A DNA stretch of 64,000 nt from Methylomonas sp. UP202 (GTDB lineage: Bacteria > Pseudomonadota > Gammaproteobacteria > Methylococcales > Methylomonadaceae), in contig NZ_CP123897.1 of assembly GCF_029910655.1 (NCBI RefSeq), positions 5,383,547 through 5,447,546 of the forward strand, read 5' to 3'. The notes under the pieces are model-generated. The model did not search any database and was not told the DNA's origin. It saw nothing but the letters and a program-made list of their open reading frames with translations. This document shows positions 1-64,000 of the stretch, one piece after another. The position numbers were made by a program, and so were the translations under genes. Position 1 is the stretch's first letter. Each line of letters begins with the position of its first letter.

Positions 1-1
1 C

Positions 2-3000
2 GCCTTCCGGATTTGGCTGACCGATATCGCCGACTATAAACCGGAGCTGGAACGGCGCATCCGGGAGGCGGCCGGCATCGCCGTGCATATCGGCCGGCTT
101 GACGCGAACATGCGCGGTTTCAGCCCGGAGTTGAAACTGATCGACATTGCCGTCGATTCGGCCGACTCGGCGGCCCGGCCGGCCATCCGCCTCAGGGAAA
201 TCCGGATCGGCATCGATCTGCTGGCCTGGCTGTTCAGCCAAGATCCAATGGCTTCGGGTTGGGTCAGCCTGGTCGGTGCCAAGCTGGACATTATTCGCAA
301 CAGCGACGGCAGCCTAGCGGTCAAGGGCTTGCCGAGCAGCGACGAACAACCGCTGTGGCTGTTGCAAGGCGGTAAGTACGAGATCCTGCAAAGCCAGCTG
401 ACTTGGCAAGACCTGAAACGCGGCAGCCCGAAAGTCGCCGTCGACGACTTCGATTTGCTGATTAAAAACACCGCGGACGGCGCCAGTCACGAAGTCCATC
501 TGCTGGCAAAACTGCCGGAGAGCCACGGCGATCGGCTAAGGGTTTCCGCGCGGCTGACAGGCAATCCGTTCCAGCCGGACACCATAGACGGCAGCCTTTA
601 CCTCGAAGCCGACAATCTGCAAGGCCCGGCTTGGCTGAACGACGCATTTCCCGAGGGCCCGAAACTGACCTCCGGTTCCGGCGATTTCCGAATCTGGAGC
701 GAATGGCGCCACGCGCTACCCTACCGGATCGCCGGCTATGCGCAGGCGCAACAAATCCAGCTCAGCCGTCCGCAAGGCGCGGCGTTGCAACTCGACACGC
801 TGGAAGGTAACTTCGTTTGGCGCGACGAGGCCGGCAGCCAACGCTGGTGCGGCTACGACGTCAATCTGGTCGCCAAGCACCAGCGTTGGCCGAACGCCGA
901 ATTCTGCGTCGGCCGCAATGCCGACGGCGCGCTGGCCGGTTTAATAGAGCGGATCGATTTGCAAGCGCTGATGCACTTGGCCGCCGCCTGGACGCCAGCC
1001 GACGCTAGGCAGGCCCAATGGCTGAAGATCGATCCACGCGGGATTCTGCGGCAAGTCGGCTTTTACGCCGACGCCAACTTCGACCGCTATGCCGTGCATG
1101 GCGAATTTACCGAGCTAGGCAGCGAAACCGCCGACTTAATTCCGCAACTCCAATACGTGAACGGCACTTTCTCGATCGCCGATACCGGCGGCCGCCTGCG
1201 GTTGAGCGGCCGCGAAGTCTTGTTGAACGCGCCGGCGCTGTTCCGCAATCCGTTGACCTTGCATAACCTCGACGGCAGTCTGAGCTGGCGACAAACCGCC
1301 GACGCCTGGCAAATCCACGGCGCCGATCTGGCGATCGACGCCGATATGCGCACCTCCAGCGCCTTCGACCTACTCGTGCCTAAAAACGGCGACAGCCCGA
1401 CCCTGGCGATGCGCACCCGCTTCAGCGACTTTAACGACATCGGCAAAGTACCGCTGTATCTCCCGGCCAAAGTCATGAGCCAGGACGCGGTGGCCTGGCT
1501 GGACGACGCCTTCGTCGCCGGCCGGATCGAACGCGGCGAAATGGTCTTGTCCGGCCGTCTGGCGGATTTTCCGTTCGAACAAGGTAACGGCCGTTTCGAA
1601 ACAGTCTTCGCGATCGACGGCGGCGAAATTCAGATCAACAAGGATTGGCCGCATCTACAAGACGTGCATGCCGACGTGCAGTTTCTCGGCGCCGACTTGC
1701 AGGTGGCCATCGACGGCGGGCACAGCGAACAGGTCGACATAAGCCAAGCGGTCGTGGCGATACCCGATTTGGCCAACAGCGAGGCGGTTTACGTGTGGGG
1801 CAGAGTCGGCGGCAAGCTGGCGGCCGGCCTGAGTTATCTGCAAAAGACGCCGTTGCACGGCAAGGTCGATCCGCTGGTCAAGGCCTTTAGCGCCGAAGGC
1901 GAGGTCCGCGTCGACCTGGATCTGAAGATCCCGTATTACGAGAACCAACCGACCGTCTCCGAGGTCGCCGCCCATTTGACCGAGGCGAAATTAACGTTGA
2001 ATTCGGTGGCGCTGGCGATCTCCAACATCAACGGTGTTCTGCATTTCAGCGAAGACGGCGCCAGCGGCGAACGCCTGGACGCCCGCGCGCTAGGCCACCC
2101 GATTCGCGGTACTTTGAGTCACGACCAAAGCAGTACCCGACTGGTCTTAGACGGGACCACTGGTACCGCCGAATTACAAAAGCAGTTCGTCTTCCTGAAA
2201 AACCAAAGCGCCGCCGGGACATTCCGTTACAGGGCCGATTTGCTGATACCCTACGCCGCCGAACGCCCGTCGGTCTTGACGATCACCAGCGACTTGCAGG
2301 GCGTCGCGGTCAACGGTCCCGACTGGCTGGCCAAATCGGCCGAACAGAGTCTGCCGATCGCGCTGAATTTTCGTTTGGACAGCGGCGACCGCCTGCCGCT
2401 GGACATCCGCTACGGTCAGGATCTGAGCTTGGCGCTAACGATAGACACCAAGCAGAATCGGCTATATTCCGGCCATGTCGTCTATGGCGGCAGCCAAGCC
2501 GAGCCCTATCCGGCCGCCGGTCTGAAGCTGGACATCGACCGACCGACCTTTAAATTGTCCGAAGCCCTGGCCGCCTTCGGCGACAGCGAGCAACAGCAGC
2601 GCCTGCCGCCGTTGCGGGAGATTGGTCTGACCACCGAACAATTGATCTGGCAGGGCCGCGACATCGGACCCTTTCATTGCAGTTTGACCCGTCGCGATCA
2701 AGGCTGGCAAGGCAGTATCGACAGCAAATTCGCCCGCGGTCAGCTGAATATTCCCGACCTGCGCGGCGGCGGCGAACGTTTTGTGTTGAACATGGATTAT
2801 TTGAATCTGTCGGCGGCCGATCAACTGGATTTCGACGCCGCCGAAGATGTCGTCACCGAATTACCGCTGATCGAAATCGACAGCCAGCAATTGCTCTGGC
2901 GCGGCGTCGATCTGGGCAAATTGAAATTGCGTAGCGAACGCCGTCCGCAAGGCATGCACTTCAAGCAGATCCAGCTCAACAAGGGCGGCCGGACCATGGA

Positions 3001-3721
3001 ATTCCGCGCGGACTGGACCAAATTGGCCGGCGCCAGCGTCACCCAATTGAGCGGCCGCTTGACCACCGACGGTTTCGGCCAATTTCTGACCGAACTGGGT
3101 TACACCGATGAAATCAAGGAAACCCATGCCGACATCAGTATCAACGGCGGCTGGAGCGGCGCGCCTCATCAGTTTTCGCTGGCCGGCTTCGACGGCACCG
3201 TCCAAATCGACCTCAGCGACGGCCGGATTTCCAGCATCGAGCCTGGCTTCGGCCGACTGCTGGGCCTGATTGCGATGGAACAATGGGCCAAACGCTTGAG
3301 TCTGGATTTCAGTGACGTTTACCGCCAGGGCTTTGCCTTCGACCGAATTACCGGCCATTTCCGTTTCAGCAACGCCCAAGCCTACACCGACGATCTGGTC
3401 ATCGACGGCGTGGCCGCGAAGCTTAGTTTGGCCGGCACCGCCGATCTCGCCAAAAAGACCGTGGACCATCGCGTCGCGGTAATACCCAAGAGTTCCGACG
3501 CCTTGCCCATAGCTGGTACAATCGTGGGCGGGATTGCCGCGATGATTACGCAAGTGGTTACCGACGATTATAAAGAAGGTTATTTCTTCGGCTCCCAATA
3601 CAAACTCGCCGGCCCTTGGGGCAATGTTGAAGTCACGCCGCTGCACGATCAAGACGGTCTGGTGAAAAAGGCCTGGCGCAGTCTGACCGGCTTCGAGTGG
3701 CTGAACGATCTGACAAAATAA
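2..3721 (+). CDS. yhdP: YhdP family AsmA-like envelope protein, 5' end outside window
   Basis: The reading frame is open from base 2, so the N-terminus (signal anchor and first residues) lies upstream of the window; about 1239 residues are visible. YhdP-type proteins are very long, beta-rich, AsmA/TamB-like proteins anchored in the inner membrane and thought to bridge the periplasm for phospholipid transport to the outer membrane. Seen here: many degenerate beta-strand repeats of the 'L.G.....F.L' kind and the typical C-terminal block near residues 1100-1220 (IAGTIVGGIAAM, then a YKLAGPWGNVEV motif). The length fits the family (about 1270 residues). The next gene is a Nit-type hydrolase 50 bp downstream, a neighbour often seen after yhdP in proteobacteria, usually followed by tldD, which is missing here. 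Confidence 0.9.
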   Translation, partial: AFRIWLTDIADYKPELERRIREAAGIAVHIGRLDANMRGFSPELKLIDIAVDSADSAARPAIRLREIRIGIDLLAWLFSQDPMASGWVSLVGAKLDIIRNSDGSLAVKGLPSSDEQPLWLLQGGKYEILQSQLTWQDLKRGSPKVAVDDFDLLIKNTADGASHEVHLLAKLPESHGDRLRVSARLTGNPFQPDTIDGSLYLEADNLQGPAWLNDAFPEGPKLTSGSGDFRIWSEWRHALPYRIAGYAQAQQIQLSRPQGAALQLDTLEGNFVWRDEAGSQRWCGYDVNLVAKHQRWPNAEFCVGRNADGALAGLIERIDLQALMHLAAAWTPADARQAQWLKIDPRGILRQVGFYADANFDRYAVHGEFTELGSETADLIPQLQYVNGTFSIADTGGRLRLSGREVLLNAPALFRNPLTLHNLDGSLSWRQTADAWQIHGADLAIDADMRTSSAFDLLVPKNGDSPTLAMRTRFSDFNDIGKVPLYLPAKVMSQDAVAWLDDAFVAGRIERGEMVLSGRLADFPFEQGNGRFETVFAIDGGEIQINKDWPHLQDVHADVQFLGADLQVAIDGGHSEQVDISQAVVAIPDLANSEAVYVWGRVGGKLAAGLSYLQKTPLHGKVDPLVKAFSAEGEVRVDLDLKIPYYENQPTVSEVAAHLTEAKLTLNSVALAISNINGVLHFSEDGASGERLDARALGHPIRGTLSHDQSSTRLVLDGTTGTAELQKQFVFLKNQSAAGTFRYRADLLIPYAAERPSVLTITSDLQGVAVNGPDWLAKSAEQSLPIALNFRLDSGDRLPLDIRYGQDLSLALTIDTKQNRLYSGHVVYGGSQAEPYPAAGLKLDIDRPTFKLSEALAAFGDSEQQQRLPPLREIGLTTEQLIWQGRDIGPFHCSLTRRDQGWQGSIDSKFARGQLNIPDLRGGGERFVLNMDYLNLSAADQLDFDAAEDVVTELPLIEIDSQQLLWRGVDLGKLKLRSERRPQGMHFKQIQLNKGGRTMEFRADWTKLAGASVTQLSGRLTTDGFGQFLTELGYTDEIKETHADISINGGWSGAPHQFSLAGFDGTVQIDLSDGRISSIEPGFGRLLGLIAMEQWAKRLSLDFSDVYRQGFAFDRITGHFRFSNAQAYTDDLVIDGVAAKLSLAGTADLAKKTVDHRVAVIPKSSDALPIAGTIVGGIAAMITQVVTDDYKEGYFFGSQYKLAGPWGNVEVTPLHDQDGLVKKAWRSLTGFEWLNDLTK

Positions 3722-3770
3722 CGCGATACCGCCAATCTCCTCGCCAAACAATTAGAACAACAAGGACAAC

Positions 3771-4589
3771 ATGACTATCTGTGCCGCCATTCAAATGGCC
3801 TCCGGGCCGCAAGTCAGCGCCAACCTGCTCGAAGCCGACAAACTGATCGCCGAGGCCGCCAAGGCCGGCGCCAAACTGGTGGCGCTACCGGAAAATTTCG
3901 CGATCATGGGCATGCACGAGACCGACAAGATCAAGGTCGGCGAACAAGACGGCAGCGGCCCCATTCAGGACTTCCTCGCCGCCACCGCCAAGAAATACGG
4001 GATCTGGCTGATCGGCGGCACGATACCGGTATTCGGCGAAGCCGCCAACAAGGTGCGCGCCACCTGCCTGGTGTTCGACGAGAAGGGCGAGCGAGTAGCC
4101 CGCTACGACAAGGTACACTTGTTCGACGTCAACGTGCCGGATTCGGCCGAGGTCTACCGCGAATCGGATTCCATCGAGGCCGGCGAAACCCCTTGCCTGA
4201 TCGATTCGCCGTTCGGCAAGATCGGCATCGCGGTCTGCTACGACCTACGCTTTCCGGAGTTTTTTCGGCCGATGGCGCGCAAGGGCATGGACATTCTGGT
4301 GTTGCCGGCCGCTTTCACCGCCAAAACCGGCGCGGCGCATTGGGAGGTTCTGCTGCGGGCGCGCGCGATCGAAAACCTATGCTACGTCTTAGCCCCCAAC
4401 CAGGGCGGCTTTCATATGAACGGCCGACAAACTTACGGCCACAGCATGTTCGTCGATCCCTGGGGCGTCGTGCTGGATTGCTATAAAACCGGCCCCGGCT
4501 TCGTCAGCGGCGACGTGGACCGCGGCCGACTGGAAAAAACCCGAGCGTCGTTTCCGGTCCTGGAACATCGCCGCTTTTTTTGCGAGTAA
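3771..4589 (+). CDS. Carbon-nitrogen hydrolase, Nit1/deaminated glutathione amidase type
   Basis: 272 residues, full length for the nitrilase superfamily branch 10 (Nit/YbeM). The Glu-Lys-Cys catalytic triad is visible: Glu in LPENF (about residue 42), Lys in YDKVHLFD (about 113) and Cys in AVCYDLRFPE (about 155). Enzymes of this branch hydrolyse deaminated glutathione and similar alpha-keto amides, a metabolite-repair role in the cytoplasm; the exact substrate cannot be read from sequence. The ATG follows AAGGACAAC, a usable ribosome site. It overlaps the region of the next start: the stop at 4587-4589 is 5 bases before the ATG of the lipoprotein gene, so yhdP, this gene and the lipoprotein probably form one transcript. 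Confidence 0.88.
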   Translation: MTICAAIQMASGPQVSANLLEADKLIAEAAKAGAKLVALPENFAIMGMHETDKIKVGEQDGSGPIQDFLAATAKKYGIWLIGGTIPVFGEAANKVRATCLVFDEKGERVARYDKVHLFDVNVPDSAEVYRESDSIEAGETPCLIDSPFGKIGIAVCYDLRFPEFFRPMARKGMDILVLPAAFTAKTGAAHWEVLLRARAIENLCYVLAPNQGGFHMNGRQTYGHSMFVDPWGVVLDCYKTGPGFVSGDVDRGRLEKTRASFPVLEHRRFFCE

Positions 4590-4594
4590 GCCCC

Positions 4595-5191
4595 ATGTTG
4601 AAAACGTTGCGTTACACCCTGCCTTGTCTGCTATTGGCCGGTTGCGCCGACGCCCCGGAAAAATATCGCGACATCAAGCACCTGGAATTGCCGCCGGTAC
4701 TGCCGATCGAGAATCCCCATCCGCAACCAGCCATCGCCGCCGACGATCTGGCCGGCTCGAAAAGCGGGGGGAAATCCATGCTGGCGGGCTTGGTTGACTT
4801 CAAGGACGACGGTCAAAAACCGCAACTGACGTTGATGACCCGGTTGGATCGGGCCTGGGAAATGGTGGAAACCGCGCTGACGCTGAGCGATATCGACATC
4901 GTCGACAAAAACCGCAACGACAACAAAATCCAAGTCCGCTACGACCCGGATACCGGCGGCAAAACCAAAAGCCTGTTGAACCGGCTATTTTTGGATAACG
5001 ACTTCCCGGAAGCGGAATACACCATTTCATTGACCGATGCGATTTCCGGCGTCAAAGTCAATGCCGCTCTGGGCAAACCGGACGACTTCTCCGCCAACGA
5101 AGACGGCTCGGCCGCACTGATCCGCCTGCTGCACGACACCATCGATAAGAAAATCATCAACCGCGACGAGAAGGCAAAACCGGAGGAGTAA
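4595..5191 (+). CDS. bamC: BamC-like outer-membrane lipoprotein
   Basis: 198 residues from the ATG at 4595. A TTG five codons earlier extends the frame but would overlap the previous gene. The N-terminus is a lipoprotein signal ending in LLAGC, so the mature protein is lipidated at that Cys. The proline-rich stretch after it and the single C-terminal domain (LTLMTRLDRAWEMVETAL ... IQVRYDPD) resemble BamC/NlpB, an accessory lipoprotein of the outer-membrane protein assembly machine. It is shorter than E. coli BamC (344 residues) and appears to hold only one helix-grip domain. The assignment rests on the overall pattern, not on a catalytic motif, so the symbol is moderately sure. Confidence 0.65.
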   Translation: MLKTLRYTLPCLLLAGCADAPEKYRDIKHLELPPVLPIENPHPQPAIAADDLAGSKSGGKSMLAGLVDFKDDGQKPQLTLMTRLDRAWEMVETALTLSDIDIVDKNRNDNKIQVRYDPDTGGKTKSLLNRLFLDNDFPEAEYTISLTDAISGVKVNAALGKPDDFSANEDGSAALIRLLHDTIDKKIINRDEKAKPEE

Positions 5192-5277
5192 GCGCTGGGA
5201 GCCCGTTCGGCACTGTTCGGCCGTATTGAACGCGATGGCGATGGATACGTCTCGCTACGAACTCCGGTCAAACCGAC

Positions 5278-5864
<587 letters not shown>

Positions 5865-5868
<4 letters not shown>

Positions 5869-7349
5869 GCTTTGCCTCCGAGGCCGGCTTCGGCCATGCT
5901 GACGGCGCGGAACACCGCGCGGCCCTTGTTCATTGTTTCATCCCATTCGCTGCGCGGCACGGAATCGTAAACGATGCCGGCGCCGGCTTGAATGTGCAGG
6001 GTTTGATCTTTAATCACCGCCGTGCGGATAGCAATCGCGGTATCCAGATTGCCGGACCAGGAGATGTAACCGACCGCGCCGGAATAAATGCCGCGCTTGA
6101 CCGGTTCCAGTTCGGCGATGATTTCCATGGCCCGAATCTTCGGCGCGCCGCTGACGGTGCCGGCCGGGAAGGTGGCCGCCAGCACGTCGAAGGCGTTTTT
6201 GCCTTCCTGCAGTTCGCCGGTGACGTTGGAAACGATGTGCATCACGTGCGAATAACGCTCGACGATCATCTTGTCGGTGAGTTTGACGCTACCGATTTTC
6301 GCGACCCGACCGGTGTCGTTACGACCCAGATCGATCAGCATCAAATGCTCGGCAATTTCTTTCGGGTCGGCCAGCAGTTCTTTTTCCAGCTCCAGATCCT
6401 GCTCGTGGGTTTCGCCTCGGCGGCGGGTGCCGGCGATCGGCCTGACCGTGACTTCGTTGTCTTCCAGGCGGACCAAAATTTCCGGCGACGAGCCGACCAC
6501 GTGCAAATCGCCGAGATTCATGAAATACATGTACGGCGATGGATTCAAACAACGCAAGGCCCGGTACAAATCCAGCGGCGAGGCCTCGAACGGAATCGAC
6601 ATCCGTTGCGACAACACCACCTGCATGCAATCGCCGTCGGTAATGTATTGCTTGGCTTTCATGACCGCGGCTTCGAAACCTTGCTGGGTAAAGCCGGACA
6701 CGAAGTCGGTTTCCCGCACATGCTTGGTCGTCGCGCTCGATTGCGGGTGGGCGTGCGGCTCGCGCAGTTTCGCAACCAAGCTATCCAGCCGGGCCTTGGC
6801 GTTGTGATAGGCATTGTCCTGGGCCGGGTCGGCGTGAGTCAGCAACAGCATTTTGCCGGACAGATTGTCGAACACCAATAAGTCCTGCGAGACCATCAAC
6901 AAGATATCCGGCGCGCCGATGGGATCGGGTTTGTCGCCGGGTGTTAGGCGCGGTTCGATGTAAGCGATGGTCTCGTAGCCGAAATAGCCGACCAAACCGC
7001 CGTTAAAGCGCGGCAGACCGGGCACGTCCGGCACCTGGTATTGCCTGCGAAACTCTTCAATCCAGGCCAGTGGCCGCGCGTGTTCGAAGGTCTCGGCGGC
7101 CGCTCCGTCGCGTTCGACCGTGATCGTCAAACCGTGGATTTTGATGCGCGTGTTACACGGCAAGCCGATAATCGAATAGCGTCCCCACTGCTCCCCGCCG
7201 TGTACCGATTCGAGCAAATAGGAATAAGCGCCGTCGGCCAGCTTCAAATAAGCGCTGAGCGGCGTATCCAGGTCGGCTAAAACTTCGCGGCAAACCGGAA
7301 TGCGGTTGTAGCCCTGTTGGGCGTATTCGGCAAATTGGGCGGGTGTCAT
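5865..7349 (-). CDS. trpE: Anthranilate synthase component I
   Basis: 494 residues. It converts chorismate plus ammonia to anthranilate and pyruvate. The chorismate-binding domain fills the C-terminal two thirds, with the conserved [11 protein letters not shown] and GGLIVYDS-like (here GAGIVYDS) motifs. The N-terminal regulatory domain keeps the LLES motif in YSYLLESV, which binds tryptophan in feedback-sensitive enzymes; this favours TrpE over PabB. It is first in a two-gene unit with trpG. No leader peptide rich in Trp is visible in the 150 bp separating it from the divergent FAA-hydrolase gene. Confidence 0.95.
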
Positions 7350-7499
7350 CAGTGTTGCTCAGAATGGGTCGTAGCGACCGTTGCGAATCAACGTGCGATT
7401 GTACCCCACAACGCGACTAGCGGGCGAACGCCCGCCGAGCGCCGCCGCCAAAACCCGGCCGATCGGCTAAAATGACCGATTTTCGGATCGAGCGATTAT

Positions 7500-8366
7500 A
7501 TGAAACTGGTAACTTTTCTAAGTAACGGCGCTTGCAAGATCGGCGCGCTGGTCGGCGATGCGATCGTCGCCGCCGACGACAGCTTGCCGAACGATATGAT
7601 CGGTTTTTTGGCGGCGGGCGTCGAAGCCAGACGGGCCTTGCAAGCGCTGATCGACGGCGGCGCGCCGAGAAGGGCATTGGCTGACGTGACCTTGCTGGCG
7701 CCGATCCCCAGACCCGGCAAATTGCTCGGCATTGGCCTGAACTATGCCGACCATATCAACGAAACCGGCTGGGAAAAGCCCGAATACCCGACTTTTTTCA
7801 CCAAACAAAGCACTTGTGTCATTGGCCCCGACGCCGCGATCCATATCCCGCCAATATCGGACAAGGTCGATTACGAAGGCGAATTGGCCTTCGTGATCGG
7901 CAAACGCTGCAAATATGTCGGCGTCGAGAACGCCCGCGACGTCATCGCCGGATATACCATCTGCAACGATGTCACGGTGCGTGACTGGCAGGCACGTACG
8001 CCGACCTGGACGCTGGGCAAATCCTTCGACAGCCACGGTCCGCTCGGCCCGTGGCTGGTCACCGCCGACGAAATTGCCGATCCGCACAATCTCACGTTGA
8101 AGACCTGGGTGGACAGCGAATTGCGGCAGAACGCCAACACCGGCGAGATGATCTTCAATTGCTACGAAATGGTCGCCTATCTGACCCAGGCGATGACGCT
8201 GGAGCCGGGGGACGTGATTACCACCGGCACCCCGGCCGGCGTTGGCGTAAAGATGAAGCCGCGCGGCTATTTGAAACCTGGACAGACCGTGCGCATCGAA
8301 ATCGAGGGACTTGGCGCGCTAAGCAATCCGGTGATTACCGAACCGACCGGAAATCTCGGCATGTAA
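7500..8366 (+). CDS. Fumarylacetoacetate hydrolase family protein
   Basis: 288 residues. The FAH domain occupies residues 70-285 with the metal-binding acidic residues in DYEGELAFVIG and the ICNDVTVRDWQ segment, and the closing LEPGDVITTGTPAGVG motif. Family members cleave or isomerise or decarboxylate 2-oxo/2-hydroxy acids (acylpyruvates, oxaloacetate, hydroxyhepta-dienedioate); the substrate cannot be told. No clear Shine-Dalgarno is seen before the ATG; a TAAAAT element lies about 30 bp upstream, which would give a short leader. The gene converges on mmoR with only 11 bp between stop codons. It does not appear to belong to a catabolic operon. Confidence 0.85.
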   Translation: MKLVTFLSNGACKIGALVGDAIVAADDSLPNDMIGFLAAGVEARRALQALIDGGAPRRALADVTLLAPIPRPGKLLGIGLNYADHINETGWEKPEYPTFFTKQSTCVIGPDAAIHIPPISDKVDYEGELAFVIGKRCKYVGVENARDVIAGYTICNDVTVRDWQARTPTWTLGKSFDSHGPLGPWLVTADEIADPHNLTLKTWVDSELRQNANTGEMIFNCYEMVAYLTQAMTLEPGDVITTGTPAGVGVKMKPRGYLKPGQTVRIEIEGLGALSNPVITEPTGNLGM

Positions 8367-8377
8367 AGACTGCCGCG

Positions 8378-10126
8378 CTACTCGCTGGCCATCCGGCTTA
8401 GGCCGAACCGGTCGATTTTCTTGTACAGCGTGGTGCGGGTGATACCTAGCGCCTTGGCCGCCTGCGAAATGTTGCCGGCGCAAGCCCGCAACGTGGTTTT
8501 GATGCCGTAAAGTTCCCAATCCTCTAGCGTCATCGCCCGTCCCGGCTGCGACGCCCTGGGCGAGGCCTCCAACTCCGGTTCGGACTCCCGCGCGGTTTTC
8601 GCCAGTTCCGCGACAAAGTCCACCGGCAGATCCTCGCGCGTGATGAAATTGCCGCCGGCGGTATACAGCGTGGCGCGTATTACGTTGATCAATTGCCGAA
8701 TATTGCCGGGCCACGGATGCTGCTCGATCAAGGCAATGACGCTGGGACATATACCGATCGCTTGTGCGTTGGGCATTTTCGCGAGTTCGCGCTGCAGAAT
8801 GTGATGGATGATGGCCTGTTTGTCCTGCCGCTCACGTAATGGCGGCAGGTGGATTTGCGCGCCGTTGAGACGGTAATACAAGTCGCGCCGAAAGCGACCG
8901 GCCTCGACCGCATCCAGCAAAGGCACATTGGTGGCCGCGACGATCTGCACATCGACCCGAATCGGCTTGGCGCCGCCGACCGGCGTGAATTCGGAGGTTT
9001 CCAATACCCGGAGCAACGTGGATTGCAAATCCAGGCTCATATCGCCGATTTCGTCCAAAAACAAAATGCCGCCGTCGGCCAACAAAAATTTGCCCGGTTT
9101 ACCGCCGCTGCGGGCGCCGGTGAAGCTGCCGGCTTCATAGCCAAATAACTCGCTTTCGATCAAATCGTGCGGTATCGAGGCGCAATTGATCGCGATCAAG
9201 GGCTGCTCCCGGCGTGGCCCGGCATGCTTGAGGAGATTGACGAAGTGATCCTTACCGACGCCGGATTCGCCGGTGATCAGGATGGGAATCTTGTATTGCT
9301 GCAACTTGACCGCCTTATCAACCAAGGCCGCCAATTGCTCCGACATGGCCGGTTCCTCGGTTTGCGGCGGCCTTTTCGCTAATTTGAACGGGATTTTTTC
9401 CAAGACCCTGGCCTGCGCCGCCGGACTTCGCGTTAACGGTAGATTGGTATTCAACACCACGCATAGCAGATGCAGAAAGGCGAACAAGGAATTCATACTC
9501 TCCTGGCGATCGGCAATCAGGCCGATCACCGCCAGCAATTCGCCGCTGTCGTCCAGCAACGGGTAACCGACCGTGCTGAAAGGATGTAACAAACTCAAGA
9601 AATGCTCCATGCCTTGAAAGGCGACCGGCCGTTTCAGCAAGGCCGCGCTACCGATACCATTGTTGCCCAGCACCGCTTCGCTCCAACGGCTGTTTTGTTC
9701 GTACAGGTTGCGCATGAACGGGCTGGGGAAGGGATTTTCACCTAGAGCTTGTAACAACGCGCCGTCTGCGGCGGTCAGCACCAGCATCACGCCGGCTTCT
9801 TTCAAAAACACGTGAAATTGGTGACCCAAGTCCGCCAGCGACTCGGCGATCTGGCGGGACTGCGCATCGCCGCCGACAACGCCCTGGCCCGAACGCTGCC
9901 AATTGGCGAAATTCCCTAGCGGCAATTGATAGTCCTCCAAGCAACGCCGCCAAGCTTCGGCCACTTCCGGCCGAACCCAGTCGCTCTGATCGGGGACGGA
10001 GCGGGTTTGATTCATCCATCGCCAGGCTTGAACCGGGCGGTCGACTTCGAATTCCAGCGTACGCTTGTACAGAAAGGTTTCCTGAACAATTTTGGCGGTT
10101 TCGGGTAACCGTAACGCAATATCCAT
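8378..10126 (-). CDS. mmoR: MmoR, sigma-54-dependent activator of the sMMO operon
   Basis: 582 residues with the AcoR-like layout: an N-terminal segment with RPEVAEAWRRCLEDY and a GAF-like sensor (NNGIGSAAL, about residues 155-165), a central AAA+ domain (Walker A GESGVGKDHF at about residue 285, Walker B ILFLDEIGDM, arginine-finger region FRRDLYYRL) and a C-terminal Fis-type helix-turn-helix (NISQAAKALGITRTTLYKKI). The sigma-54 contact loop reads GSFTGA instead of GAFTGA. Position directly downstream of mmoG, on the same strand as mmoX, together with a sigma-54 promoter before mmoX, identifies it as MmoR. A strong terminator after mmoG means it must have its own promoter. In methanotrophs MmoR is required for sMMO expression under low copper. 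Confidence 0.93.
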   Translation of the reverse strand: MDIALRLPETAKIVQETFLYKRTLEFEVDRPVQAWRWMNQTRSVPDQSDWVRPEVAEAWRRCLEDYQLPLGNFANWQRSGQGVVGGDAQSRQIAESLADLGHQFHVFLKEAGVMLVLTAADGALLQALGENPFPSPFMRNLYEQNSRWSEAVLGNNGIGSAALLKRPVAFQGMEHFLSLLHPFSTVGYPLLDDSGELLAVIGLIADRQESMNSLFAFLHLLCVVLNTNLPLTRSPAAQARVLEKIPFKLAKRPPQTEEPAMSEQLAALVDKAVKLQQYKIPILITGESGVGKDHFVNLLKHAGPRREQPLIAINCASIPHDLIESELFGYEAGSFTGARSGGKPGKFLLADGGILFLDEIGDMSLDLQSTLLRVLETSEFTPVGGAKPIRVDVQIVAATNVPLLDAVEAGRFRRDLYYRLNGAQIHLPPLRERQDKQAIIHHILQRELAKMPNAQAIGICPSVIALIEQHPWPGNIRQLINVIRATLYTAGGNFITREDLPVDFVAELAKTARESEPELEASPRASQPGRAMTLEDWELYGIKTTLRACAGNISQAAKALGITRTTLYKKIDRFGLSRMASE

Positions 10127-10231
10127 TTCTTGTCTCGATGTCCGGGCGCCGATTTTGGTTTTGGCGCGAAACTAAATAAAAAACAGCGGCTTAGACTGTT
10201 TTTCGTTCGTTTTGAGTAGAACGCGCACCAT

Positions 10232-10277
10232 AACAAAATAAAAAAAAGAGGCAATGCGACATAACGTCACATTGCCT
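10232..10277 (-). terminator. Rho-independent terminator after mmoG
   Basis: Read on the minus strand: a 12-bp stem beginning AGGCAATG, a 5-base loop and the pairing arm ending CATTGCCT, with one T:G pair, followed directly by C and a run of eight T, then ATTTTG. It lies 75-120 bases after the mmoG stop and ends the mmoXYBZDC-orf-mmoG transcript before mmoR. Two smaller hairpins (10290-10335) precede it. Confidence 0.9.
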
Positions 10278-10350
10278 GTTCTCGGAGTTGCAAGATTCCC
10301 GGAGCGGAGAATCCTCTAGTCGAGAGAGGAGGTTTAAGAGGTAGGTTGCA

Positions 10351-12033
10351 TCACGCGCGCGGGTCCTCGCGAGTCGCCGCGGCCCATTCCGGCGAATAGC
10401 CGGCCATAATGGTGGGATCGGGCACATCCATCACCACTGATTCGCTGGCCATTAACGTGCCAACGATGCTCACTGCATTACGTAATCCCAAACGGACTAC
10501 CTTCACCGGATCGATGATGCCGATGTCCAAGAAGGGACCCAAGCGTTGCCGCTGCGTATCGTAGGCGTAACTCTCGCCGGCGTGTCGGCGTAAGTCCGCC
10601 GCGACGATTTCCCCATTCAGACCGGCGTTGCTGAGTATTTGTCGCAACGGCGCGAATAAGGCCTGACTCAAAATCGCCACGCCGCGTTGTTGTTCGGCGT
10701 TCTCGGCGATGACCTCGTCCAAGACCGCCGCCACGGCGACAAGCCCGGCACCACCGCCGGGCATGACGCCTTCCTCCAGCGCCGCTTGCACCGACTTGTA
10801 AGCGTTTTCAATGCGGACCATGCGTTCCTTGATTTCGATGTCGGTGACACCTCCGACGCTGAACACCCCGGTTTTACCGGACAGCATCGCGATGCGTTCT
10901 TCCAACTCGTCCGCTTCGTGCTGATTGCCGGTCGGGGAGCCGTCGCCCGGTTTGCGAGCGCGCACGTCCGCGAGCGCTTGACGCAAGCCGGACACAACCC
11001 GCGCGACGGCTTCGGAATCACCGGCACCGGCCAATATGGTAGTTGTTTCCGCGCTGACGATTGCGCGCTCCGCCTGGCCCAGTTGCGCCAACGTCAGATC
11101 TTCCAACCGAGTACCGTGGCTTTGTAAGACCGGCGTGGCGCCTGTCAACAAGGCTAAGTCGTTCAATCTTTCCAGCCGGCGATCGCCAAAACCGGGCGGC
11201 TTGACCGCGACAGTTTTGAACACGCCCCGAATGTGGTTCAGCAGCATGCCGGTCAACGCGTTGTCGCGGACATCGTCGGCGATCACTAGTAACGAACGAT
11301 GCTGGTCGGCGACTTGTTCCAAGATGGGCACCAAATCCATCAAGTCGACGATTTCCCGGTCGCAGAGCAGGATGTAAGGACGCTCAAGTTCCGCCGTGGC
11401 CCGATTGCGGTCGGTCACGAAATAGGGCGACAAATAGCCCTGGTCGTAGCGAATACCCTCGACAATATCCAGTTCGTCGTCCCGGCCGTTACCCAGTTGA
11501 AAAGTTAAGGGGCCATCTTGACCCAATTCGGCGAAAGCTCGGTTGAGCAATGTGCCGACGCCGGGCTCATCCTTGCTGGCGACTGCCGCTATTCGGGCGA
11601 TCCATTCCGGCGTGACGTCTGTCAATGCCCGGCGCCGCAATTCAATTTCAACCAGCGTCAGCGCCAGATCCAGGCCTTTTTGCAGTTGCAGTGGATGGAA
11701 GCCGGCCGCGACGCTTTTCAAACATTCCGCGGCGATCGCTCGAGCCAATACGATCGCCGTGGTGGTGCCGTCGCCGACTTGCCGCGACACGGATCCCGCG
11801 ACATCGCGCAGCATTCGCCCGCCGAGATCGGCAACCCGGTCTTCGAGAATGATCGAGTTGGCGACGGTCACCCCGTCGCGAGTAAAGATGGGCGGCATGC
11901 CATCGGTACGGTGCTGAATCAGTACCGCCGGCCCGGAACTGCCTAGCGTTGCCGCCGCGGCCCTAGCCACGGTGTCCATGCCTTGCATGATCCGCAAGCG
12001 GGCCTCGGGGTTGTAAATAATTTGTTTACTCAT
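10351..12033 (-). CDS. mmoG: MmoG, GroEL-like chaperonin of the sMMO cluster
   Basis: 560 residues from the ATG at 12033, which is preceded by GAGA; a longer frame to 12060 has no family support. It aligns through its length with GroEL: DGVTVA (Asp53, matching E. coli Asp52), VGDGTTTA (Asp88, matching Asp87), YLSPYF in the apical domain, VKPPGFGDRR, and EEGVMPGGG. In other methanotrophs MmoG is needed for sMMO expression, helping fold MmoR and/or the hydroxylase. Odd: the residue aligned with the ATPase-essential Asp398 of GroEL is Asn410 (segment RIENAYKS against RVEDALHA), codon AAC at 10806-10804. The GGM tail is missing and there is no groES next to it, so this is not the housekeeping chaperonin. 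Confidence 0.94.
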   Translation of the reverse strand: MSKQIIYNPEARLRIMQGMDTVARAAAATLGSSGPAVLIQHRTDGMPPIFTRDGVTVANSIILEDRVADLGGRMLRDVAGSVSRQVGDGTTTAIVLARAIAAECLKSVAAGFHPLQLQKGLDLALTLVEIELRRRALTDVTPEWIARIAAVASKDEPGVGTLLNRAFAELGQDGPLTFQLGNGRDDELDIVEGIRYDQGYLSPYFVTDRNRATAELERPYILLCDREIVDLMDLVPILEQVADQHRSLLVIADDVRDNALTGMLLNHIRGVFKTVAVKPPGFGDRRLERLNDLALLTGATPVLQSHGTRLEDLTLAQLGQAERAIVSAETTTILAGAGDSEAVARVVSGLRQALADVRARKPGDGSPTGNQHEADELEERIAMLSGKTGVFSVGGVTDIEIKERMVRIENAYKSVQAALEEGVMPGGGAGLVAVAAVLDEVIAENAEQQRGVAILSQALFAPLRQILSNAGLNGEIVAADLRRHAGESYAYDTQRQRLGPFLDIGIIDPVKVVRLGLRNAVSIVGTLMASESVVMDVPDPTIMAGYSPEWAAATREDPRA

Positions 12034-12221
12034 AAGTCTCGTATGCTGGTGGCGGACCAACGATCCCCGCCAAAATCGGCTTGCTCCCGAAGGGAGAACC
12101 GGCGAGGGCGCTAACCCAAGTTCTTAAAACCCAAACCGCCCCCTAAAAGCCATTCGTCCGGAACAGCTTTTCAGAAAGGTATCCTTTTGCCTTTGGGGAA
12201 GGTTGGGAACTAGTGCGGCAA

Positions 12222-12509
12222 TCAAGTTCGGTTTTTCATCAACGCCTGACCGGCCCGCGCCCGCGACAATCTGGCCCGCTTCAGCCTCAGCCAAACCCAA
12301 GTCAGTTTTTTGTCGTTATGGTCCAGCGCCAGTCGAAAGGCCTCCTCGTCCTCGGGCGGCATGCGCCTTTCCCAGTACTCGAGCAACTCGGCAACGCGCT
12401 CGTCGCCGAGCTTGGCAACCAACCGGATTTCTTCGGCGGCAAGCGCCCGAATGCTGTCTTCCAATTCCATGACCATTTCGTTGATAAACGCTTGATCTTC
12501 GCTTTTCAT
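12222..12509 (-). CDS. Small ORF between mmoC and mmoG, unknown function
   Basis: 95 residues from the ATG at 12509, 5 bases after the mmoC stop, so it is very probably cotranscribed and coupled. A TTG three codons earlier overlaps the mmoC stop and is a less likely start. The N-terminal two thirds are acidic and helical (MVMELEDSIRALAAEEIRLV), the last 30 residues basic (LRLKRARLSRARAG), giving a split-charge protein. No signal peptide, cysteine cluster or known motif is visible. I recall a small hypothetical gene in this slot in other sMMO clusters but cannot verify it here. It could be an assembly or regulatory accessory of sMMO; this is inference from position only. Confidence 0.75.
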   Translation of the reverse strand: MKSEDQAFINEMVMELEDSIRALAAEEIRLVAKLGDERVAELLEYWERRMPPEDEEAFRLALDHNDKKLTWVWLRLKRARLSRARAGQALMKNRT

Positions 12510-12514
12510 CGGAT

Positions 12515-13546
12515 TCAAGCGGCGCTAGGCAAAAATTTTTCCAAGTAGATTTTGTCGCGCGGGATGCCGACTTCGGCGCAGACCGCGTAAGTGGCATCGA
12601 CCATGCCCGGCGGACCGCACAAATACAGATCCGGTTTGACACCGGTACCCTGCAAGTCACGGCGTAAAATATCCACGACGCTGCCTTTCTCGCCATGCCA
12701 GCCGTCGCTGGCCTTCCAAACGCAAATACGCACCGACAAGGTCGGCATGGCTTGTTCCAGTTGCTGGAGCTGATCTCCGTAGAACACTTCCTGCTCGGTG
12801 TTGACGCCGAAATAGATCACGCAGGGCTGAGGTTCTTCCCATTCGTGCATGCGGCGTACCATTGATAGGATCGGTGCCAGTCCGGTACCACCGGCCACGA
12901 AATAACGTGGCGTAAAACCGTTTTCCTTCAATCCGAACACGCCCAAGGGCCCAACTACGTGAATGGTCTGGCCGACATAGGCATCCTGTTGCAAATAGGA
13001 AGAAAACTTACCGTTGTCGACGATCCGAATCAAAAACTCCAACTCGCCGCGATTGTTGGCGGTATTGGCCGGCGAATACGACCGACTGATTTCCGTACCC
13101 GGAATGACCAAGTTGTAGTACTGTCCCGAATCCAGCCGAATTTGCTGATCGTCACCGAGCTTTTGCAAACGCAATTTCACAACGTTACTGGACACCTGCG
13201 CCAATTCAACAATTTCGGCGTCGAATTCCAAACCCTCCGGCGAAAACGAAATCCGGTCATAGGTATACGGCACTTCGATTTCCAGATTAGTTGTCGGGAA
13301 ACAACGGCACAACAATACGAAACCCTCTTCGGCCTCGTCGGGCGGCAGGGCCTGGACACTGACCTTACCGATTTCGTAATCGCCTTCGGTACAAAATCCC
13401 TTGCAGGTCGCGCAACCGCCCTCGCGACATGAGGCCATCAGATAGATATCCTGGCGCAATCCGGCGCTGATGATATCTTCGTCGTCTCCGCAATCGAAGG
13501 CGACCGATTCACCGTCCTCGGTGATGATTTTGACATTATGCATCAT
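12515..13546 (-). CDS. mmoC: MmoC, sMMO reductase (FAD / 2Fe-2S)
   Basis: 343 residues from the ATG at 13546 (a second ATG follows at once). It takes electrons from NADH through FAD and a plant-type ferredoxin centre to the MmoX diiron site. Domains: 2Fe-2S at residues 1-95 with ligands Cys40, Cys45, Cys48 and Cys80; FAD domain with RSYSPANT near residue 155; NAD domain with YFVAGGTGLAP near 215 and the C-terminal YLCGPPGM. It ends FLPSAA, like its homologues. The start follows GGGAGACG at about 9 bases and lies one base after the mmoD stop. Confidence 0.96.
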   Translation of the reverse strand: MMHNVKIITEDGESVAFDCGDDEDIISAGLRQDIYLMASCREGGCATCKGFCTEGDYEIGKVSVQALPPDEAEEGFVLLCRCFPTTNLEIEVPYTYDRISFSPEGLEFDAEIVELAQVSSNVVKLRLQKLGDDQQIRLDSGQYYNLVIPGTEISRSYSPANTANNRGELEFLIRIVDNGKFSSYLQQDAYVGQTIHVVGPLGVFGLKENGFTPRYFVAGGTGLAPILSMVRRMHEWEEPQPCVIYFGVNTEQEVFYGDQLQQLEQAMPTLSVRICVWKASDGWHGEKGSVVDILRRDLQGTGVKPDLYLCGPPGMVDATYAVCAEVGIPRDKIYLEKFLPSAA

Positions 13547-13547
13547 G

Positions 13548-13811
13548 TTAAGCGTCTCCCTGGCCGACGCGCGCCGCAGAGACATTGAAAAACGCCATCA
13601 CGTGCTCAACTGCCCGGCGAGAGGCATCCAGCGTCAACGAGCACCCTTCTTGCACCAGCTTGCGGTCGCGGTAGATGGTCCAGCGCCACATGAAGTCCAA
13701 GTCTTCGCCGAATGCGGTATAGGGGGCAACATCGTATAACTTGGTCACCGGCGCGGAGGCGTCCGGAAACGGCGGTGGCGTCGCCGATTTGATATTGGCT
13801 AGTAAATCCAT
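13548..13811 (-). CDS. mmoD: MmoD (OrfY), sMMO assembly / copper-switch protein
   Basis: 87 residues if the ATG at 13811 is used; the frame extends to an ATG at 13904, but the extra 31 residues have no family support and that ATG lies inside an inverted repeat. The core matches the MmoD family: DLDFMWRWTIYRDRKLVQEGCSL in pieces around residues 36-58, then a helical end (RAVEHVMAFFN). MmoD inhibits the hydroxylase in vitro and is implicated in the copper switch between particulate and soluble MMO. It sits after a 170-bp gap from mmoZ that contains two hairpins, unlike the tight spacing elsewhere in the operon. No strong Shine-Dalgarno is seen before 13811. Confidence 0.88.
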   Translation of the reverse strand: MDLLANIKSATPPPFPDASAPVTKLYDVAPYTAFGEDLDFMWRWTIYRDRKLVQEGCSLTLDASRRAVEHVMAFFNVSAARVGQGDA

Positions 13812-13893
13812 CGTACTGTCTATCGAGTTAGATTGAGAATAAGCCGAGACGCGATCCGGCGCCCCAACCGAAAAAACCGGGGGAAAGAAGAGC

Positions 13894-13965
13894 CCGCCAT
13901 CCATGGCGGAACCCTAACATGCCGGAGAACGGGCCTCCCGCATACGAATAAAGGCCCGTTCGCCG
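13894..13965 (-). promoter_or_regulatory. Tandem inverted repeats in the mmoZ-mmoD gap
   Basis: Two stem-loops are readable. The first on the transcript is a perfect 10-bp stem (GAACGGGCCT with AGGCCCGTTC, arms at 13952-13961 and 13927-13936), with three more pairs possible at its base. The second is a 7-bp stem CCGCCAT/ATGGCGG (13894-13900 and 13903-13909) with a two-base loop. A T-rich stretch follows about 20 bases later (GGTTTTTTC). They may act as a partial terminator or an mRNA-end stabiliser, separating expression of the hydroxylase genes from mmoD-mmoC. Confidence 0.6.
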
Positions 13966-13981
13966 ACAATTCGATGCCCGA

Positions 13982-14485
13982 CTATTGCAATGTCACGACT
14001 CTGACGCCACGCACTTTGCGTAGATCTTCGAGAGACATTTCGTAATAGTCGGTGTTACGCAACTCCATCAGCTTGGTGCCGAGAATGCGGTCGGTATCCA
14101 TGAATACGTTGACCGGCATCATCGGCGGCTTGAAGGCTTGGCGGAAACCAATATGGATTTTTTCCGCCGCGAATTTATCGGTGCAGGCCGCCATTTTGGC
14201 AAGCACCGCATCCGCTTCCTTCTGGGCATCGGCGCCGTTGGCGCATTGGTTTTGGATTTGCTGGTCGTTAAGCTCCTTGTGTTTCAACAAGGCTACTTTT
14301 TCCTCGAGCTTGCACTCGATCCAACCCCAATCGAGTTCAAGATCATAGCTTGCACGAAGCGGCGTGGTGTACTTGAGACGAAACTCGTTAAGCATTTCCA
14401 CGCCTTTGGCCAGCGTATTGAGCGAACCGATTTTTTTGATCCATTCATCGCGAACCGGGTTGTCATGAATGTTGTAATTTGCCAT
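13982..14485 (-). CDS. mmoZ: MmoZ, sMMO hydroxylase gamma subunit
   Basis: 167 residues, normal length. The gamma subunit is a small helical protein that caps the (alpha-beta-gamma)2 hydroxylase and holds no cofactor. Seen: NIHDNPVRDEWIKKI at the N-terminus, the ELDWGWIECKLEEKV segment around residue 50, and FRQAFKPPMMPV near residue 115, all typical. The start has a good ribosome site (AGGAG, 9 bases before the ATG). It follows mmoB after 12 bases and is followed by the hairpin-containing gap before mmoD. Confidence 0.97.
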   Translation of the reverse strand: MANYNIHDNPVRDEWIKKIGSLNTLAKGVEMLNEFRLKYTTPLRASYDLELDWGWIECKLEEKVALLKHKELNDQQIQNQCANGADAQKEADAVLAKMAACTDKFAAEKIHIGFRQAFKPPMMPVNVFMDTDRILGTKLMELRNTDYYEMSLEDLRKVRGVRVVTLQ

Positions 14486-14497
14486 GGGTAAAAACTC

Positions 14498-14920
14498 CTA
14501 TGATTTCAGGTCTTCCAATTGACGATCCAGGCCCATCAACTCCGAAGTGATGGTGAATTTCTCGCCCAGGGTAAAGGCACGGCCGATCGTGGACGAAACG
14601 TCCACCAGGAAGTCATAGACGCTGAAGTGACGACCCAACAACTCCGAGACTTCCTCGCAATCGACTTCGATCTTGCCGGTGGCTTTCAACCACCAGTAGC
14701 CGGCGCGGTCTTCGACCACTAAAGTCGGATTGTCGGCCTTGCGATCGCCCAGCAAGATTTCGTCGACGACGATGTTAATCTCGTCGGATTTTTTCAGCAC
14801 CAGAACCACTTCGTTGCTTTCATGCACCACTTGGTTTTCTTCGGCGAAATACTCGTCGGCAAAAGCTTTGCCGGTTTTGGCCATAATGCCGGCGCCGTAC
14901 GCGTTAGAACTGACTGACAT
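14498..14920 (-). CDS. mmoB: MmoB, sMMO regulatory (coupling) protein
   Basis: 140 residues. The cofactorless coupling protein binds the hydroxylase near the MmoX active-site canyon and controls oxygen and methane access. The sequence begins SVSSNAYGAGIMAK and contains ENQVVHESNEVVLVLKKSDEI, VEDRAGYWWLKATGKIEVD (each given in part) and ISELLG-like ELLGRHFSVYDFLVDVSSTIGRA near residue 100, as in known MmoB proteins. The N-terminal tail, needed for full activity and cleaved in some preparations of M. capsulatus MmoB at Gly12-Met13, reads GIM here as well. Spacing to mmoY is 10 bases. Confidence 0.97.
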   Translation of the reverse strand: MSVSSNAYGAGIMAKTGKAFADEYFAEENQVVHESNEVVLVLKKSDEINIVVDEILLGDRKADNPTLVVEDRAGYWWLKATGKIEVDCEEVSELLGRHFSVYDFLVDVSSTIGRAFTLGEKFTITSELMGLDRQLEDLKS

Positions 14921-14930
14921 GTTGCTCTCC

Positions 14931-16109
14931 TTATTTCAAGCCTTGCAGAATGGTTTTGATAATGGCCGCTTTGTCGAATTTGTAGCTGACTTTGTCGGCA
15001 TAATCGAGTTTCCAGTCGTCGAAGACCCGCTCTAACGCAGCCTCAACGGCATCCTTGCTGGTCACACCGGGAATGGTCGGGATTTTTGTAAAAATGCCCA
15101 TGAAATCCTGCAATGCTTGCACTGTTCTTGGCAACCATTTGTCGGTCCAAGCCCGCATCATCCGGCGGTTGTAGTCGCCGAACTCAGCGTCGTCACCTAG
15201 ACATTCGAAGAACATGTCGGAGGTGATGCCCTTGGTTTGCGAGAAATACAACTGCATTTGGTTGATAAAAAACGGCGTCAAGGTATCACCGTAGTAGGAG
15301 GACAGGCGTTGGAAAAACTCCCGACGCACGAACTGGCCGAACAAGGGGTCGTAAACCATGTGGCAAGACCACAGGATTTCGTTCCAGTCGTACGTGGCTT
15401 GCCAGATGTCCTGAACCGTTTCGCGCGCACCTTTGTAGATGGCCCCTTGCGTCCATTCGCGTTTCGGTTCGTCGGTGGATTCAGGAAATCCAGGCACCAA
15501 TTTCGCCAAAAAGGTTCTTTCCAATTGGATCATTTGCGCGTTATCGACTTTATCGAAGCCGATCATCGCGATACTCATCCGCAAGGTATCGCCCAGGCAG
15601 TCGCGGGACGCCGAGGAATGCGCGTTGAACAAACCGTACTCGTTGAAGCAAAACGCGCCGAGATAGTCGTTCAATACTTCGTCGCGCCAAATGGGGTCTA
15701 TCGAGCGCACTTGACCTTCGGATGAATACGCCAGCAGGAAACGATCGGTGTAACGCCATTCCTCCGCTTTGTCTTTCACGTACGGTGCGTGCCAACGTTT
15801 AGCGGGATCGCGGTGTTTGTGCCAGTCGGTGGAATGCAGTTCGGTAGTCTCGTTACCCCAGGACGGACGGCCGCCGTGGAATTTTTGAGTCCAATCGCCC
15901 CAGTCCAACCCCCCGGGAATCCAGTCCGGGGTGGGTTGCGCATAGCAGGTCAATACTTCGTATTCGGTCAGCCGGCGACCGCGCGGCTTAACGAAGTAGT
16001 TCATCTTACGTTGTGTATCCAGCGGCTGATCGGGAATGGCTTCCAGAATTTCTTTGACCATTTCCGGATCGGTCAATCCGCGTTTTCCTTGTTGTACTTG
16101 TACAGACAT
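14931..16109 (-). CDS. mmoY: MmoY, sMMO hydroxylase beta subunit
   Basis: 392 residues, normal length for the beta subunit, a ferritin-like helical protein that forms the dimer interface of the hydroxylase and lacks metal ligands. Recognisable segments are RKMNYFVKPRGRRLTEYE near residue 40, PDWIPGGLDWGDWTQKFHGG around 75-95 and the helical core with EWTQGAIYKGARE. It follows mmoX after 35 bases with a Shine-Dalgarno (AGGAG) before the ATG. No promoter is obvious between mmoX and mmoY, so it should be carried by the mmoX transcript. Confidence 0.97.
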   Translation of the reverse strand: MSVQVQQGKRGLTDPEMVKEILEAIPDQPLDTQRKMNYFVKPRGRRLTEYEVLTCYAQPTPDWIPGGLDWGDWTQKFHGGRPSWGNETTELHSTDWHKHRDPAKRWHAPYVKDKAEEWRYTDRFLLAYSSEGQVRSIDPIWRDEVLNDYLGAFCFNEYGLFNAHSSASRDCLGDTLRMSIAMIGFDKVDNAQMIQLERTFLAKLVPGFPESTDEPKREWTQGAIYKGARETVQDIWQATYDWNEILWSCHMVYDPLFGQFVRREFFQRLSSYYGDTLTPFFINQMQLYFSQTKGITSDMFFECLGDDAEFGDYNRRMMRAWTDKWLPRTVQALQDFMGIFTKIPTIPGVTSKDAVEAALERVFDDWKLDYADKVSYKFDKAAIIKTILQGLK

Positions 16110-16144
16110 TGAGCTGTCTCCTAAGATAGTGGTAAGAACGACGT

Positions 16145-17728
16145 TTACAGAGCGTCCAACGGGTCTTTAAACACGCAGTTCAGCTTTTTGATGTCGTCCA
16201 AGGTCCACAACTTGCCGTTTTTGTTGGTGTGCGGTTGGGCGATCAAGGTTTTACCGTCGCTACGCACGCCGTGCTGTTCGGCGATTACTTCGGACAATTC
16301 GCGTCCCGCGTATTGTTCGAACATGTTTTGGCACTCGTAACGTTCCGGCTCGCTCAACCACATCCGCTCGCCCCATTCGTCGCTAAACGAATGTTTTTTG
16401 CCGTTGTACTCGTGGACTCTCAGCGTGCTGGCGCCTTTGCACAATGAAGGGCAGAACGGTACTTGCGAAACGCGGTCGATGTAGATCGGATGGTTGTTTT
16501 CGATGAACCACATCAACGGAATAAAGCCGCTGTTCGGATCTTCGCAACCGCGCGCGCGCCACTCGTCGTAGATTTTGCCGTATTGGTCGTACCAGCCTGG
16601 ATAGTTGGCTTCGAACCAGTCCGCTTCTTCGGCGGTCGGCAGCGTCAAGCGGAAGAAACCGGTGGGCCACAAGGCATAGGCCAACAGGAACAGGTCGTGG
16701 TGAGCCCAATACGCGTCTTTTTTCGCATCGCGCAAACTGCGTGGCGATTCGACACCATATTTGCCTAGACGGCCGATCCAGATGCCACCCCAGTCTTCGT
16801 AAACCCAGCGGTTCCAGGTTTTGACCCAAGGCTCGACTTTGAATTTCGAGCCGTACTCAAACAACATACCCAATACCGGCGTGAAGTATTTTTGTTGGGT
16901 CCAGAACGCGTTGTTCAAATCGGTGTTCAGATATTTGGAAGCCGCCGCGTCGTTGGCGATGGACACCACGGTTTGATAGCCGTTGGCCATGTGGCGCAAC
17001 TCGTCGGTTTCGATCGACAGGAACACGGTCGGGGTAATTTCGTCGCCGTTGGCCGCCGCCCATTCGGTGATCGCGACGATCAACGGATTGGTGAAGCAAG
17101 CCTCGCCGACCAATTGCAGGTTAACCGAGCACTCGACGGCGTCACCGGAGATAAAGCCGTCGGAGAACACCCGCTTCATACCTTTCCACAGCGGGCCGAT
17201 GGTGCGGGTGCGGCGCGCATCGTTATGGCCGGCGGGATCGTGGAAATGCTTGCTGAAGTAGTAGTTTACGTAACCGCATTGGTTGGTGTGGCGAATTTCA
17301 TCCAACACCTGAGCCAAGTAGCCGTTTTTTTGCTCGGGCGCGGAAGCCGAATCCCACAGCATGCCGGTCGCGGCGATGGCGTTGTATTCGCCGACTTCCA
17401 AGAAGTTGGAAGCGACTTTCATGGTTTCGCCCCATTTCGGATGTACGCGATTGCCCGCATCCAAGCGAGTCAGCACGTCTTGCAAACTGCCAAACTGGCG
17501 CTCGTCCTTGACCGACTCCATTCTGGCGTATTCCTTGGCGATCAGCTTGAACTGTTCCTTGGTTTCATTCGCCATTTTGTACTTGGTAGGATACTTGGTG
17601 CGATTTTTGTCAAAGTCCCAAGTGAAACTTTGCAACCACCGATGGACTTCCTGGGCGTTGACGCTGGTTGGCGCGCGATTGACGGCCAAGGCATCGGTTG
17701 CGGCTTTTGTTGCTGCACTTATAGCCAT
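16145..17728 (-). CDS. mmoX: MmoX, sMMO hydroxylase alpha subunit (catalytic)
   Basis: 527 residues. It oxidises methane to methanol at a carboxylate-bridged diiron centre in the cytoplasm. All six iron ligands are present at the canonical numbers: Glu114 (EVGEYNA), Glu144 and His147 (DEIRH), Glu209 (VGEACF), Glu243 and His246 (DELRH). Thr213, the active-site gate residue, and Cys151 are also kept, so the enzyme should be active. First gene of the sMMO operon, read from a sigma-54 promoter about 120 bp upstream. The nearest relatives by memory are Methylomonas MmoX proteins. Confidence 0.98.
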   Translation of the reverse strand: MAISAATKAATDALAVNRAPTSVNAQEVHRWLQSFTWDFDKNRTKYPTKYKMANETKEQFKLIAKEYARMESVKDERQFGSLQDVLTRLDAGNRVHPKWGETMKVASNFLEVGEYNAIAATGMLWDSASAPEQKNGYLAQVLDEIRHTNQCGYVNYYFSKHFHDPAGHNDARRTRTIGPLWKGMKRVFSDGFISGDAVECSVNLQLVGEACFTNPLIVAITEWAAANGDEITPTVFLSIETDELRHMANGYQTVVSIANDAAASKYLNTDLNNAFWTQQKYFTPVLGMLFEYGSKFKVEPWVKTWNRWVYEDWGGIWIGRLGKYGVESPRSLRDAKKDAYWAHHDLFLLAYALWPTGFFRLTLPTAEEADWFEANYPGWYDQYGKIYDEWRARGCEDPNSGFIPLMWFIENNHPIYIDRVSQVPFCPSLCKGASTLRVHEYNGKKHSFSDEWGERMWLSEPERYECQNMFEQYAGRELSEVIAEQHGVRSDGKTLIAQPHTNKNGKLWTLDDIKKLNCVFKDPLDAL

Positions 17729-17847
17729 GTTGATTCCTCATTGTACTGTTATAGGTTTGATCGAGGCCGGCGCCGATCGGCGGGGTGCTTTTCGTCGTCT
17801 TGAAGTGCTTTCATCTGCGGGGCGGCGCAGGCCTCGGTGCCTAATAG

Positions 17848-17863
17848 TGCAAGCAGCGTACCA
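17848..17863 (-). promoter_or_regulatory. Sigma-54 (-24/-12) promoter of the sMMO operon
   Basis: On the minus strand TGGTACGCTGCTTGCA matches the sigma-54 consensus TGGCACGN4TTGCW with a single mismatch, and the GG and GC dinucleotides are 10 bases apart as required. Transcription would start about 12 bases below the GC, near 17838, giving a leader of about 110 bases before mmoX. MmoR is the obvious activator. Confidence 0.88.
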
Positions 17864-17942
17864 ACTTGAACAAAAGCAATTTTTTTGATCTGAATCAATA
17901 ATTTGAAAGCCGCCGAAGCCAGCGCCAATACAGCGGAATTAG

Positions 17943-17959
17943 CGTCCACTTTCTGGACG
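17943..17959. promoter_or_regulatory. Candidate upstream activator site for MmoR
   Basis: A perfect dyad CGTCCA-N5-TGGACG lies about 90 bp upstream of the -24 element of the mmoX promoter, at the distance usual for sigma-54 enhancer sites. A second imperfect dyad (GCGACCGGTTCGC, 17988-18000) lies further upstream. Binding by MmoR is inferred. The remainder of the 353-bp gap between mmoX and the divergent lipoprotein shows no gene. Confidence 0.5.
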
Positions 17960-18081
17960 TTGCTTAGAAATAAGACGTTCAATCGAAGCGACCGGTTCGC
18001 GGCGATTAAGCGGCCATTAAGGGGACGCGGCTACTCTGGAACCCACTCAAATCAATCGAGCGAACAGCCCAGAGGCACCGT

Positions 18082-18531
18082 ATGAAAACCTTGCAAGTCA
18101 CGATACTGGCGATTGCCGCGTTCACCCTGTCGGGTTGTGCGACGGGTTATTACCAACGTGGCTACACCGGTTACGGGTATGGCTCCAGTTACGGCGTGTA
18201 TCAGCCCTATCAGGGTTACGGTAGCGGTTATTACTCTCCCGGCACGCAATTCAACTACGGCACCTATTACATTCAACCCGGCCACTACCGCGATCATCAC
18301 GATAGGGATCGCCATGAGCGACGCGAATCGAATTCCGGAAACCACGAACATCACGAGAGTAACTGGCATGGCGGGGTGGGGCACCACGAGTCGCACGGAA
18401 GCGAGGGCTGGGGGGAACGCGGCCATCGGGGCGAGACCGAGACAAGACACGATTTCAGCGGCGGGCCTACCGCCAATACCGCCGGCAGCGAACATCATCG
18501 CCATCACGAACACGGCGAACGCCGCCATTGA
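18082..18531 (+). CDS. Tyr/Gly-rich then His-rich lipoprotein, unknown function
   Basis: 149 residues. A lipoprotein signal ends at LSGCA (Cys19). Mature residues 20-68 are rich in Tyr, Gly and Ser (YYQRGYTGYGYGSSYG), then residues 69-149 are rich in His, Glu and Arg with many HH, HEHHE and HHRHHEH clusters. Such tails bind divalent metals in other proteins, which would suit a copper- or nickel-handling envelope protein, but no named family is recognised. Start supported by AGAGG upstream. It diverges from mmoX and could share that control region. The codon use is repetitive, as expected for low-complexity sequence. Convergent with kup. Confidence 0.8.
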   Translation: MKTLQVTILAIAAFTLSGCATGYYQRGYTGYGYGSSYGVYQPYQGYGSGYYSPGTQFNYGTYYIQPGHYRDHHDRDRHERRESNSGNHEHHESNWHGGVGHHESHGSEGWGERGHRGETETRHDFSGGPTANTAGSEHHRHHEHGERRH

Positions 18532-18596
18532 GAATCATCGCTTGGGAAAGCAGCGACCTGACGTTAGCCGGGCCTCGGCCAACGGGATTTAGTCGC

Positions 18597-20483
18597 TTAG
18601 AGTTCTATGCGAATGCCTAACTCGATCACGCGCTCGACGGGGATTTTGAAATACTCGATCGCACTGGTCGAGTTATGAGTCAGGAAACTGAATAAGGAAC
18701 GGCGCCATTTAGGCATCGGGCTCTTACGGCGGAACGACAAGCGCTCGCTACCAATGAAAAACGACACGGTCTTTTGGTTGATGTCCAAACCTTCATGGCA
18801 ACACAGTTGCAAAGCGCGGCGCACATCCTGTTCCTCCTGAAAACCGAAATAGAGCTTCACTCGGTAAAAACTGCGGTTATGGCCGAACGCCCTGATTTTT
18901 ACGCGATGAGATTCGTCGACGTAAGGCTCTTCGGTGGTCACGATCGTCAACACGACGATCTTCTCGTGTAACACCCGGTTGTGCTCCAAATTGTGCAACA
19001 AAACTTGCGGAACCCCGTGCATGCTGCGGGCCATGTAAATCGCGGTGCCGGGCACCGTCACCGGCGGCTGGGTCTTCAACCGTTCTTCCAGTTCTTCGAA
19101 CAACACCCGCCGATCTTCGAGATATTTGGCCAGTAATTCGCGCCCCTTGATCCAAGTCGTCATCACCAAGAACAATATTGCGCCCACCACCAGCGGCAGC
19201 CAGCCGCCGGTCGGAATCTTCAAGCTGTTGGACGCCAAGAACAACAAATCCACCGACAGGAAAATCGACAGGAATGCGATGCTAGTAGGGCGATTCCAAC
19301 GCCACAAGCCCTGAATGACGATGAAGGCCAGAACCGTATCGACGATCATGGTACCTGTCACGGCGATGCCGTAAGCGGAAGCCAACGCCGAAGCCGATTT
19401 AAAACTTAACACCAGCACGAACACGCAAACCGCCATCAAGCCGTTGATGGCCGGCACGTAAACCTGGCGCATTTCATAGCCGGAGGTATGCCGCACGGTC
19501 ATCCGTGGGCAATAACCGAGTTGTATCGCCTGCCGGGTCACCGAAAACGCGCCGGAAATCACGGCCTGCGAAGCGATCACCGTCGTCAGCGTCGACAAAA
19601 TCAGCAGCGGATATTGCGCCCAATTCGGCGCCAACAGATAAAACGGATTGCGTATCGCCGACGGATCGCTGATCAGCAAGGCGCCCTGACCAAAATAATT
19701 CAGCATCAGCGCCGGAAACACCACGAAGAACCATGCGCAACGTATCGGCTTCAAACCGAAATGCCCCATGTCGGCATACAAGGCCTCAGCGCCGGTGATG
19801 ACCAACACGATGGCTCCCATGATCAAAAAGCCCTTCCAGCCGATCTCTACCAACAAATGCAGAGCATGAAAGGGATTGATCGCCATCAGGACCTCGGGGG
19901 CGCTACCAATATTGACGATGCCCAGCAATGCCAGGGTGGCGAACCAAGCGCACATGATCGGCGAGAACAAGCGGCCGACGACGCCGGTACCCTTGACTTG
20001 CAAAATAAACAACAAGCTCAATACCGCGATCGCGGCCGGCACGACGTATTCGTGTAAACGGGGCGCGATGACCTTTAAGCCCTCCACCGCACCCAACACC
20101 GAGATTGCCGGCGTAATAATGCTATCGCCGTAAAACAACGAGGCGCCAAGCAAACCCAGCGTGACGATGAATCCCTTACGGCGCGGATCGTTTCTGGCGC
20201 CTCGCAGCGCCAGCGCCATCAAGGCCATGATGCCGCCTTCGCCGCGATTGTCGGCCCGCATGATAAACGTGGCATATTTGGTGCTGACGACCAATGTCAG
20301 CGACCAAAAGATCAGCGACAACACCCCGAGCACATGTTCGGTATCGGTTGGCAAGCCGCCGTGAAACACCTCTTTCATCGCGTAAAGCGGACTCGTGCCG
20401 ATATCGCCAAACACCACGCCGATAGCGCTTAGCGCGAGAGTAGAAAGTTTTTCCTTGGGGGGGAATGGGTGTTTCGAAGGCAT
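18597..20483 (-). CDS. kup: Kup (TrkD) low-affinity potassium uptake transporter
   Basis: 628 residues from the ATG at 20483; a TTG six codons earlier is in frame but weaker. About 12 transmembrane helices fill residues 15-445, beginning with the family signature ALSAIGVVFGDIGTSPLYA, followed by a cytoplasmic C-terminal domain of about 180 residues. It is a proton-coupled K+ importer of the inner membrane. E. coli Kup has 622 residues. The gene stands alone between the lipoprotein (convergent) and tonB (divergent), and no link with the sMMO genes is evident. Confidence 0.95.
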   Translation of the reverse strand: MPSKHPFPPKEKLSTLALSAIGVVFGDIGTSPLYAMKEVFHGGLPTDTEHVLGVLSLIFWSLTLVVSTKYATFIMRADNRGEGGIMALMALALRGARNDPRRKGFIVTLGLLGASLFYGDSIITPAISVLGAVEGLKVIAPRLHEYVVPAAIAVLSLLFILQVKGTGVVGRLFSPIMCAWFATLALLGIVNIGSAPEVLMAINPFHALHLLVEIGWKGFLIMGAIVLVITGAEALYADMGHFGLKPIRCAWFFVVFPALMLNYFGQGALLISDPSAIRNPFYLLAPNWAQYPLLILSTLTTVIASQAVISGAFSVTRQAIQLGYCPRMTVRHTSGYEMRQVYVPAINGLMAVCVFVLVLSFKSASALASAYGIAVTGTMIVDTVLAFIVIQGLWRWNRPTSIAFLSIFLSVDLLFLASNSLKIPTGGWLPLVVGAILFLVMTTWIKGRELLAKYLEDRRVLFEELEERLKTQPPVTVPGTAIYMARSMHGVPQVLLHNLEHNRVLHEKIVVLTIVTTEEPYVDESHRVKIRAFGHNRSFYRVKLYFGFQEEQDVRRALQLCCHEGLDINQKTVSFFIGSERLSFRRKSPMPKWRRSLFSFLTHNSTSAIEYFKIPVERVIELGIRIEL

Positions 20484-20663
20484 GGCGAGTGTTGGATGCA
20501 AGCGAAAAGCTGTTGAAATTATGCCACATAACCCAGAATTGACCGCAATCGCAATTCTTTGGTGGGGATTTTATTTTCTGAATCGTCTTATGTTAATGAG
20601 GCTGTTTTCCAGGGAATGACTAACTCGCAGATGAAGCGAAGTTCATCCCGGACCGGCAAATAA

Positions 20664-20676
20664 CTTACAATGTAAG
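20664..20676. promoter_or_regulatory. Perfect 13-bp dyad upstream of tonB
   Basis: CTTACAATGTAAG is a perfect odd palindrome (CTTACA-A-TGTAAG) centred about 50 bp before the tonB start, in the 236-bp gap between divergent kup and tonB. It is placed as an operator overlapping a promoter would be. It does not match the Fur consensus; the TACA-N-TGTA core is used by several repressor families, so the regulator cannot be named. Confidence 0.55.
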
Positions 20677-20719
20677 ATCGAATTTAGAACCTGCATACCT
20701 TCCAGCACTCATTGCATTC

Positions 20720-21514
20720 ATGTATTTATTTAAAACCCACGAAGAGGCTTTGCAGATCAGCCCGCTAGCAAACTTTGGCGGCACGGGACCATCTCCGCGG
20801 GAGGCGAGAACTTCGATTTGGCGAACATTGCTGGGCGAGGAAAAGCCTTCCAATATGCTGAGTTTGCTGAGCGTGTTGGTACTGCTGGTTCATGTTTGGG
20901 GCTTGCGACAACTGTTGCAGCCTGTGGAAGCCTTGACGCAAGCGCAACCGCTGATGATGGAAGTGTCGATGATCGCGATCTCGGCGCCCAAACCCAGCGT
21001 GGCGCCGCCACCGCCCGCCCCGGCGCCTCCCGAGAAAAAACCGCCCGAAATCAAACCCAAGCCCAAACCCAAGCCGCTGCCCAAAAAGGCGCCACCCATC
21101 GTGCAAAAAGCACCGGAGTACGCGCCCAGCGAAGCGGCGGCCGAAACCCAGCCGACGCCAGTGACCGCACCGGCCAATCCGTCGCCATCAGTTACGCAAA
21201 CCACCAGTACCGCAACTCAGGCCGAGCCCTTTACCGAAGCCAATTTTCGGGCTAACTACGCTCATAATCCCAAGCCGGAATATCCGATGATCGCCAAAAG
21301 CCGGGGCTGGCAGGGAAAGGTATTGCTGAAAGTGCAAGTGTCCGCCGAAGGCTTGGCCGATGCCGTGGCGGTGGAGCACACCAGCGGTCACGAGGTTTTG
21401 GACGACTCGGCGGTCGAAGCGGTCAAACAATGGAAATTCATCCCTGCCAAACGCGGCGAAACACCGGTAGCCAGCTCGGTGATCGTCCCCATCATCTTTA
21501 CATTGCGTGAATAA
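20720..21514 (+). CDS. tonB: TonB energy-transducing protein
   Basis: 264 residues. It spans the periplasm and passes the proton-motive force from ExbB-ExbD to outer-membrane receptors. Seen: an N-terminal cytoplasmic extension of about 55 residues, one transmembrane helix (MLSLLSVLVLLVHVWGL), a Pro/Lys-rich rod (APPPPAPAPPEKKPPEIKPK, about residues 95-130) and the C-terminal TonB domain (YPMIAKSRGWQGKVLLKVQV ... SAVEAVKQWKFIPAKRG). The long cytoplasmic N-terminus is somewhat unusual. First gene of tonB-exbB-exbD. Confidence 0.94.
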   Translation: MYLFKTHEEALQISPLANFGGTGPSPREARTSIWRTLLGEEKPSNMLSLLSVLVLLVHVWGLRQLLQPVEALTQAQPLMMEVSMIAISAPKPSVAPPPPAPAPPEKKPPEIKPKPKPKPLPKKAPPIVQKAPEYAPSEAAAETQPTPVTAPANPSPSVTQTTSTATQAEPFTEANFRANYAHNPKPEYPMIAKSRGWQGKVLLKVQVSAEGLADAVAVEHTSGHEVLDDSAVEAVKQWKFIPAKRGETPVASSVIVPIIFTLRE

Positions 21515-21528
21515 AAACGGAGAAATTA

Positions 21529-22197
21529 ATGCCCTACCATATAGCCCCGGAATTGGTTATCGACGCCACGTTGTATACGTTGCTGGCGTTTTCGTTGATA
21601 ACCTGGACTTTGATTTTTTTCAAAATCTGGCAGTTCGCTAAAAACAACTATTACAACAAGCAATTCAACGAAGCGTTTTGGGACTCCGCCGATCTATCCG
21701 CCGCCCAGCAATTGCCAGCCGAAAAGTTGCGCGGCCCTAAGGCGCGTGTCGCAACCTGCGGCTTTACTTGGCTGGCTGAAATGAGCCATCCCGAGACTTG
21801 CGCAAGCCTGCGATTCCGCGGCTCGCCGCAAGACTTGCTGGAGCAAACCTTGCGGCACCAAACCCAGATGGAACAGCGCAAAATGGAAAGCGGACTGACG
21901 ATGCTGGCCAGTATCGGCAGCACCGCGCCGTTCGTCGGCTTATTCGGCACAGTGTTGGGCATCATGCACGCAATGCACGACATCAGCGCCAGCGGCTCGG
22001 CCAGTCTGGACGTGGTCGCCGGTCCGATCGGCGACGCGCTAATCGCCACCGCGATCGGTATCGCCGTAGCGGTTCCGGCCGTATTGGCCTACAATTTTTT
22101 CATGCGCAGGGCTAAGCATCACCGCGCCTCACTGGAAAATTTCGTGGACGGTTTCCTGCATATCGCGTTCGGCGACAACGCCAAAGACAAGGAGTAA
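21529..22197 (+). CDS. exbB: ExbB, proton-channel subunit of the Ton motor
   Basis: 222 residues of the MotA/TolQ/ExbB family. Three transmembrane helices: one near residues 12-32 and two in the C-terminal half, with the conserved GSTAPFVGLFGTVLGIMHA segment and GDALIATAIGIAVAVPAVLAY (given in part). It forms the pentameric inner-membrane channel with ExbD. It starts 14 bases after tonB behind GGAGAAATT. Confidence 0.95.
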   Translation: MPYHIAPELVIDATLYTLLAFSLITWTLIFFKIWQFAKNNYYNKQFNEAFWDSADLSAAQQLPAEKLRGPKARVATCGFTWLAEMSHPETCASLRFRGSPQDLLEQTLRHQTQMEQRKMESGLTMLASIGSTAPFVGLFGTVLGIMHAMHDISASGSASLDVVAGPIGDALIATAIGIAVAVPAVLAYNFFMRRAKHHRASLENFVDGFLHIAFGDNAKDKE

Positions 22198-22200
22198 TCG

Positions 22201-22611
22201 ATGGGCTTTAAAACCAATTCCGAAGAAGACGAAGCCGTTAGCGAAATCAACGTCACGCCGCTGGTCGACGTCATGTTGGTACTGGTGATCATCCTGCTGG
22301 TCACCGCGCCGCTGTTAACGCAATCGGTCAATGTGGCGCTACCCAAAACCGCCTCGACCACCCCGGACACCGAAAAACAACCGATGCAACTCGGCATCGA
22401 CGCGCAGGGCGGCGTCACGCTGAACAAAAACCCGATCGCCGACTTGGCTGGATTGGAGACCACGTTGCAGGGCGAATTAGCCGCCAATCCCGACATCGTG
22501 ATCCACATCTACGCGGACCAAGGTGTTAACTACGGTAAAGTCGCCGAAGTGATGGCAACGGTGCAACATGCCGGTATTTCCAAACTGGCCTTCGTCACCG
22601 TCGAGCAATAA
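22201..22611 (+). CDS. exbD: ExbD, Ton motor subunit
   Basis: 136 residues of the ExbD/TolR family. A short cytoplasmic head (VSEINVTPLVDV) leads into one transmembrane helix containing the proton-binding Asp in VDVMLVLVIILL, then a periplasmic domain ending in VAEVMATVQHAGISKLAFVT. Three bases separate it from exbB. It closes the tonB-exbB-exbD operon and converges on the thioredoxin-like gene with 27 bp between stops. Confidence 0.95.
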   Translation: MGFKTNSEEDEAVSEINVTPLVDVMLVLVIILLVTAPLLTQSVNVALPKTASTTPDTEKQPMQLGIDAQGGVTLNKNPIADLAGLETTLQGELAANPDIVIHIYADQGVNYGKVAEVMATVQHAGISKLAFVTVEQ

Positions 22612-22638
22612 AGCGCCAAACCAAGCATTGCCTAAGGC

Positions 22639-23127
22639 CTAGTGCTTTAACTTGGCGAGTTCGGCCTCGAACTCGTCCATCGTTAAGGCACCGCTCTTGC
22701 CTGTTCGCCGATGGGCCGCATCGAAGAAATAGGTTCTAGGCAATTCCCCGAACCACGCCGGATCGATTTCATAGCGCAATTTTTCCGGAGTTTCGTCGGC
22801 GAACACCCAGTTCTCCAACGCCGCCAGACGCTCATCGCCAATGATTCTGCGTATCTCCGGCAAAGCCTCGCCGTCGTCGACCGCGAGCATGACGATCTTC
22901 AGCTCCGGATGTTTTTCGTGCAGCGCCCTTAAGTTCTTCATGTCTTTCAGGCAGGACGGACAATCCACCGACCAAATCGCCAACAACAACGGCGCGTGCG
23001 CGGACTCGGCAAGAATTTGCCGATAGCTATCGATCCGAAACGGCTTTAACGCTATCTCATCGGCAACAGCCGAATGCCAGCCGGCCAGCACGCACACAAC
23101 CCAAACCAGCCATCTAAGTATTTTCAT
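22639..23127 (-). CDS. Periplasmic thioredoxin-like (TlpA-type) protein
   Basis: 162 residues from the ATG at 23127 (an adjacent ATG at 23130 is too close to the GAGGA ribosome site). A signal peptide (ILRWLVWVVCVLAGWHSAVA) is followed by a thioredoxin fold with a Cys56-Pro-Ser-Cys59 active site in IWSVDCPSC and a cis-Pro region near FGELPRTYFFD. It should be a periplasmic thiol-disulfide protein or metallochaperone of the TlpA/ResA class. It sits between exbD and a TonB-dependent receptor and diverges from the latter, suggesting a role in handling the imported substrate or in keeping the Cys motifs of the BNR lipoprotein reduced. That link is inference. Confidence 0.85.
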   Translation of the reverse strand: MKILRWLVWVVCVLAGWHSAVADEIALKPFRIDSYRQILAESAHAPLLLAIWSVDCPSCLKDMKNLRALHEKHPELKIVMLAVDDGEALPEIRRIIGDERLAALENWVFADETPEKLRYEIDPAWFGELPRTYFFDAAHRRTGKSGALTMDEFEAELAKLKH

Positions 23128-23162
23128 CATTTCCTCGGCAATACGGAGTAAAACTCCGTCAA

Positions 23163-23374
23163 ATAACATAGTTTTAAAATCATTTGCCGCCACCATTTTG
23201 CGACCAAGAATCTCAAGCGTCACGGTTCGCCTGAATTGCCGAAAATTGTTTGAGCGCTATCGCAGATTTGGCTTCAACGGCTTAATCACCGCCAATCTGC
23301 CGGACCCCGCCGCAGTCCATTTTCGGTGATTTCCCAGATACTGCCAGCCATTAATATTTTATATAACATAGTTT
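23163..23374. promoter_or_regulatory. Divergent control region with two identical 12-bp direct repeats
   Basis: ATAACATAGTTT occurs at 23163-23174 and again at 23363-23374, exactly 200 bp apart, in an AT-rich context unlike the surrounding GC-rich sequence. One copy is 36 bp upstream of the thioredoxin-like gene (minus strand), the other about 160 bp upstream of the TonB-dependent receptor (plus strand). They look like operators for a shared regulator. The rest of the 404-bp gap shows no gene. Confidence 0.5.
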
Positions 23375-23531
23375 ATTTAAATATTAGCTCCCTCCCGAAT
23401 AAAACCATTTATTTATCATTGCCTTGAATTACAGGCTCCAAAATTGCTCGCGCAACGCTATTCCCAAAACCGGGCGAACACGCTTCCGTCCGGCCTTGGC
23501 GAGCCAATTTTATTTTCAAGGAACACTCGAC

Positions 23532-25952
23532 ATGCGAGAAACCATAAAAAAGACATCAATGCTACTGGCACTACCCACCATCCTGCATTCATCGCATAAT
23601 TTGCAAGCGGCGGAATCCAAGGACAACACACTAGCCGATGTTATCGTTTCGGAAGATTCCGAAGACGGCCGCCCGGAAAAGCCCTCGAAAACCGACCTAT
23701 CAACGCCTAAAACCAAAATCTCCAAAAAAGACATCGCCGAGACCAACGCCGTAACCACCTCCGATTCAATCAAATTCGAATCCGGCGTATTCGTCAGACA
23801 ACGTTATATCGGCGATCCGAATGCACCGGTCGGCATGCGCGGCTCCAATCCTTACCAAGGCGGCCGGGTCATGGTATTTATGGATGGCATGCCAATCTGG
23901 AACGCCTTGCAATATTCGTTCAACGGCTCGCCGCGCTGGGGATTGATCGGTCCGGGCGAAATCAAATCGGTCGATATTCTATCGGGACCGTTCTCCGCCG
24001 AATACAGCGGCAACGCCATGGGCGGCGTGATCAACTTCAATACTCTGCTACCGCAAAAGCGCGAGGTCTATACGGAGGCAACCTATATCTTCCAACCCTA
24101 TCAGTTCGAAGGCACCAGCAAAAACCTGCAAGGATTCCGGACCTTCGGCTCTTACGGCGATAAGTTCGGCGACTTCAGCAGCTACTTCTCTTACAACCAT
24201 TTAGAGAACGAAGGCCAGCCGATGACCACCTATAACTACTCGAATACGTCCGGTGCCAACGGCGGCGCGCTAAGAGCCTACACCTCCGGAGCCGGATCGG
24301 TCAGCGGCGCCTATCTTGAGCGCAATCCCCGAGCCGTCGGAAATCAGGCCAACCAAGGCGGTTATGCCGGCCAGCCTCGACTATCCTATGGCGACAGCGG
24401 CGTCGTGCATTCGGTGGACGATTTGTACAAATGGAAAGGCGGCTATCAAATCAATCCGCAACTCGACGCTTTGTTCACCGTCGCTTTCGAAAATCTGGAC
24501 GTCACCAGCGTTGGCCAAACTTATCTGCGCAAGGCCGACGGTACGCCGGTCTACGGTAACGGCAGCACGACTTACAACTACAACGGCTTACGGATCGTCC
24601 CGGTCGGGACCAATTTCGGCGCCAGCCAACAAAATCGGCAAACTCTAACGCTAGGTGGCGGCTTAAAAGGCCAGCTATTCGGCAATTGGAACACCGACAC
24701 CCACGTCAGTTATTTTGACGTCCTGCACGACCAGACGATCTCCTCGTCCTTGAATCCCAGCGACCCCAACAATACCAACGCCGGCCAAATCAGCGATGTC
24801 GACAGCATGGGCTGGGTCAATATTTCAACGAAATTCGACAACCAAAAGTTCTTCGATCGCGAAGACCTGTCGTTTTCGACCGGCATGGAATATCAACACG
24901 CCAAAATGTTCACCAGCCAATACAGTACCAGCAACTATACGAGCACCGATCGCGATCGGCTAACCTTGCGTAGCGGCGGCGCGACCGACACCTACGGCCT
25001 GTTCGGCCAACTGTCATGGCGGTTTATCCAGGACTGGGACGCCACATTCGGTAGCCGGTTGGAACGTTGGAACGTATCGGACGGCATTTATCTGTCCGGC
25101 AACAATAATTACTCGCCACGGGACCGTCAAGCATCGACATGGTCGCCAAAATTCTCTTTGGGTTACGAACCGGGCCGCTGGAAATTCCGCTACTCGGTCG
25201 CCAAAGCCTACCGGTTTCCGCTGGTCGGCGAATTGTTCGACAACTCGAATAGCTTGAGAGGTAGCGTCAGTCTGGCCAATTCGCTATTGAAGCCGGAAGA
25301 CGGAACCCACCACAACCTGATGGGGGAGTACGATTTCAATAACGGGTATATCCGCTTGAATCTGTTCCATGAAAACGTGCGCAACGCCATTTACAGTTCG
25401 ACGATCTCCAACTCGTTATTGATCGCTCAAGACCCCGCTACCTTCGGGCCGGGCGGCTTGAACCTGAACGCCAGCAACTTCAGCAGCCTGTTGGCGTCAA
25501 TCGACGAAGTGGAAATTAACGGTATCGATTTGACAATCAACCAAGACCGGGTATTCGACTCGAATTTCGACATCAAACTGGATACGACGATTTTGAATTC
25601 GAAAATTCTGAAGAACGATGCCAACGTCAATTACGTCAGCAAGAGCTTTCCGCTGCTACCTGACTATCGAGCCAACCTGTTAACGACCTACCACTACGGC
25701 AAAGACTGGGACTTTTCGGTCGGCACTCGCTACCAAGGCAGAATGTACGCCCAGCTCGACAACAAGGATCTGCAATTGCCCTATTACGCGGCTTTTACCG
25801 AATCGGTCTACGTCGATCTGAAAGCCACCTACCGCTTCAACAACGCCGGACATATCTCGGCGGGGGTCGATAATATCAACGACTATCAAGCCTTCTTTAA
25901 CCATCCGTTGCCGCAACGGACATTCTTTGCTCAAATCGGCTACAAGTTCTAG
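23532..25952 (+). CDS. TonB-dependent outer-membrane receptor
   Basis: 806 residues from the ATG at 23532, which has AAGGAA nine bases upstream; the frame extends 36 codons further up without a signal-like sequence. Signal peptide of about 27 residues, a probable TonB box (DVIVSE) soon after it, a plug domain (VFVRQRYIGDP, GGRVMVFMDGMPIW, GPFSAEYSGNAMGGVINF) and a 22-strand barrel with aromatic C-terminus (FAQIGYKF). Barrel segments resemble metal/siderophore receptors, but the ligand cannot be deduced; the extracellular loops are not notably rich in Met or His. Context (TonB motor, thioredoxin-like protein, Cys/His lipoprotein, sMMO nearby) suggests a metal or metallophore, possibly copper or lanthanide. 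Confidence 0.92.
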   Translation: MRETIKKTSMLLALPTILHSSHNLQAAESKDNTLADVIVSEDSEDGRPEKPSKTDLSTPKTKISKKDIAETNAVTTSDSIKFESGVFVRQRYIGDPNAPVGMRGSNPYQGGRVMVFMDGMPIWNALQYSFNGSPRWGLIGPGEIKSVDILSGPFSAEYSGNAMGGVINFNTLLPQKREVYTEATYIFQPYQFEGTSKNLQGFRTFGSYGDKFGDFSSYFSYNHLENEGQPMTTYNYSNTSGANGGALRAYTSGAGSVSGAYLERNPRAVGNQANQGGYAGQPRLSYGDSGVVHSVDDLYKWKGGYQINPQLDALFTVAFENLDVTSVGQTYLRKADGTPVYGNGSTTYNYNGLRIVPVGTNFGASQQNRQTLTLGGGLKGQLFGNWNTDTHVSYFDVLHDQTISSSLNPSDPNNTNAGQISDVDSMGWVNISTKFDNQKFFDREDLSFSTGMEYQHAKMFTSQYSTSNYTSTDRDRLTLRSGGATDTYGLFGQLSWRFIQDWDATFGSRLERWNVSDGIYLSGNNNYSPRDRQASTWSPKFSLGYEPGRWKFRYSVAKAYRFPLVGELFDNSNSLRGSVSLANSLLKPEDGTHHNLMGEYDFNNGYIRLNLFHENVRNAIYSSTISNSLLIAQDPATFGPGGLNLNASNFSSLLASIDEVEINGIDLTINQDRVFDSNFDIKLDTTILNSKILKNDANVNYVSKSFPLLPDYRANLLTTYHYGKDWDFSVGTRYQGRMYAQLDNKDLQLPYYAAFTESVYVDLKATYRFNNAGHISAGVDNINDYQAFFNHPLPQRTFFAQIGYKF

Positions 25953-26096
25953 ACGGCAAACCCGCAACCGAACAGCCGATGTCCGCTACCCAGCGGCCCG
26001 GACCCGAAACAGCGGGGCTATTGGAAACAGCCCCGCCCGACAACCGCCGCCGACTTCCGGAAGCACGACCGGAGCGCCGGCTAAACACTTCACCCC

Positions 26097-27329
26097 ATGA
26101 AAAAAACCTTTGTTTTTGCAATCGCGACGCTTTGGCTATTTAACGGCTGCGCCGAACAACCGTTGTCGACCGAATCGCCAACCTTGGCCGAAGCATCGCC
26201 CGCCGATCAGGCGCCGGCTTGCCCGGCGCCGACACCCCATCGCGCTTGCTCGGATACCGTCACGCCGACCTTCGACGCCGACGGCACGCTTTGGATCGTC
26301 TGGGCCAACGACAAGCACGTTTATTTACAATCCTCGACCGACAAAGGCCAGCACTTCTCCGAGCCATCGCGGGTCAATGCCGAACCGGAAGCCGTCGCCT
26401 CGCACGGCGAATATCGGCCTAAAATCAAAGCCGATCGACAAGGCAATTTATTCGTGACTTGGACTCAAAATCTGGAAAAACGCCATAGCGGGCACATTCG
26501 ATTTTCTCGTTCCAGCGATGGCGGGCAAAGTTTTAGCAAACCGGTCACGATCAACGACGATCCCAATATCACCGGCCACCGCTTCGACAGCCTTGCGGTT
26601 GGGCAAAATGGCGAAGTCTTCATCGCATGGCTGGACGCTCGCGATAAGGACAAGGCCAAAGCCGAAAATCGGCCCTTCGACGGCTCGGCGGTCTATTTCA
26701 CTTGGTCGCGGGACGGCGGACAAAGCTTTCAACCCAACCGGATACTGGCCCCTCACAGTTGCGAATGCTGCCGTCTGGGTACCGAGATCGACAGCGACAA
26801 TCTGCCGGTAGTCCTTTGGCGGCATGTTTTCGACGGCGGCATCCGCGATCACGCCATCGACAAATTCGTAGACTGGGACACGCCTGGCCCCGTCAAGCGC
26901 GTCGAAAACGCAAACTGGAAAATCGACGCCTGTCCTCACCACGGCCCGGCGCTGTCCATCGACGACGGCGCCTATCATGTGGTCTGGTTTAGCGGCACCG
27001 AATCCCGGCCGGGCCTGTTTTATACCCGCTCGATCAATCAGGGCCGAGACTTTTCCCCGCCGTATCCATTTGGCGCCGCCGGCGCCAAACACCCCCACGT
27101 GCTAGCCAAAGACCGACAAGTTTGGGTGGTTTGGTCCGAATTCGACGGCAATCGGAATATAGTGAGGCACCTGCACTCGGGCGATTCCGGCGAAAGCTGG
27201 TCGCCGGCAGAAACCTTGGCAACCACGACAGGCAAGGCCGATGACGCCTTTCTGATCGGAGACGACCGGGACGTGTATTTGTCCTGGCAAACGGATCGCG
27301 GCTACCGCTTCGTTCCGCTGACCCAGTAA
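26097..27329 (+). CDS. BNR-repeat (sialidase-fold) lipoprotein with Cys/His motifs
   Basis: 410 residues. Lipoprotein signal with Cys18 in LFNGC. The body is a beta-propeller of BNR/Asp-box repeats (SSTDKGQHFSEP, SRSSDGGQSFSKP, TWSRDGGQSFQP, THSGDSGESWSP-like). True sialidase catalytic residues are not evident. It has unusual metal-ligand-like motifs: Cys42 and Cys51 (CPAPTPHRAC), Cys222-Glu-Cys224-Cys225 (HSCECC) and Cys279-Pro-His-His (CPHHGP). Located 144 bp after the TonB-dependent receptor in the same direction. A substrate- or metal-binding surface partner of the receptor is a reasonable guess; annotation as exo-sialidase would probably be misleading. Confidence 0.8.
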   Translation: MKKTFVFAIATLWLFNGCAEQPLSTESPTLAEASPADQAPACPAPTPHRACSDTVTPTFDADGTLWIVWANDKHVYLQSSTDKGQHFSEPSRVNAEPEAVASHGEYRPKIKADRQGNLFVTWTQNLEKRHSGHIRFSRSSDGGQSFSKPVTINDDPNITGHRFDSLAVGQNGEVFIAWLDARDKDKAKAENRPFDGSAVYFTWSRDGGQSFQPNRILAPHSCECCRLGTEIDSDNLPVVLWRHVFDGGIRDHAIDKFVDWDTPGPVKRVENANWKIDACPHHGPALSIDDGAYHVVWFSGTESRPGLFYTRSINQGRDFSPPYPFGAAGAKHPHVLAKDRQVWVVWSEFDGNRNIVRHLHSGDSGESWSPAETLATTTGKADDAFLIGDDRDVYLSWQTDRGYRFVPLTQ

Positions 27330-27339
27330 ACAGCCGAAC

Positions 27340-28227
27340 TTATGCCGGCCTTTTTTTGGCGTTTTTTTCGATATATTCGATCATCAAGCCGGCGATGTCC
27401 TTAGCGCAGGTTTTTTCGATACCTTCCAGGCCCGGCGAGGAATTGACTTCCATCACCAACGGTCCGCGCTTGGAACGCAGCAAATCCACGCCGCAGACAT
27501 CCAAACCCATCACTTTCGCGGCGCCGACCGCGGTGGCGCGTTCTTGCGGCGTCAGCCGGACCACGCTGGCGCTGCCGCCGCGATGCAGATTGGAGCGGAA
27601 CTCGCCTTCGCGGCCTTGGCGTTTCATCGCCGCCACCACCTTTTCGCCGATGACAAAACAGCGAATGTCGCTGCCGGCCGCTTCCTGGATAAATTCCTGC
27701 ACCATGATGTTGGCGTTCAAACCCATGAAGGCTTGAATCACACTGTGCGCGGCGTTATGCGTTTCGGCCAGCACCACGCCGATGCCTTGCGAGCCTTCCA
27801 CCAATTTAATCACCAGCGGCGCGCCGCCGACTTCGGCGATCAGGTCTTCGATGTTGTCGGGATTGTGCGCGAACGCGGTAATCGGCAGATCGATACCTTT
27901 GCGGGCCAATAATTGGCTGGATGCCAGTTTGTCGCGGGAACGGCTGATCGCCGCCGAGTTATTCAACGTGAACGTGTTCATCACCTCGAACTGGCGCAAT
28001 ACCGCCGTGCCGTAAAAGGTGATCGACGCGCCGATGCGCGGAATCACCGCATCGTAACTCAACAAATCCTCGCCCATGTAATGGATAGACGGCTTCATCG
28101 AGGTGATGTTCATATAGCAATGGGTCGGGTCGAACACCCTGGCCTGATGTCCGCGCGCCGTGGCGGCCTCGACCAGACGCACGCTGGAATACAGAGTAGC
28201 GTCGCGGGACAGAATCGCAATTTTCAT
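27340..28227 (-). CDS. rimK: RimK-type ATP-grasp alpha-L-glutamate ligase
   Basis: 295 residues, close to E. coli RimK (300). ATP-grasp fold with [16 protein letters not shown], the [13 protein letters not shown] nucleotide-binding loop near residue 145 and the metal-binding [14 protein letters not shown] near residue 265. RimK adds glutamates to the C-terminus of ribosomal protein S6 and can form poly-alpha-glutamate. It follows mtnC by 15 bases on the same strand, so it may share the mtn transcript. It converges on the BNR lipoprotein with 10 bp between stops. Confidence 0.9.
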
Positions 28228-28242
28228 GGCCGCCGGCCGTGG

Positions 28243-28917
28243 TTAGGGGTGAACCGCGTCGAAATCGGCGACTTGCGGATGCTCCGCATCGAGATTGGGT
28301 ACTTGCTCGCGCACCAGCCAGCGCGTCGCCATGCCGGCTTCGCGAGCCGCATCCAATTCTTCGCGTATGTCCGACAGGAATAAAATCCGATCGGCCGGGA
28401 AACCCAGCGCGGCGGCGATACGCCGGTAGGAATCGGCTTCGCGCTTGCCGCCGATATGAGTGTCGAAGTAGCCGGAAAACAGCGGCGTCAAATCGCCGAA
28501 ATCGCTATGGCCGAACAACAATTTTTGCGCCTGCACCGAGCCGGACGAGTACACGTACAGATGATAGCCCTGGGCATGCCAAGCCTTAAGATTGCGTACC
28601 GCATCCTCATAAATGTGACCGGTGAAATCGCCGTTGCGGTAGCCGTCCAGCCAGATCAGGCCTTGCAAGGATTTCAAAGGCGTAATCTTTTGATCGGCGT
28701 CTATCCAGGCTCTCAATTGTTCGACAATCGCGGCCCGATCCGGCGTCCCGCCCATCAATCGAGCGACATCGTCCAACAACGTCCGGACTTGCGGCTCGTC
28801 GGCGTGGCTGGCGACATAATCGGCCAAATGCGTCCGCGCGTAAGGAAACAACACATCCTTGACGAAGGACAGTGACGACGAAGTGCCTTCGATGTCGGTG
28901 ACGATGGCTTCGATCAT
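28243..28917 (-). CDS. mtnC: Enolase-phosphatase E1 of methionine salvage
   Basis: 224 residues from the ATG at 28917, which overlaps the mtnD stop (ATGA). HAD-superfamily hydrolase with motif I DIEGTSSS, motif II YSSGSVQAQ near residue 120 and motif III/IV GGKREADSY ... FLSDIREEL. It enolises and dephosphorylates 2,3-diketo-5-methylthiopentyl-1-phosphate to give the acireductone used by MtnD. A longer frame to 29097 is just an overlap with mtnD. Confidence 0.95.
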   Translation of the reverse strand: MIEAIVTDIEGTSSSLSFVKDVLFPYARTHLADYVASHADEPQVRTLLDDVARLMGGTPDRAAIVEQLRAWIDADQKITPLKSLQGLIWLDGYRNGDFTGHIYEDAVRNLKAWHAQGYHLYVYSSGSVQAQKLLFGHSDFGDLTPLFSGYFDTHIGGKREADSYRRIAAALGFPADRILFLSDIREELDAAREAGMATRWLVREQVPNLDAEHPQVADFDAVHP

Positions 28918-29471
28918 AGCGTGGTCAGGTATTGATCCAGGGTCGGAAAGCGCTCGGCAATGCGGTCGCCGGTAAACTCGGCCACCCAACCGTCCTCGGT
29001 CGTGAACAGGCGGATGCATTTGAAATGGGGATGCTCGCCCATATCGAACCAATGCCGGGTGTTGGCCGGCACGCTGATCAAATCGCCTCGCTCGCACAAC
29101 ACCGCGTGGACTTGGTCCTCGACATGCAGATAAAACAAACCCTTACCCTCGACGAAAAACCGCACCTCGAAATCGCTGTGGGTGTGCTCGGATAAAAACT
29201 TCTGCCGCAAAGCCTCCTTGTTCGGATGCTCGGCGTTCAGACTGATCACGTCCACCGACTGAAAACCGTATTGCCGTTTCAGTTGGTTGATCGAAGCTTG
29301 GTAAGCGCTTAAAACCGTGTCGCTATCGGCATCGGCGCCGAACGCTTGCTCGGCTTGCCAGCGCTCGAATTGCACGCCTAAATCGCGCAAACGATCGGCG
29401 ATGTCGGCAAACTCGCGGAAGCTGCGGCCTTGATCGGGTTGGCCGGCGGGAAAAATCGTTAAAGCGCTCAT
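28914..29471 (-). CDS. mtnD: Acireductone dioxygenase
   Basis: 185 residues, cupin fold. Metal ligands are visible in HTHSDFEVRFF (HxH...E, about residues 95-105) and the later His in NTRHWFDMG. Depending on the metal, Fe gives the keto-acid of the methionine salvage route and Ni gives an off-pathway product. Gene order mtnB-mtnD-mtnC with 4-base overlaps on both sides shows a tightly coupled operon. mtnA and mtnP are not in the window. Confidence 0.96.
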   Translation of the reverse strand: MSALTIFPAGQPDQGRSFREFADIADRLRDLGVQFERWQAEQAFGADADSDTVLSAYQASINQLKRQYGFQSVDVISLNAEHPNKEALRQKFLSEHTHSDFEVRFFVEGKGLFYLHVEDQVHAVLCERGDLISVPANTRHWFDMGEHPHFKCIRLFTTEDGWVAEFTGDRIAERFPTLDQYLTTL

Positions 29472-30091
29472 AAGCGTGTTACTCCATGTAGGCGAATTTC
29501 AATATCGAATAAAAACTCCAGGGCTTCCAAATGGCGCAAGGCATCGTCCACCGACGCGCCCCACGTGTAAAACCCGTGGCCGGCGATGATGTAGCCGTGG
29601 ACATCGTCGTGGGCATCCATATAAGCCTCGACCCTGGCCGCCAAGCGCGGAATATCCTGATCGTTGGCGAAAATCGGCACGACGATCCGGGTTTCGTGGG
29701 TGGCGATGCCGGGCAGGGCCTTCAACAATTCGTAGTCTTCCAGCACGATTTCGTGTTGAAACAGGCGCGCCGTCAGCGTGGCGTTGACCGAATGCGGATG
29801 CAACACCGCTTGCACTTGCGGAAAACGTTGGTAAATCGAGGTATGCAGCAAGGTCTCCGCCGACGGCTTCTTACCGTCCAGCGACTGGCCGCGACTGTCG
29901 ATCAACATGATGTCGTCCGGTTCCAGCCGGCCCTTGTGGCGGCCGGACACGGTGATCGCGATATTGCCGTCGGAAAGTCTGGCCGAAAAATTGCCGCTGG
30001 TCGCCGGCACCCAGCCCTTGCTGTCGATGAAACGGCCGGCGGCAATCAATTGCTCCGCCTTCCGGAAAAATTCGTCGGTCTTGGATGTCAT
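29468..30091 (-). CDS. mtnB: Methylthioribulose-1-phosphate dehydratase
   Basis: 207 residues from the ATG at 30091; upstream codons run into the RNase P RNA gene. Class II aldolase/adducin fold with the zinc-binding His residues in LHPHSVNATL and the C-terminal AGHGFYTWG. It removes water from methylthioribulose-1-phosphate, the step before MtnC. First gene of mtnBDC-(rimK), directly downstream of rnpB on the same strand. Confidence 0.94.
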   Translation of the reverse strand: MTSKTDEFFRKAEQLIAAGRFIDSKGWVPATSGNFSARLSDGNIAITVSGRHKGRLEPDDIMLIDSRGQSLDGKKPSAETLLHTSIYQRFPQVQAVLHPHSVNATLTARLFQHEIVLEDYELLKALPGIATHETRIVVPIFANDQDIPRLAARVEAYMDAHDDVHGYIIAGHGFYTWGASVDDALRHLEALEFLFDIEIRLHGVTRL

Positions 30092-30120
30092 GGAATATTT
30101 TGCGGATTGCAAAAGAAGGG

Positions 30121-30470
30121 AAAGAGTTGGCCTGTAAGCCGGGTTCTGTCGTGAACAGCCATTCATCTAGGCGCTTGATCACCCAAGCGCTCAAGCAATC
30201 TACCCAGGAACAGCGCGGGCCACGCCAATGCTCCTCTATTTGATCTTGCTCCGGGTGGGGTTTACCCTGCCACACCTGTTACCAGTTGCGCGGTGCGCTC
30301 TTACCGCACCATTTCACCCTTACCGGGTTCGATTCGAACCAGGCGGTATATTTTCTGCGGCACTTTCCGTAGGCTCGCGCCTCCCAGGCATTACCTGGCA
30401 CCCTGCCCTATGGAGCCCGGACTTTCCTCCCTCTCGCTTACGCGAAACGGCGACTGTTCGGCCAACTCTG
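30121..30470 (-). ncRNA. rnpB: RNase P RNA (bacterial type A)
   Basis: The minus strand carries the hallmark RNase P RNA blocks in order: GAGGAAAGTCCGGGCTCC near the 5' end, CAGGGTGCCAGGTAATGCC, GTAAGGGTGAAATGGTGCGG, ACCCGGAGCAAGATC, and ACAGAACCCGGCTTACAG near the 3' end. The ends pair as helix P1: GAGTTGGCC at the 5' side (30460-30468) with GGCCAACTC at the 3' side (30124-30132). About 350 nt, a normal size. The RNA is the catalytic subunit that trims tRNA 5' leaders. Confidence 0.97.
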
Positions 30471-30476
30471 GCGGCG

Positions 30477-30482
30477 ATTATA
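30477..30482 (-). promoter_or_regulatory. -10 element of rnpB
   Basis: TATAAT on the minus strand, ending 7 bases before the predicted RNA 5' end, as expected for a sigma-70 promoter. No good -35 hexamer is seen at 17 bp. Confidence 0.65.
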
Positions 30483-30688
30483 CAGACAAAGCCAAAAAAT
30501 TGGGCGGGACGAACGCGAAAGGTCGCCAAAGCGCAACCTACCCACTCGGCAATCCGCACGGCGGCATCGCTGTCGCCTGCTAGATTCGAACGGACGCCGG
30601 CTTCCGAGCACCCAAGACGGAGAAACTTGCGCGCATGGTTTTTTGCGTTGCAGGCAAAACGATCAGAATCTAGCGCTTGCCACTCGAA

Positions 30689-31185
30689 TCCCTTCGGCTC
30701 CGCTCAGGGAACGCGGGGCGTGTTCCCTGAGCGCCTCAGCGCCGCACGTGCCCGAAAGCCGGAGTCCGTTCCCTGAGCAGAGCCGAAGGGAACAACGGCT
30801 AATTTCCCCCGAGCAGCTCACGCGTTCCCAAACATCCGGAACATTCCCCGCGCAACTGGAGTGCGCTCCCTGAGCGGAGCCGAAGGGAACAACGGCTAAT
30901 TTCCCCCCAAGCGGCTCACGCGTTCCCAACCATCCGAAACATTCCTCACGCAGCCGGAGTCCGTTCCCTGAGCGGAGCCGAAGGGAACAACGGCTAATTT
31001 CCCCCGAGCAGCTCACGCGTTCCCAACCATCCGAAACATTCCTCGCGCAGCCGGAGTCCGTTCCCTGAGCGGAGCCGAAGGGAACAACGGCTAATTTCCC
31101 CCGAGCAGCTCACGCGTTCCCAACCATCCGAAACATTCCCCGCGCAGCCGGAGTCCGTTCCCTGAGCGGAGCCGAAGGGAACATC
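30689..31185. repeat. Tandem array of a ~97-bp repeat
   Basis: Four full units of 97-98 bp start at 30761, 30858, 30956 and 31053, with a partial fifth at 31150-31185. Units 3 and 4 are nearly identical; units 1 and 2 differ by several bases. Each begins GGAGTCCGTTCCCTGAGCGG and holds an inverted repeat TTCCCT...AGGGAA. A copy of this core in inverted orientation lies just upstream at 30689-30713. Open frames across the array are repeats of repeats and not believable genes. The 760-bp stretch between rnpB and the next gene (30471-31232) holds nothing else I can recognise. Confidence 0.9.
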
Positions 31186-31232
31186 AGTAACGAGCCCCCC
31201 AAGCGCCAGCAACAAAGCCGGCAAATCGCGGT

Positions 31233-31727
31233 CTATTCGGTCGGTGTGGCGTGGTGCTGGCTGTGCTCCGGCAACGCCGCACTACCGTGCTCGGCGATCT
31301 GCGCGTCGAACCAATGGTGTAAGGCTGTCAGTAGCGGCGCGTATTCGGTCGAGAAATGGATTTGGCCGCCGTCGGGCAATCGCTTAAAGTCGTAACGAAT
31401 CTCGCCGGGCTGGGCCGCTTTCATCTGCGCCAAACCGGGCATGTCCGGGCCGTGATAGCGTTCCGTCGACGAAAAGTCGCCTTTCTGGAATTCGGCGGCG
31501 GTTTGCCGCAAATAGTCTTGTATCCGCCGAACCTGCTCGGCGTTGCTCGCCGATTTCGCCACGATATGCAGGATGCCGCCGTGGACGGTTTTGGAGAAAG
31601 ACTCCGAGGCCTGAGCCCTGTCATAAGACACCAATGGACTATGCGCCGCCGACGGCGGCTCGGCCGCTGGTTTCGCTGCCGCCCCGCCCGCGAACAGGGC
31701 AACGATCAATAATAGGATGGTTTTCAT
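31233..31727 (-). CDS. Small exported protein, unknown function
   Basis: 164 residues from the ATG at 31727, which has a very strong ribosome site (AAGGGGGAGG). A Sec signal peptide (MKTILLLIVALFAGGAAAKPA) gives a soluble periplasmic protein of about 145 residues. The middle is helical (NAEQVRRIQDYLRQTAAEFQ) and contains a segment GGILHIVAKS; the tail ends in EHSQHHATPTE. No family motif recognised. It stands alone between the repeat array and the TPR gene. Confidence 0.75.
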   Translation of the reverse strand: MKTILLLIVALFAGGAAAKPAAEPPSAAHSPLVSYDRAQASESFSKTVHGGILHIVAKSASNAEQVRRIQDYLRQTAAEFQKGDFSSTERYHGPDMPGLAQMKAAQPGEIRYDFKRLPDGGQIHFSTEYAPLLTALHHWFDAQIAEHGSAALPEHSQHHATPTE

Positions 31728-31881
31728 GGCCTCCCCCTTGTCGATTCGACATTGCGAACGTTTAAAACAAGAAGACCCGGACTGGCGGCGGTAGTTCAGC
31801 AAGCGAAGGGGTAAAGCGAAGCGCTATCAGAGTGCGGGAGCCATTAACGGGCGGATTTCATCGAGACGAGTTGCTTGCGAC

Positions 31882-34026
31882 TTAACCCATCAGCGGCGCG
31901 GGCAAGGGTTGATAGCGATCCAACAAATCCTTGAGCCAGTCGGCGCCGACAGCCGATGCCGGCGGGTCCTCAGCCTTCAAAGCCTCCCAACGTTTGGCTA
32001 GATAAGTCCGCCAACTTTCATCCTTTTCCGCTGACTGGCGTTCCGCATCCAACCAAGCTTGCAGCGCTTGCTTGGCTTGCTCGCGCCGAGCGGGAGGGGC
32101 GTCAGATTGCAAGGTTTGCAGATATTGCCACAGCCGGATTTCCAGCGGAAACTCCCGTTGCGCGCTGTCGTCGCAATTCGCCAGCACCGCGTCATCCCAT
32201 AGGCCATTGACCACGGCGAGGCGCAAGGCTTGCGGCAACGGCAACACCCGGTCGCCGGCAAGGGCTTGATCGGCGCCGTTGCCGGCAGTTTTCGCACTTA
32301 CCCAGTGTTGGATGGATTCGGCAAACGCCAGCCACGCAGCTTCATTTTCGGTCGTTGCCGCCTGCGTTTCAGGCGCCGACTCCGCGTCGTCTTCGAAGTC
32401 TATCCACTGCCCTTGTTCCGCCAACTGCCGGCGATGTAGCAGATTTTGCAGATAGCCCTCGGCATTCGGATTCCCCGGATATTTTTGAGCAAAGCGCTGC
32501 AAGTGCTCAATGGCGGTTGGCAAATCGCCGGCTTGATTGCGGCGGGCGTAGGCGGTGGCCAGCAACACGGCGCAGGCTTGATCGCTAGGCTCGATTCGCA
32601 AGCCCCGCTGCGCGTAGTCCAACGCGGCGGTCCAGTCCTGGTCGCGTATCGCTAATTGGGCCAATGTGGCATAGGCGTGCAGATTGTCCGGGTCGAGTTG
32701 CAACACCTGTTGCAACAAACGCAGGGCTTGCGTCCTGTCGTCGGCATTAGCGGAGGCGGCCAGCAAGCGCGCCAACTCTACCCGACAAGGTGCCTGATCG
32801 GGAAAGCGCCGGGTCATTTCCCACAACACCCACTGCGCCCGTTGCGGCTGACCGGCTTGGCGCAAGGCCAGTTCCCAGAGCATCCACAGCCGGGGATTGT
32901 CGGCGTCAATTTGCACAGCTAGATGAATCCACTGCATCATGCGGCCCTGGATTTCCGGGTCGCGTAGCTGATAGTTATCCAAAAAAGCGCGGGCGCATCG
33001 ATCCAAGGTTCGTACGAAATAATAGCCGTCGCCGGATTTATGTAGATAAGCTTCGTGCTCGGCAAGTAAGGGCCTCACCACGTCCCAGGCCTGCTTGGAG
33101 TTGAGCGACTTTTTAATATCGCTAACCGCTTGATTGGCAACACTTAACGATCCGGGCGGTTCTAGCCGGTACGCTTGCTTGGCCGGCGTTGCGGCCCGCG
33201 CCTGTGCGGAAAACCCGACCAAGCACAATATCGACGAGGCCTTGTCTTCGCCCAACGGCGTCAGCAATTCCAGTAAAAACGCCCGATAGCGGTCGGCGCT
33301 CAGGCTGGGATTGCGCGCCATCACCGCGCGTAGCGACTGCGCCAGTTCTTGTTGCGCCGGCGCTCCCCAGCTTTTGCGGCGCTGGTAACGGTTGATCAGC
33401 GCTTGCACTTGCAGGCGCAAATTGCGCAGGCTGTCTTGTTCCGACAACGGCAATCTGGCCAAGGCCAGCAAACCCAAATGCAAATAACGTAGCGAACGCA
33501 AGCGTCCGGCTTCGACGACGAAGGATTGCCAGAAAAACTGCAAATCGTCGTCGCCTTGCTGAACGGCCAGCACTTGCCAGTAATAGAACTCCGGGTCGCG
33601 GTAGGCGGACAGGGTCAGTTTAGCCAGCCATTGCAGCCACCACGCCCGTTCAGATTTCAACGCTGCCTGGGTTTGCGGCAGCCGAAAATACAACGGCCAT
33701 TGCAAGGCTTCGGAGACTTGAGCGGAGTAAGCCGACAATTTGCGCGGCTGCGGCAGCTCCGTTTGCCGCTGCGTCGTCAGCCAAGCGGCCAAACCGGCAT
33801 CCAGTAGTGCGGGTAAATCACCGGTCGTGTCTTCGACCGATACCCCCTCCGGCTCGCCCAGCAACGTGCCGGAGACATGGCGGCTGTCACGCGGCAACAC
33901 CGCCAGCAAAAACTCGTAGGGCTGAACTCGTTCGAACGGTGCGACCTCCGCCGCGCCGCGCAGCAAATCATTAACCGCTTGCTCGGGCGTCCGCCTCAGT
34001 TGATCGGCCCAGGTTTGCCAACTCAT
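31882..34026 (-). CDS. TPR-repeat protein, unknown function
   Basis: 714 residues, no signal peptide or membrane segment, probably cytoplasmic. The N-terminal 330 residues are a unique, Trp/Leu-rich helical domain (WAWWLQWLAKLTL-type segments). From about residue 370 tetratricopeptide repeats follow (AVQIDADNPRLWMLWELAL, LQLDPDNLHAYATLAQLAI, LRIEPSDQACAVLLATAYA), then an acidic linker and a helical C-terminus. Its ATG overlaps the stop of the upstream gene by 4 bases, so the two are translated together and their products probably interact. Function unknown. Confidence 0.8.
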   Translation of the reverse strand: MSWQTWADQLRRTPEQAVNDLLRGAAEVAPFERVQPYEFLLAVLPRDSRHVSGTLLGEPEGVSVEDTTGDLPALLDAGLAAWLTTQRQTELPQPRKLSAYSAQVSEALQWPLYFRLPQTQAALKSERAWWLQWLAKLTLSAYRDPEFYYWQVLAVQQGDDDLQFFWQSFVVEAGRLRSLRYLHLGLLALARLPLSEQDSLRNLRLQVQALINRYQRRKSWGAPAQQELAQSLRAVMARNPSLSADRYRAFLLELLTPLGEDKASSILCLVGFSAQARAATPAKQAYRLEPPGSLSVANQAVSDIKKSLNSKQAWDVVRPLLAEHEAYLHKSGDGYYFVRTLDRCARAFLDNYQLRDPEIQGRMMQWIHLAVQIDADNPRLWMLWELALRQAGQPQRAQWVLWEMTRRFPDQAPCRVELARLLAASANADDRTQALRLLQQVLQLDPDNLHAYATLAQLAIRDQDWTAALDYAQRGLRIEPSDQACAVLLATAYARRNQAGDLPTAIEHLQRFAQKYPGNPNAEGYLQNLLHRRQLAEQGQWIDFEDDAESAPETQAATTENEAAWLAFAESIQHWVSAKTAGNGADQALAGDRVLPLPQALRLAVVNGLWDDAVLANCDDSAQREFPLEIRLWQYLQTLQSDAPPARREQAKQALQAWLDAERQSAEKDESWRTYLAKRWEALKAEDPPASAVGADWLKDLLDRYQPLPAPLMG

Positions 34027-35024
34027 GCCAGCACCTCGCCAAAATTTTCGCAGCCGGGCAGGCTTTGCAAGCCCTGGATATGGCGGTTACGCGCTTGCAG
34101 GTAATTAGACCCGCTTTGCAACGCGTGCGGCTTGGAGATAAAGCCCAGGGCCTTGATGTGCTTGGCTTGGTAATCGATGGGAAAGGTCAGCAGTTCCGGG
34201 GTAAAGGCGTCCGGTATCCGGTCGTTGCTTAAATCCAGGGTATAGCCGTAGCTTTGGTTGCCTGCTTGCAGGGGCGCGGGAATAAACGCGGCGGACATTT
34301 CCGCATCCAGTACCGTCGGACGAGTAAAACTGGCGACCGCGCCTTTCCTCGCCGCTAGAGTCCGCACTTGACGCACTTCGTCCACCTGATAACACATCAA
34401 GGCCACCGCCAAGGGTTTGCCGGCGGTGCTAGGCCAATGGGTTAAACCCAGCCGGTCGCGCAGGATGTGAGGCCAATCGGCTTTGATCAGTTTATCCAGG
34501 TTGCCGCCTTCGAAATCGTTCAAAAAAGTGGCGAACAACGGGCGCATTTGGGTGCGTTTATCGTTCCAAAGCCGCACGAATTCGCTACGCAATAATTCGG
34601 CATCCTCGGGCAAATCGCTTTTCCCTAAGTCTTTCCGTGAGTTGTAAAAGCGTTGCCAAAAGGCTTGAGCGGTAGCGGACAGCAATGGGTCGTCGAATAG
34701 ATAACCGATGGATTCCAACCGCAATAAATAGGTGTTGTCCAATGATTCGTTCAAGTGCGCCGGATCGTTTATAGCCATAAAAGTTTCGGCGCTTCTGGGT
34801 AAATCCCTGGCAACCTGAACGGACGTTGCCAAATAGCTTTTATGCTCCGCCTTCCAATCCGGATGAGTCGCTACATCGCCGACGTACTCGTTGTAATCTT
34901 GGGCGCGCCGATCCGAAACGGCCTGCTCCCAGCGAAAATTGGCGGCTTCGCAACGCGCCAAATCGCCGGATTTTGCGGAAATATCGTCGGCGGCAAGGGA
35001 TTCAAGTGAAGGACTGAGGTTCAT
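34023..35024 (-). CDS. Unknown protein coupled to the TPR gene
   Basis: 333 residues from the ATG at 35024, which has AGGA close by; the frame extends to 35093 but the extra part overlaps an intergenic repeat. No signal peptide or transmembrane helix. Seen: a charged N-terminal half with WEQAVSDRRAQDYNEYVGD and an AFWQRFYNSRKDLG segment, and a C-terminal half with predicted strands (GYTLDLSNDRIPDAF). I do not recognise the family. Overlap with the TPR gene (ATGA) and shared direction make a two-gene unit. Confidence 0.72.
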   Translation of the reverse strand: MNLSPSLESLAADDISAKSGDLARCEAANFRWEQAVSDRRAQDYNEYVGDVATHPDWKAEHKSYLATSVQVARDLPRSAETFMAINDPAHLNESLDNTYLLRLESIGYLFDDPLLSATAQAFWQRFYNSRKDLGKSDLPEDAELLRSEFVRLWNDKRTQMRPLFATFLNDFEGGNLDKLIKADWPHILRDRLGLTHWPSTAGKPLAVALMCYQVDEVRQVRTLAARKGAVASFTRPTVLDAEMSAAFIPAPLQAGNQSYGYTLDLSNDRIPDAFTPELLTFPIDYQAKHIKALGFISKPHALQSGSNYLQARNRHIQGLQSLPGCENFGEVLA

Positions 35025-35062
35025 GTTCCTAAGAGTAAAAATTTTTGCCGTTGTCTCAGGCA

Positions 35063-35139
35063 TTGATTGGGTAAGCGAAGCGTGATCCAACAATTTTTAA
35101 CTTTTTCTCTAAGGCGGATGGTTTTGCTTATCCGCCTTA
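35063..35139. repeat. REP-like palindromic elements between glmS and the unknown pair
   Basis: A perfect 10-bp stem TAAGGCGGAT/ATCCGCCTTA (35110-35119 and 35130-35139) with the loop GGTTTTGCTT, and next to it a degenerate relative (GGGTAAGCGAAGCGTGATCC, from 35069). The GTAAGCGAAGCG core is typical of short dispersed repeats in gammaproteobacteria. It could also act as the 3' end of the glmS transcript, but no T-run follows the stem. Confidence 0.6.
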
Positions 35140-35266
35140 CAACTTTTGTATTTCTGAGTACCGATTTAAATTGCAAAACGGCATTCAAGACTAAAAACAC
35201 TAATTTTCGCTTGTAGTCGATCTCCGTTCGCCTTTATCACATTACCCCTGTCCCCAATCTTCCGTG

Positions 35267-37102
35267 CTATTCCACTGTCACCGACTTGGCCAGGTTTCTG
35301 GGCTGATCGACGTCGGTGCCTTTCAGCACGGCGACGTGGTAGGACAGCAGTTGCAGCGGTATCGTGTAGATGATCGGCGAGATGGCGTTGGCGACGCTGG
35401 GCATTTTGACGATTTGTACGTTCTCGTCTGCGGCGTCGCTTTCGGCCAAGTCCTCGTCCATGAACACGATCAACTGCCCGCCGCGAGCGCTGACTTCCTG
35501 GATATTGGATTTCAGTTTTTCCAGCAAGTTGTTGTTGGGCGCGACCGTGACCACCGGCATTTCGGCGTCGATCAATGCCAGCGGGCCGTGCTTCAATTCG
35601 CCGGCCGGATAGGCTTCGGCGTGGATGTAGGAAATCTCCTTCAGCTTCAACGCGCCTTCCATCGCGATCGGGTAATGGGTGCCGCGGCCGAGAAACAAGG
35701 CATTGTGCTTATCGGCGAAACGCTGCGACAACAGTTCGATGGCGTTGTCCAGCTTCAGCACTTTTTCGATGTTGCCGGGCAGGGCAAACAGTTGCGAGAC
35801 GATGTGTTCCTCTTTCTCGGCACTGAGTTCGAAGCGGCGGCCGACCGCGATAATCAGCATCAACAAAGCCACCAACTGGGTGGTGAAGGCCTTGGTCGAA
35901 GCGACGCCGATTTCCGGGCCGGCGCGGGTCATCAACACCAGCTCCGATTCGCGCACCAGCGAGCTTTCCGGCGCATTGCAGATCACCAGCGAGTGTTTGA
36001 CGCCGAGCTTTTTGGCTTCCTGCAAGGCGGCCAACGTGTCGGCGGTTTCGCCGGACTGGGAAATGGTCACAACCAAGGTATCCGGCGCGACGACCGGATT
36101 GCGGTAGCGGAATTCGCTGGCAATTTCGATAGCGCAGGGCACGCGGGCGTATTTTTCGAACCAGTAGCGGGCAACCAAGCCGGAATGGTAGCTAGTGCCG
36201 CAGGCCAGGATCAGCACCGATTTGATTTGGTCGAACACATCGGCGGCATTGTGGCCGAAAGCGTTATCCTGCAGGCGGTTGTCGATAAAGCGGCCTTCCA
36301 GGGTTTCGGAAACCGCCCAAGCTTGCTCGTAGATTTCCTTGAGCATGTAGTGGCGGTATTTGCCTTTGTCGACCGAGTCGGCTTTCAGCTGGCTTTCGAT
36401 GACCGGACGGACCACGCGACGGCCGGCTTCGTCGAAGATGGTGACGCCGTTGATGGTCAATTCGGCCACATCGCCGTCTTCCAGAAAGATGAAGCGCTGA
36501 GTGACCGGCAACAAGGCGGCGATGTCGGAGGCGATGAAGTATTCGCCGATGCCGATGCCGATTACCAATGGGCTGCCTTTGCGGCAAGCGACCAGCACGT
36601 CCGGTTGCTCGCAGTCGATCACGCCCAGCGCATAGGCGCCGCGCAGGCTTTTGACGGTTTTGGTAACCGCGTCCAGCAGGCTTTGGTTTTCTTTCAGCTC
36701 TTCGGCGACCTTGTGGACGATGACTTCGGTATCGGTCTCGGAAGTGAAGACGTAGCCGTTTTCCTGCAACGCGGCGCGCAGGTGGTCGTGATTTTCGATG
36801 ATGCCGTTATGTACCACCGCCACTCTATCCTTGCTGACGTGCGGATGAGCGTTGCGGGTACTCGGCTTGCCGTGGGTGGCCCAGCGGGTGTGAGCGATGC
36901 CGAGGCGGCCTTCGATCGGGTCGGCGGCGATTAGCGCTTCCAGGCCCTTGACCTTGCCCAATTCGCGCTTGCGGAAGATTTCGCCACCGTTGATGACGGC
37001 CAGTCCGGCCGAATCATAACCCCGGTACTCCAGACGCTTTAAACCTTCAATCAAAATCGGAACCACGTTGCGTTGGGCAACGCCCGCGACTATGCCGCAC
37101 AT
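35267..37102 (-). CDS. glmS: Glutamine-fructose-6-phosphate aminotransferase
   Basis: 611 residues starting MCGIVAGV; after Met removal Cys1 is the glutaminase nucleophile. It makes glucosamine-6-phosphate, the entry to peptidoglycan and LPS amino sugars. N-terminal Ntn-amidotransferase domain ([15 protein letters not shown]), then two SIS domains ([27 protein letters not shown]) and the C-terminal [19 protein letters not shown]. The start was moved 14 codons in from the longest frame to expose the Cys. It follows glmU by one base. Confidence 0.98.
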
Positions 37103-37103
37103 A

Positions 37104-38525
37104 TTATTTCTCCGGCCGACTGCTTTGTTGGGAGTGCGGAGCACTGTCTGTTTCAGGGCCCGCTTGTTTAACCGGTCTTTGCCAACCGGCGATACTGACT
37201 TGCTTGACGCGGCTTAGGGTCAATTGCTCGGCGGGGGTGTCCTTGGTAATCGTCGAACCCGCGCCTATCGTGGCGTTTTTGCCGACTCTGACCGGTGCCA
37301 CCAATTGCGAGTCGGAGCCGATGAAGGCGCCGTCTTCGATGACGGTTTTGAATTTATTCACCCCGTCGTAATTACAGGTAATGGTGCCGGCGCCGACGTT
37401 GACCTTGCTGCCGATTTCGCTGTCGCCAATATAGCTCAAATGGTTAATCTTGCTGCCGACGCCGACGTCGGCTTTCTTGATTTCGACGAAATTGCCGATG
37501 TGCACCTGCTCGGCCAAGCGGGTTTGCGGTCGCAGACGAGCGAACGGGCCGATCCGGCTGCCGGCGCCGACTTCGGCATCCTCGATGACGCTGTTAGGCA
37601 GAATTTCCACGCCTTCGCCGATAGTGGCGTTCTTGATGATGCAATTTGCGCCGATCTTGACGTTGGAGGCAATGCGGTTCAAGCCTTCGAAGATCACGTT
37701 GATGTCGATGTCGATGTCTTGACCAAGCTCGGCGAAAACGCCGCGCACGTCTAGGCGGGCCGGATCCCGTAAGGTCACGCCTTTCTCCATCAGCGCCTGG
37801 GCTTGTTCGCGTTGGTAAACCCTTTCCAAATGGGCCAATTGCGCGCGATTATTGACACCCAGCACTTCGTCGGCACTGGCGGCCTGACTGGTTTCTATCG
37901 TCAAACCGTCGTCTACCGCCATTTCGATAATGTCGGTCAGATAGTATTCGTTCTGGGCGTTGTTGTTGGACAGCCGTGCCAGCCACTGCTTGAGCTGGCT
38001 GCCCTTGCAAGCCAGGATGCCCGTATTGCCTTCGTTGATTTGCGCCTCTGCCTCGTTGGCGTCTTTTTGTTCGACGATCTTGATGACTGCATGATCCTTG
38101 TCGCGGACGATGCGGCCGTAGCCGGTAGGATCATCCAAAGTCACGGTCAGCAACGCCAATGAAGTCAGACTGGCTTTGCGCAACAGGGTTTGTATCGTCT
38201 GCGTTTTCAGCAACGGTACGTCGCCGTATAGGATCAAGACGGTATCGCCGTCTTCGACATGGTCGATGGCTTGCTGTACCGCGTGACCGGTGCCAAGCTG
38301 CTGCTTTTGCTCTATCCAGGTGGCGTCCAACGCATTCAAGGTTTGTTTAACCGCCTCGCCACCGTGGCCGTAGACGATAAAGATTTGATTGTCCTCTAGC
38401 CCGCGGCTAGTTTGGTATACGTGCTCCAGCAATGCCCGGTTGGCGATTTCATGTAGCACTTTGGGCCGAGCCGAACGCATCCGCGTACCTTGGCCGGCGG
38501 CGAGTATTATGGTTTTTATCGACAT
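37104..38525 (-). CDS. glmU: Bifunctional GlcNAc-1-P uridylyltransferase / GlcN-1-P acetyltransferase
   Basis: 473 residues. The N-terminal pyrophosphorylase domain starts with [19 protein letters not shown]; the C-terminal domain is a left-handed beta-helix of hexapeptide repeats ending near residue 450. It acetylates glucosamine-1-phosphate and then makes UDP-GlcNAc. The pair glmU-glmS after the ATP synthase operon is the usual gammaproteobacterial order. A short C-terminal tail ([16 protein letters not shown]) is extra. Confidence 0.98.
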
Positions 38526-38540
38526 CGTGATTCCTAAAAC

Positions 38541-38574
38541 AAAAAAGCCCGATGACGTCTAGCGCCATCGGGCT
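38541..38574 (-). terminator. Rho-independent terminator of the ATP synthase operon
   Basis: On the minus strand a 9-bp stem AGCCCGATG/CATCGGGCT with an 11-base loop, followed by a run of five to six T and GTTTTAGG. It lies between the atpC stop and the glmU start. Confidence 0.92.
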
Positions 38575-38596
38575 GTATTTTTACGCGATTCCGAGC

Positions 38597-39019
38597 TTAC
38601 GCGCCACGTTTTCTTAATCTATCCAGAGTCCGTAGCTTCATGACCGCGTCGGCCAATTCGGCCTGCGCGAGGGCGTAGTCGATTTTACCGCTCTTGTCGG
38701 ACAGCATTTCCTCGGCTTTGGCCTTGGCTTGCAAGGCGGCGGCTTCGTCAATGTCCTTGGCCCTAATCGCGGTGTCGGCCAATACCGTGGCGACATGCGG
38801 CTGCACTTCCAGGAAGCCGCCGGTAATGTAAAACGCGTGCTGCTCCTTGTCGCTGATCTTGACCCTGACTTCGCCGGGTTTCAATTTAGTGATCAGCGGT
38901 GCGTGCCGCGCCGCGATACCGACATCGCCCATTTCGGCCGGCGCGAACAACATTTCCGCCAAACCGGAATAGATTTCCTGCTCGGCGCTGACTATGTCAA
39001 CATGGATGGTCATTACCAT
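38597..39019 (-). CDS. atpC: ATP synthase epsilon subunit
   Basis: 140 residues from the ATG at 39019, seven bases after AGGAGGG. It is the central-stalk subunit that couples F1 to the c-ring and inhibits ATP hydrolysis. N-terminal beta-sandwich (IHVDIVSAEQEIYSG, GDVGIAARHAPLITKLKPGE) and the two C-terminal helices are intact. Last gene of atpIBEFHAGDC. Confidence 0.97.
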   Translation of the reverse strand: MVMTIHVDIVSAEQEIYSGLAEMLFAPAEMGDVGIAARHAPLITKLKPGEVRVKISDKEQHAFYITGGFLEVQPHVATVLADTAIRAKDIDEAAALQAKAKAEEMLSDKSGKIDYALAQAELADAVMKLRTLDRLRKRGA

Positions 39020-39041
39020 GATCGAACCCTCCTATGCCGAG

Positions 39042-40436
<1,395 letters not shown>

Positions 40437-40460
40437 CTATCTAAACTTGTCTTGAAAGGC

Positions 40461-41324
40461 CTAAACGGCGGATGCACCGGCAACGATCTCGGAAATTTCC
40501 TGGGTGATGGCGGCCTGTCTGGCTTTGTTGTAAACCAGTTGCAATTCCTTGATGATGTTTCCGGCATTGTCGGAAGCACTCTTCATCGCCACCATCCGGG
40601 CGGCCTGCTCGCAAGCGTTGTTTTCCACCAAACCTTGAAACACCGTGGATTCGACGTAACGAATCAGCAAACTGTCCAGAACGTCCTTGGCATTGGGCTC
40701 GTACAAATAATCCCAATGGCCGGACAAAGCCGGTTCCAACTCGCCGACTTGCACCGGCAGCAGTTGTTGCAGCACCGGTTTCTGTGTCATTGTGTTAACG
40801 AAATCGTTGCTGATCAGAAACACTTGGTCGATCCGGCCGGCTTCGTAGGCATCCAGCATGATTTTCACGGTCCCGATGATGTCGGTTTGGTGCGGCGTAT
40901 CGCCGAGCTTGGTTGCTTGACCGATCAGGTTGGCATTCAGCAGGTTGAAAAACACGGCCGCCTTGCCGCCGATCGCGCACACATCGACTTCGATGCCGTT
41001 AGCGCGCCATTGCTGCATTTCGACCAAGATCTTCCTGAACAGGTTGGCGTTCAAACCGCCGCACAAGCCGCGGTCGGAACTGACCACGATAATGCCTACC
41101 CGCTTAACCTCGCGTTCGATCAGGAACGGATGTTTATATTCCGGATTGGCATAGGCCAGATGCCGAATGATCTGACCTATTTTTTTTGCGTAAGGCCGGG
41201 TTGCTTGCATGCGGTCCTTGGTTTTCCGCATCTTGCTCGCCGCCACCATTTCCATGGCTCGGGTGATCTTCTGAGTATTTTTGATACTCGCGATCTTGGT
41301 ACGTATCTCTTTGCCAACAGCCAT
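40461..41324 (-). CDS. atpG: ATP synthase gamma subunit
   Basis: 287 residues. It is the rotating shaft of F1. N-terminal coiled coil [20 protein letters not shown] and the C-terminal coiled coil with [19 protein letters not shown] and [15 protein letters not shown] are standard. It follows atpA by 11 bases. Confidence 0.97.
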
Positions 41325-41335
41325 GTGCGGACCCT

Positions 41336-42877
<1,542 letters not shown>

Positions 42878-42898
42878 GTTATTTTCCCGCTCTAACTC

Positions 42899-43429
42899 TT
42901 AAAGTCTTTTGGCTAATTGATGAAGCTGGCCTCTGACGGAACCGTCGATGACTTTATCGCCGGCTCTGGCGAGTATGCCCCCAATTAACGATTTATCGAC
43001 AGAAACGGCAGCGTTGACTTTTTTGTTCAAGACTTTTTCAAGCATGGCGACATATTTGCCTTGCTCGGCCTTGCTCAACGCGTATGCACTGTACAAGTCG
43101 ACATTGACATAGCCTTCGTCGTCGGCTTTGTGCTGTTCGAACATTGTCGCAATTTGCGGCAACAGCGACAGCTTGTCGTTGTCTATCAGTATCTTGATCA
43201 GATTTTTCGCTTCATCAAGAACATGGTCTCCGCAAATGTCGAAAACCAAGTTCGTAATGTTCTGTTTACCCACTCTAGGGTTATTCAAAATGTCGGACAG
43301 GGCCGGTTCCCGTAGCGCCAAAGACAAAAAAGCCAACGAATCGGACCATGCGGCGACAGCGTCGCCCTCCTTGGCACGCTTGAACACAGCTTCGGCATAA
43401 GGTCTTGCTAGTGTCGCTAACTCAGCCAT
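42899..43429 (-). CDS. atpH: ATP synthase delta subunit
   Basis: 176 residues. It joins the peripheral stalk to the top of F1. N-terminal helical domain (LARPYAEAVFKRAKEGDA) and C-terminal DKSLIGGILARAGDKVIDGSVRGQL (given in part) are characteristic. It follows atpF after 3 bases. Confidence 0.97.
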   Translation of the reverse strand: MAELATLARPYAEAVFKRAKEGDAVAAWSDSLAFLSLALREPALSDILNNPRVGKQNITNLVFDICGDHVLDEAKNLIKILIDNDKLSLLPQIATMFEQHKADDEGYVNVDLYSAYALSKAEQGKYVAMLEKVLNKKVNAAVSVDKSLIGGILARAGDKVIDGSVRGQLHQLAKRL

Positions 43430-43432
43430 GGC

Positions 43433-43906
43433 CTAACCCAATTGGTCCGCTGCTTTGCTGAGAATATCCTGATGCTTGGCCTTGTCGATTTCTTCTTTCA
43501 ATATCTGTTCGGCCGCGCGCAACGCCAACGAGGAAACTTCCTTACGCAGACTTTCCCTGGCTTGCAGCAATTCTTGCTCGATTTGGGCCTTGGCCGCTTC
43601 CAATAACCGTTCGCCTTCTTTTTTGGCTTGGTCCTTGGCATCCTCGACTAACAGGTTGGCGCGCTTTTGAGCGGCACCGACAATCTCGGAAGATTGCTCC
43701 TTGGCTTCCTTCAAGATGGATTTGGCTTTTTTCTCGGCCAATTTGATTTCTTCTTGGCCTCTCTCGGCCGCCGCCAATCCTTCGGCGATCTTTTTTCTGC
43801 GCTCTTCCAAAACGCCCAATAGGTATGACCAGACGTACTTCTCGGTGAACCACACCAGAAGCGCGAAGGTAATCATCTGCCCGATTAGGGTTAGATTGAT
43901 ACTCAT
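43433..43906 (-). CDS. atpF: ATP synthase b subunit
   Basis: 157 residues: one N-terminal membrane helix (LTLIGQMITFALLVWFT) and a long Ala/Glu/Lys coiled coil forming the dimeric peripheral stalk. The ATG follows GAGGAACATTC. Normal length. Confidence 0.96.
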   Translation of the reverse strand: MSINLTLIGQMITFALLVWFTEKYVWSYLLGVLEERRKKIAEGLAAAERGQEEIKLAEKKAKSILKEAKEQSSEIVGAAQKRANLLVEDAKDQAKKEGERLLEAAKAQIEQELLQARESLRKEVSSLALRAAEQILKEEIDKAKHQDILSKAADQLG

Positions 43907-43984
43907 GAATGTTCCTCGTTATACCGTTGCCCGATTGATTATTGAGGTAAGGCTATGCCGTAACCCCGATCGACAATCTTGCAA

Positions 43985-45464
<1,480 letters not shown>

Positions 45465-45493
45465 CCGCTTCCCCTTTTCTTTTAAGCCGAGGG

Positions 45494-45522
45494 ATTATAT
45501 CCAGCCCCACCCGCTAAAGCAA
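45494..45522 (-). promoter_or_regulatory. Sigma-70 promoter of the ATP synthase operon
   Basis: On the minus strand TTGCTT (45522-45517), a 17-bp spacer and a perfect TATAAT (45499-45494). Start of transcription near 45487 leaves a leader of about 23 bases before atpI. Confidence 0.75.
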
Positions 45523-45819
45523 GGTAAGGGCTTGGGAAGCCCCGTTCCAACCGGCCCCAGAAACCACAACAATCATCTGTGATTTTAGGTTTTCGGAGTA
45601 TAAGCAACTGTCATGCCAGCACAAAAAACCCGATTTTCCTGTCAATTTCGACGCCCTCCTTGTTGCGAACCTTACAATTCCGCCGGATCGATGGCGTAAG
45701 CCCGACACTGCAAGCATCCTGCCCGAGAAATTTATCGGAATGGAGATAGCCGAGCATCGCTTGGTCCGCCAAACCGATCGCTCACGCCACCCACTATCGG
45801 CCAGGCTAAAAATCCGCCG
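45523..45819. other. Intergenic region between parB and the atp promoter
   Basis: About 300 bases without a believable gene. No terminator with a T-run is visible after parB, and I see no parS-like 16-bp palindrome in it. Confidence 0.6.
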
Positions 45820-46674
45820 TTAGCCTATCCGGCCGATAATCCCCTCCAGCTCTTCCAAACTACTGTAATTGATCACCAGCTTGCCCTTGCCATTGCTTTG
45901 ATGGTTGATCTCGACCTTGGCACCAGTGCGTTCGGACAACTCGCGTTGCAATCGCAACGTGTCGGGGTCGGCCTTCTTGGCGACGGCCGGCTTTTCGCCG
46001 TGCAACTCCCTGACTAATTTCTCGACGGCGCGCACGGTCAGATGTTGTTTGACGGCCTTATTGGCGATTTCGACTTGCTCGGCTTCATCCAAGCCCAGCA
46101 GCGCCCTGGCATGACCCATTTCCAACCGGCCGCGCGCCAGCATGGTTTTGACCTCACCGGCGAGGTCCAGCAAACGCAGCAAATTCGTCACCGTGGTCCG
46201 CGACTTGCCAACCGACTCGGCGATCTGCTGATGTGTCAATTCGAATTCGTCGAGCAAGCGATGCAAGGCCTCGGCTTCTTCCAGAGCATTCAAATCCTCG
46301 CGCTGGATGTTCTCGATCAAGGCCACCGCCATCACCGAGCGATCATCGATGTCCTTGACGATGACCGGCACCTCGGCGAGTTCCGCCAACTGAGCGGCGC
46401 GCCAACGACGCTCGCCGGCAATAATCTCGTATTTATCGCCATCGGTCTTGCGTACGACGATCGGCTGAATGATGCCCTGCGCGGCAATCGAATCCGACAG
46501 TTCCTTCAGTTTTTCCGGGTCCATGTCTCGGCGCGGCTGGTATTTGCCGCGCTGCAGAAATTCGATGGGGAGTTTTTGCACGTCTTGCGGCTTCTCGGCG
46601 CTAGCCGGCGGCGATACCACGTCGCCGAGCAGCTCGCTCAATCCCCGGCCTAATCCGCGTTTTTTTTGCATCAT
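45820..46674 (-). CDS. parB: Chromosome-partitioning protein ParB
   Basis: 284 residues. N-terminal KKRGLGRGLSELLGD, then the CTPase/ParB domain with GERRWRAAQLAEL (GERRxRA box), the helix-turn-helix LTHQQIAESVGKSRTTVTN and a C-terminal dimerisation domain. It binds parS and spreads to organise the origin region. Starts at a double ATG overlapping the parA stop by 4 bases. A run of eight A near the start (codons 4-6) is noted. Confidence 0.97.
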   Translation of the reverse strand: MMQKKRGLGRGLSELLGDVVSPPASAEKPQDVQKLPIEFLQRGKYQPRRDMDPEKLKELSDSIAAQGIIQPIVVRKTDGDKYEIIAGERRWRAAQLAELAEVPVIVKDIDDRSVMAVALIENIQREDLNALEEAEALHRLLDEFELTHQQIAESVGKSRTTVTNLLRLLDLAGEVKTMLARGRLEMGHARALLGLDEAEQVEIANKAVKQHLTVRAVEKLVRELHGEKPAVAKKADPDTLRLQRELSERTGAKVEINHQSNGKGKLVINYSSLEELEGIIGRIG

Positions 46675-47447
46675 GATTTGGCAGCCTTGTGTTTTCGTAT
46701 CAGTTCGCCGGCCAACGCGATATAGGCCACCGCGCCGCGCGAAGCCTTATCGTAGGTCAGCACCGGTACGCCGTGACTCGGCGCTTCGGCCAGCCGAATG
46801 TTTCGGGGTATCGTGGTCCTGAACACCTTGTCACCGAAATACTCGATCAATTGGTCGGACACATCCTTGCCGAGGCGACTGCGATTGTCGACCATGGTGC
46901 GCAGGATGCCTTCCAGATGCAGGCCGGGGTTGACGCTGTCGCGGATATTACGCAACGTGGACATCAGCGACGACAAGCCTTCGAGCGAGTAATACTCGCA
47001 CTGCATCGGAATCAGTACGCTATGGGCGGCCACCATGGCGTTCAGCGTCAACATGTTCAAGGACGGCGGGCAGTCGATCAGAACGTAATCGTATTGCTCC
47101 TTGACCGGCAGCAAGGCGTCGGCCAGCCGCCGCTCGCGGTGCTGGGCACCCATCAATTTGACTTCGGCGGCGGTCAGATCGGCGTTGCCGGGGATTAGGT
47201 CGAAACCCAACTCGCGATTTTTCAGAATGATGCCGGAGACCGGCACCTCTTCCAGCAGCAATTCGCAACTGGAATATTCCAGCTCATCCTTGTTCACGCC
47301 GCAGCCCATCGCCGCGTTGCCTTGCGGATCGAGGTCGATCAATAACACCTTACGCTTGGTGGCGGCCAAGGCCGCCGCCAGATTGACGCTGGTCGTGGTT
47401 TTGCCGACCCCGCCCTTTTGATTGGTAATCGCGATAATCTTAGCCAT
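46671..47447 (-). CDS. parA: Chromosome-partitioning ATPase ParA
   Basis: 258 residues. Deviant Walker A KGGVGKTTTSVNLAAALA with the signature Lys, Walker B YVLIDCPPSL. It drives segregation of ParB-parS complexes. It overlaps the end of rsmG by 8 bases and parB by 4 bases. Confidence 0.97.
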   Translation of the reverse strand: MAKIIAITNQKGGVGKTTTSVNLAAALAATKRKVLLIDLDPQGNAAMGCGVNKDELEYSSCELLLEEVPVSGIILKNRELGFDLIPGNADLTAAEVKLMGAQHRERRLADALLPVKEQYDYVLIDCPPSLNMLTLNAMVAAHSVLIPMQCEYYSLEGLSSLMSTLRNIRDSVNPGLHLEGILRTMVDNRSRLGKDVSDQLIEYFGDKVFRTTIPRNIRLAEAPSHGVPVLTYDKASRGAVAYIALAGELIRKHKAAKS

Positions 47448-48066
47448 GCTTGAGTCCTTGTACCCGAATCAGACAACGCTCGGCGTCTATGCCGGGCACC
47501 GTCAGCGGTATCAGTTGAGTTTCGGCGTCGATTCCCGCCAGTTCGTCGCGCGGATTTTGGCCCTTCATCGCCAGCAGGATACCGTCTTCGGCCAGTAAAT
47601 GGCCGGTCAGCGCGACGATGTCGGGCAACGAAGCGAAAGCGCGAGTCAACACCGCATCGAATCCGGCATCCGGCGCCCATTGCTCGACTCGCGCATGCAC
47701 GACGTCGACATTGCCCAGCTTTAGTTCCAGCGCGGCCTGCCGCACGAAACGAGTTTTCTTGGAATTGGAGTCAACCAGCGTAAAACGGCAATCCGGCCGG
47801 CAAATCGCCAGAGGAATACCCGGCAAACCGGCACCAGTACCGATGTCGGCGATTCGGGTCGGTTTCAAATGCGGCAGAATCGCCAAACTGTCGAGCAAAT
47901 GCAGACTGACCATCTCCAACGGATCGCGCACGGCGGTCAGATTATAAGCCTTGTTCCACTTAACCATCAGCTGGATGAAGCGCAGCAGTGCGTCGATCTC
48001 ACTGTCGCTGGTCGGCAAAGCCAAGGCCGTCAAGCCTTGCAGCAGTTTTTCCCGGCAAGCATCCAT
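47440..48066 (-). CDS. rsmG: 16S rRNA (guanine-527-N7) methyltransferase
   Basis: 208 residues. SAM-binding motif ADIGTGAGLPGIPLAI near residue 70 and NLTAVRDPLEMVSLHLLDSL before it, both typical of RsmG (GidB). It methylates G527 in the 530 loop of 16S rRNA; loss gives low-level streptomycin resistance. Its ATG shares a base with the mnmG stop (TGATG). Confidence 0.97.
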   Translation of the reverse strand: MDACREKLLQGLTALALPTSDSEIDALLRFIQLMVKWNKAYNLTAVRDPLEMVSLHLLDSLAILPHLKPTRIADIGTGAGLPGIPLAICRPDCRFTLVDSNSKKTRFVRQAALELKLGNVDVVHARVEQWAPDAGFDAVLTRAFASLPDIVALTGHLLAEDGILLAMKGQNPRDELAGIDAETQLIPLTVPGIDAERCLIRVQGLKHG

Positions 48067-49943
48067 CAGGCGCTTTTCTTTTTAAGATGCACCAATAACA
48101 GCGAAATTGCCGCCGGGGTGATGCCGGGAATCCGCGACGCCTGGCCCAGGGTTTCCGGCCTTTGTTTTTTCAGCTTCTCGCTGACTTCGTTGGACAGTCC
48201 AGATACCAGACTGTAATCGACGTTTTCCGGTAGCTTCAAATGCTCGTAGCGCTGAGTTCGGTTGATCTCGGTTTGTTGGCGGTCGATGTAGCCGGCGTAT
48301 TTGGCCTGGATCGCCACTTGCTCGGCGACTTGTTCGTCGATGTCGCCTTCGTCGCTGAAATGCTGCAATAAATTGTCGACGTCCACTTCCGGCCGGCGCA
48401 GCATCTCCATCAGACTGGCTTCCTTGACCAGTTTTTTGCCCCAGATCTGCTCGGCCAGCGCGGCCTCGTCGCTTTCCGCGCGTATCCATTTCTTCGCCAG
48501 TTTGCCTTGCAGATTGGCGATAGCTTCGCGCTTTTCTTCGAAGCGTTGCCAGCGTTCGTCGTCCACCAAGCCCAATTCGCGACCTTGTTCGGTCAAACGC
48601 AAATCGGCATTGTCCTCGCGCAACTGCAAGCGGTATTCGGCGCGACTGGTGAACATCCGGTAGGGTTCGGCGGTGCCGCGAGTGATCAAATCGTCGATCA
48701 TCACGCCGATGTAGGCTTCCTCGCGGCCGGGGCACCAACTTTCCAAACCTTTCGCCAATCTTGCCGCGTTCAAACCGGCGATCAAACCTTGAGCGGCGGC
48801 TTCTTCGTAACCGGTGGTGCCGTTGATCTGGCCGGCGAAGAACAGCGCATTCATATGCTTGGTTTCCAGCGAGGTTTTCAGATCGCGCGGATCGAAGAAA
48901 TCGTATTCGATCGCATAGCCTGGCCTGACGATTTCGGCGTTTTCGAAACCCAGCATGGTTCGGATAAAACGGTATTGGATATCGAACGGCAGACTGGTCG
49001 AAATGCCGTTCGGATAGACTTCGTTGGTATTCAAACCTTCCGGCTCGACGAAAATCTGATGCGAATCGCGCTCGGCAAAGCGCACCACCTTATCTTCTAT
49101 CGACGGGCAATAACGCGGGCCGACGCCTTCGATGATGCCGGAATACATCGGCGATCTATCCAGCCCGGAGCGGATGATGTCGTGGGTTTGCTGGTTGGTG
49201 CGGGTGATATGACAGCAGATTTGCCTTGGATGCTGTTCGCGGCTGCCCATGAACGAAAATACCGGCAGCGGCGTGTCGCCGTGCTGCTCTTGCAATTTGC
49301 CGTAGTCGATGGTCCGGCCGTCGATCCGGGCCGGCGTACCGGTTTTCAAGCGACCGATGCGAAACGGGAGTTCGCGCAGGCGCTGCGCCAAATCGGTCGA
49401 AGCCGAATCGCCGGCGCGGCCGCCACTATAATTTTCCAGCCCGATGTGGATGCGGCCGGCCAGAAAGGTACCGGCGGTCAACACCACGGCTTTGGCGCTA
49501 AATTCCAAGCCCATCTGGGTTTTAACGCCGGTCACCCGGTCGCCCCGCACGATCAAATCCGAAACCGTTTGTTGAAACAGCGCCAAATTCGGCTGATTTT
49601 CCAACGCGGAACGCACCGCCTGTTTATACAGCATCCGATCCGCCTGCGCGCGGGTCGCACGCACCGCCGGCCCCTTGCTGGCGTTCAGAATCCGAAACTG
49701 GATGCCGCCTTTATCGATGGCTTTGGCCATGATGCCGCCAAGCGCATCGACCTCTTTCACCAAATGGCCCTTGCCGATGCCGCCGATGGCTGGATTGCAG
49801 CTCATTTGCCCCAAGGTTTCGATGTTTTGGGTCAACAGCAGGGTTTGCGCGCCGGTGCGAGCCGCCGCCAGCGCCGCCTCGGTGCCGGCATGGCCGCCGC
49901 CGACCACGATCACATCAAAGTCTTTCTGGAATTTCACAGGCAA
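48066..49943 (-). CDS. mnmG: tRNA uridine 5-carboxymethylaminomethyl modification protein MnmG
   Basis: 625 residues. FAD-binding [17 protein letters not shown] at the N-terminus, [14 protein letters not shown], the GidA signature [15 protein letters not shown] and [17 protein letters not shown], and the helical C-terminal domain that binds MnmE. With MnmE it makes cmnm5U at the tRNA wobble position. First gene of the mnmG-rsmG-parA-parB unit. Confidence 0.98.
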
Positions 49944-49960
49944 TTCACGCTCGAATAGGG

Positions 49961-49982
49961 TTAAAATAACACGCTATTTTAA
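49961..49982. promoter_or_regulatory. 8-bp dyad in the mnmG / small-ORF divergent region
   Basis: TTAAAATA-N6-TATTTTAA, a perfect inverted repeat in the 59-bp gap between the divergent mnmG and small basic ORF. Being so AT-rich, the arms may simply supply the -10 regions of two facing promoters; an operator is also possible. Confidence 0.4.
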
Positions 49983-50002
49983 TGGCTTACGGAGAAAAAA
50001 GC

Positions 50003-50251
50003 ATGAAAAAACAAAAGCAGGGCAAGGGTTTGCATGAACCGCCCACCCATAACCCGGTCGCGAAATTCGCCCACCGTTACAACAAACACCAAATTTTCAC
50101 CGATAAACGCGCCTACCAACGCAAAGGCAAACACCGCGGGCAGGAGCCCTTTGCCATCGTTTCGGCCGAGCCGATGGCAAAGGGCTTAGCCGAACTAAAC
50201 CAGCGTGTTCCGACCCGCCTCGGGCCGGTCGGTTCCGCCAGACTACGCTAA
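50003..50251 (+). CDS. Small basic protein with NPVAKFAHRYNK core
   Basis: 82 residues from the ATG at 50003 (seven codons inside the longest frame), preceded by GGAGAAAA. The first 48 residues are Lys/His/Arg-rich with the core NPVAKFAHRYNKHQIFTDKR and RKGKHRG, which resembles a family of very short conserved proteobacterial proteins (DUF7230, from memory). Family members normally stop soon after KHRG. Here the frame runs another 33 residues through a perfect 14-bp inverted repeat, so the tail is probably not ancestral. Confidence 0.7.
   Translation: MKKQKQGKGLHEPPTHNPVAKFAHRYNKHQIFTDKRAYQRKGKHRGQEPFAIVSAEPMAKGLAELNQRVPTRLGPVGSARLR
50146..50185 (+). repeat. 14-bp inverted repeat inside the end of the small basic ORF
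   Basis: GCCCTTTGCCATCG at 50146-50159 pairs perfectly with CGATGGCAAAGGGC at 50172-50185 (12-base loop). No T-run follows. It may be a transcript-stabilising hairpin or remnant of a small mobile palindrome inserted at the 3' end of the gene. Confidence 0.75.
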
Positions 50252-50309
50252 CCGCCCATCGAGACGATTCCGGCCGCCCCCTGGCCGTACTTTGAGGATT
50301 TCCCGCGCA

Positions 50310-50918
50310 GTGAAAGCAAGCATAGAAGACAAAGTTCAAACCCGAATTCCCACCAAACACGGCGAATTCATCCTGCACTACTACAGCAACAGTCTGGACG
50401 ACAAGGAACACGTCGCCTTCGTCAAGGGCGAGGTCGCCGGCAAGGACGAGGTACCGGTACGCATACACTCCGAATGCTTCACCGGCGACGTATTGGGTTC
50501 GCGGCGTTGCGATTGCGGCGCGCAACTGGACATGGCGCTGGGTCTGATCGAGCAGGCCGGCTGCGGCGTGTTGATTTACCTGCGCCAGGAAGGCCGCGGC
50601 ATCGGCCTGCTGAAAAAGCTGCAAGCTTACAATTTGCAGGATCAGGGGCTGGACACCGTCGATGCTAATATCAAACTGGGACATCTGGCCGACGAACGCC
50701 AATACGACATCGCCGCGCTGATTCTCAGCGCCTTACAGGTACGCTCGATCAATTTGATCACCAACAATCCGCAAAAAATCGACGAACTGACCAAACTGGG
50801 CGTAAAGGTTCACGACCGGATCGCCATCGAAACCAGGGTTCACGACGACAACGTCGATTATCTGAAAACCAAGGCTGAACGCATGCGCCACATGCTGAAC
50901 ATGCCCGACAGCGAATAA
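50310..50918 (+). CDS. ribA: GTP cyclohydrolase II
   Basis: 202 residues from a GTG at 50310, with GAGGA about 11 bases upstream; earlier codons are not family-like. Zinc ligands in HSECFTGDVLGSRRCDCG (Cys, Cys, Cys) and the catalytic region YLRQEGRGIGLLKK, then TNNPQKIDEL. It opens GTP to the first riboflavin intermediate. Stands before the Lon-like gene with 4 bases between. Confidence 0.96.
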   Translation: MKASIEDKVQTRIPTKHGEFILHYYSNSLDDKEHVAFVKGEVAGKDEVPVRIHSECFTGDVLGSRRCDCGAQLDMALGLIEQAGCGVLIYLRQEGRGIGLLKKLQAYNLQDQGLDTVDANIKLGHLADERQYDIAALILSALQVRSINLITNNPQKIDELTKLGVKVHDRIAIETRVHDDNVDYLKTKAERMRHMLNMPDSE

Positions 50919-50922
50919 ATCT

Positions 50923-53307
50923 ATGCTGGACCATCTGAAACTACCCGCGTCCGCGCTGAAGCTGACGTTAGACCTGCCGCACCCAACGGCCCCAAACCCG
51001 GCGTCCGGCATCCTCGGCCAACAACGCGCCCAGTCGGCGCTGGCCTTCGGCATCGCGATGAAGGCGCCGGGCTACAATATTTTCGTGATGGGCGAACCCG
51101 GCACCGGCCGACTGTCGATGGTCAGTCAATATCTCGGCGAACAGGCCGAACGCCAGGAATCGCCGCTGTCCTACGCCTATGTCGAGAATTTCGACAACCC
51201 GCGCGAACCGGTCGCTATCGAGCTACCGTCCGGCGAAGGTCATAACTTCGCCAAGGACATCGAAAAATTGATCGACGGCGTCCTGGCCACCTTTCCGGCC
51301 TCGTTCGAAAGTCCCAGTTACCAGCAAAAAAAAACCGCGATCGAGCGCCGTTTCAGCCAACGCTATAACAGCGCGATCGATCTGGTTGACAAAAAGGCCC
51401 GCGAGATGGATGTCGCGCTTTACCGCGACAACGACGCCATCACCTTTTTGCCGATCCAAAACAACAAGGCGCTGGACGAGGAACAATTCACACTGCTGCC
51501 GCAAGCAGAGCGCGACGCCTTCCATCAACACACCGAGGAACTGGAAGAATATCTGAGCGAAGTGTTGCTGGAACTGCCGCAATGGCGGCGGGCATTGGTC
51601 GAGGAAATGCGCCAGCTCGACAACGACACCATCAAGCTGGCCTTGGAGCCGCTGTTGGCCGAATTGACAGGCACCTATCAGAACGTCGACGACGTCATCA
51701 CCTATCTGGCCGAAGTCGAGAAAAACCTGAGTTTGACCATCGGCGACCTACTGATGCCCAGCCGCGGCGGCGAAGGCCGCGAATTCGTCAGCAAACGCCA
51801 AATCCTGATCGAGCAATATCTGCCGAATATTCTGGTCGATTGCAAACACGACGGCGTCGGCGCGCCGGTAATTTACGAACCTCATCCGATTTACCAAAAC
51901 CTGTTCGGCCGCATCGAGTACGTCAGCGACCAAGGCACATTAGTCACCAACTATCGACGCATCTGTCCCGGTTCGCTGCACCGCGCCAACGGCGGCTATC
52001 TGATCCTCGACGCCGAAAAAGTGTTGACCTACCCCTTTGTCTGGGAAGGCCTGAAACGGGCGCTGAAAGCCGGCAAAATCGAAATCGAATCGCCGTACTC
52101 GGAATTGGGCATCAACACCATCACGTTAAAACCGGAAGTGATTCCGCTCAACGTCAAGGTCGTTCTGGTCGGCGATCGCGACATCTACTACCTGCTGGAA
52201 GAGCTGGATAGCGAATTCAACGAGATGTTCCGGGTGCTGGCCGATTTCGACGACCACATCAAACGCACGCCCGACAACGTCGGCCAGTTCGTGCAACTCC
52301 TGACCCGCCACGCCGCCGACTCCGGCGCCAAAGCCTTGACCGACCACGCCTTGCTGCGGCTAATCGAACACAGTTGCCGCTTGGCGGAGGACCAAGGCCG
52401 CTTGTCGGCCCACGTCAATCAATGCCTGGAAATCATCGCCGAGGCCAATTTACTCGCCGGACAATCCGGCGCCGACGACATCGGCAAACCGGAAATCGAA
52501 CTGGCGCTGAGCGCCCGCGAGCAGCGCAACGGCCGTATCGCCGAGGCGATACTCGAGGAAATGCTGGACGGCACGATTTTGATCGATACCGACGGCCAAG
52601 CCATCGGCAAGGTGAACGGCCTGACCGTAATGGACATCGGCGGCAGCAGCTTCGGCGCGCCGGCCCGAATTACCGCGACCGTGCATCCCGGCTCGCGAGG
52701 CATCGTCGACATCGAACGCGAAGTCGAACTCGGCCAGCCCATCCATTCCAAGGGCGTGATGATCTTGACCGGCTATCTGGGCCATTGTTACGCCCAACAA
52801 TTTCCGCTGGCGATCTCGGCCAGCATCGCGATGGAACAATCCTACGGCCACATCGACGGCGACAGCGCCTCGCTGGCCGAGTTGTGCTGCTTGATCTCCG
52901 CGCTGACCCGCACCCCGATCCGACAAGATTTGGCAATGACCGGCTCGATCAATCAATACGGGGAAGTGCAGGCCATCGGCGGCGTCAACGAAAAAATCGA
53001 AGGTTTCTTCGCGCTGTGCCAGGCGCGCGGCCTGACCGGTACCCAGGGCGTGATCATACCAACCTCCAATAAACGCCATTTGATGTTGAAACAGGACGTC
53101 ATCGACGCGGTGAAAAAAGGCCTGTTCGAAATTTACGCGGTGTCCAAGGCCGACGAAGCACTCAGTCTGTTAACCGGCCAGGACGCCGGCGCGATGAACG
53201 AAGCCCGGCAATATCCGGAAGGCAGCGTGAATTTCAAGGCCGTGGCCCGCTTGAAGGAAATTTCCGATCTGGCCTCCGACGACGACAAGGAAACTGAAAC
53301 CGGCTGA
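50923..53307 (+). CDS. Lon-like ATP-dependent protease (AAA_32 type)
   Basis: 794 residues. The N-terminal AAA+ part has the P-loop-like VMGEPGTGRLSM near residue 50, with Arg in place of the Walker Lys, and a Walker B-like GGYLILDAEKVL near residue 360. The C-terminal S16 domain has the Lon Ser-Lys dyad: Ser in GDSASLAEL (about residue 648) and Lys in GGVNEKIEGFF (about 691). These are Lon-related proteases of unclear substrate found next to diverse genes. The Arg-for-Lys change is, as I recall, common in this branch. A run of nine A lies in codons near 51326-51334. Confidence 0.9.
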   Translation: MLDHLKLPASALKLTLDLPHPTAPNPASGILGQQRAQSALAFGIAMKAPGYNIFVMGEPGTGRLSMVSQYLGEQAERQESPLSYAYVENFDNPREPVAIELPSGEGHNFAKDIEKLIDGVLATFPASFESPSYQQKKTAIERRFSQRYNSAIDLVDKKAREMDVALYRDNDAITFLPIQNNKALDEEQFTLLPQAERDAFHQHTEELEEYLSEVLLELPQWRRALVEEMRQLDNDTIKLALEPLLAELTGTYQNVDDVITYLAEVEKNLSLTIGDLLMPSRGGEGREFVSKRQILIEQYLPNILVDCKHDGVGAPVIYEPHPIYQNLFGRIEYVSDQGTLVTNYRRICPGSLHRANGGYLILDAEKVLTYPFVWEGLKRALKAGKIEIESPYSELGINTITLKPEVIPLNVKVVLVGDRDIYYLLEELDSEFNEMFRVLADFDDHIKRTPDNVGQFVQLLTRHAADSGAKALTDHALLRLIEHSCRLAEDQGRLSAHVNQCLEIIAEANLLAGQSGADDIGKPEIELALSAREQRNGRIAEAILEEMLDGTILIDTDGQAIGKVNGLTVMDIGGSSFGAPARITATVHPGSRGIVDIEREVELGQPIHSKGVMILTGYLGHCYAQQFPLAISASIAMEQSYGHIDGDSASLAELCCLISALTRTPIRQDLAMTGSINQYGEVQAIGGVNEKIEGFFALCQARGLTGTQGVIIPTSNKRHLMLKQDVIDAVKKGLFEIYAVSKADEALSLLTGQDAGAMNEARQYPEGSVNFKAVARLKEISDLASDDDKETETG

Positions 53308-53354
53308 CACCGCCAAGGCAGCCTCCCAAGCTCGGCTTAAGGCGGCGAAATATC

Positions 53355-53388
53355 CTTCCCCGGCTCGGCTTGCTCGGCGGCGGGGAAG
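53355..53388. terminator. Convergent inverted repeat between the Lon-like gene and the exported protein gene
   Basis: CTTCCCCG (53355-53362) pairs with CGGGGAAG (53381-53388) around an 18-base GC-rich loop, between two converging genes. There is no clear T-run on either side, so a terminator is only likely by position. Confidence 0.45.
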
Positions 53389-53399
53389 AATCAAGTTTG

Positions 53400-54083
53400 C
53401 TAGGCCGAACGCCTTCCGCCAAGTAAGCGCAAGATCGCGATACCGGACAGCATCAATGGTAACGCGGCCGGTACCGGGACCGTCGCGATACCTTCCCGGA
53501 ACCACAGATCGAACGGCGCCTCGCTGCCTGCGTAAACGGCGCCCTCGAAATACGGCACGCCTAGCGCGTAGGCATCGTTTTTAAACCCGGTACCGAAGAT
53601 GCCCAGGTCCGAGGACTCGGCACCGTTGCGGAAAACTTCCCACACGTAAGTATTGCCGGCCGCCAAACCGACCGGCGCGGCGAAATTGAAACGCACCAAT
53701 TCCGGCGCATGAAAAGGCCGCGACTCCGGTTGATCGGCAAAAAACACCGTCTCGCTGACGCCCAGAATCGTGCCGCTAATGTCGGCTTCGCGAATTCTGA
53801 GCGCAATGTCGTCGCCGGCTCCGAAATCCGGATTTTGGTCGTTGATCATCAACTCGACGAAATCCAGCGACGCCAGACCGGGCCGGAAGCTTTGCCCGAT
53901 CGGGCCGGCGTTGAGGGTAAAACCGCCGGAAACGATGCTGTCGTTGGCTTGATCGACAATATCGGCCAACGCCGCCCGACTCGACAAACCCAGCGTTAAT
54001 GCCAATCCCAGCGTAAACAAACCGGCCTTGCAAGCCGGCGCTATCCAGCGCCCCGCGCCGGTGTCGGAATAGAGGTAATCCAT
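53400..54083 (-). CDS. Exported protein with PEP-CTERM-type (VPxPAALPL) sorting signal
   Basis: 227 residues from the ATG at 54083, behind GGGAG. An N-terminal hydrophobic segment ends near RAALA (signal peptide). The body is beta-rich (IVDQANDSIVSGGFTLNAG ...). The C-terminus is VPVPAALPLMLSGIAILRLL followed by GGRR, the tripartite signal (motif, helix, Arg) recognised by an exosortase. So the protein is probably cleaved and attached or secreted as part of the extracellular matrix or exopolysaccharide. Function otherwise unknown. Same strand as the following matrixin-like gene. Confidence 0.82.
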   Translation of the reverse strand: MDYLYSDTGAGRWIAPACKAGLFTLGLALTLGLSSRAALADIVDQANDSIVSGGFTLNAGPIGQSFRPGLASLDFVELMINDQNPDFGAGDDIALRIREADISGTILGVSETVFFADQPESRPFHAPELVRFNFAAPVGLAAGNTYVWEVFRNGAESSDLGIFGTGFKNDAYALGVPYFEGAVYAGSEAPFDLWFREGIATVPVPAALPLMLSGIAILRLLGGRRSA

Positions 54084-54354
54084 GATGTTTCTCCCGTCAA
54101 TTCTAAGAACCGGCCGTCGCGGCCGACATGAGTTCACGCCAACGCGACCATCACCGAAACGGGCTTAGGCGAGACACCGGCGAACCACGTAAACCGTGTA
54201 TTCCATCGTCTCGAATCGTTAGCGCTGGGAAGTGTAAAAAAGACGGGGGCCGGTTGGCGGTGAACTATTTCACCGCCAACCGGCGAATACTGCACTTTGC
54301 CGCCGCCGAGCAAATACCGGGCGCCAAAGTCATCGGAAAGAGAAGGTCGCCCGA

Positions 54355-54384
54355 CCGGTGGCCGGTGGCCGGTGGCCGGTGGCC
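54355..54384. repeat. Perfect heptamer microsatellite (CCGGTGG)4
   Basis: Four exact copies of CCGGTGG plus CC, 8 bases beyond the stop of the matrixin-like gene. The unit is not a multiple of three, but the tract is outside the coding region. Confidence 0.85.
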
Positions 54385-54392
54385 TTCAGGGA

Positions 54393-55229
54393 TTAAACCA
54401 TCCGGCGTTTTCGGCGACCTGCCAAAACTCCGAACAAACCGCTTGCAAACAACCCGGCCGCCGCCGGCAACGGTACCGCGGCCGGCGCGCCGTACAAGTA
54501 TTGCGCGCCGGCGATGTCGTCGGCGTCCAATTCGCGATTGATTCGGAACCAGCAGGCCGAATCGACGACCTGCATCACCGGACAACCGCCGCCGACCGGC
54601 GGGTGTGCCAAGCCGAGCGCATGCCCCATTTCATGCAGCAACAAACTCTCGAAATCGTTAGGCGCGGTGGAGGCGCTGGGGAACAATTCGCCATCGTTAC
54701 CCGGTTGGAAAGCATAAAACGAGTTAGCCGCGAAGATGATGTCGCCGCTACCGGTACCGCCATTGGGCGGTGGCGCGTAGCCGACCGCGCCGCCGCCGGA
54801 ACTGAAATCGAAGGCGCCGATGCGAATGTCCGGCACACCCGCGCCGGCATGATTGATCGGCAAACCGGAATCGGACAGCGGCCCGACAAAGCTGATGTTG
54901 GCAACGCCGGCCCATTTGTCGAACGCCGCCTGGATGTAGCCCACCAAATCGGTCAACGGTGTCAGCGTATAACCGGTGCCGGGTGAATTTTCGATCCAGA
55001 TCGACGTTTTCGCGGTACCGGAGCAGGCGCTATCGCAATAAGCCGAACCGGCCGTGCCTTCCGGAATGAAGCCCCAAGTCACGCTGCCGCCGGGGGTACC
55101 GGGCGTATTGTCGCCACCCCATTTCAAAACGCCGCCGTTGCCGTCGGGAAATGTCGCGTAAGCCTGAGCGGCCCCGGACAATACCGCCAAACCCAAACCG
55201 ACCACCATTGCATACGATCGATAACCCAT
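54393..55229 (-). CDS. Matrixin-like zinc metalloprotease with PEP-CTERM-type signal
   Basis: 278 residues from the ATG at 55229, with GGAGGGGG nearby. Signal peptide ending near AAQAYA. The metzincin zinc site HEMGHALGLAH (about residues 208-218) binds Zn through three His with the catalytic Glu; a Cys-containing segment follows (GGGCPVMQVVDSAC). The C-terminus VPLPAAAGLFASGLFGVLAG plus RRKRR is an exosortase sorting signal. It should act outside the cell, possibly on matrix proteins. A TTGATT-N16-TATAGA promoter lies at 55427-55400. Confidence 0.88.
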   Translation of the reverse strand: MGYRSYAMVVGLGLAVLSGAAQAYATFPDGNGGVLKWGGDNTPGTPGGSVTWGFIPEGTAGSAYCDSACSGTAKTSIWIENSPGTGYTLTPLTDLVGYIQAAFDKWAGVANISFVGPLSDSGLPINHAGAGVPDIRIGAFDFSSGGGAVGYAPPPNGGTGSGDIIFAANSFYAFQPGNDGELFPSASTAPNDFESLLLHEMGHALGLAHPPVGGGCPVMQVVDSACWFRINRELDADDIAGAQYLYGAPAAVPLPAAAGLFASGLFGVLAGRRKRRMV

Positions 55230-55399
55230 AAATACCCCCTCCAAAACAAAAACTCATGAAAGCGCCGGCGAAACCGACACCGAAACTGAGCCGGGCGCGG
55301 GCCGCTCGGCACCAGATACTCCGGTTCCAGGCCGGCATCGACGCGGGCCAGACTGGTTTTTACTTGACGCACATCACAAAATTTGCCGCGCCAGTGCGC

Positions 55400-55427
55400 T
55401 CTATAGCACGTTTTTTAAAAAAATCAA
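55400..55427 (-). promoter_or_regulatory. Candidate sigma-70 promoter of the matrixin-like gene
   Basis: On the minus strand TTGATT (55427-55422), a 16-bp A/T-rich spacer and TATAGA (55405-55400), giving a leader of about 160 bases. Placed just after the GNAT gene stop. Confidence 0.5.
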
Positions 55428-55460
55428 AAATTTTTGCTTGACCGTGCCTAGCGTTTGGCG

Positions 55461-55982
55461 TCAGACCGGCTTTTCCAGTCGCTCCAAGCTCAAGTCGGTC
55501 ACCTTAGGCTGCCAAAGCATTGGATTTTCCGGGAATGGGAGCAGAACGCCCGTGCGCCGATAACCGCGGCGCTGGTAATACGCTAGCAATTCGGCGCGGC
55601 GTGGAATCACGAACATCGCGAAACGTTCGATCGCCCAAGTTCGCGCCGCCAAGTCTTCGGCGGCGCCCAACAAGCGCCGGCCCACGCCCCGGTTCTGCCG
55701 CGCCGGATCGACCGTAAGCATGCCTATCTGGGCTTCGCGATCGGCCAGGCGCACTTGCACGCAAGCCACCAGCCGGTCGGCTTCGAAACCGGCAACCATT
55801 AATACAGCGGGGTCCGTCAGCGCGGCCGTCAGCTCCTCGGCGTCGGTGCGCTTGCCGTCCAGCAAATCGGCCTCGGTGGTCCAACCCAAACGGCTGGCCT
55901 CGCCGCGATAGGCTGAATTGACTAAATCCGCCAAGGCTGGGGCATCGTGAAGTTGAGCACGCAGGAAGGTCAGTGGGAACAT
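55461..55982 (-). CDS. GNAT-family N-acetyltransferase
   Basis: 173 residues. GNAT fold with the acetyl-CoA loop PARQNRGVGRRLLGAAED near residue 95 and strand IGMLTVDP before it; the C-terminal YYQRRGYRRTGVLLPFP is typical. The substrate (amine of a protein, antibiotic or small molecule) cannot be told. Separate transcription unit upstream of the matrixin-like gene. Confidence 0.85.
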   Translation of the reverse strand: MFPLTFLRAQLHDAPALADLVNSAYRGEASRLGWTTEADLLDGKRTDAEELTAALTDPAVLMVAGFEADRLVACVQVRLADREAQIGMLTVDPARQNRGVGRRLLGAAEDLAARTWAIERFAMFVIPRRAELLAYYQRRGYRRTGVLLPFPENPMLWQPKVTDLSLERLEKPV

Positions 55983-56091
55983 ACGGTGATCTGGCGTTGA
56001 GAAATTGCCGGCACTCGGGCCGGGTCGGGAATTGCTGCTAGGCTAGACGATAACCAGACCGCGCTCAAGCGCATGTTTTCGGGAGCCCGCC

Positions 56092-56835
56092 GTGGACACC
56101 TGCCCTAAATGCCAACACGCCCTAGCACAACCCACCCCGACCATCTGCCCCCACTGCGGCGTGGTGTTCGAAAAGTATTTGCGCTATCACGCGGATCGAA
56201 ACCGGCCAGCCCCGATGCCAAGCACTCGGGTCGAATTTGCGCCAACGCCCTCGGCCGATTGGCTCTCGGATACCTATGCCGACAGCGAGTTCGCCTTCTG
56301 GGGCCGAGCGCTATTGCTCGCGTTGTTCGCGCTATGGAGTTGGATATTGATCGTCCCGCCGATCCCCGATAACGCCGCCGGCTCGTCGTTTTTGCATTTG
56401 GTCAACTTGCCTTTCCACGAAGCCGGCCATCTCATTTTCCGACCCTTCGGCGCCTTTGTCACATCGCTGGGCGGCACATTGGGCCAGTTGCTGATGCCGA
56501 CGATTTGCATGGCAACCCTGTTCATAAAAACCCGCGACCCGTTCGGCGCCGCGCTGTGTTTGTGGTGGCTGGGCGAAAACTTTCTGGATATCGCCCCTTA
56601 TATCGACGATGCTCGGGCCGGGCAACTGCCGTTGCTGGGCGGCAACTTCGGCCATTCCGCACCCTACGGCTTTCACGACTGGGAATATTTGCTGACCGAA
56701 TCCGGCCAGCTGGCCCACGATCACGCCATCGCCAAATTTTCCAAATTCGTCGGGTCGCTGACGATGCTGGCGGCACTGGCCGGCGGAAGTGCTATTCTGG
56801 TTCGGCAGCGCGCCATCCTGGCGGCGCGGCGCTAA
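56092..56835 (+). CDS. Zinc-ribbon membrane protein with HExxH (M50-like)
   Basis: 247 residues from a GTG at 56092 with GGGAG upstream. Residues 4-22 form a zinc ribbon (CPKC and CPHC). From residue 68 there are several transmembrane helices; the second region holds HEAGH (109-113), the zinc motif of membrane site-2 proteases, and NFLDIAPYIDD (163-173) takes the place of the second conserved Asp-bearing motif. This layout suggests an intramembrane metalloprotease, but the LDG-type motif is degenerate. The substrate is unknown; a nearby anti-sigma factor is not seen. Confidence 0.78.
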   Translation: MDTCPKCQHALAQPTPTICPHCGVVFEKYLRYHADRNRPAPMPSTRVEFAPTPSADWLSDTYADSEFAFWGRALLLALFALWSWILIVPPIPDNAAGSSFLHLVNLPFHEAGHLIFRPFGAFVTSLGGTLGQLLMPTICMATLFIKTRDPFGAALCLWWLGENFLDIAPYIDDARAGQLPLLGGNFGHSAPYGFHDWEYLLTESGQLAHDHAIAKFSKFVGSLTMLAALAGGSAILVRQRAILAARR

Positions 56836-56848
56836 CCGAGCCGGACTG

Positions 56849-57322
56849 TTAACGCTTCAGCCAGGTTTTCACCCGGTCCTTAACTCGCTGTTTGGCGAGT
56901 CTGGACCAACGGTACAAGGCCGTCTCGGCGATTTTGGCGTGCGCCCAGCGTAACCAGCCGGTAATCGTGCCGTACAGCCAGGCCAATACCGCAAAACTCA
57001 GCAATTGCGGCTTGGTCAGAGTGAACACGCGCGCCACCAACAACGTACCCAACAATTTGGCGACGATTTCCAGTACCAAACCTTGCAGCAACAAACCGTG
57101 CAGCAGCAACCACAGCGCCGCCAGATTCAACGGCGTAACCAGTAAAATCGGTACGGTAATGGCTATTAGCGCGACACCCGGCGAGCAGCGGCTTAGCCAG
57201 CGTTCGATGCGTTCCAGGCCCAGCGCCAGCGCCAGATAGTGGCCGCAAGCGGACAGAAAATCCCACAGCCATTCCTCGACGATCAGCGCGACGGCCAACA
57301 AGGTCAGCAATAATCTGTTCAT
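56849..57322 (-). CDS. Small integral membrane protein, unknown
   Basis: 157 residues with three or four hydrophobic helices (LLLTLLAVALIVEEWLWDF; VALIAITVPILLVTPLNLAALWLL in part; FAVLAWLYGTITGWL) and a basic C-terminal tail (AKQRVKDRVKTWLKR). No family recognised. It converges on the M50-like gene with 13 bp between stops and diverges from the aldo/keto reductase. Confidence 0.8.
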   Translation of the reverse strand: MNRLLLTLLAVALIVEEWLWDFLSACGHYLALALGLERIERWLSRCSPGVALIAITVPILLVTPLNLAALWLLLHGLLLQGLVLEIVAKLLGTLLVARVFTLTKPQLLSFAVLAWLYGTITGWLRWAHAKIAETALYRWSRLAKQRVKDRVKTWLKR

Positions 57323-57464
57323 GATTTCCTCGGGATGCCGGTATCGCCGACCACTATAACCGATCGCGGCCCAAGCCGTCCGCAGTCTGCAATCTTACCG
57401 GGCGGTAGCCGTGGCGGCTCAACTATGCGAGGATAACGCCGCCTCTTTAGCGCAGGAACCACCG

Positions 57465-58316
57465 ATGATTGAAAACGCCTATTTGGAATCCGCGTCCGGC
57501 GTGCGCATGCCGCCACTCATTTACGGCACCGCCTGGAAACAGGAACGCACCGCCGAGTGGGTCGAGCTCGCTCTCACCCAAGGATTTCGCGGTATAGATA
57601 CCGCCTGTCAACCCAAACATTACCATGAGGCCGGCGTCGGGGCCGGTCTGGCGACCGCGCTGACTCGCTTGAACCTGGATCGCGCCGCGATTTATCTACA
57701 AACCAAATTCACGCCGCTCAACGGCCACGATCCGCTACGCATTCCTTACGACCCGAACGCCAGCCTGGAACAGCAAGTCGCCCAGTCGTTCGCGGTGTCG
57801 CTACAAAATCTGCGCACCGACTATTTGGACTGCTTGGTATTGCACTCGCCGCTAGCCGACCGCCAGCAGCTGTTAACCGTGTGGCAAGCCATGCAGACCA
57901 TTCAGCGCAACGGCGGCACCCGGCAACTGGGCATCAGCAATTGCTACGATCCGGCGCTCTTCGAATTCCTGTACCAACAAGCCGAGGTCAAACCTGCCGT
58001 GCTGCAAAACCGGTTTTACGCCGACACCGGTTACGACAAGGCGCTACGGGCGTTCTGCCGGACTAACCGCGTGATTTACCAAAGTTTCTGGACCTTGACG
58101 GCCAACCCCAAAATATTGACCGGCAGCGTCGTCGCCAATCTGGCCGAGCGCTTGGGCCGCCGCCCGGCACAAGTGTTTTTCCGATTTTTGACCCAAATCG
58201 GCATCGTACCGTTGACCGGCACCACCTCGGCCGATCACATGCGCGAGGATTTGGCGATTTTCGATTTCGAACTCGGCGAAGCCGAATGCGCCGAGTTGGC
58301 GGCACTATTGGACTAG
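57465..58316 (+). CDS. Aldo/keto reductase family protein
   Basis: 283 residues from the ATG at 57465, seven bases after AGGA. TIM-barrel AKR with GIDTAC, the Lys in YLQTKFTP, the His in CLVLHSPL and GISNCYDPAL. The catalytic Tyr normally five residues after the Asp is shifted: the segment reads DTACQPKHYHEAGVG, a form I recall from one AKR subgroup, so activity is still plausible. NADPH-dependent reduction of an aldehyde or ketone; substrate unknown. Confidence 0.85.
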   Translation: MIENAYLESASGVRMPPLIYGTAWKQERTAEWVELALTQGFRGIDTACQPKHYHEAGVGAGLATALTRLNLDRAAIYLQTKFTPLNGHDPLRIPYDPNASLEQQVAQSFAVSLQNLRTDYLDCLVLHSPLADRQQLLTVWQAMQTIQRNGGTRQLGISNCYDPALFEFLYQQAEVKPAVLQNRFYADTGYDKALRAFCRTNRVIYQSFWTLTANPKILTGSVVANLAERLGRRPAQVFFRFLTQIGIVPLTGTTSADHMREDLAIFDFELGEAECAELAALLD

Positions 58317-58480
58317 CGCCAACCGCCGCCGTCCCGCGCCGGCTAAGCTACAATAGTTCATTGGTTTGTTGTTAATCCGGCCACCACGTATTCGAACCGC
58401 CGAATTCTCCACCGTTTCGGCCTTTTATTCCGGAACCGCCCGGCGCAAGCCTGGCGGGTTTAATCGTATCCCGACTATTC

Positions 58481-58993
58481 GTGCTTACCCGCCTGCTTAA
58501 ATCCGCGCTGCTCAGCGCCAGCGTTTGGCTGAGCGAGCCGGCTTTTGCCCTGGATAACCCCAGCCGGGAATTCCAACTGAAATCCGCCTATCTGTTTCAT
58601 TTCGCCGAATTAACGCAATGGCCGGCCATGGGCCCGATCACGATTTGTCTGAGGGGCGACAGTCCGATACGGCATTTTCTACCGGCGCTGGAAGGTCAAA
58701 AAATCGAAGGCAATATAGTCCATGTTTTGCTGGAGCCGCCGGCCACGCTGGAAGCTTGCAACATCCTGTTTGTCGGCGATATCGACGAACTGAAGCCCCG
58801 CCTGTTCGAACAAGCCCGCGCCGCCCACATCCTGTTGGTCGGCGACGTGGACGGTTTCGCAGCCCAAGGCGGCATGGTGCAATTCACATTGCGCGACAAC
58901 AAGTTGAAACTAGTGGTAAATTTAGGTTCGGTAAAATCGGCGGATTTAAAATTGAGCTCCAAATTGCTGCGGATGGCGGAGATTATCGAATGA
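58481..58993 (+). CDS. YfiR family periplasmic protein
   Basis: 170 residues from a GTG at 58481 (next Met is far inside). Signal peptide ending LSEPAFA, then the YfiR/DUF4154 domain ([63 protein letters not shown] in part). In Pseudomonas YfiR is a periplasmic inhibitor of the CHASE8-domain cyclase YfiN. Here the stop overlaps the start of a hybrid kinase by 4 bases, so it probably controls that kinase's periplasmic domain. Confidence 0.88.
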
Positions 58994-60927
58994 CATCGTC
59001 ACCCCCCCCACGTATTTCGATCAGCCGCAAGTTGGGCAACAATCTGCGGCTGATGGTGGTACTGAGTCTGGCCGTCGCGACCTTCTCACTGTCGATCCGC
59101 GAATATTCCGCGTTGCAAGACGCCATCGACAACAAGTTGAAGCTGACCGCCAACCTGATCGGCCAAAACAGCAGCGTGGCCCTGGTATTCGACGACACCC
59201 AAACCGCCCAGGAAATTCTGGACGCCCTGGTCTACGATCCGGACATCATCGCCGGCTCAATCCGGCTACCGACCGGCCAGGCTCTGGTCAGCCACCAAAA
59301 GGAAGCGCCGCGCTGGCCGGCGTGGTGGCCGGACTGGTTACCGAAAACCCAACAATACACGCAACCGATCTTGCACAAAAACCAACGCATCGTCGGTCAT
59401 ATTTCGCTGATCGCCAGCATGGTCCAACCGTATCGGACGATGCTTTGGAATGCGTCGATCAACGCCGGCATCGTGATGATTGCATTGAGTCTGGCCGCCT
59501 TGTATGTGCGCCGCTTGCAACGCATTTTCCTGCGGCCGCTGCTGAATTTGGCCGACACCGCCCATCAAATTGAAAAAGATCACGACTACAGCCGGCGTTC
59601 GCGCTACGACGGCAACGACGAAATCAGCGATTTGGCCGAAGCCTTCAACAACATGCTGGCACAGATCGAGGCCAACGAAGCGGATCTGGAAACCCAGGTG
59701 CAAACCCGCACCCGCGAGCTGGAAATCGCCACCCGCGACGCGGAATCCGCCAATCGCGCCAAAAGTCAGTTCCTGGCCAACATGAGCCACGAAATCCGCA
59801 CGCCGATGAACGCCATCGTCGGTCTGGTGGAACTGAGTCTGAATACCCAGTTGACCTACAAACAACGCGAATATCTGCAACGCGTGGAATCCTCGGCCCA
59901 TTCGTTGATGACCTTGATCGACGACATTCTGGACTTTTCCAAAATGGAAGCCGGCAAGATGCAGATCGAGACCATTCCCTTCCTGCTCGAGGAGATGTTG
60001 GAGCACGTGTTTTCGACGATGTCGCAACTCAGCGCCGACAAAGGCATCCGCCTGATTCTCCCCGACTGCGGCCCGCAATATCACGCGGTGGTCGGCGACC
60101 CGCAGCGTTTGCGGCAAGTGCTGATCAATCTGATCGGAAACGCGATCAAATTTACCGAGCGCGGCCACGTCGCCATCGCTTTCAACGAACTCAGCCGCGA
60201 CGATAACCGCATCGTGTTGCAATTTTCGATTCAAGACACCGGCATCGGTATCAAACCCGAACAGCAACCCAAGTTGTTTCAAGCCTTTAGTCAGGGAGAC
60301 AGTAGCGTGACCCGCAATTACGGCGGCACCGGCCTGGGTTTGATTATCTCCAAGCAATTGGTCGAGCAAATGGGCGGCAGCATCGGCGTGACCAGCCAAG
60401 CCAATATCGGCTCGACCTTTACCTTCAGTGTCGCGCTGGGTTTGAGCGACTTGGCGACGATACGCCACTTCCAACTCCGCCGACACCGTGCCAGCATGGA
60501 TTCGTTGCGCTTGGAGCCCTTGCACGACAGCCGGGTCCTGCTGGTCGAGGATAACGAGATTAACCGGATGGTCGCGATCGAATTACTGGAACAAGCCCGC
60601 ATCCGGGTCGATGTCGCCGAGAACGGCGAAATCGCGCTGGCCAAATTGCGGGAAAATCGATACCAATGCGTGCTGATGGACGTGCAAATGCCGGTCATGG
60701 ACGGCTACCAAGCCACCCGCGAACTGCGCAAGCTGCCCGCCTGTCAAGCGCTACCGGTGATTGCGATGACCGCCAATGTAATGAGCGCCGACCACCAGCT
60801 ATGCCTGGACGCCGGCATGAACGACTTTATCGGCAAACCCATCCTGCCCGCCAAGCTTTATGAGGTGTTGTTGAAATGGATCAACGCCGAACAGACTCTG
60901 GAAAACCGCACGCAACTGGGCGTCTAA
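58990..60927 (+). CDS. Hybrid sensor histidine kinase with CHASE8-like sensor
   Basis: 645 residues from the ATG at 58990. Two transmembrane helices flank a periplasmic sensor (about residues 40-150; [19 protein letters not shown] resembles CHASE8 as in YfiN), then HAMP, HisKA with the phospho-His in [19 protein letters not shown], HATPase ([22 protein letters not shown]) and a receiver domain with Asp in [13 protein letters not shown]. The output partner (Hpt or response regulator) is not in the window. Coupled to yfiR. Confidence 0.92.
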
Positions 60928-60934
60928 GCCCGGA

Positions 60935-61405
60935 TCATTTGCCCCAGGGCATCACCGGCACGGTCGAGACGCTGTTGGCCGGCGCGCCTTCGATGACTTT
61001 CCGGCTGATTGCCAGATACACCAGTGTATTGTGCTTGGCATCCCATAGCCGGGTGATATTGGTGGATTTGAACAACAACGACGTGCCTTCGCTGAACACC
61101 AGTTCCTCTTCCGGCAATTTGGCCGGCAAATTGATCGGGCCGATCTGCCGACAAGCCAGCGAAAACTGCGACGGATCTTCCGCCAAACCCAACCCGCCGG
61201 CGATGCCGCCGGTCCGGGCCTGACTGATGTGACAGATCACGTTGGGAATCTTCGGATCCTCGAAGGCATCGACGCAGACCTTATGATTGGCGCCGATCAA
61301 TTTCCACGCCGTGGTCACGCAACCCACTTCCTCGGCGCGGACCGCGCCGGCCAACAAGCCCAAACCGCACAACAGCCAAGCCGATCTCTTCGAAAACGCG
61401 TACAT
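60935..61405 (-). CDS. creA: CreA family protein
   Basis: 156 residues (E. coli CreA 157). Signal peptide, then EEVGCVTTAWKLIGANHKVCVDAFEDPKI and PNVICHISQARTGG (in part) with the conserved Cys. Periplasmic protein of unknown function. The ATG at 61405 follows GGGAG at six bases. It converges on the kinase with 7 bp between stops. Confidence 0.93.
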   Translation of the reverse strand: MYAFSKRSAWLLCGLGLLAGAVRAEEVGCVTTAWKLIGANHKVCVDAFEDPKIPNVICHISQARTGGIAGGLGLAEDPSQFSLACRQIGPINLPAKLPEEELVFSEGTSLLFKSTNITRLWDAKHNTLVYLAISRKVIEGAPANSVSTVPVMPWGK

Positions 61406-61489
61406 CGCATACTCCCAAACCATGATTGAACACAGACCGCCAGCCTAACAAGCTTGCGGGATTCTCGCAAACCCGCCCGCATCGTCGCT

Positions 61490-63364
61490 TCACCGGTAAA
61501 TTACCAAGCCGGCCGCCGGCGCCGTTAGCCGCACAGCCAAACCGTTTTTCGGTTGTATGTCGGCGGTCGTGCCGATCTGGGCCGAATCGGTGGAGTACAA
61601 ACAGGTCAGTTTTTCACCCGTCCTATGCAACGCCGCATCTATCGTCACCCAGGCCGTTTTGGCGGCATTGGGGTCGGTATTGATCGCCACGACGACTTCA
61701 TGATCGGCCAGAATCCGCGACCACGGCACCAGCGACAGCAATTTGCCGCCCAACATCGTCGGCAAACCGAAATTTTGGCCGTCTCCGGAAATTGGCCGTA
61801 AATACTGCCGCCCCCGCCGCAAGGCCGGCTGGGCGGCGCGGATCGCCATCAATTTGGCGAATTCGCTGTACACCGGATGGTTCTCGTCGAAATAATGCAC
61901 GCCTCTGGACTCGAATGCGCCAAATTCGCCGCCGAACATCGCTTCGCGGATATAGCGGTCCGAATCGCCGCCGTGGCCGTCGAAACCCTGCTCGGTGCCG
62001 TAATACACGCAAGGGATCCCCAAGGTCAGCGCGTTGACCGCCAGCGCGTTCAACACCAGTTTGGCTTTATCGGTGTCGGCGCAAAACCTCGCCTTGGCCC
62101 GGCCGACTTGATCGTGGTCGTTAAACATCGTCACGACCTTGTTGCGGAACCAAGTATGGCTATCCTTACCGATCAATAGCGAATTACGGAACAAGCTGAA
62201 ATAGTCGTTGGGGTTCCCGGCCCCCTTGACCATGGATTCCAGTTTGCTCGGAATATCGTCGATGCCCAACGCCGCGTCCAGACCGGTCGTTTCCAGCGTA
62301 TCGAAGGCCCGGTAGCGGCCGCCGGTAATTTCGCCGACCAGCAGAAAATTGTCCTTGCCGATGCTTTGCGCGAATTCGTGAATCGCAGAGCCGAATATCC
62401 GGGTCGCGCCGTCCTGCATGTGTTTGACGGTATCGATCCGAAAGCCGTCCAGATCGGCGTACGCGATCCAGTATTTGTAGACTTCGATCAACGACAGCAA
62501 GCCCAGAGCCGGCGCAAAGTCGTCGGTGCCGCCGAAGCCGTGATGCAAATCCTTGAGATCGAAGAAATCGCCCTCGCGAAATTCCGGGTCGTAATCGAAG
62601 CTGGCGATACGGCCCTTCTGGGTAAAGTATTCCGGATTCTGAAATTCGACCGGCCAGATCGCCCCGTCCTTGGCCGGCCAAGTCGCCGGCGCCGCCGGAT
62701 TGGCGATGACGAAAGGAATATTGGCCTGGCCGGCCGCGTCGTTAAAGCCGGTCACCGGGTAGTGGCCGCCGTCCCAGCGCGGGTCGAAATGGCCGCTACC
62801 GTCTTTATAGTTGGGCTGGCGGTTGGGATCGTAACTAAACACGTTGCCGGAATGATTCAAGATGATGTCCAGGATCACCAAAATCCCCTGCTGGTGTGCG
62901 GCGGCCACCAAGTCCTTCAATGCCTGATTGGTGCCGAAGCGCGGATTGACCTGCAAAAAATCCTGGATGCCGTAGCCGTGGTAAGTTTCCTGAAACGCCA
63001 CCTGCTTGAAGATCGGGCTGATCCAGATCGCGGTCACGCCCAGACGCTTCAAATAACCCAGCTTGCTTTTCAAGCCGGCCAGGGTACCGCCGACGTACTT
63101 GCCGCCGGCGTCGCTCCATTTCGCGGCGGCGGCCGGGGTTTGAATCGCGTTGCGCTTGTCGGCGGCCTGGCCCAAGGGCGTGGCGCCACCGGCGACCGGC
63201 TTGCCGTCGATATCGCGGAATCCGCCGCTTTCGTTACCGTCGGAAAACCGGTCCAGCATCAAAAAGTACAATACCTTATCCTCCCACGCGGTAGGGGAAG
63301 GGGTGTAGGAAACGTTGGAAGTAAGTTGACTCAAATCGACATCGGCTAAACGGGATTCGGACAT
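61490..63364 (-). CDS. GH13 alpha-amylase family protein
   Basis: 624 residues from the ATG at 63364 (18 codons inside the longest frame, CCGGAG upstream). (beta/alpha)8 catalytic domain with the four GH13 regions: DIILNHSG, the nucleophile Asp in DGFRIDTVKHM, the acid/base Glu in VGEITGG, and the Asp in FNDHDQ. No signal peptide, so probably cytoplasmic, acting on glycogen or maltodextrins (methanotrophs store glycogen). The exact activity (amylase, glucosidase, transferase) cannot be told. Confidence 0.9.
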   Translation of the reverse strand: MSESRLADVDLSQLTSNVSYTPSPTAWEDKVLYFLMLDRFSDGNESGGFRDIDGKPVAGGATPLGQAADKRNAIQTPAAAAKWSDAGGKYVGGTLAGLKSKLGYLKRLGVTAIWISPIFKQVAFQETYHGYGIQDFLQVNPRFGTNQALKDLVAAAHQQGILVILDIILNHSGNVFSYDPNRQPNYKDGSGHFDPRWDGGHYPVTGFNDAAGQANIPFVIANPAAPATWPAKDGAIWPVEFQNPEYFTQKGRIASFDYDPEFREGDFFDLKDLHHGFGGTDDFAPALGLLSLIEVYKYWIAYADLDGFRIDTVKHMQDGATRIFGSAIHEFAQSIGKDNFLLVGEITGGRYRAFDTLETTGLDAALGIDDIPSKLESMVKGAGNPNDYFSLFRNSLLIGKDSHTWFRNKVVTMFNDHDQVGRAKARFCADTDKAKLVLNALAVNALTLGIPCVYYGTEQGFDGHGGDSDRYIREAMFGGEFGAFESRGVHYFDENHPVYSEFAKLMAIRAAQPALRRGRQYLRPISGDGQNFGLPTMLGGKLLSLVPWSRILADHEVVVAINTDPNAAKTAWVTIDAALHRTGEKLTCLYSTDSAQIGTTADIQPKNGLAVRLTAPAAGLVIYR

Positions 63365-63699
63365 GGCGGCACTCCGGCAGGAAATGGGAAGGCGATAGAC
63401 AGCGGCGAACGCGGCCATGGGTAAGCCGCATCGCTGTTAGACTTTCTAACAAAGACATTCCGCGAAAGCAAGTGAAGTTAGGCGCTCAGGCAAGCGGCAA
63501 TCCGAGTGCGCCATCGAGCGGTTTACGTGAAATTTCTTAGCGGCACGGCTGCTGGAAGATTGATCTTCGACTCTTGGCCTTGAAAGAATCGCGGTGGATT
63601 TTAACAGCGCGGGTGGCGGCGGGTTTGCAATAGCCGTTTGTTGAAGTGATCAGGGGCGGGATACAATCGGAACAGTTAACCTCAGGACAGGACGGCGAT
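63365..63699. other. Intergenic region between the amylase and Uma2 genes
   Basis: 335 bases with no believable gene. A weak promoter-like pair TTGAAG (63641-63646) and TACAAT (63662-63667), spaced 15 bp, lies 33 bp before the Uma2-family start. Nothing else is recognised. Confidence 0.5.
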
Positions 63700-64000
63700 A
63701 TGGCATTGGCGGAAAAATTAAACCTCAGCGTGGCGGATTACCTGCAAGGCGAACTGATCAGCGAAGTTAAATACGAATATATCAATGGTGAAGTGTATGC
63801 GATGGTGGGCGTAAAACGTGCTCACGATACCGTGACCACCAATTTGATTGCGTTTTTGCACGCTCATTTACGTGGCACATCCTGCCGAGTCCACTCCGGC
63901 GAAATGAAAGTCCGCGTGCAAACCGCCGCCACCGACTGCTTTTTCTACCCCGACCTGCATGTCACCTGCTCGGCCAGCGATACCGAAGAGCTGTTCAACA
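63700..64000 (+). CDS. Uma2 family (DUF820) endonuclease-like protein, 3' end outside window
   Basis: The first 100 residues are visible; the frame runs off the end of the window. MALAEKLNLSVADYLQGELI, then KYEYINGEVYAMVG and CFFYPDLHVTC match the N-terminal half of the Uma2/DUF820 family, which has a restriction-endonuclease-like fold with the catalytic Asp in YPDL. Many copies occur in some genomes; their role is unknown. AGGA precedes the ATG. Confidence 0.85.
   Translation, partial: MALAEKLNLSVADYLQGELISEVKYEYINGEVYAMVGVKRAHDTVTTNLIAFLHAHLRGTSCRVHSGEMKVRVQTAATDCFFYPDLHVTCSASDTEELFN

What the first reader, a model, noticed from the sequence alone, without database searches (positions are those of the whole stretch)
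10804..10806. MmoG carries Asn where GroEL has the ATPase-essential Asp398
Seen: the segment RIENAYKS in MmoG aligns without gaps with RVEDALHA of E. coli GroEL, so codon AAC (Asn410) replaces Asp398, while Asp53 and Asp88 (GroEL Asp52, Asp87) are kept and the flanking GGG loop is intact. Known: changing Asp398 to Ala in GroEL leaves ATP binding but nearly stops hydrolysis. Inference: MmoG may bind ATP and hold substrate with a very slow cycle, acting more as a dedicated holdase/assembly factor for MmoR or MmoX than as a cycling chaperonin. No groES lies next to it.
Basis: partly seen in the sequence, partly recalled or inferred. Interest (0 to 1): 0.75.

Follow-up and report, generated by a model that had tools for sequence, protein, structure and literature searches.

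The report
Methane-enzyme chaperonin lacking its catalytic aspartate
The ring-shaped folding helper that serves the soluble methane-oxidising enzyme has, in all copies compared here, exchanged the acid that normally splits ATP for asparagine, and its gene sits beside one for a small helical protein of unknown function, which suggests a dedicated and unusually slow folding cage.

Summary
MmoG (window 10351-12033, minus strand) has Asn410 at GroEL Asp398 in a gap-free alignment. Among 147 distinct full-length chaperonins collected, position 398 is Asn in 86 of 86 MmoGs (identity down to 37%, both Asn codons) and Asp in 45 of 45 GroEL-type, 10 of 10 propane-monooxygenase-type and 4 of 4 actinobacterial-type sequences. 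Of 44 columns invariant in MmoG, D398N alone replaces a residue conserved in GroEL. Asp52 (85 of 86), Asp87 and Asp495 are kept; some other nucleotide contacts drift.

Second regularity: a ~95-residue helical protein, MmoE (12222-12509), lies beside 84 of 86 MmoG genes (the other two begin at a contig end) and beside three butane-monooxygenase-like chaperonins (Asn, Asn, Lys at 398), but within 1 kb of 0 of 59 Asp398 chaperonins.

Best reading: an ATP-binding chaperonin with slowed hydrolysis, a long-dwell folding or assembly cage for the hydroxylase or MmoR, working with MmoE. "Holdase" does not follow: GroEL D398A still encapsulates and folds (PMC3326522, passages). ATPase is unmeasured. New variant of a known kind.

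The parts
10804..10806 (-). codon AAC, Asn410 of MmoG, at GroEL Asp398
10351..12033 (-). mmoG, Cpn60-family chaperonin, 560 aa (ATG at 12033)
   Evidence: AlphaFold model, group I chaperonin fold
11875..11877 (-). Asp53, at GroEL Asp52; kept in 85 of 86 MmoGs
11770..11772 (-). Asp88, at GroEL Asp87 (Mg site, role recalled); kept in 86 of 86
10924..10965 (-). stretch (residues 357-370) that holds an 11-residue insert relative to GroEL; its exact place differs between two alignments
10354..10389 (-). conserved C-terminal tail EWAAATREDPRA where GroEL has its GGM tail
12222..12509 (-). mmoE (orf1), 95 aa, predicted all-helical, partner candidate immediately upstream of mmoG
12515..13585 (-). mmoC, reductase of soluble methane monooxygenase
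   Evidence: NF045803
13548..13904 (-). mmoD
   Evidence: TIGR04550
13982..14485 (-). mmoZ
   Evidence: NF045805
14498..14920 (-). mmoB
   Evidence: NF045804
14931..16109 (-). mmoY
   Evidence: NF045802
16145..17728 (-). mmoX, hydroxylase alpha subunit, presumed client
   Evidence: PF02332; no NCBIfam match; name from position and family
8378..10126 (-). mmoR, sigma-54 activator, possible client
   Evidence: PF00158, HTH_8; name from position and family
10249..10277 (-). terminator-like hairpin between mmoG and mmoR (consensus match only; region total not above shuffles)

Best explanation
MmoG is a dedicated group I chaperonin in whose lineage the catalytic Asp398 was lost once (one D-to-N change suffices on the tree), in the common line of the sMMO and butane-monooxygenase-like chaperonins. 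It kept the acids at 52, 87 and 495. The predicted consequence is ATP binding with strongly slowed hydrolysis: a long-dwell cage in which the hydroxylase (MmoX, and assembly of MmoXYZ) or MmoR folds or is held. Its partner MmoE, encoded next to such chaperonins, would adapt the client or regulate release. Shown: the substitution, its invariance in the sample, the kept acids, the phylogenetic placement and the MmoE-MmoG gene linkage. Inferred: selection for Asn, slow ATPase, cage behaviour, the client, and what MmoE does.
For: Asn in 86 of 86 distinct MmoGs; Asp in 45 of 45, 10 of 10 and 4 of 4 of the other groups. Of 44 columns invariant in MmoG, D398N is the only one that replaces a residue conserved in at least 95% of 44 GroELs; the other differing column lies in the insert. 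Asp52 85/86, Asp87 86/86, Asp495 86/86, Gly86, Gly88 and Gly414 86/86. Synonymous codons vary, AAT 56 and AAC 30. On a 74-row tree built without column 398 the state needs 2 changes, read as D to N once and N to K once; MmoG plus the BMO type lie on one side of a branch with SH-aLRT 100. GroEL D398A: normal ATP binding, 3% ATPase, folds proteins (PMC3326522 passages). MmoE: within 1 kb of 84 of 86 MmoGs (the other 2 genes begin at a contig end), of 2 of 2 BMO-type genes then held, and of 0 of 59 others. It occurs in the same 21 of 61 related genomes as MmoG. A genome scan with MmoE led to a third BMO-type cluster, again with an Asn398 chaperonin.
Against: No ATPase or ATP-binding measurement of MmoG was found. 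The experiment in the literature is Asp to Ala, not Asp to Asn; Asn may allow more hydrolysis, and Asp52, also near the attacking water in GroEL (recalled), is kept. Other nucleotide-contact positions (list recalled) have drifted: Pro33 kept in 18 of 86, Ala480 in 16, Leu31 in 40, Lys51 is Arg in 74, so the site is not simply GroEL minus one acid. Position and chemistry rest on alignment and a monomer model whose coordinates were not inspected. MmoE-MmoG binding is inferred from gene linkage alone, and PMC12810054 (passage) reports loss of the hypothetical gene between mmoC and mmoG in one Methylobacter MmoX cluster and in M. miyakonense HT12, whereas an MmoE reading frame is found here in HT12 (L076). 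One of three BMO-type chaperonins has Lys, so Asn itself is not required throughout that clade.
Confidence: 0.55

Rival explanations
1. MmoG is an ordinary cycling chaperonin: Asp52 alone, or Asn398 through ordered water, supports adequate hydrolysis, and the Asn is a neutral change fixed once and then locked in by neighbouring residues.
For: Asp52 and Asp87 and most GroES/peptide-binding hydrophobic positions are kept. One origin suffices on the tree, so the ubiquity of Asn is one event plus retention. Two residues close by, Glu391 and Arg392, are also invariant, so low variation is not special to 398.
Against: Asp398 is unchanged in 59 of 59 other chaperonins here, and the distant phage EL chaperonin has Asp412 at that place (PMC7185714 passage). 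A single transition would restore Asp, yet none of 86 has it while other helix-M positions vary.
Confidence: 0.25
2. MmoG works mainly in regulation: it holds MmoR in a DNA-binding-competent state, and the slow site suits stable holding.
For: PMC5874634 (passages) reports from Scanlan et al. that MmoR of M. [quoted passage not shown] PMC7994243 (passages) reports loss of mmo transcription and of functional sMMO in mutants. mmoR is the nearest recognised gene on one side of the MmoE-MmoG pair in 66 of 86 loci.
Against: Chaperonins of other SDIMO clusters are proposed in print to fold the hydroxylase (PMC11057499 passages), and sMMO made in E. coli from a construct that lists no mmoR needed GroES/EL (PMC9324122 passages). 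Neighbourhood of mmoR does not explain the tie to MmoE.
Confidence: 0.12
3. MmoG is a non-hydrolysing subunit that assembles with host GroEL into mixed rings and borrows its ATPase and GroES.
For: Each of the 21 MmoG genomes and the 8 has at least one further chaperonin match; the own genome has one Cpn10 match, beside groEL.
Against: Intersubunit or interdomain salt-bridge positions differ from GroEL: R197 is Gln in 81/86, D83 is Arg or Lys in 84/86, K327 is Glu or Asp in 52/86. That leans towards self-assembly but does not show it.
Confidence: 0.08

Closest known systems
E. coli GroEL (group I chaperonin)
   Same: Same fold; 38-39% identity between MmoG and GroEL-type sequences; Asp52/Asp87/Asp495 and the GGG loop kept, no gaps around position 398.
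   Different: Asn at 398, 11-residue insert before helix M, conserved TREDPR-type tail instead of the GGM tail, R197 and D83/K327 changed, no adjacent groES, MmoE beside it.
GroEL D398A (laboratory mutant)
   Same: Loses the same acid and keeps Asp52 and Asp87. PMC3326522 passages: normal ATP binding, 3% ATPase, still folds.
   Different: MmoG has Asn, not Ala; it is natural and family-wide, about 60% different elsewhere, and its rate is unknown.
SDIMO-linked chaperonins of propane- and actinobacterial monooxygenase clusters (PrmG/MimG type, names recalled)
   Same: Chaperonin gene inside a soluble diiron monooxygenase cluster.
   Different: Asp398 kept in 14 of 14 here, no insert Ser, no tail motif. 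No MmoE within 1 kb of any of the 14, nor in the 19-20 kb plasmid stretches held for 11 of them or the three 20 kb stretches (L181-L183) held for the others.
GroEL plus RbcX in Rubisco maturation (comparison drawn in PMC9324122, passages)
   Same: A cage plus small enzyme-specific assembly factors; MmoE is predicted all-helical.
   Different: No significant fold or sequence match was found for MmoE; the likeness is of role only.

Membership tests
Cpn60/TCP-1 superfamily (PF00118) | score over the curated Pfam cut-off across the whole domain | tested here: met
   197.7 bits against 34.3, residues 21-536
Group I chaperonin fold | GroEL-like three-domain fold | tested here: met
   model pLDDT 87.7; the 50 PDB matches shown are group I chaperonin chains (GroEL, Hsp60, Cpn60 and the like), rank 1 TM 0.80 over 538 columns
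GroEL equivalog (TIGR02348) | curated equivalog cut-off | tested here: not met
   501.5 bits against 582.1; looser GroEL subfamily models are passed
GroEL equivalog | catalytic Asp398 | tested here: not met
   Asn in 86 of 86
GroEL equivalog | Asp52 and Asp87 of the ATP/Mg site | tested here: met
   85 and 86 of 86
GroEL equivalog | hydrophobic GroES/peptide-binding residues of the apical domain (list recalled) | tested here: met
   as residues, of 86: Y199 58 (Phe 21, Trp 7), Y203 79, F204 84, L234 3 (Val 48, Ile 35), L237 83, L259 86, V263 Leu 82, V264 Leu 81; binding itself untested
GroEL equivalog | groES in the same operon (usual, not strictly defining) | tested here: not met
   the one Cpn10 match of the own genome is beside groEL
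GroEL equivalog | double heptameric ring, ATPase cycle, GroES binding | not testable with these tools
   needs purified protein
MmoG (sMMO-linked chaperonin) | encoded in the mmo cluster | tested here: met
   mmoXYBZDC-mmoE-mmoG-mmoR order in the window
GroES-like co-chaperonin (considered for MmoE) | Cpn10 beta-barrel and Pfam match | tested here: not met
   window MmoE has no Pfam or NCBIfam match at E up to 1; model all-helical, pLDDT 93.3

The most novel reading that the evidence does not exclude
MmoE-MmoG is a two-part chaperonin machine in which ATP binding closes the cage but hydrolysis no longer times it; release is set instead by MmoE or by completed assembly of the diiron hydroxylase, so the loss of Asp398 and the gain of MmoE are one evolutionary step.
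Probability: 0.22. Interest if true: 0.88.

Novelty: new variant of a known kind. Interest (0 to 1): 0.72.

Why it matters
If ATP hydrolysis is crippled in a natural dedicated chaperonin, it would be a living version of the D398A mutant used to slow GroEL, and would show that folding cages can evolve away from a hydrolysis timer. It also bears on why active soluble methane monooxygenase has been hard to make in E. coli: PMC9324122 obtained it by adding GroES/EL although mmoG and mmoE were on the construct (its authors suggest that too little functional MmoG was made). The MmoE linkage names a candidate missing factor, and a single-codon test (N410D) makes the question direct.

Tried and rejected
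Rejected: a shifted alignment. Pairwise, phmmer and profile alignments pair Asn410 with the Asp398 position. Rejected: steady rescue by the neighbouring Glu397. It is Ser, Gly or Asp in 3 of 86 while Asn never varies. Rejected: a decaying site, because Asp52, Asp87 and Asp495 are kept, though some contact positions drift. Rejected: the trait as a property of all monooxygenase chaperonins, because 14 of 14 Prm/Mim-type keep Asp. Rejected: MmoE as a GroES-like lid by fold. Considered, not pursued: a single-ring state. The positions of the GroEL single-ring mutant SR1 (452, 461, 463, 464; recalled, not given in the passages of the paper consulted) differ in many MmoGs, but no assembly could be modelled.

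Limits and biases. The 68 genome-contig loci were found through two peptide patterns, one of which is the tail itself and one of which lies just before position 398; tail conservation in that set is therefore partly circular. Position 398 is in neither pattern, and loci from protein or profile searches also show Asn. In one search, 16 short chaperonin pieces were dropped and 183 full-length ORFs reduced to 147 distinct; near-identical species copies remain, and the comparison GroELs come from few groups (mainly relatives of the window, the family of Methylocella, and plasmids). The GroEL-type group includes one odd plasmid protein (L148), left out of the 44 used. The tree used 74 of 147 rows and the quick method; the fork between the BMO type and two MmoG lines is unresolved, and the two BMO-type rows are long branches that may attract each other. 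'Butane-monooxygenase-like' is my label for group-3-like clusters whose MmoX is 64-67% identical, from recall, and rests on 3 loci. In one search all 86 MmoE hits were on the chaperonin strand and 85 upstream; the one flagged, L022, is also upstream of the MmoG match (MmoE frame ends at 1475, match starts at 1501). In most GroEL loci about 1.5 kb of flank was held. G012 has a second partial MmoE hit with no chaperonin recognised in 19.9 kb around it. A viral scan gave two relatives, not inspected.

Literature. Searches for MmoG with Asp398 and GroEL with D398N found 0 papers; MmoG with ATPase found 3, of which one was opened; MmoE found 1. Of the 12 papers with MmoG and methanotroph, passages were read in 11, not in PMC5748958; none of those passages mentions the substitution. 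All papers were seen as passages found by term, none whole; only open-licence PubMed Central papers are held, and the original MmoG papers (2003, 2009) were not seen. PMC12810054 says that the gene between mmoC and mmoG was lost in one Methylobacter cluster and in M. miyakonense HT12; PMC9324122 says HT12 has mmoE, and the MmoE frame is found here in L076 (HT12).

Full report
What was checked. The window lies in a Methylomonas-like genome; a named near-identical record is Methylomonas koyamae R-45383 (L035, MmoG 99.6% identical). The minus strand carries mmoX, mmoY, mmoB, mmoZ, mmoD, mmoC, a small gene mmoE, mmoG and mmoR.

Is it Asp398? Yes by every alignment used: pairwise with E. coli GroEL, phmmer against solved structures, a profile of eight MmoGs, and a 149-row alignment in which MmoG 410 and GroEL 398 share one column. 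The predicted structure has the GroEL fold. Helix 397-420 of the model (numbered without Met) holds the Asn, as helix M holds Asp398 in GroEL (PMC3326522 passage). The model's coordinates were not inspected.

How general is it? From 183 full-length chaperonin ORFs in the loci then held, 147 are distinct. Grouped by best relative: MmoG 86, all Asn; GroEL-type 45, all Asp; propane-monooxygenase type 10, all Asp; actinobacterial type 4, all Asp; butane-monooxygenase-like 2, one Asn and one Lys. A third butane-monooxygenase-like sequence found later has Asn. By record titles the MmoGs include gamma-, alpha- and betaproteobacteria; pairwise identity goes down to 37%. Both Asn codons occur, AAT 56 and AAC 30.

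Is it maintained? Of 560 MmoG positions, 44 are invariant in all 86. Only two of these differ from a GroEL column conserved in at least 95% of 44 sequences: D398N and a Ser in an insert that GroEL lacks. Asp52 is kept in 85 (L060 has Asn there too), Asp87 and Asp495 in 86. Against a simple picture, Pro33 is kept in only 18, Ala480 in 16 and Leu31 in 40 of 86, and Lys51 is Arg in 74. On a tree of 74 rows built without the column, the states need two changes, read as D to N once and N to K once; MmoG and the butane-monooxygenase-like group together lie on one side of a branch with SH-aLRT 100, while the order within that side is unresolved.

Other MmoG traits. R197 is Gln in 81 of 86. D83 is Arg or Lys in 84, with the partner position K327 Glu or Asp in 52; in 50 sequences the pair has swapped charge. 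The contacts R197-E386 and E255-K207 are described in PMC3326522; the D83-K327 contact is recalled. The C-terminus ends in a conserved tail, typically EWAAATREDPR, with variants such as AAETREDPR. The apical residues that bind peptide and GroES in GroEL (list recalled) are mostly kept or conservatively replaced.

MmoE. A reading frame of 95 aa (12222-12509) lies between mmoC and mmoG. A profile trained without the butane-monooxygenase-like sequences finds it within 1 kb of 84 of 86 MmoGs; in the two misses, L067 and L090, the chaperonin frame begins at the contig end. It also finds it beside both butane-monooxygenase-like chaperonins then held (E 3.9e-16 and 4.9e-20), and beside 0 of 45 GroEL-type, 0 of 10 and 0 of 4 others. 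Gene order around the pair varies (mmoC-E-G-mmoR 45 loci, mmoR-E-G 11, mmoR-E-G-mmoX 1, and others), yet the pair stays together. In 61 related genomes MmoE (E up to 1e-4) and MmoG (matches at 5.7e-154 or better) occur in the same 21. In 149 genomes of the family of Methylocella tundrae (G066) MmoE occurs in 11: the ten with MmoG and one more, G190, which proved to hold a butane-monooxygenase-like cluster with MmoE and an Asn398 chaperonin. MmoE of the window has no Pfam or NCBIfam match, no significant solved relative, and a confident all-helical model.

What print says of MmoE. [quoted passage not shown] PMC9324122 named it MmoE, knew it in three operons and raised it as a possible lid, noting predicted long helices; the model here agrees with helices and argues against a GroES-like lid. 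PMC12810054 states that the gene was lost in one Methylobacter cluster and in M. miyakonense HT12. This conflicts with PMC9324122 and with the frame found here in HT12 (L076); I did not resolve whether that paper means another gene.

Mechanism. Established: GroEL D398A binds ATP normally, has 3% of the ATPase and still encapsulates and folds (PMC3326522). Inferred for MmoG: ATP binding drives closure, hydrolysis is slow, and dwell time is long. This would suit a large metal-binding hydroxylase, or stable holding of MmoR, which in M. trichosporium needs MmoG to bind the mmo promoter (reported in PMC5874634). MmoE would be the specific adaptor or release factor. These last steps are inference.

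Verdict. The finding is a new variant of a known kind: a chaperonin family in which the catalytic acid was lost, most simply once, and is absent from all 86 sequences compared, tied to an uncharacterised partner. No passage seen states this substitution (open-licence PubMed Central papers only).

Noticed in passing
L003/L004 (own genome, G000:C1:2813078-2814037): A second groEL-like copy is broken by in-frame TAG stops and has no match to the C-terminal part; the gene before it looks like a bacterioferritin (by eye, no search).
   Followed up: no
L060: One Methylococcaceae MmoG also has Asn at the Asp52 position, so both catalytic-site acids are changed.
   Followed up: no
L148 (Cupriavidus sp. 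USMAHM13 plasmid): A divergent chaperonin next to formate dehydrogenase genes has Ser at the Asp52 position but keeps Asp398.
   Followed up: no
L133, L134, L137, L144: The four actinobacterial monooxygenase-linked chaperonins have Asn in place of GroEL Lys51, next to the kept Asp52.
   Followed up: no
L179 and L128: A Methylocella tundrae butane-monooxygenase-like cluster has a chaperonin with Lys at 398, GDGSNTA in the Mg loop, and an MmoG-like tail.
   Followed up: partly
L203-L205 (genome G385): This genome, in the same family as a betaproteobacterial record, has four mmoX copies, two of them in tandem in one mmo cluster.
   Followed up: partly
L219 (genome G012): A second, partial MmoE-like reading frame lies about 15 kb from the mmo cluster with no chaperonin gene recognised around it.
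   Followed up: partly
L076 and PMC12810054: A 2025 paper says M. miyakonense HT12 lost the gene between mmoC and mmoG, but an MmoE reading frame is present there.
   Followed up: partly
window 10249-10277: A 13-pair terminator-like hairpin with a T run lies between mmoG and mmoR.
   Followed up: no
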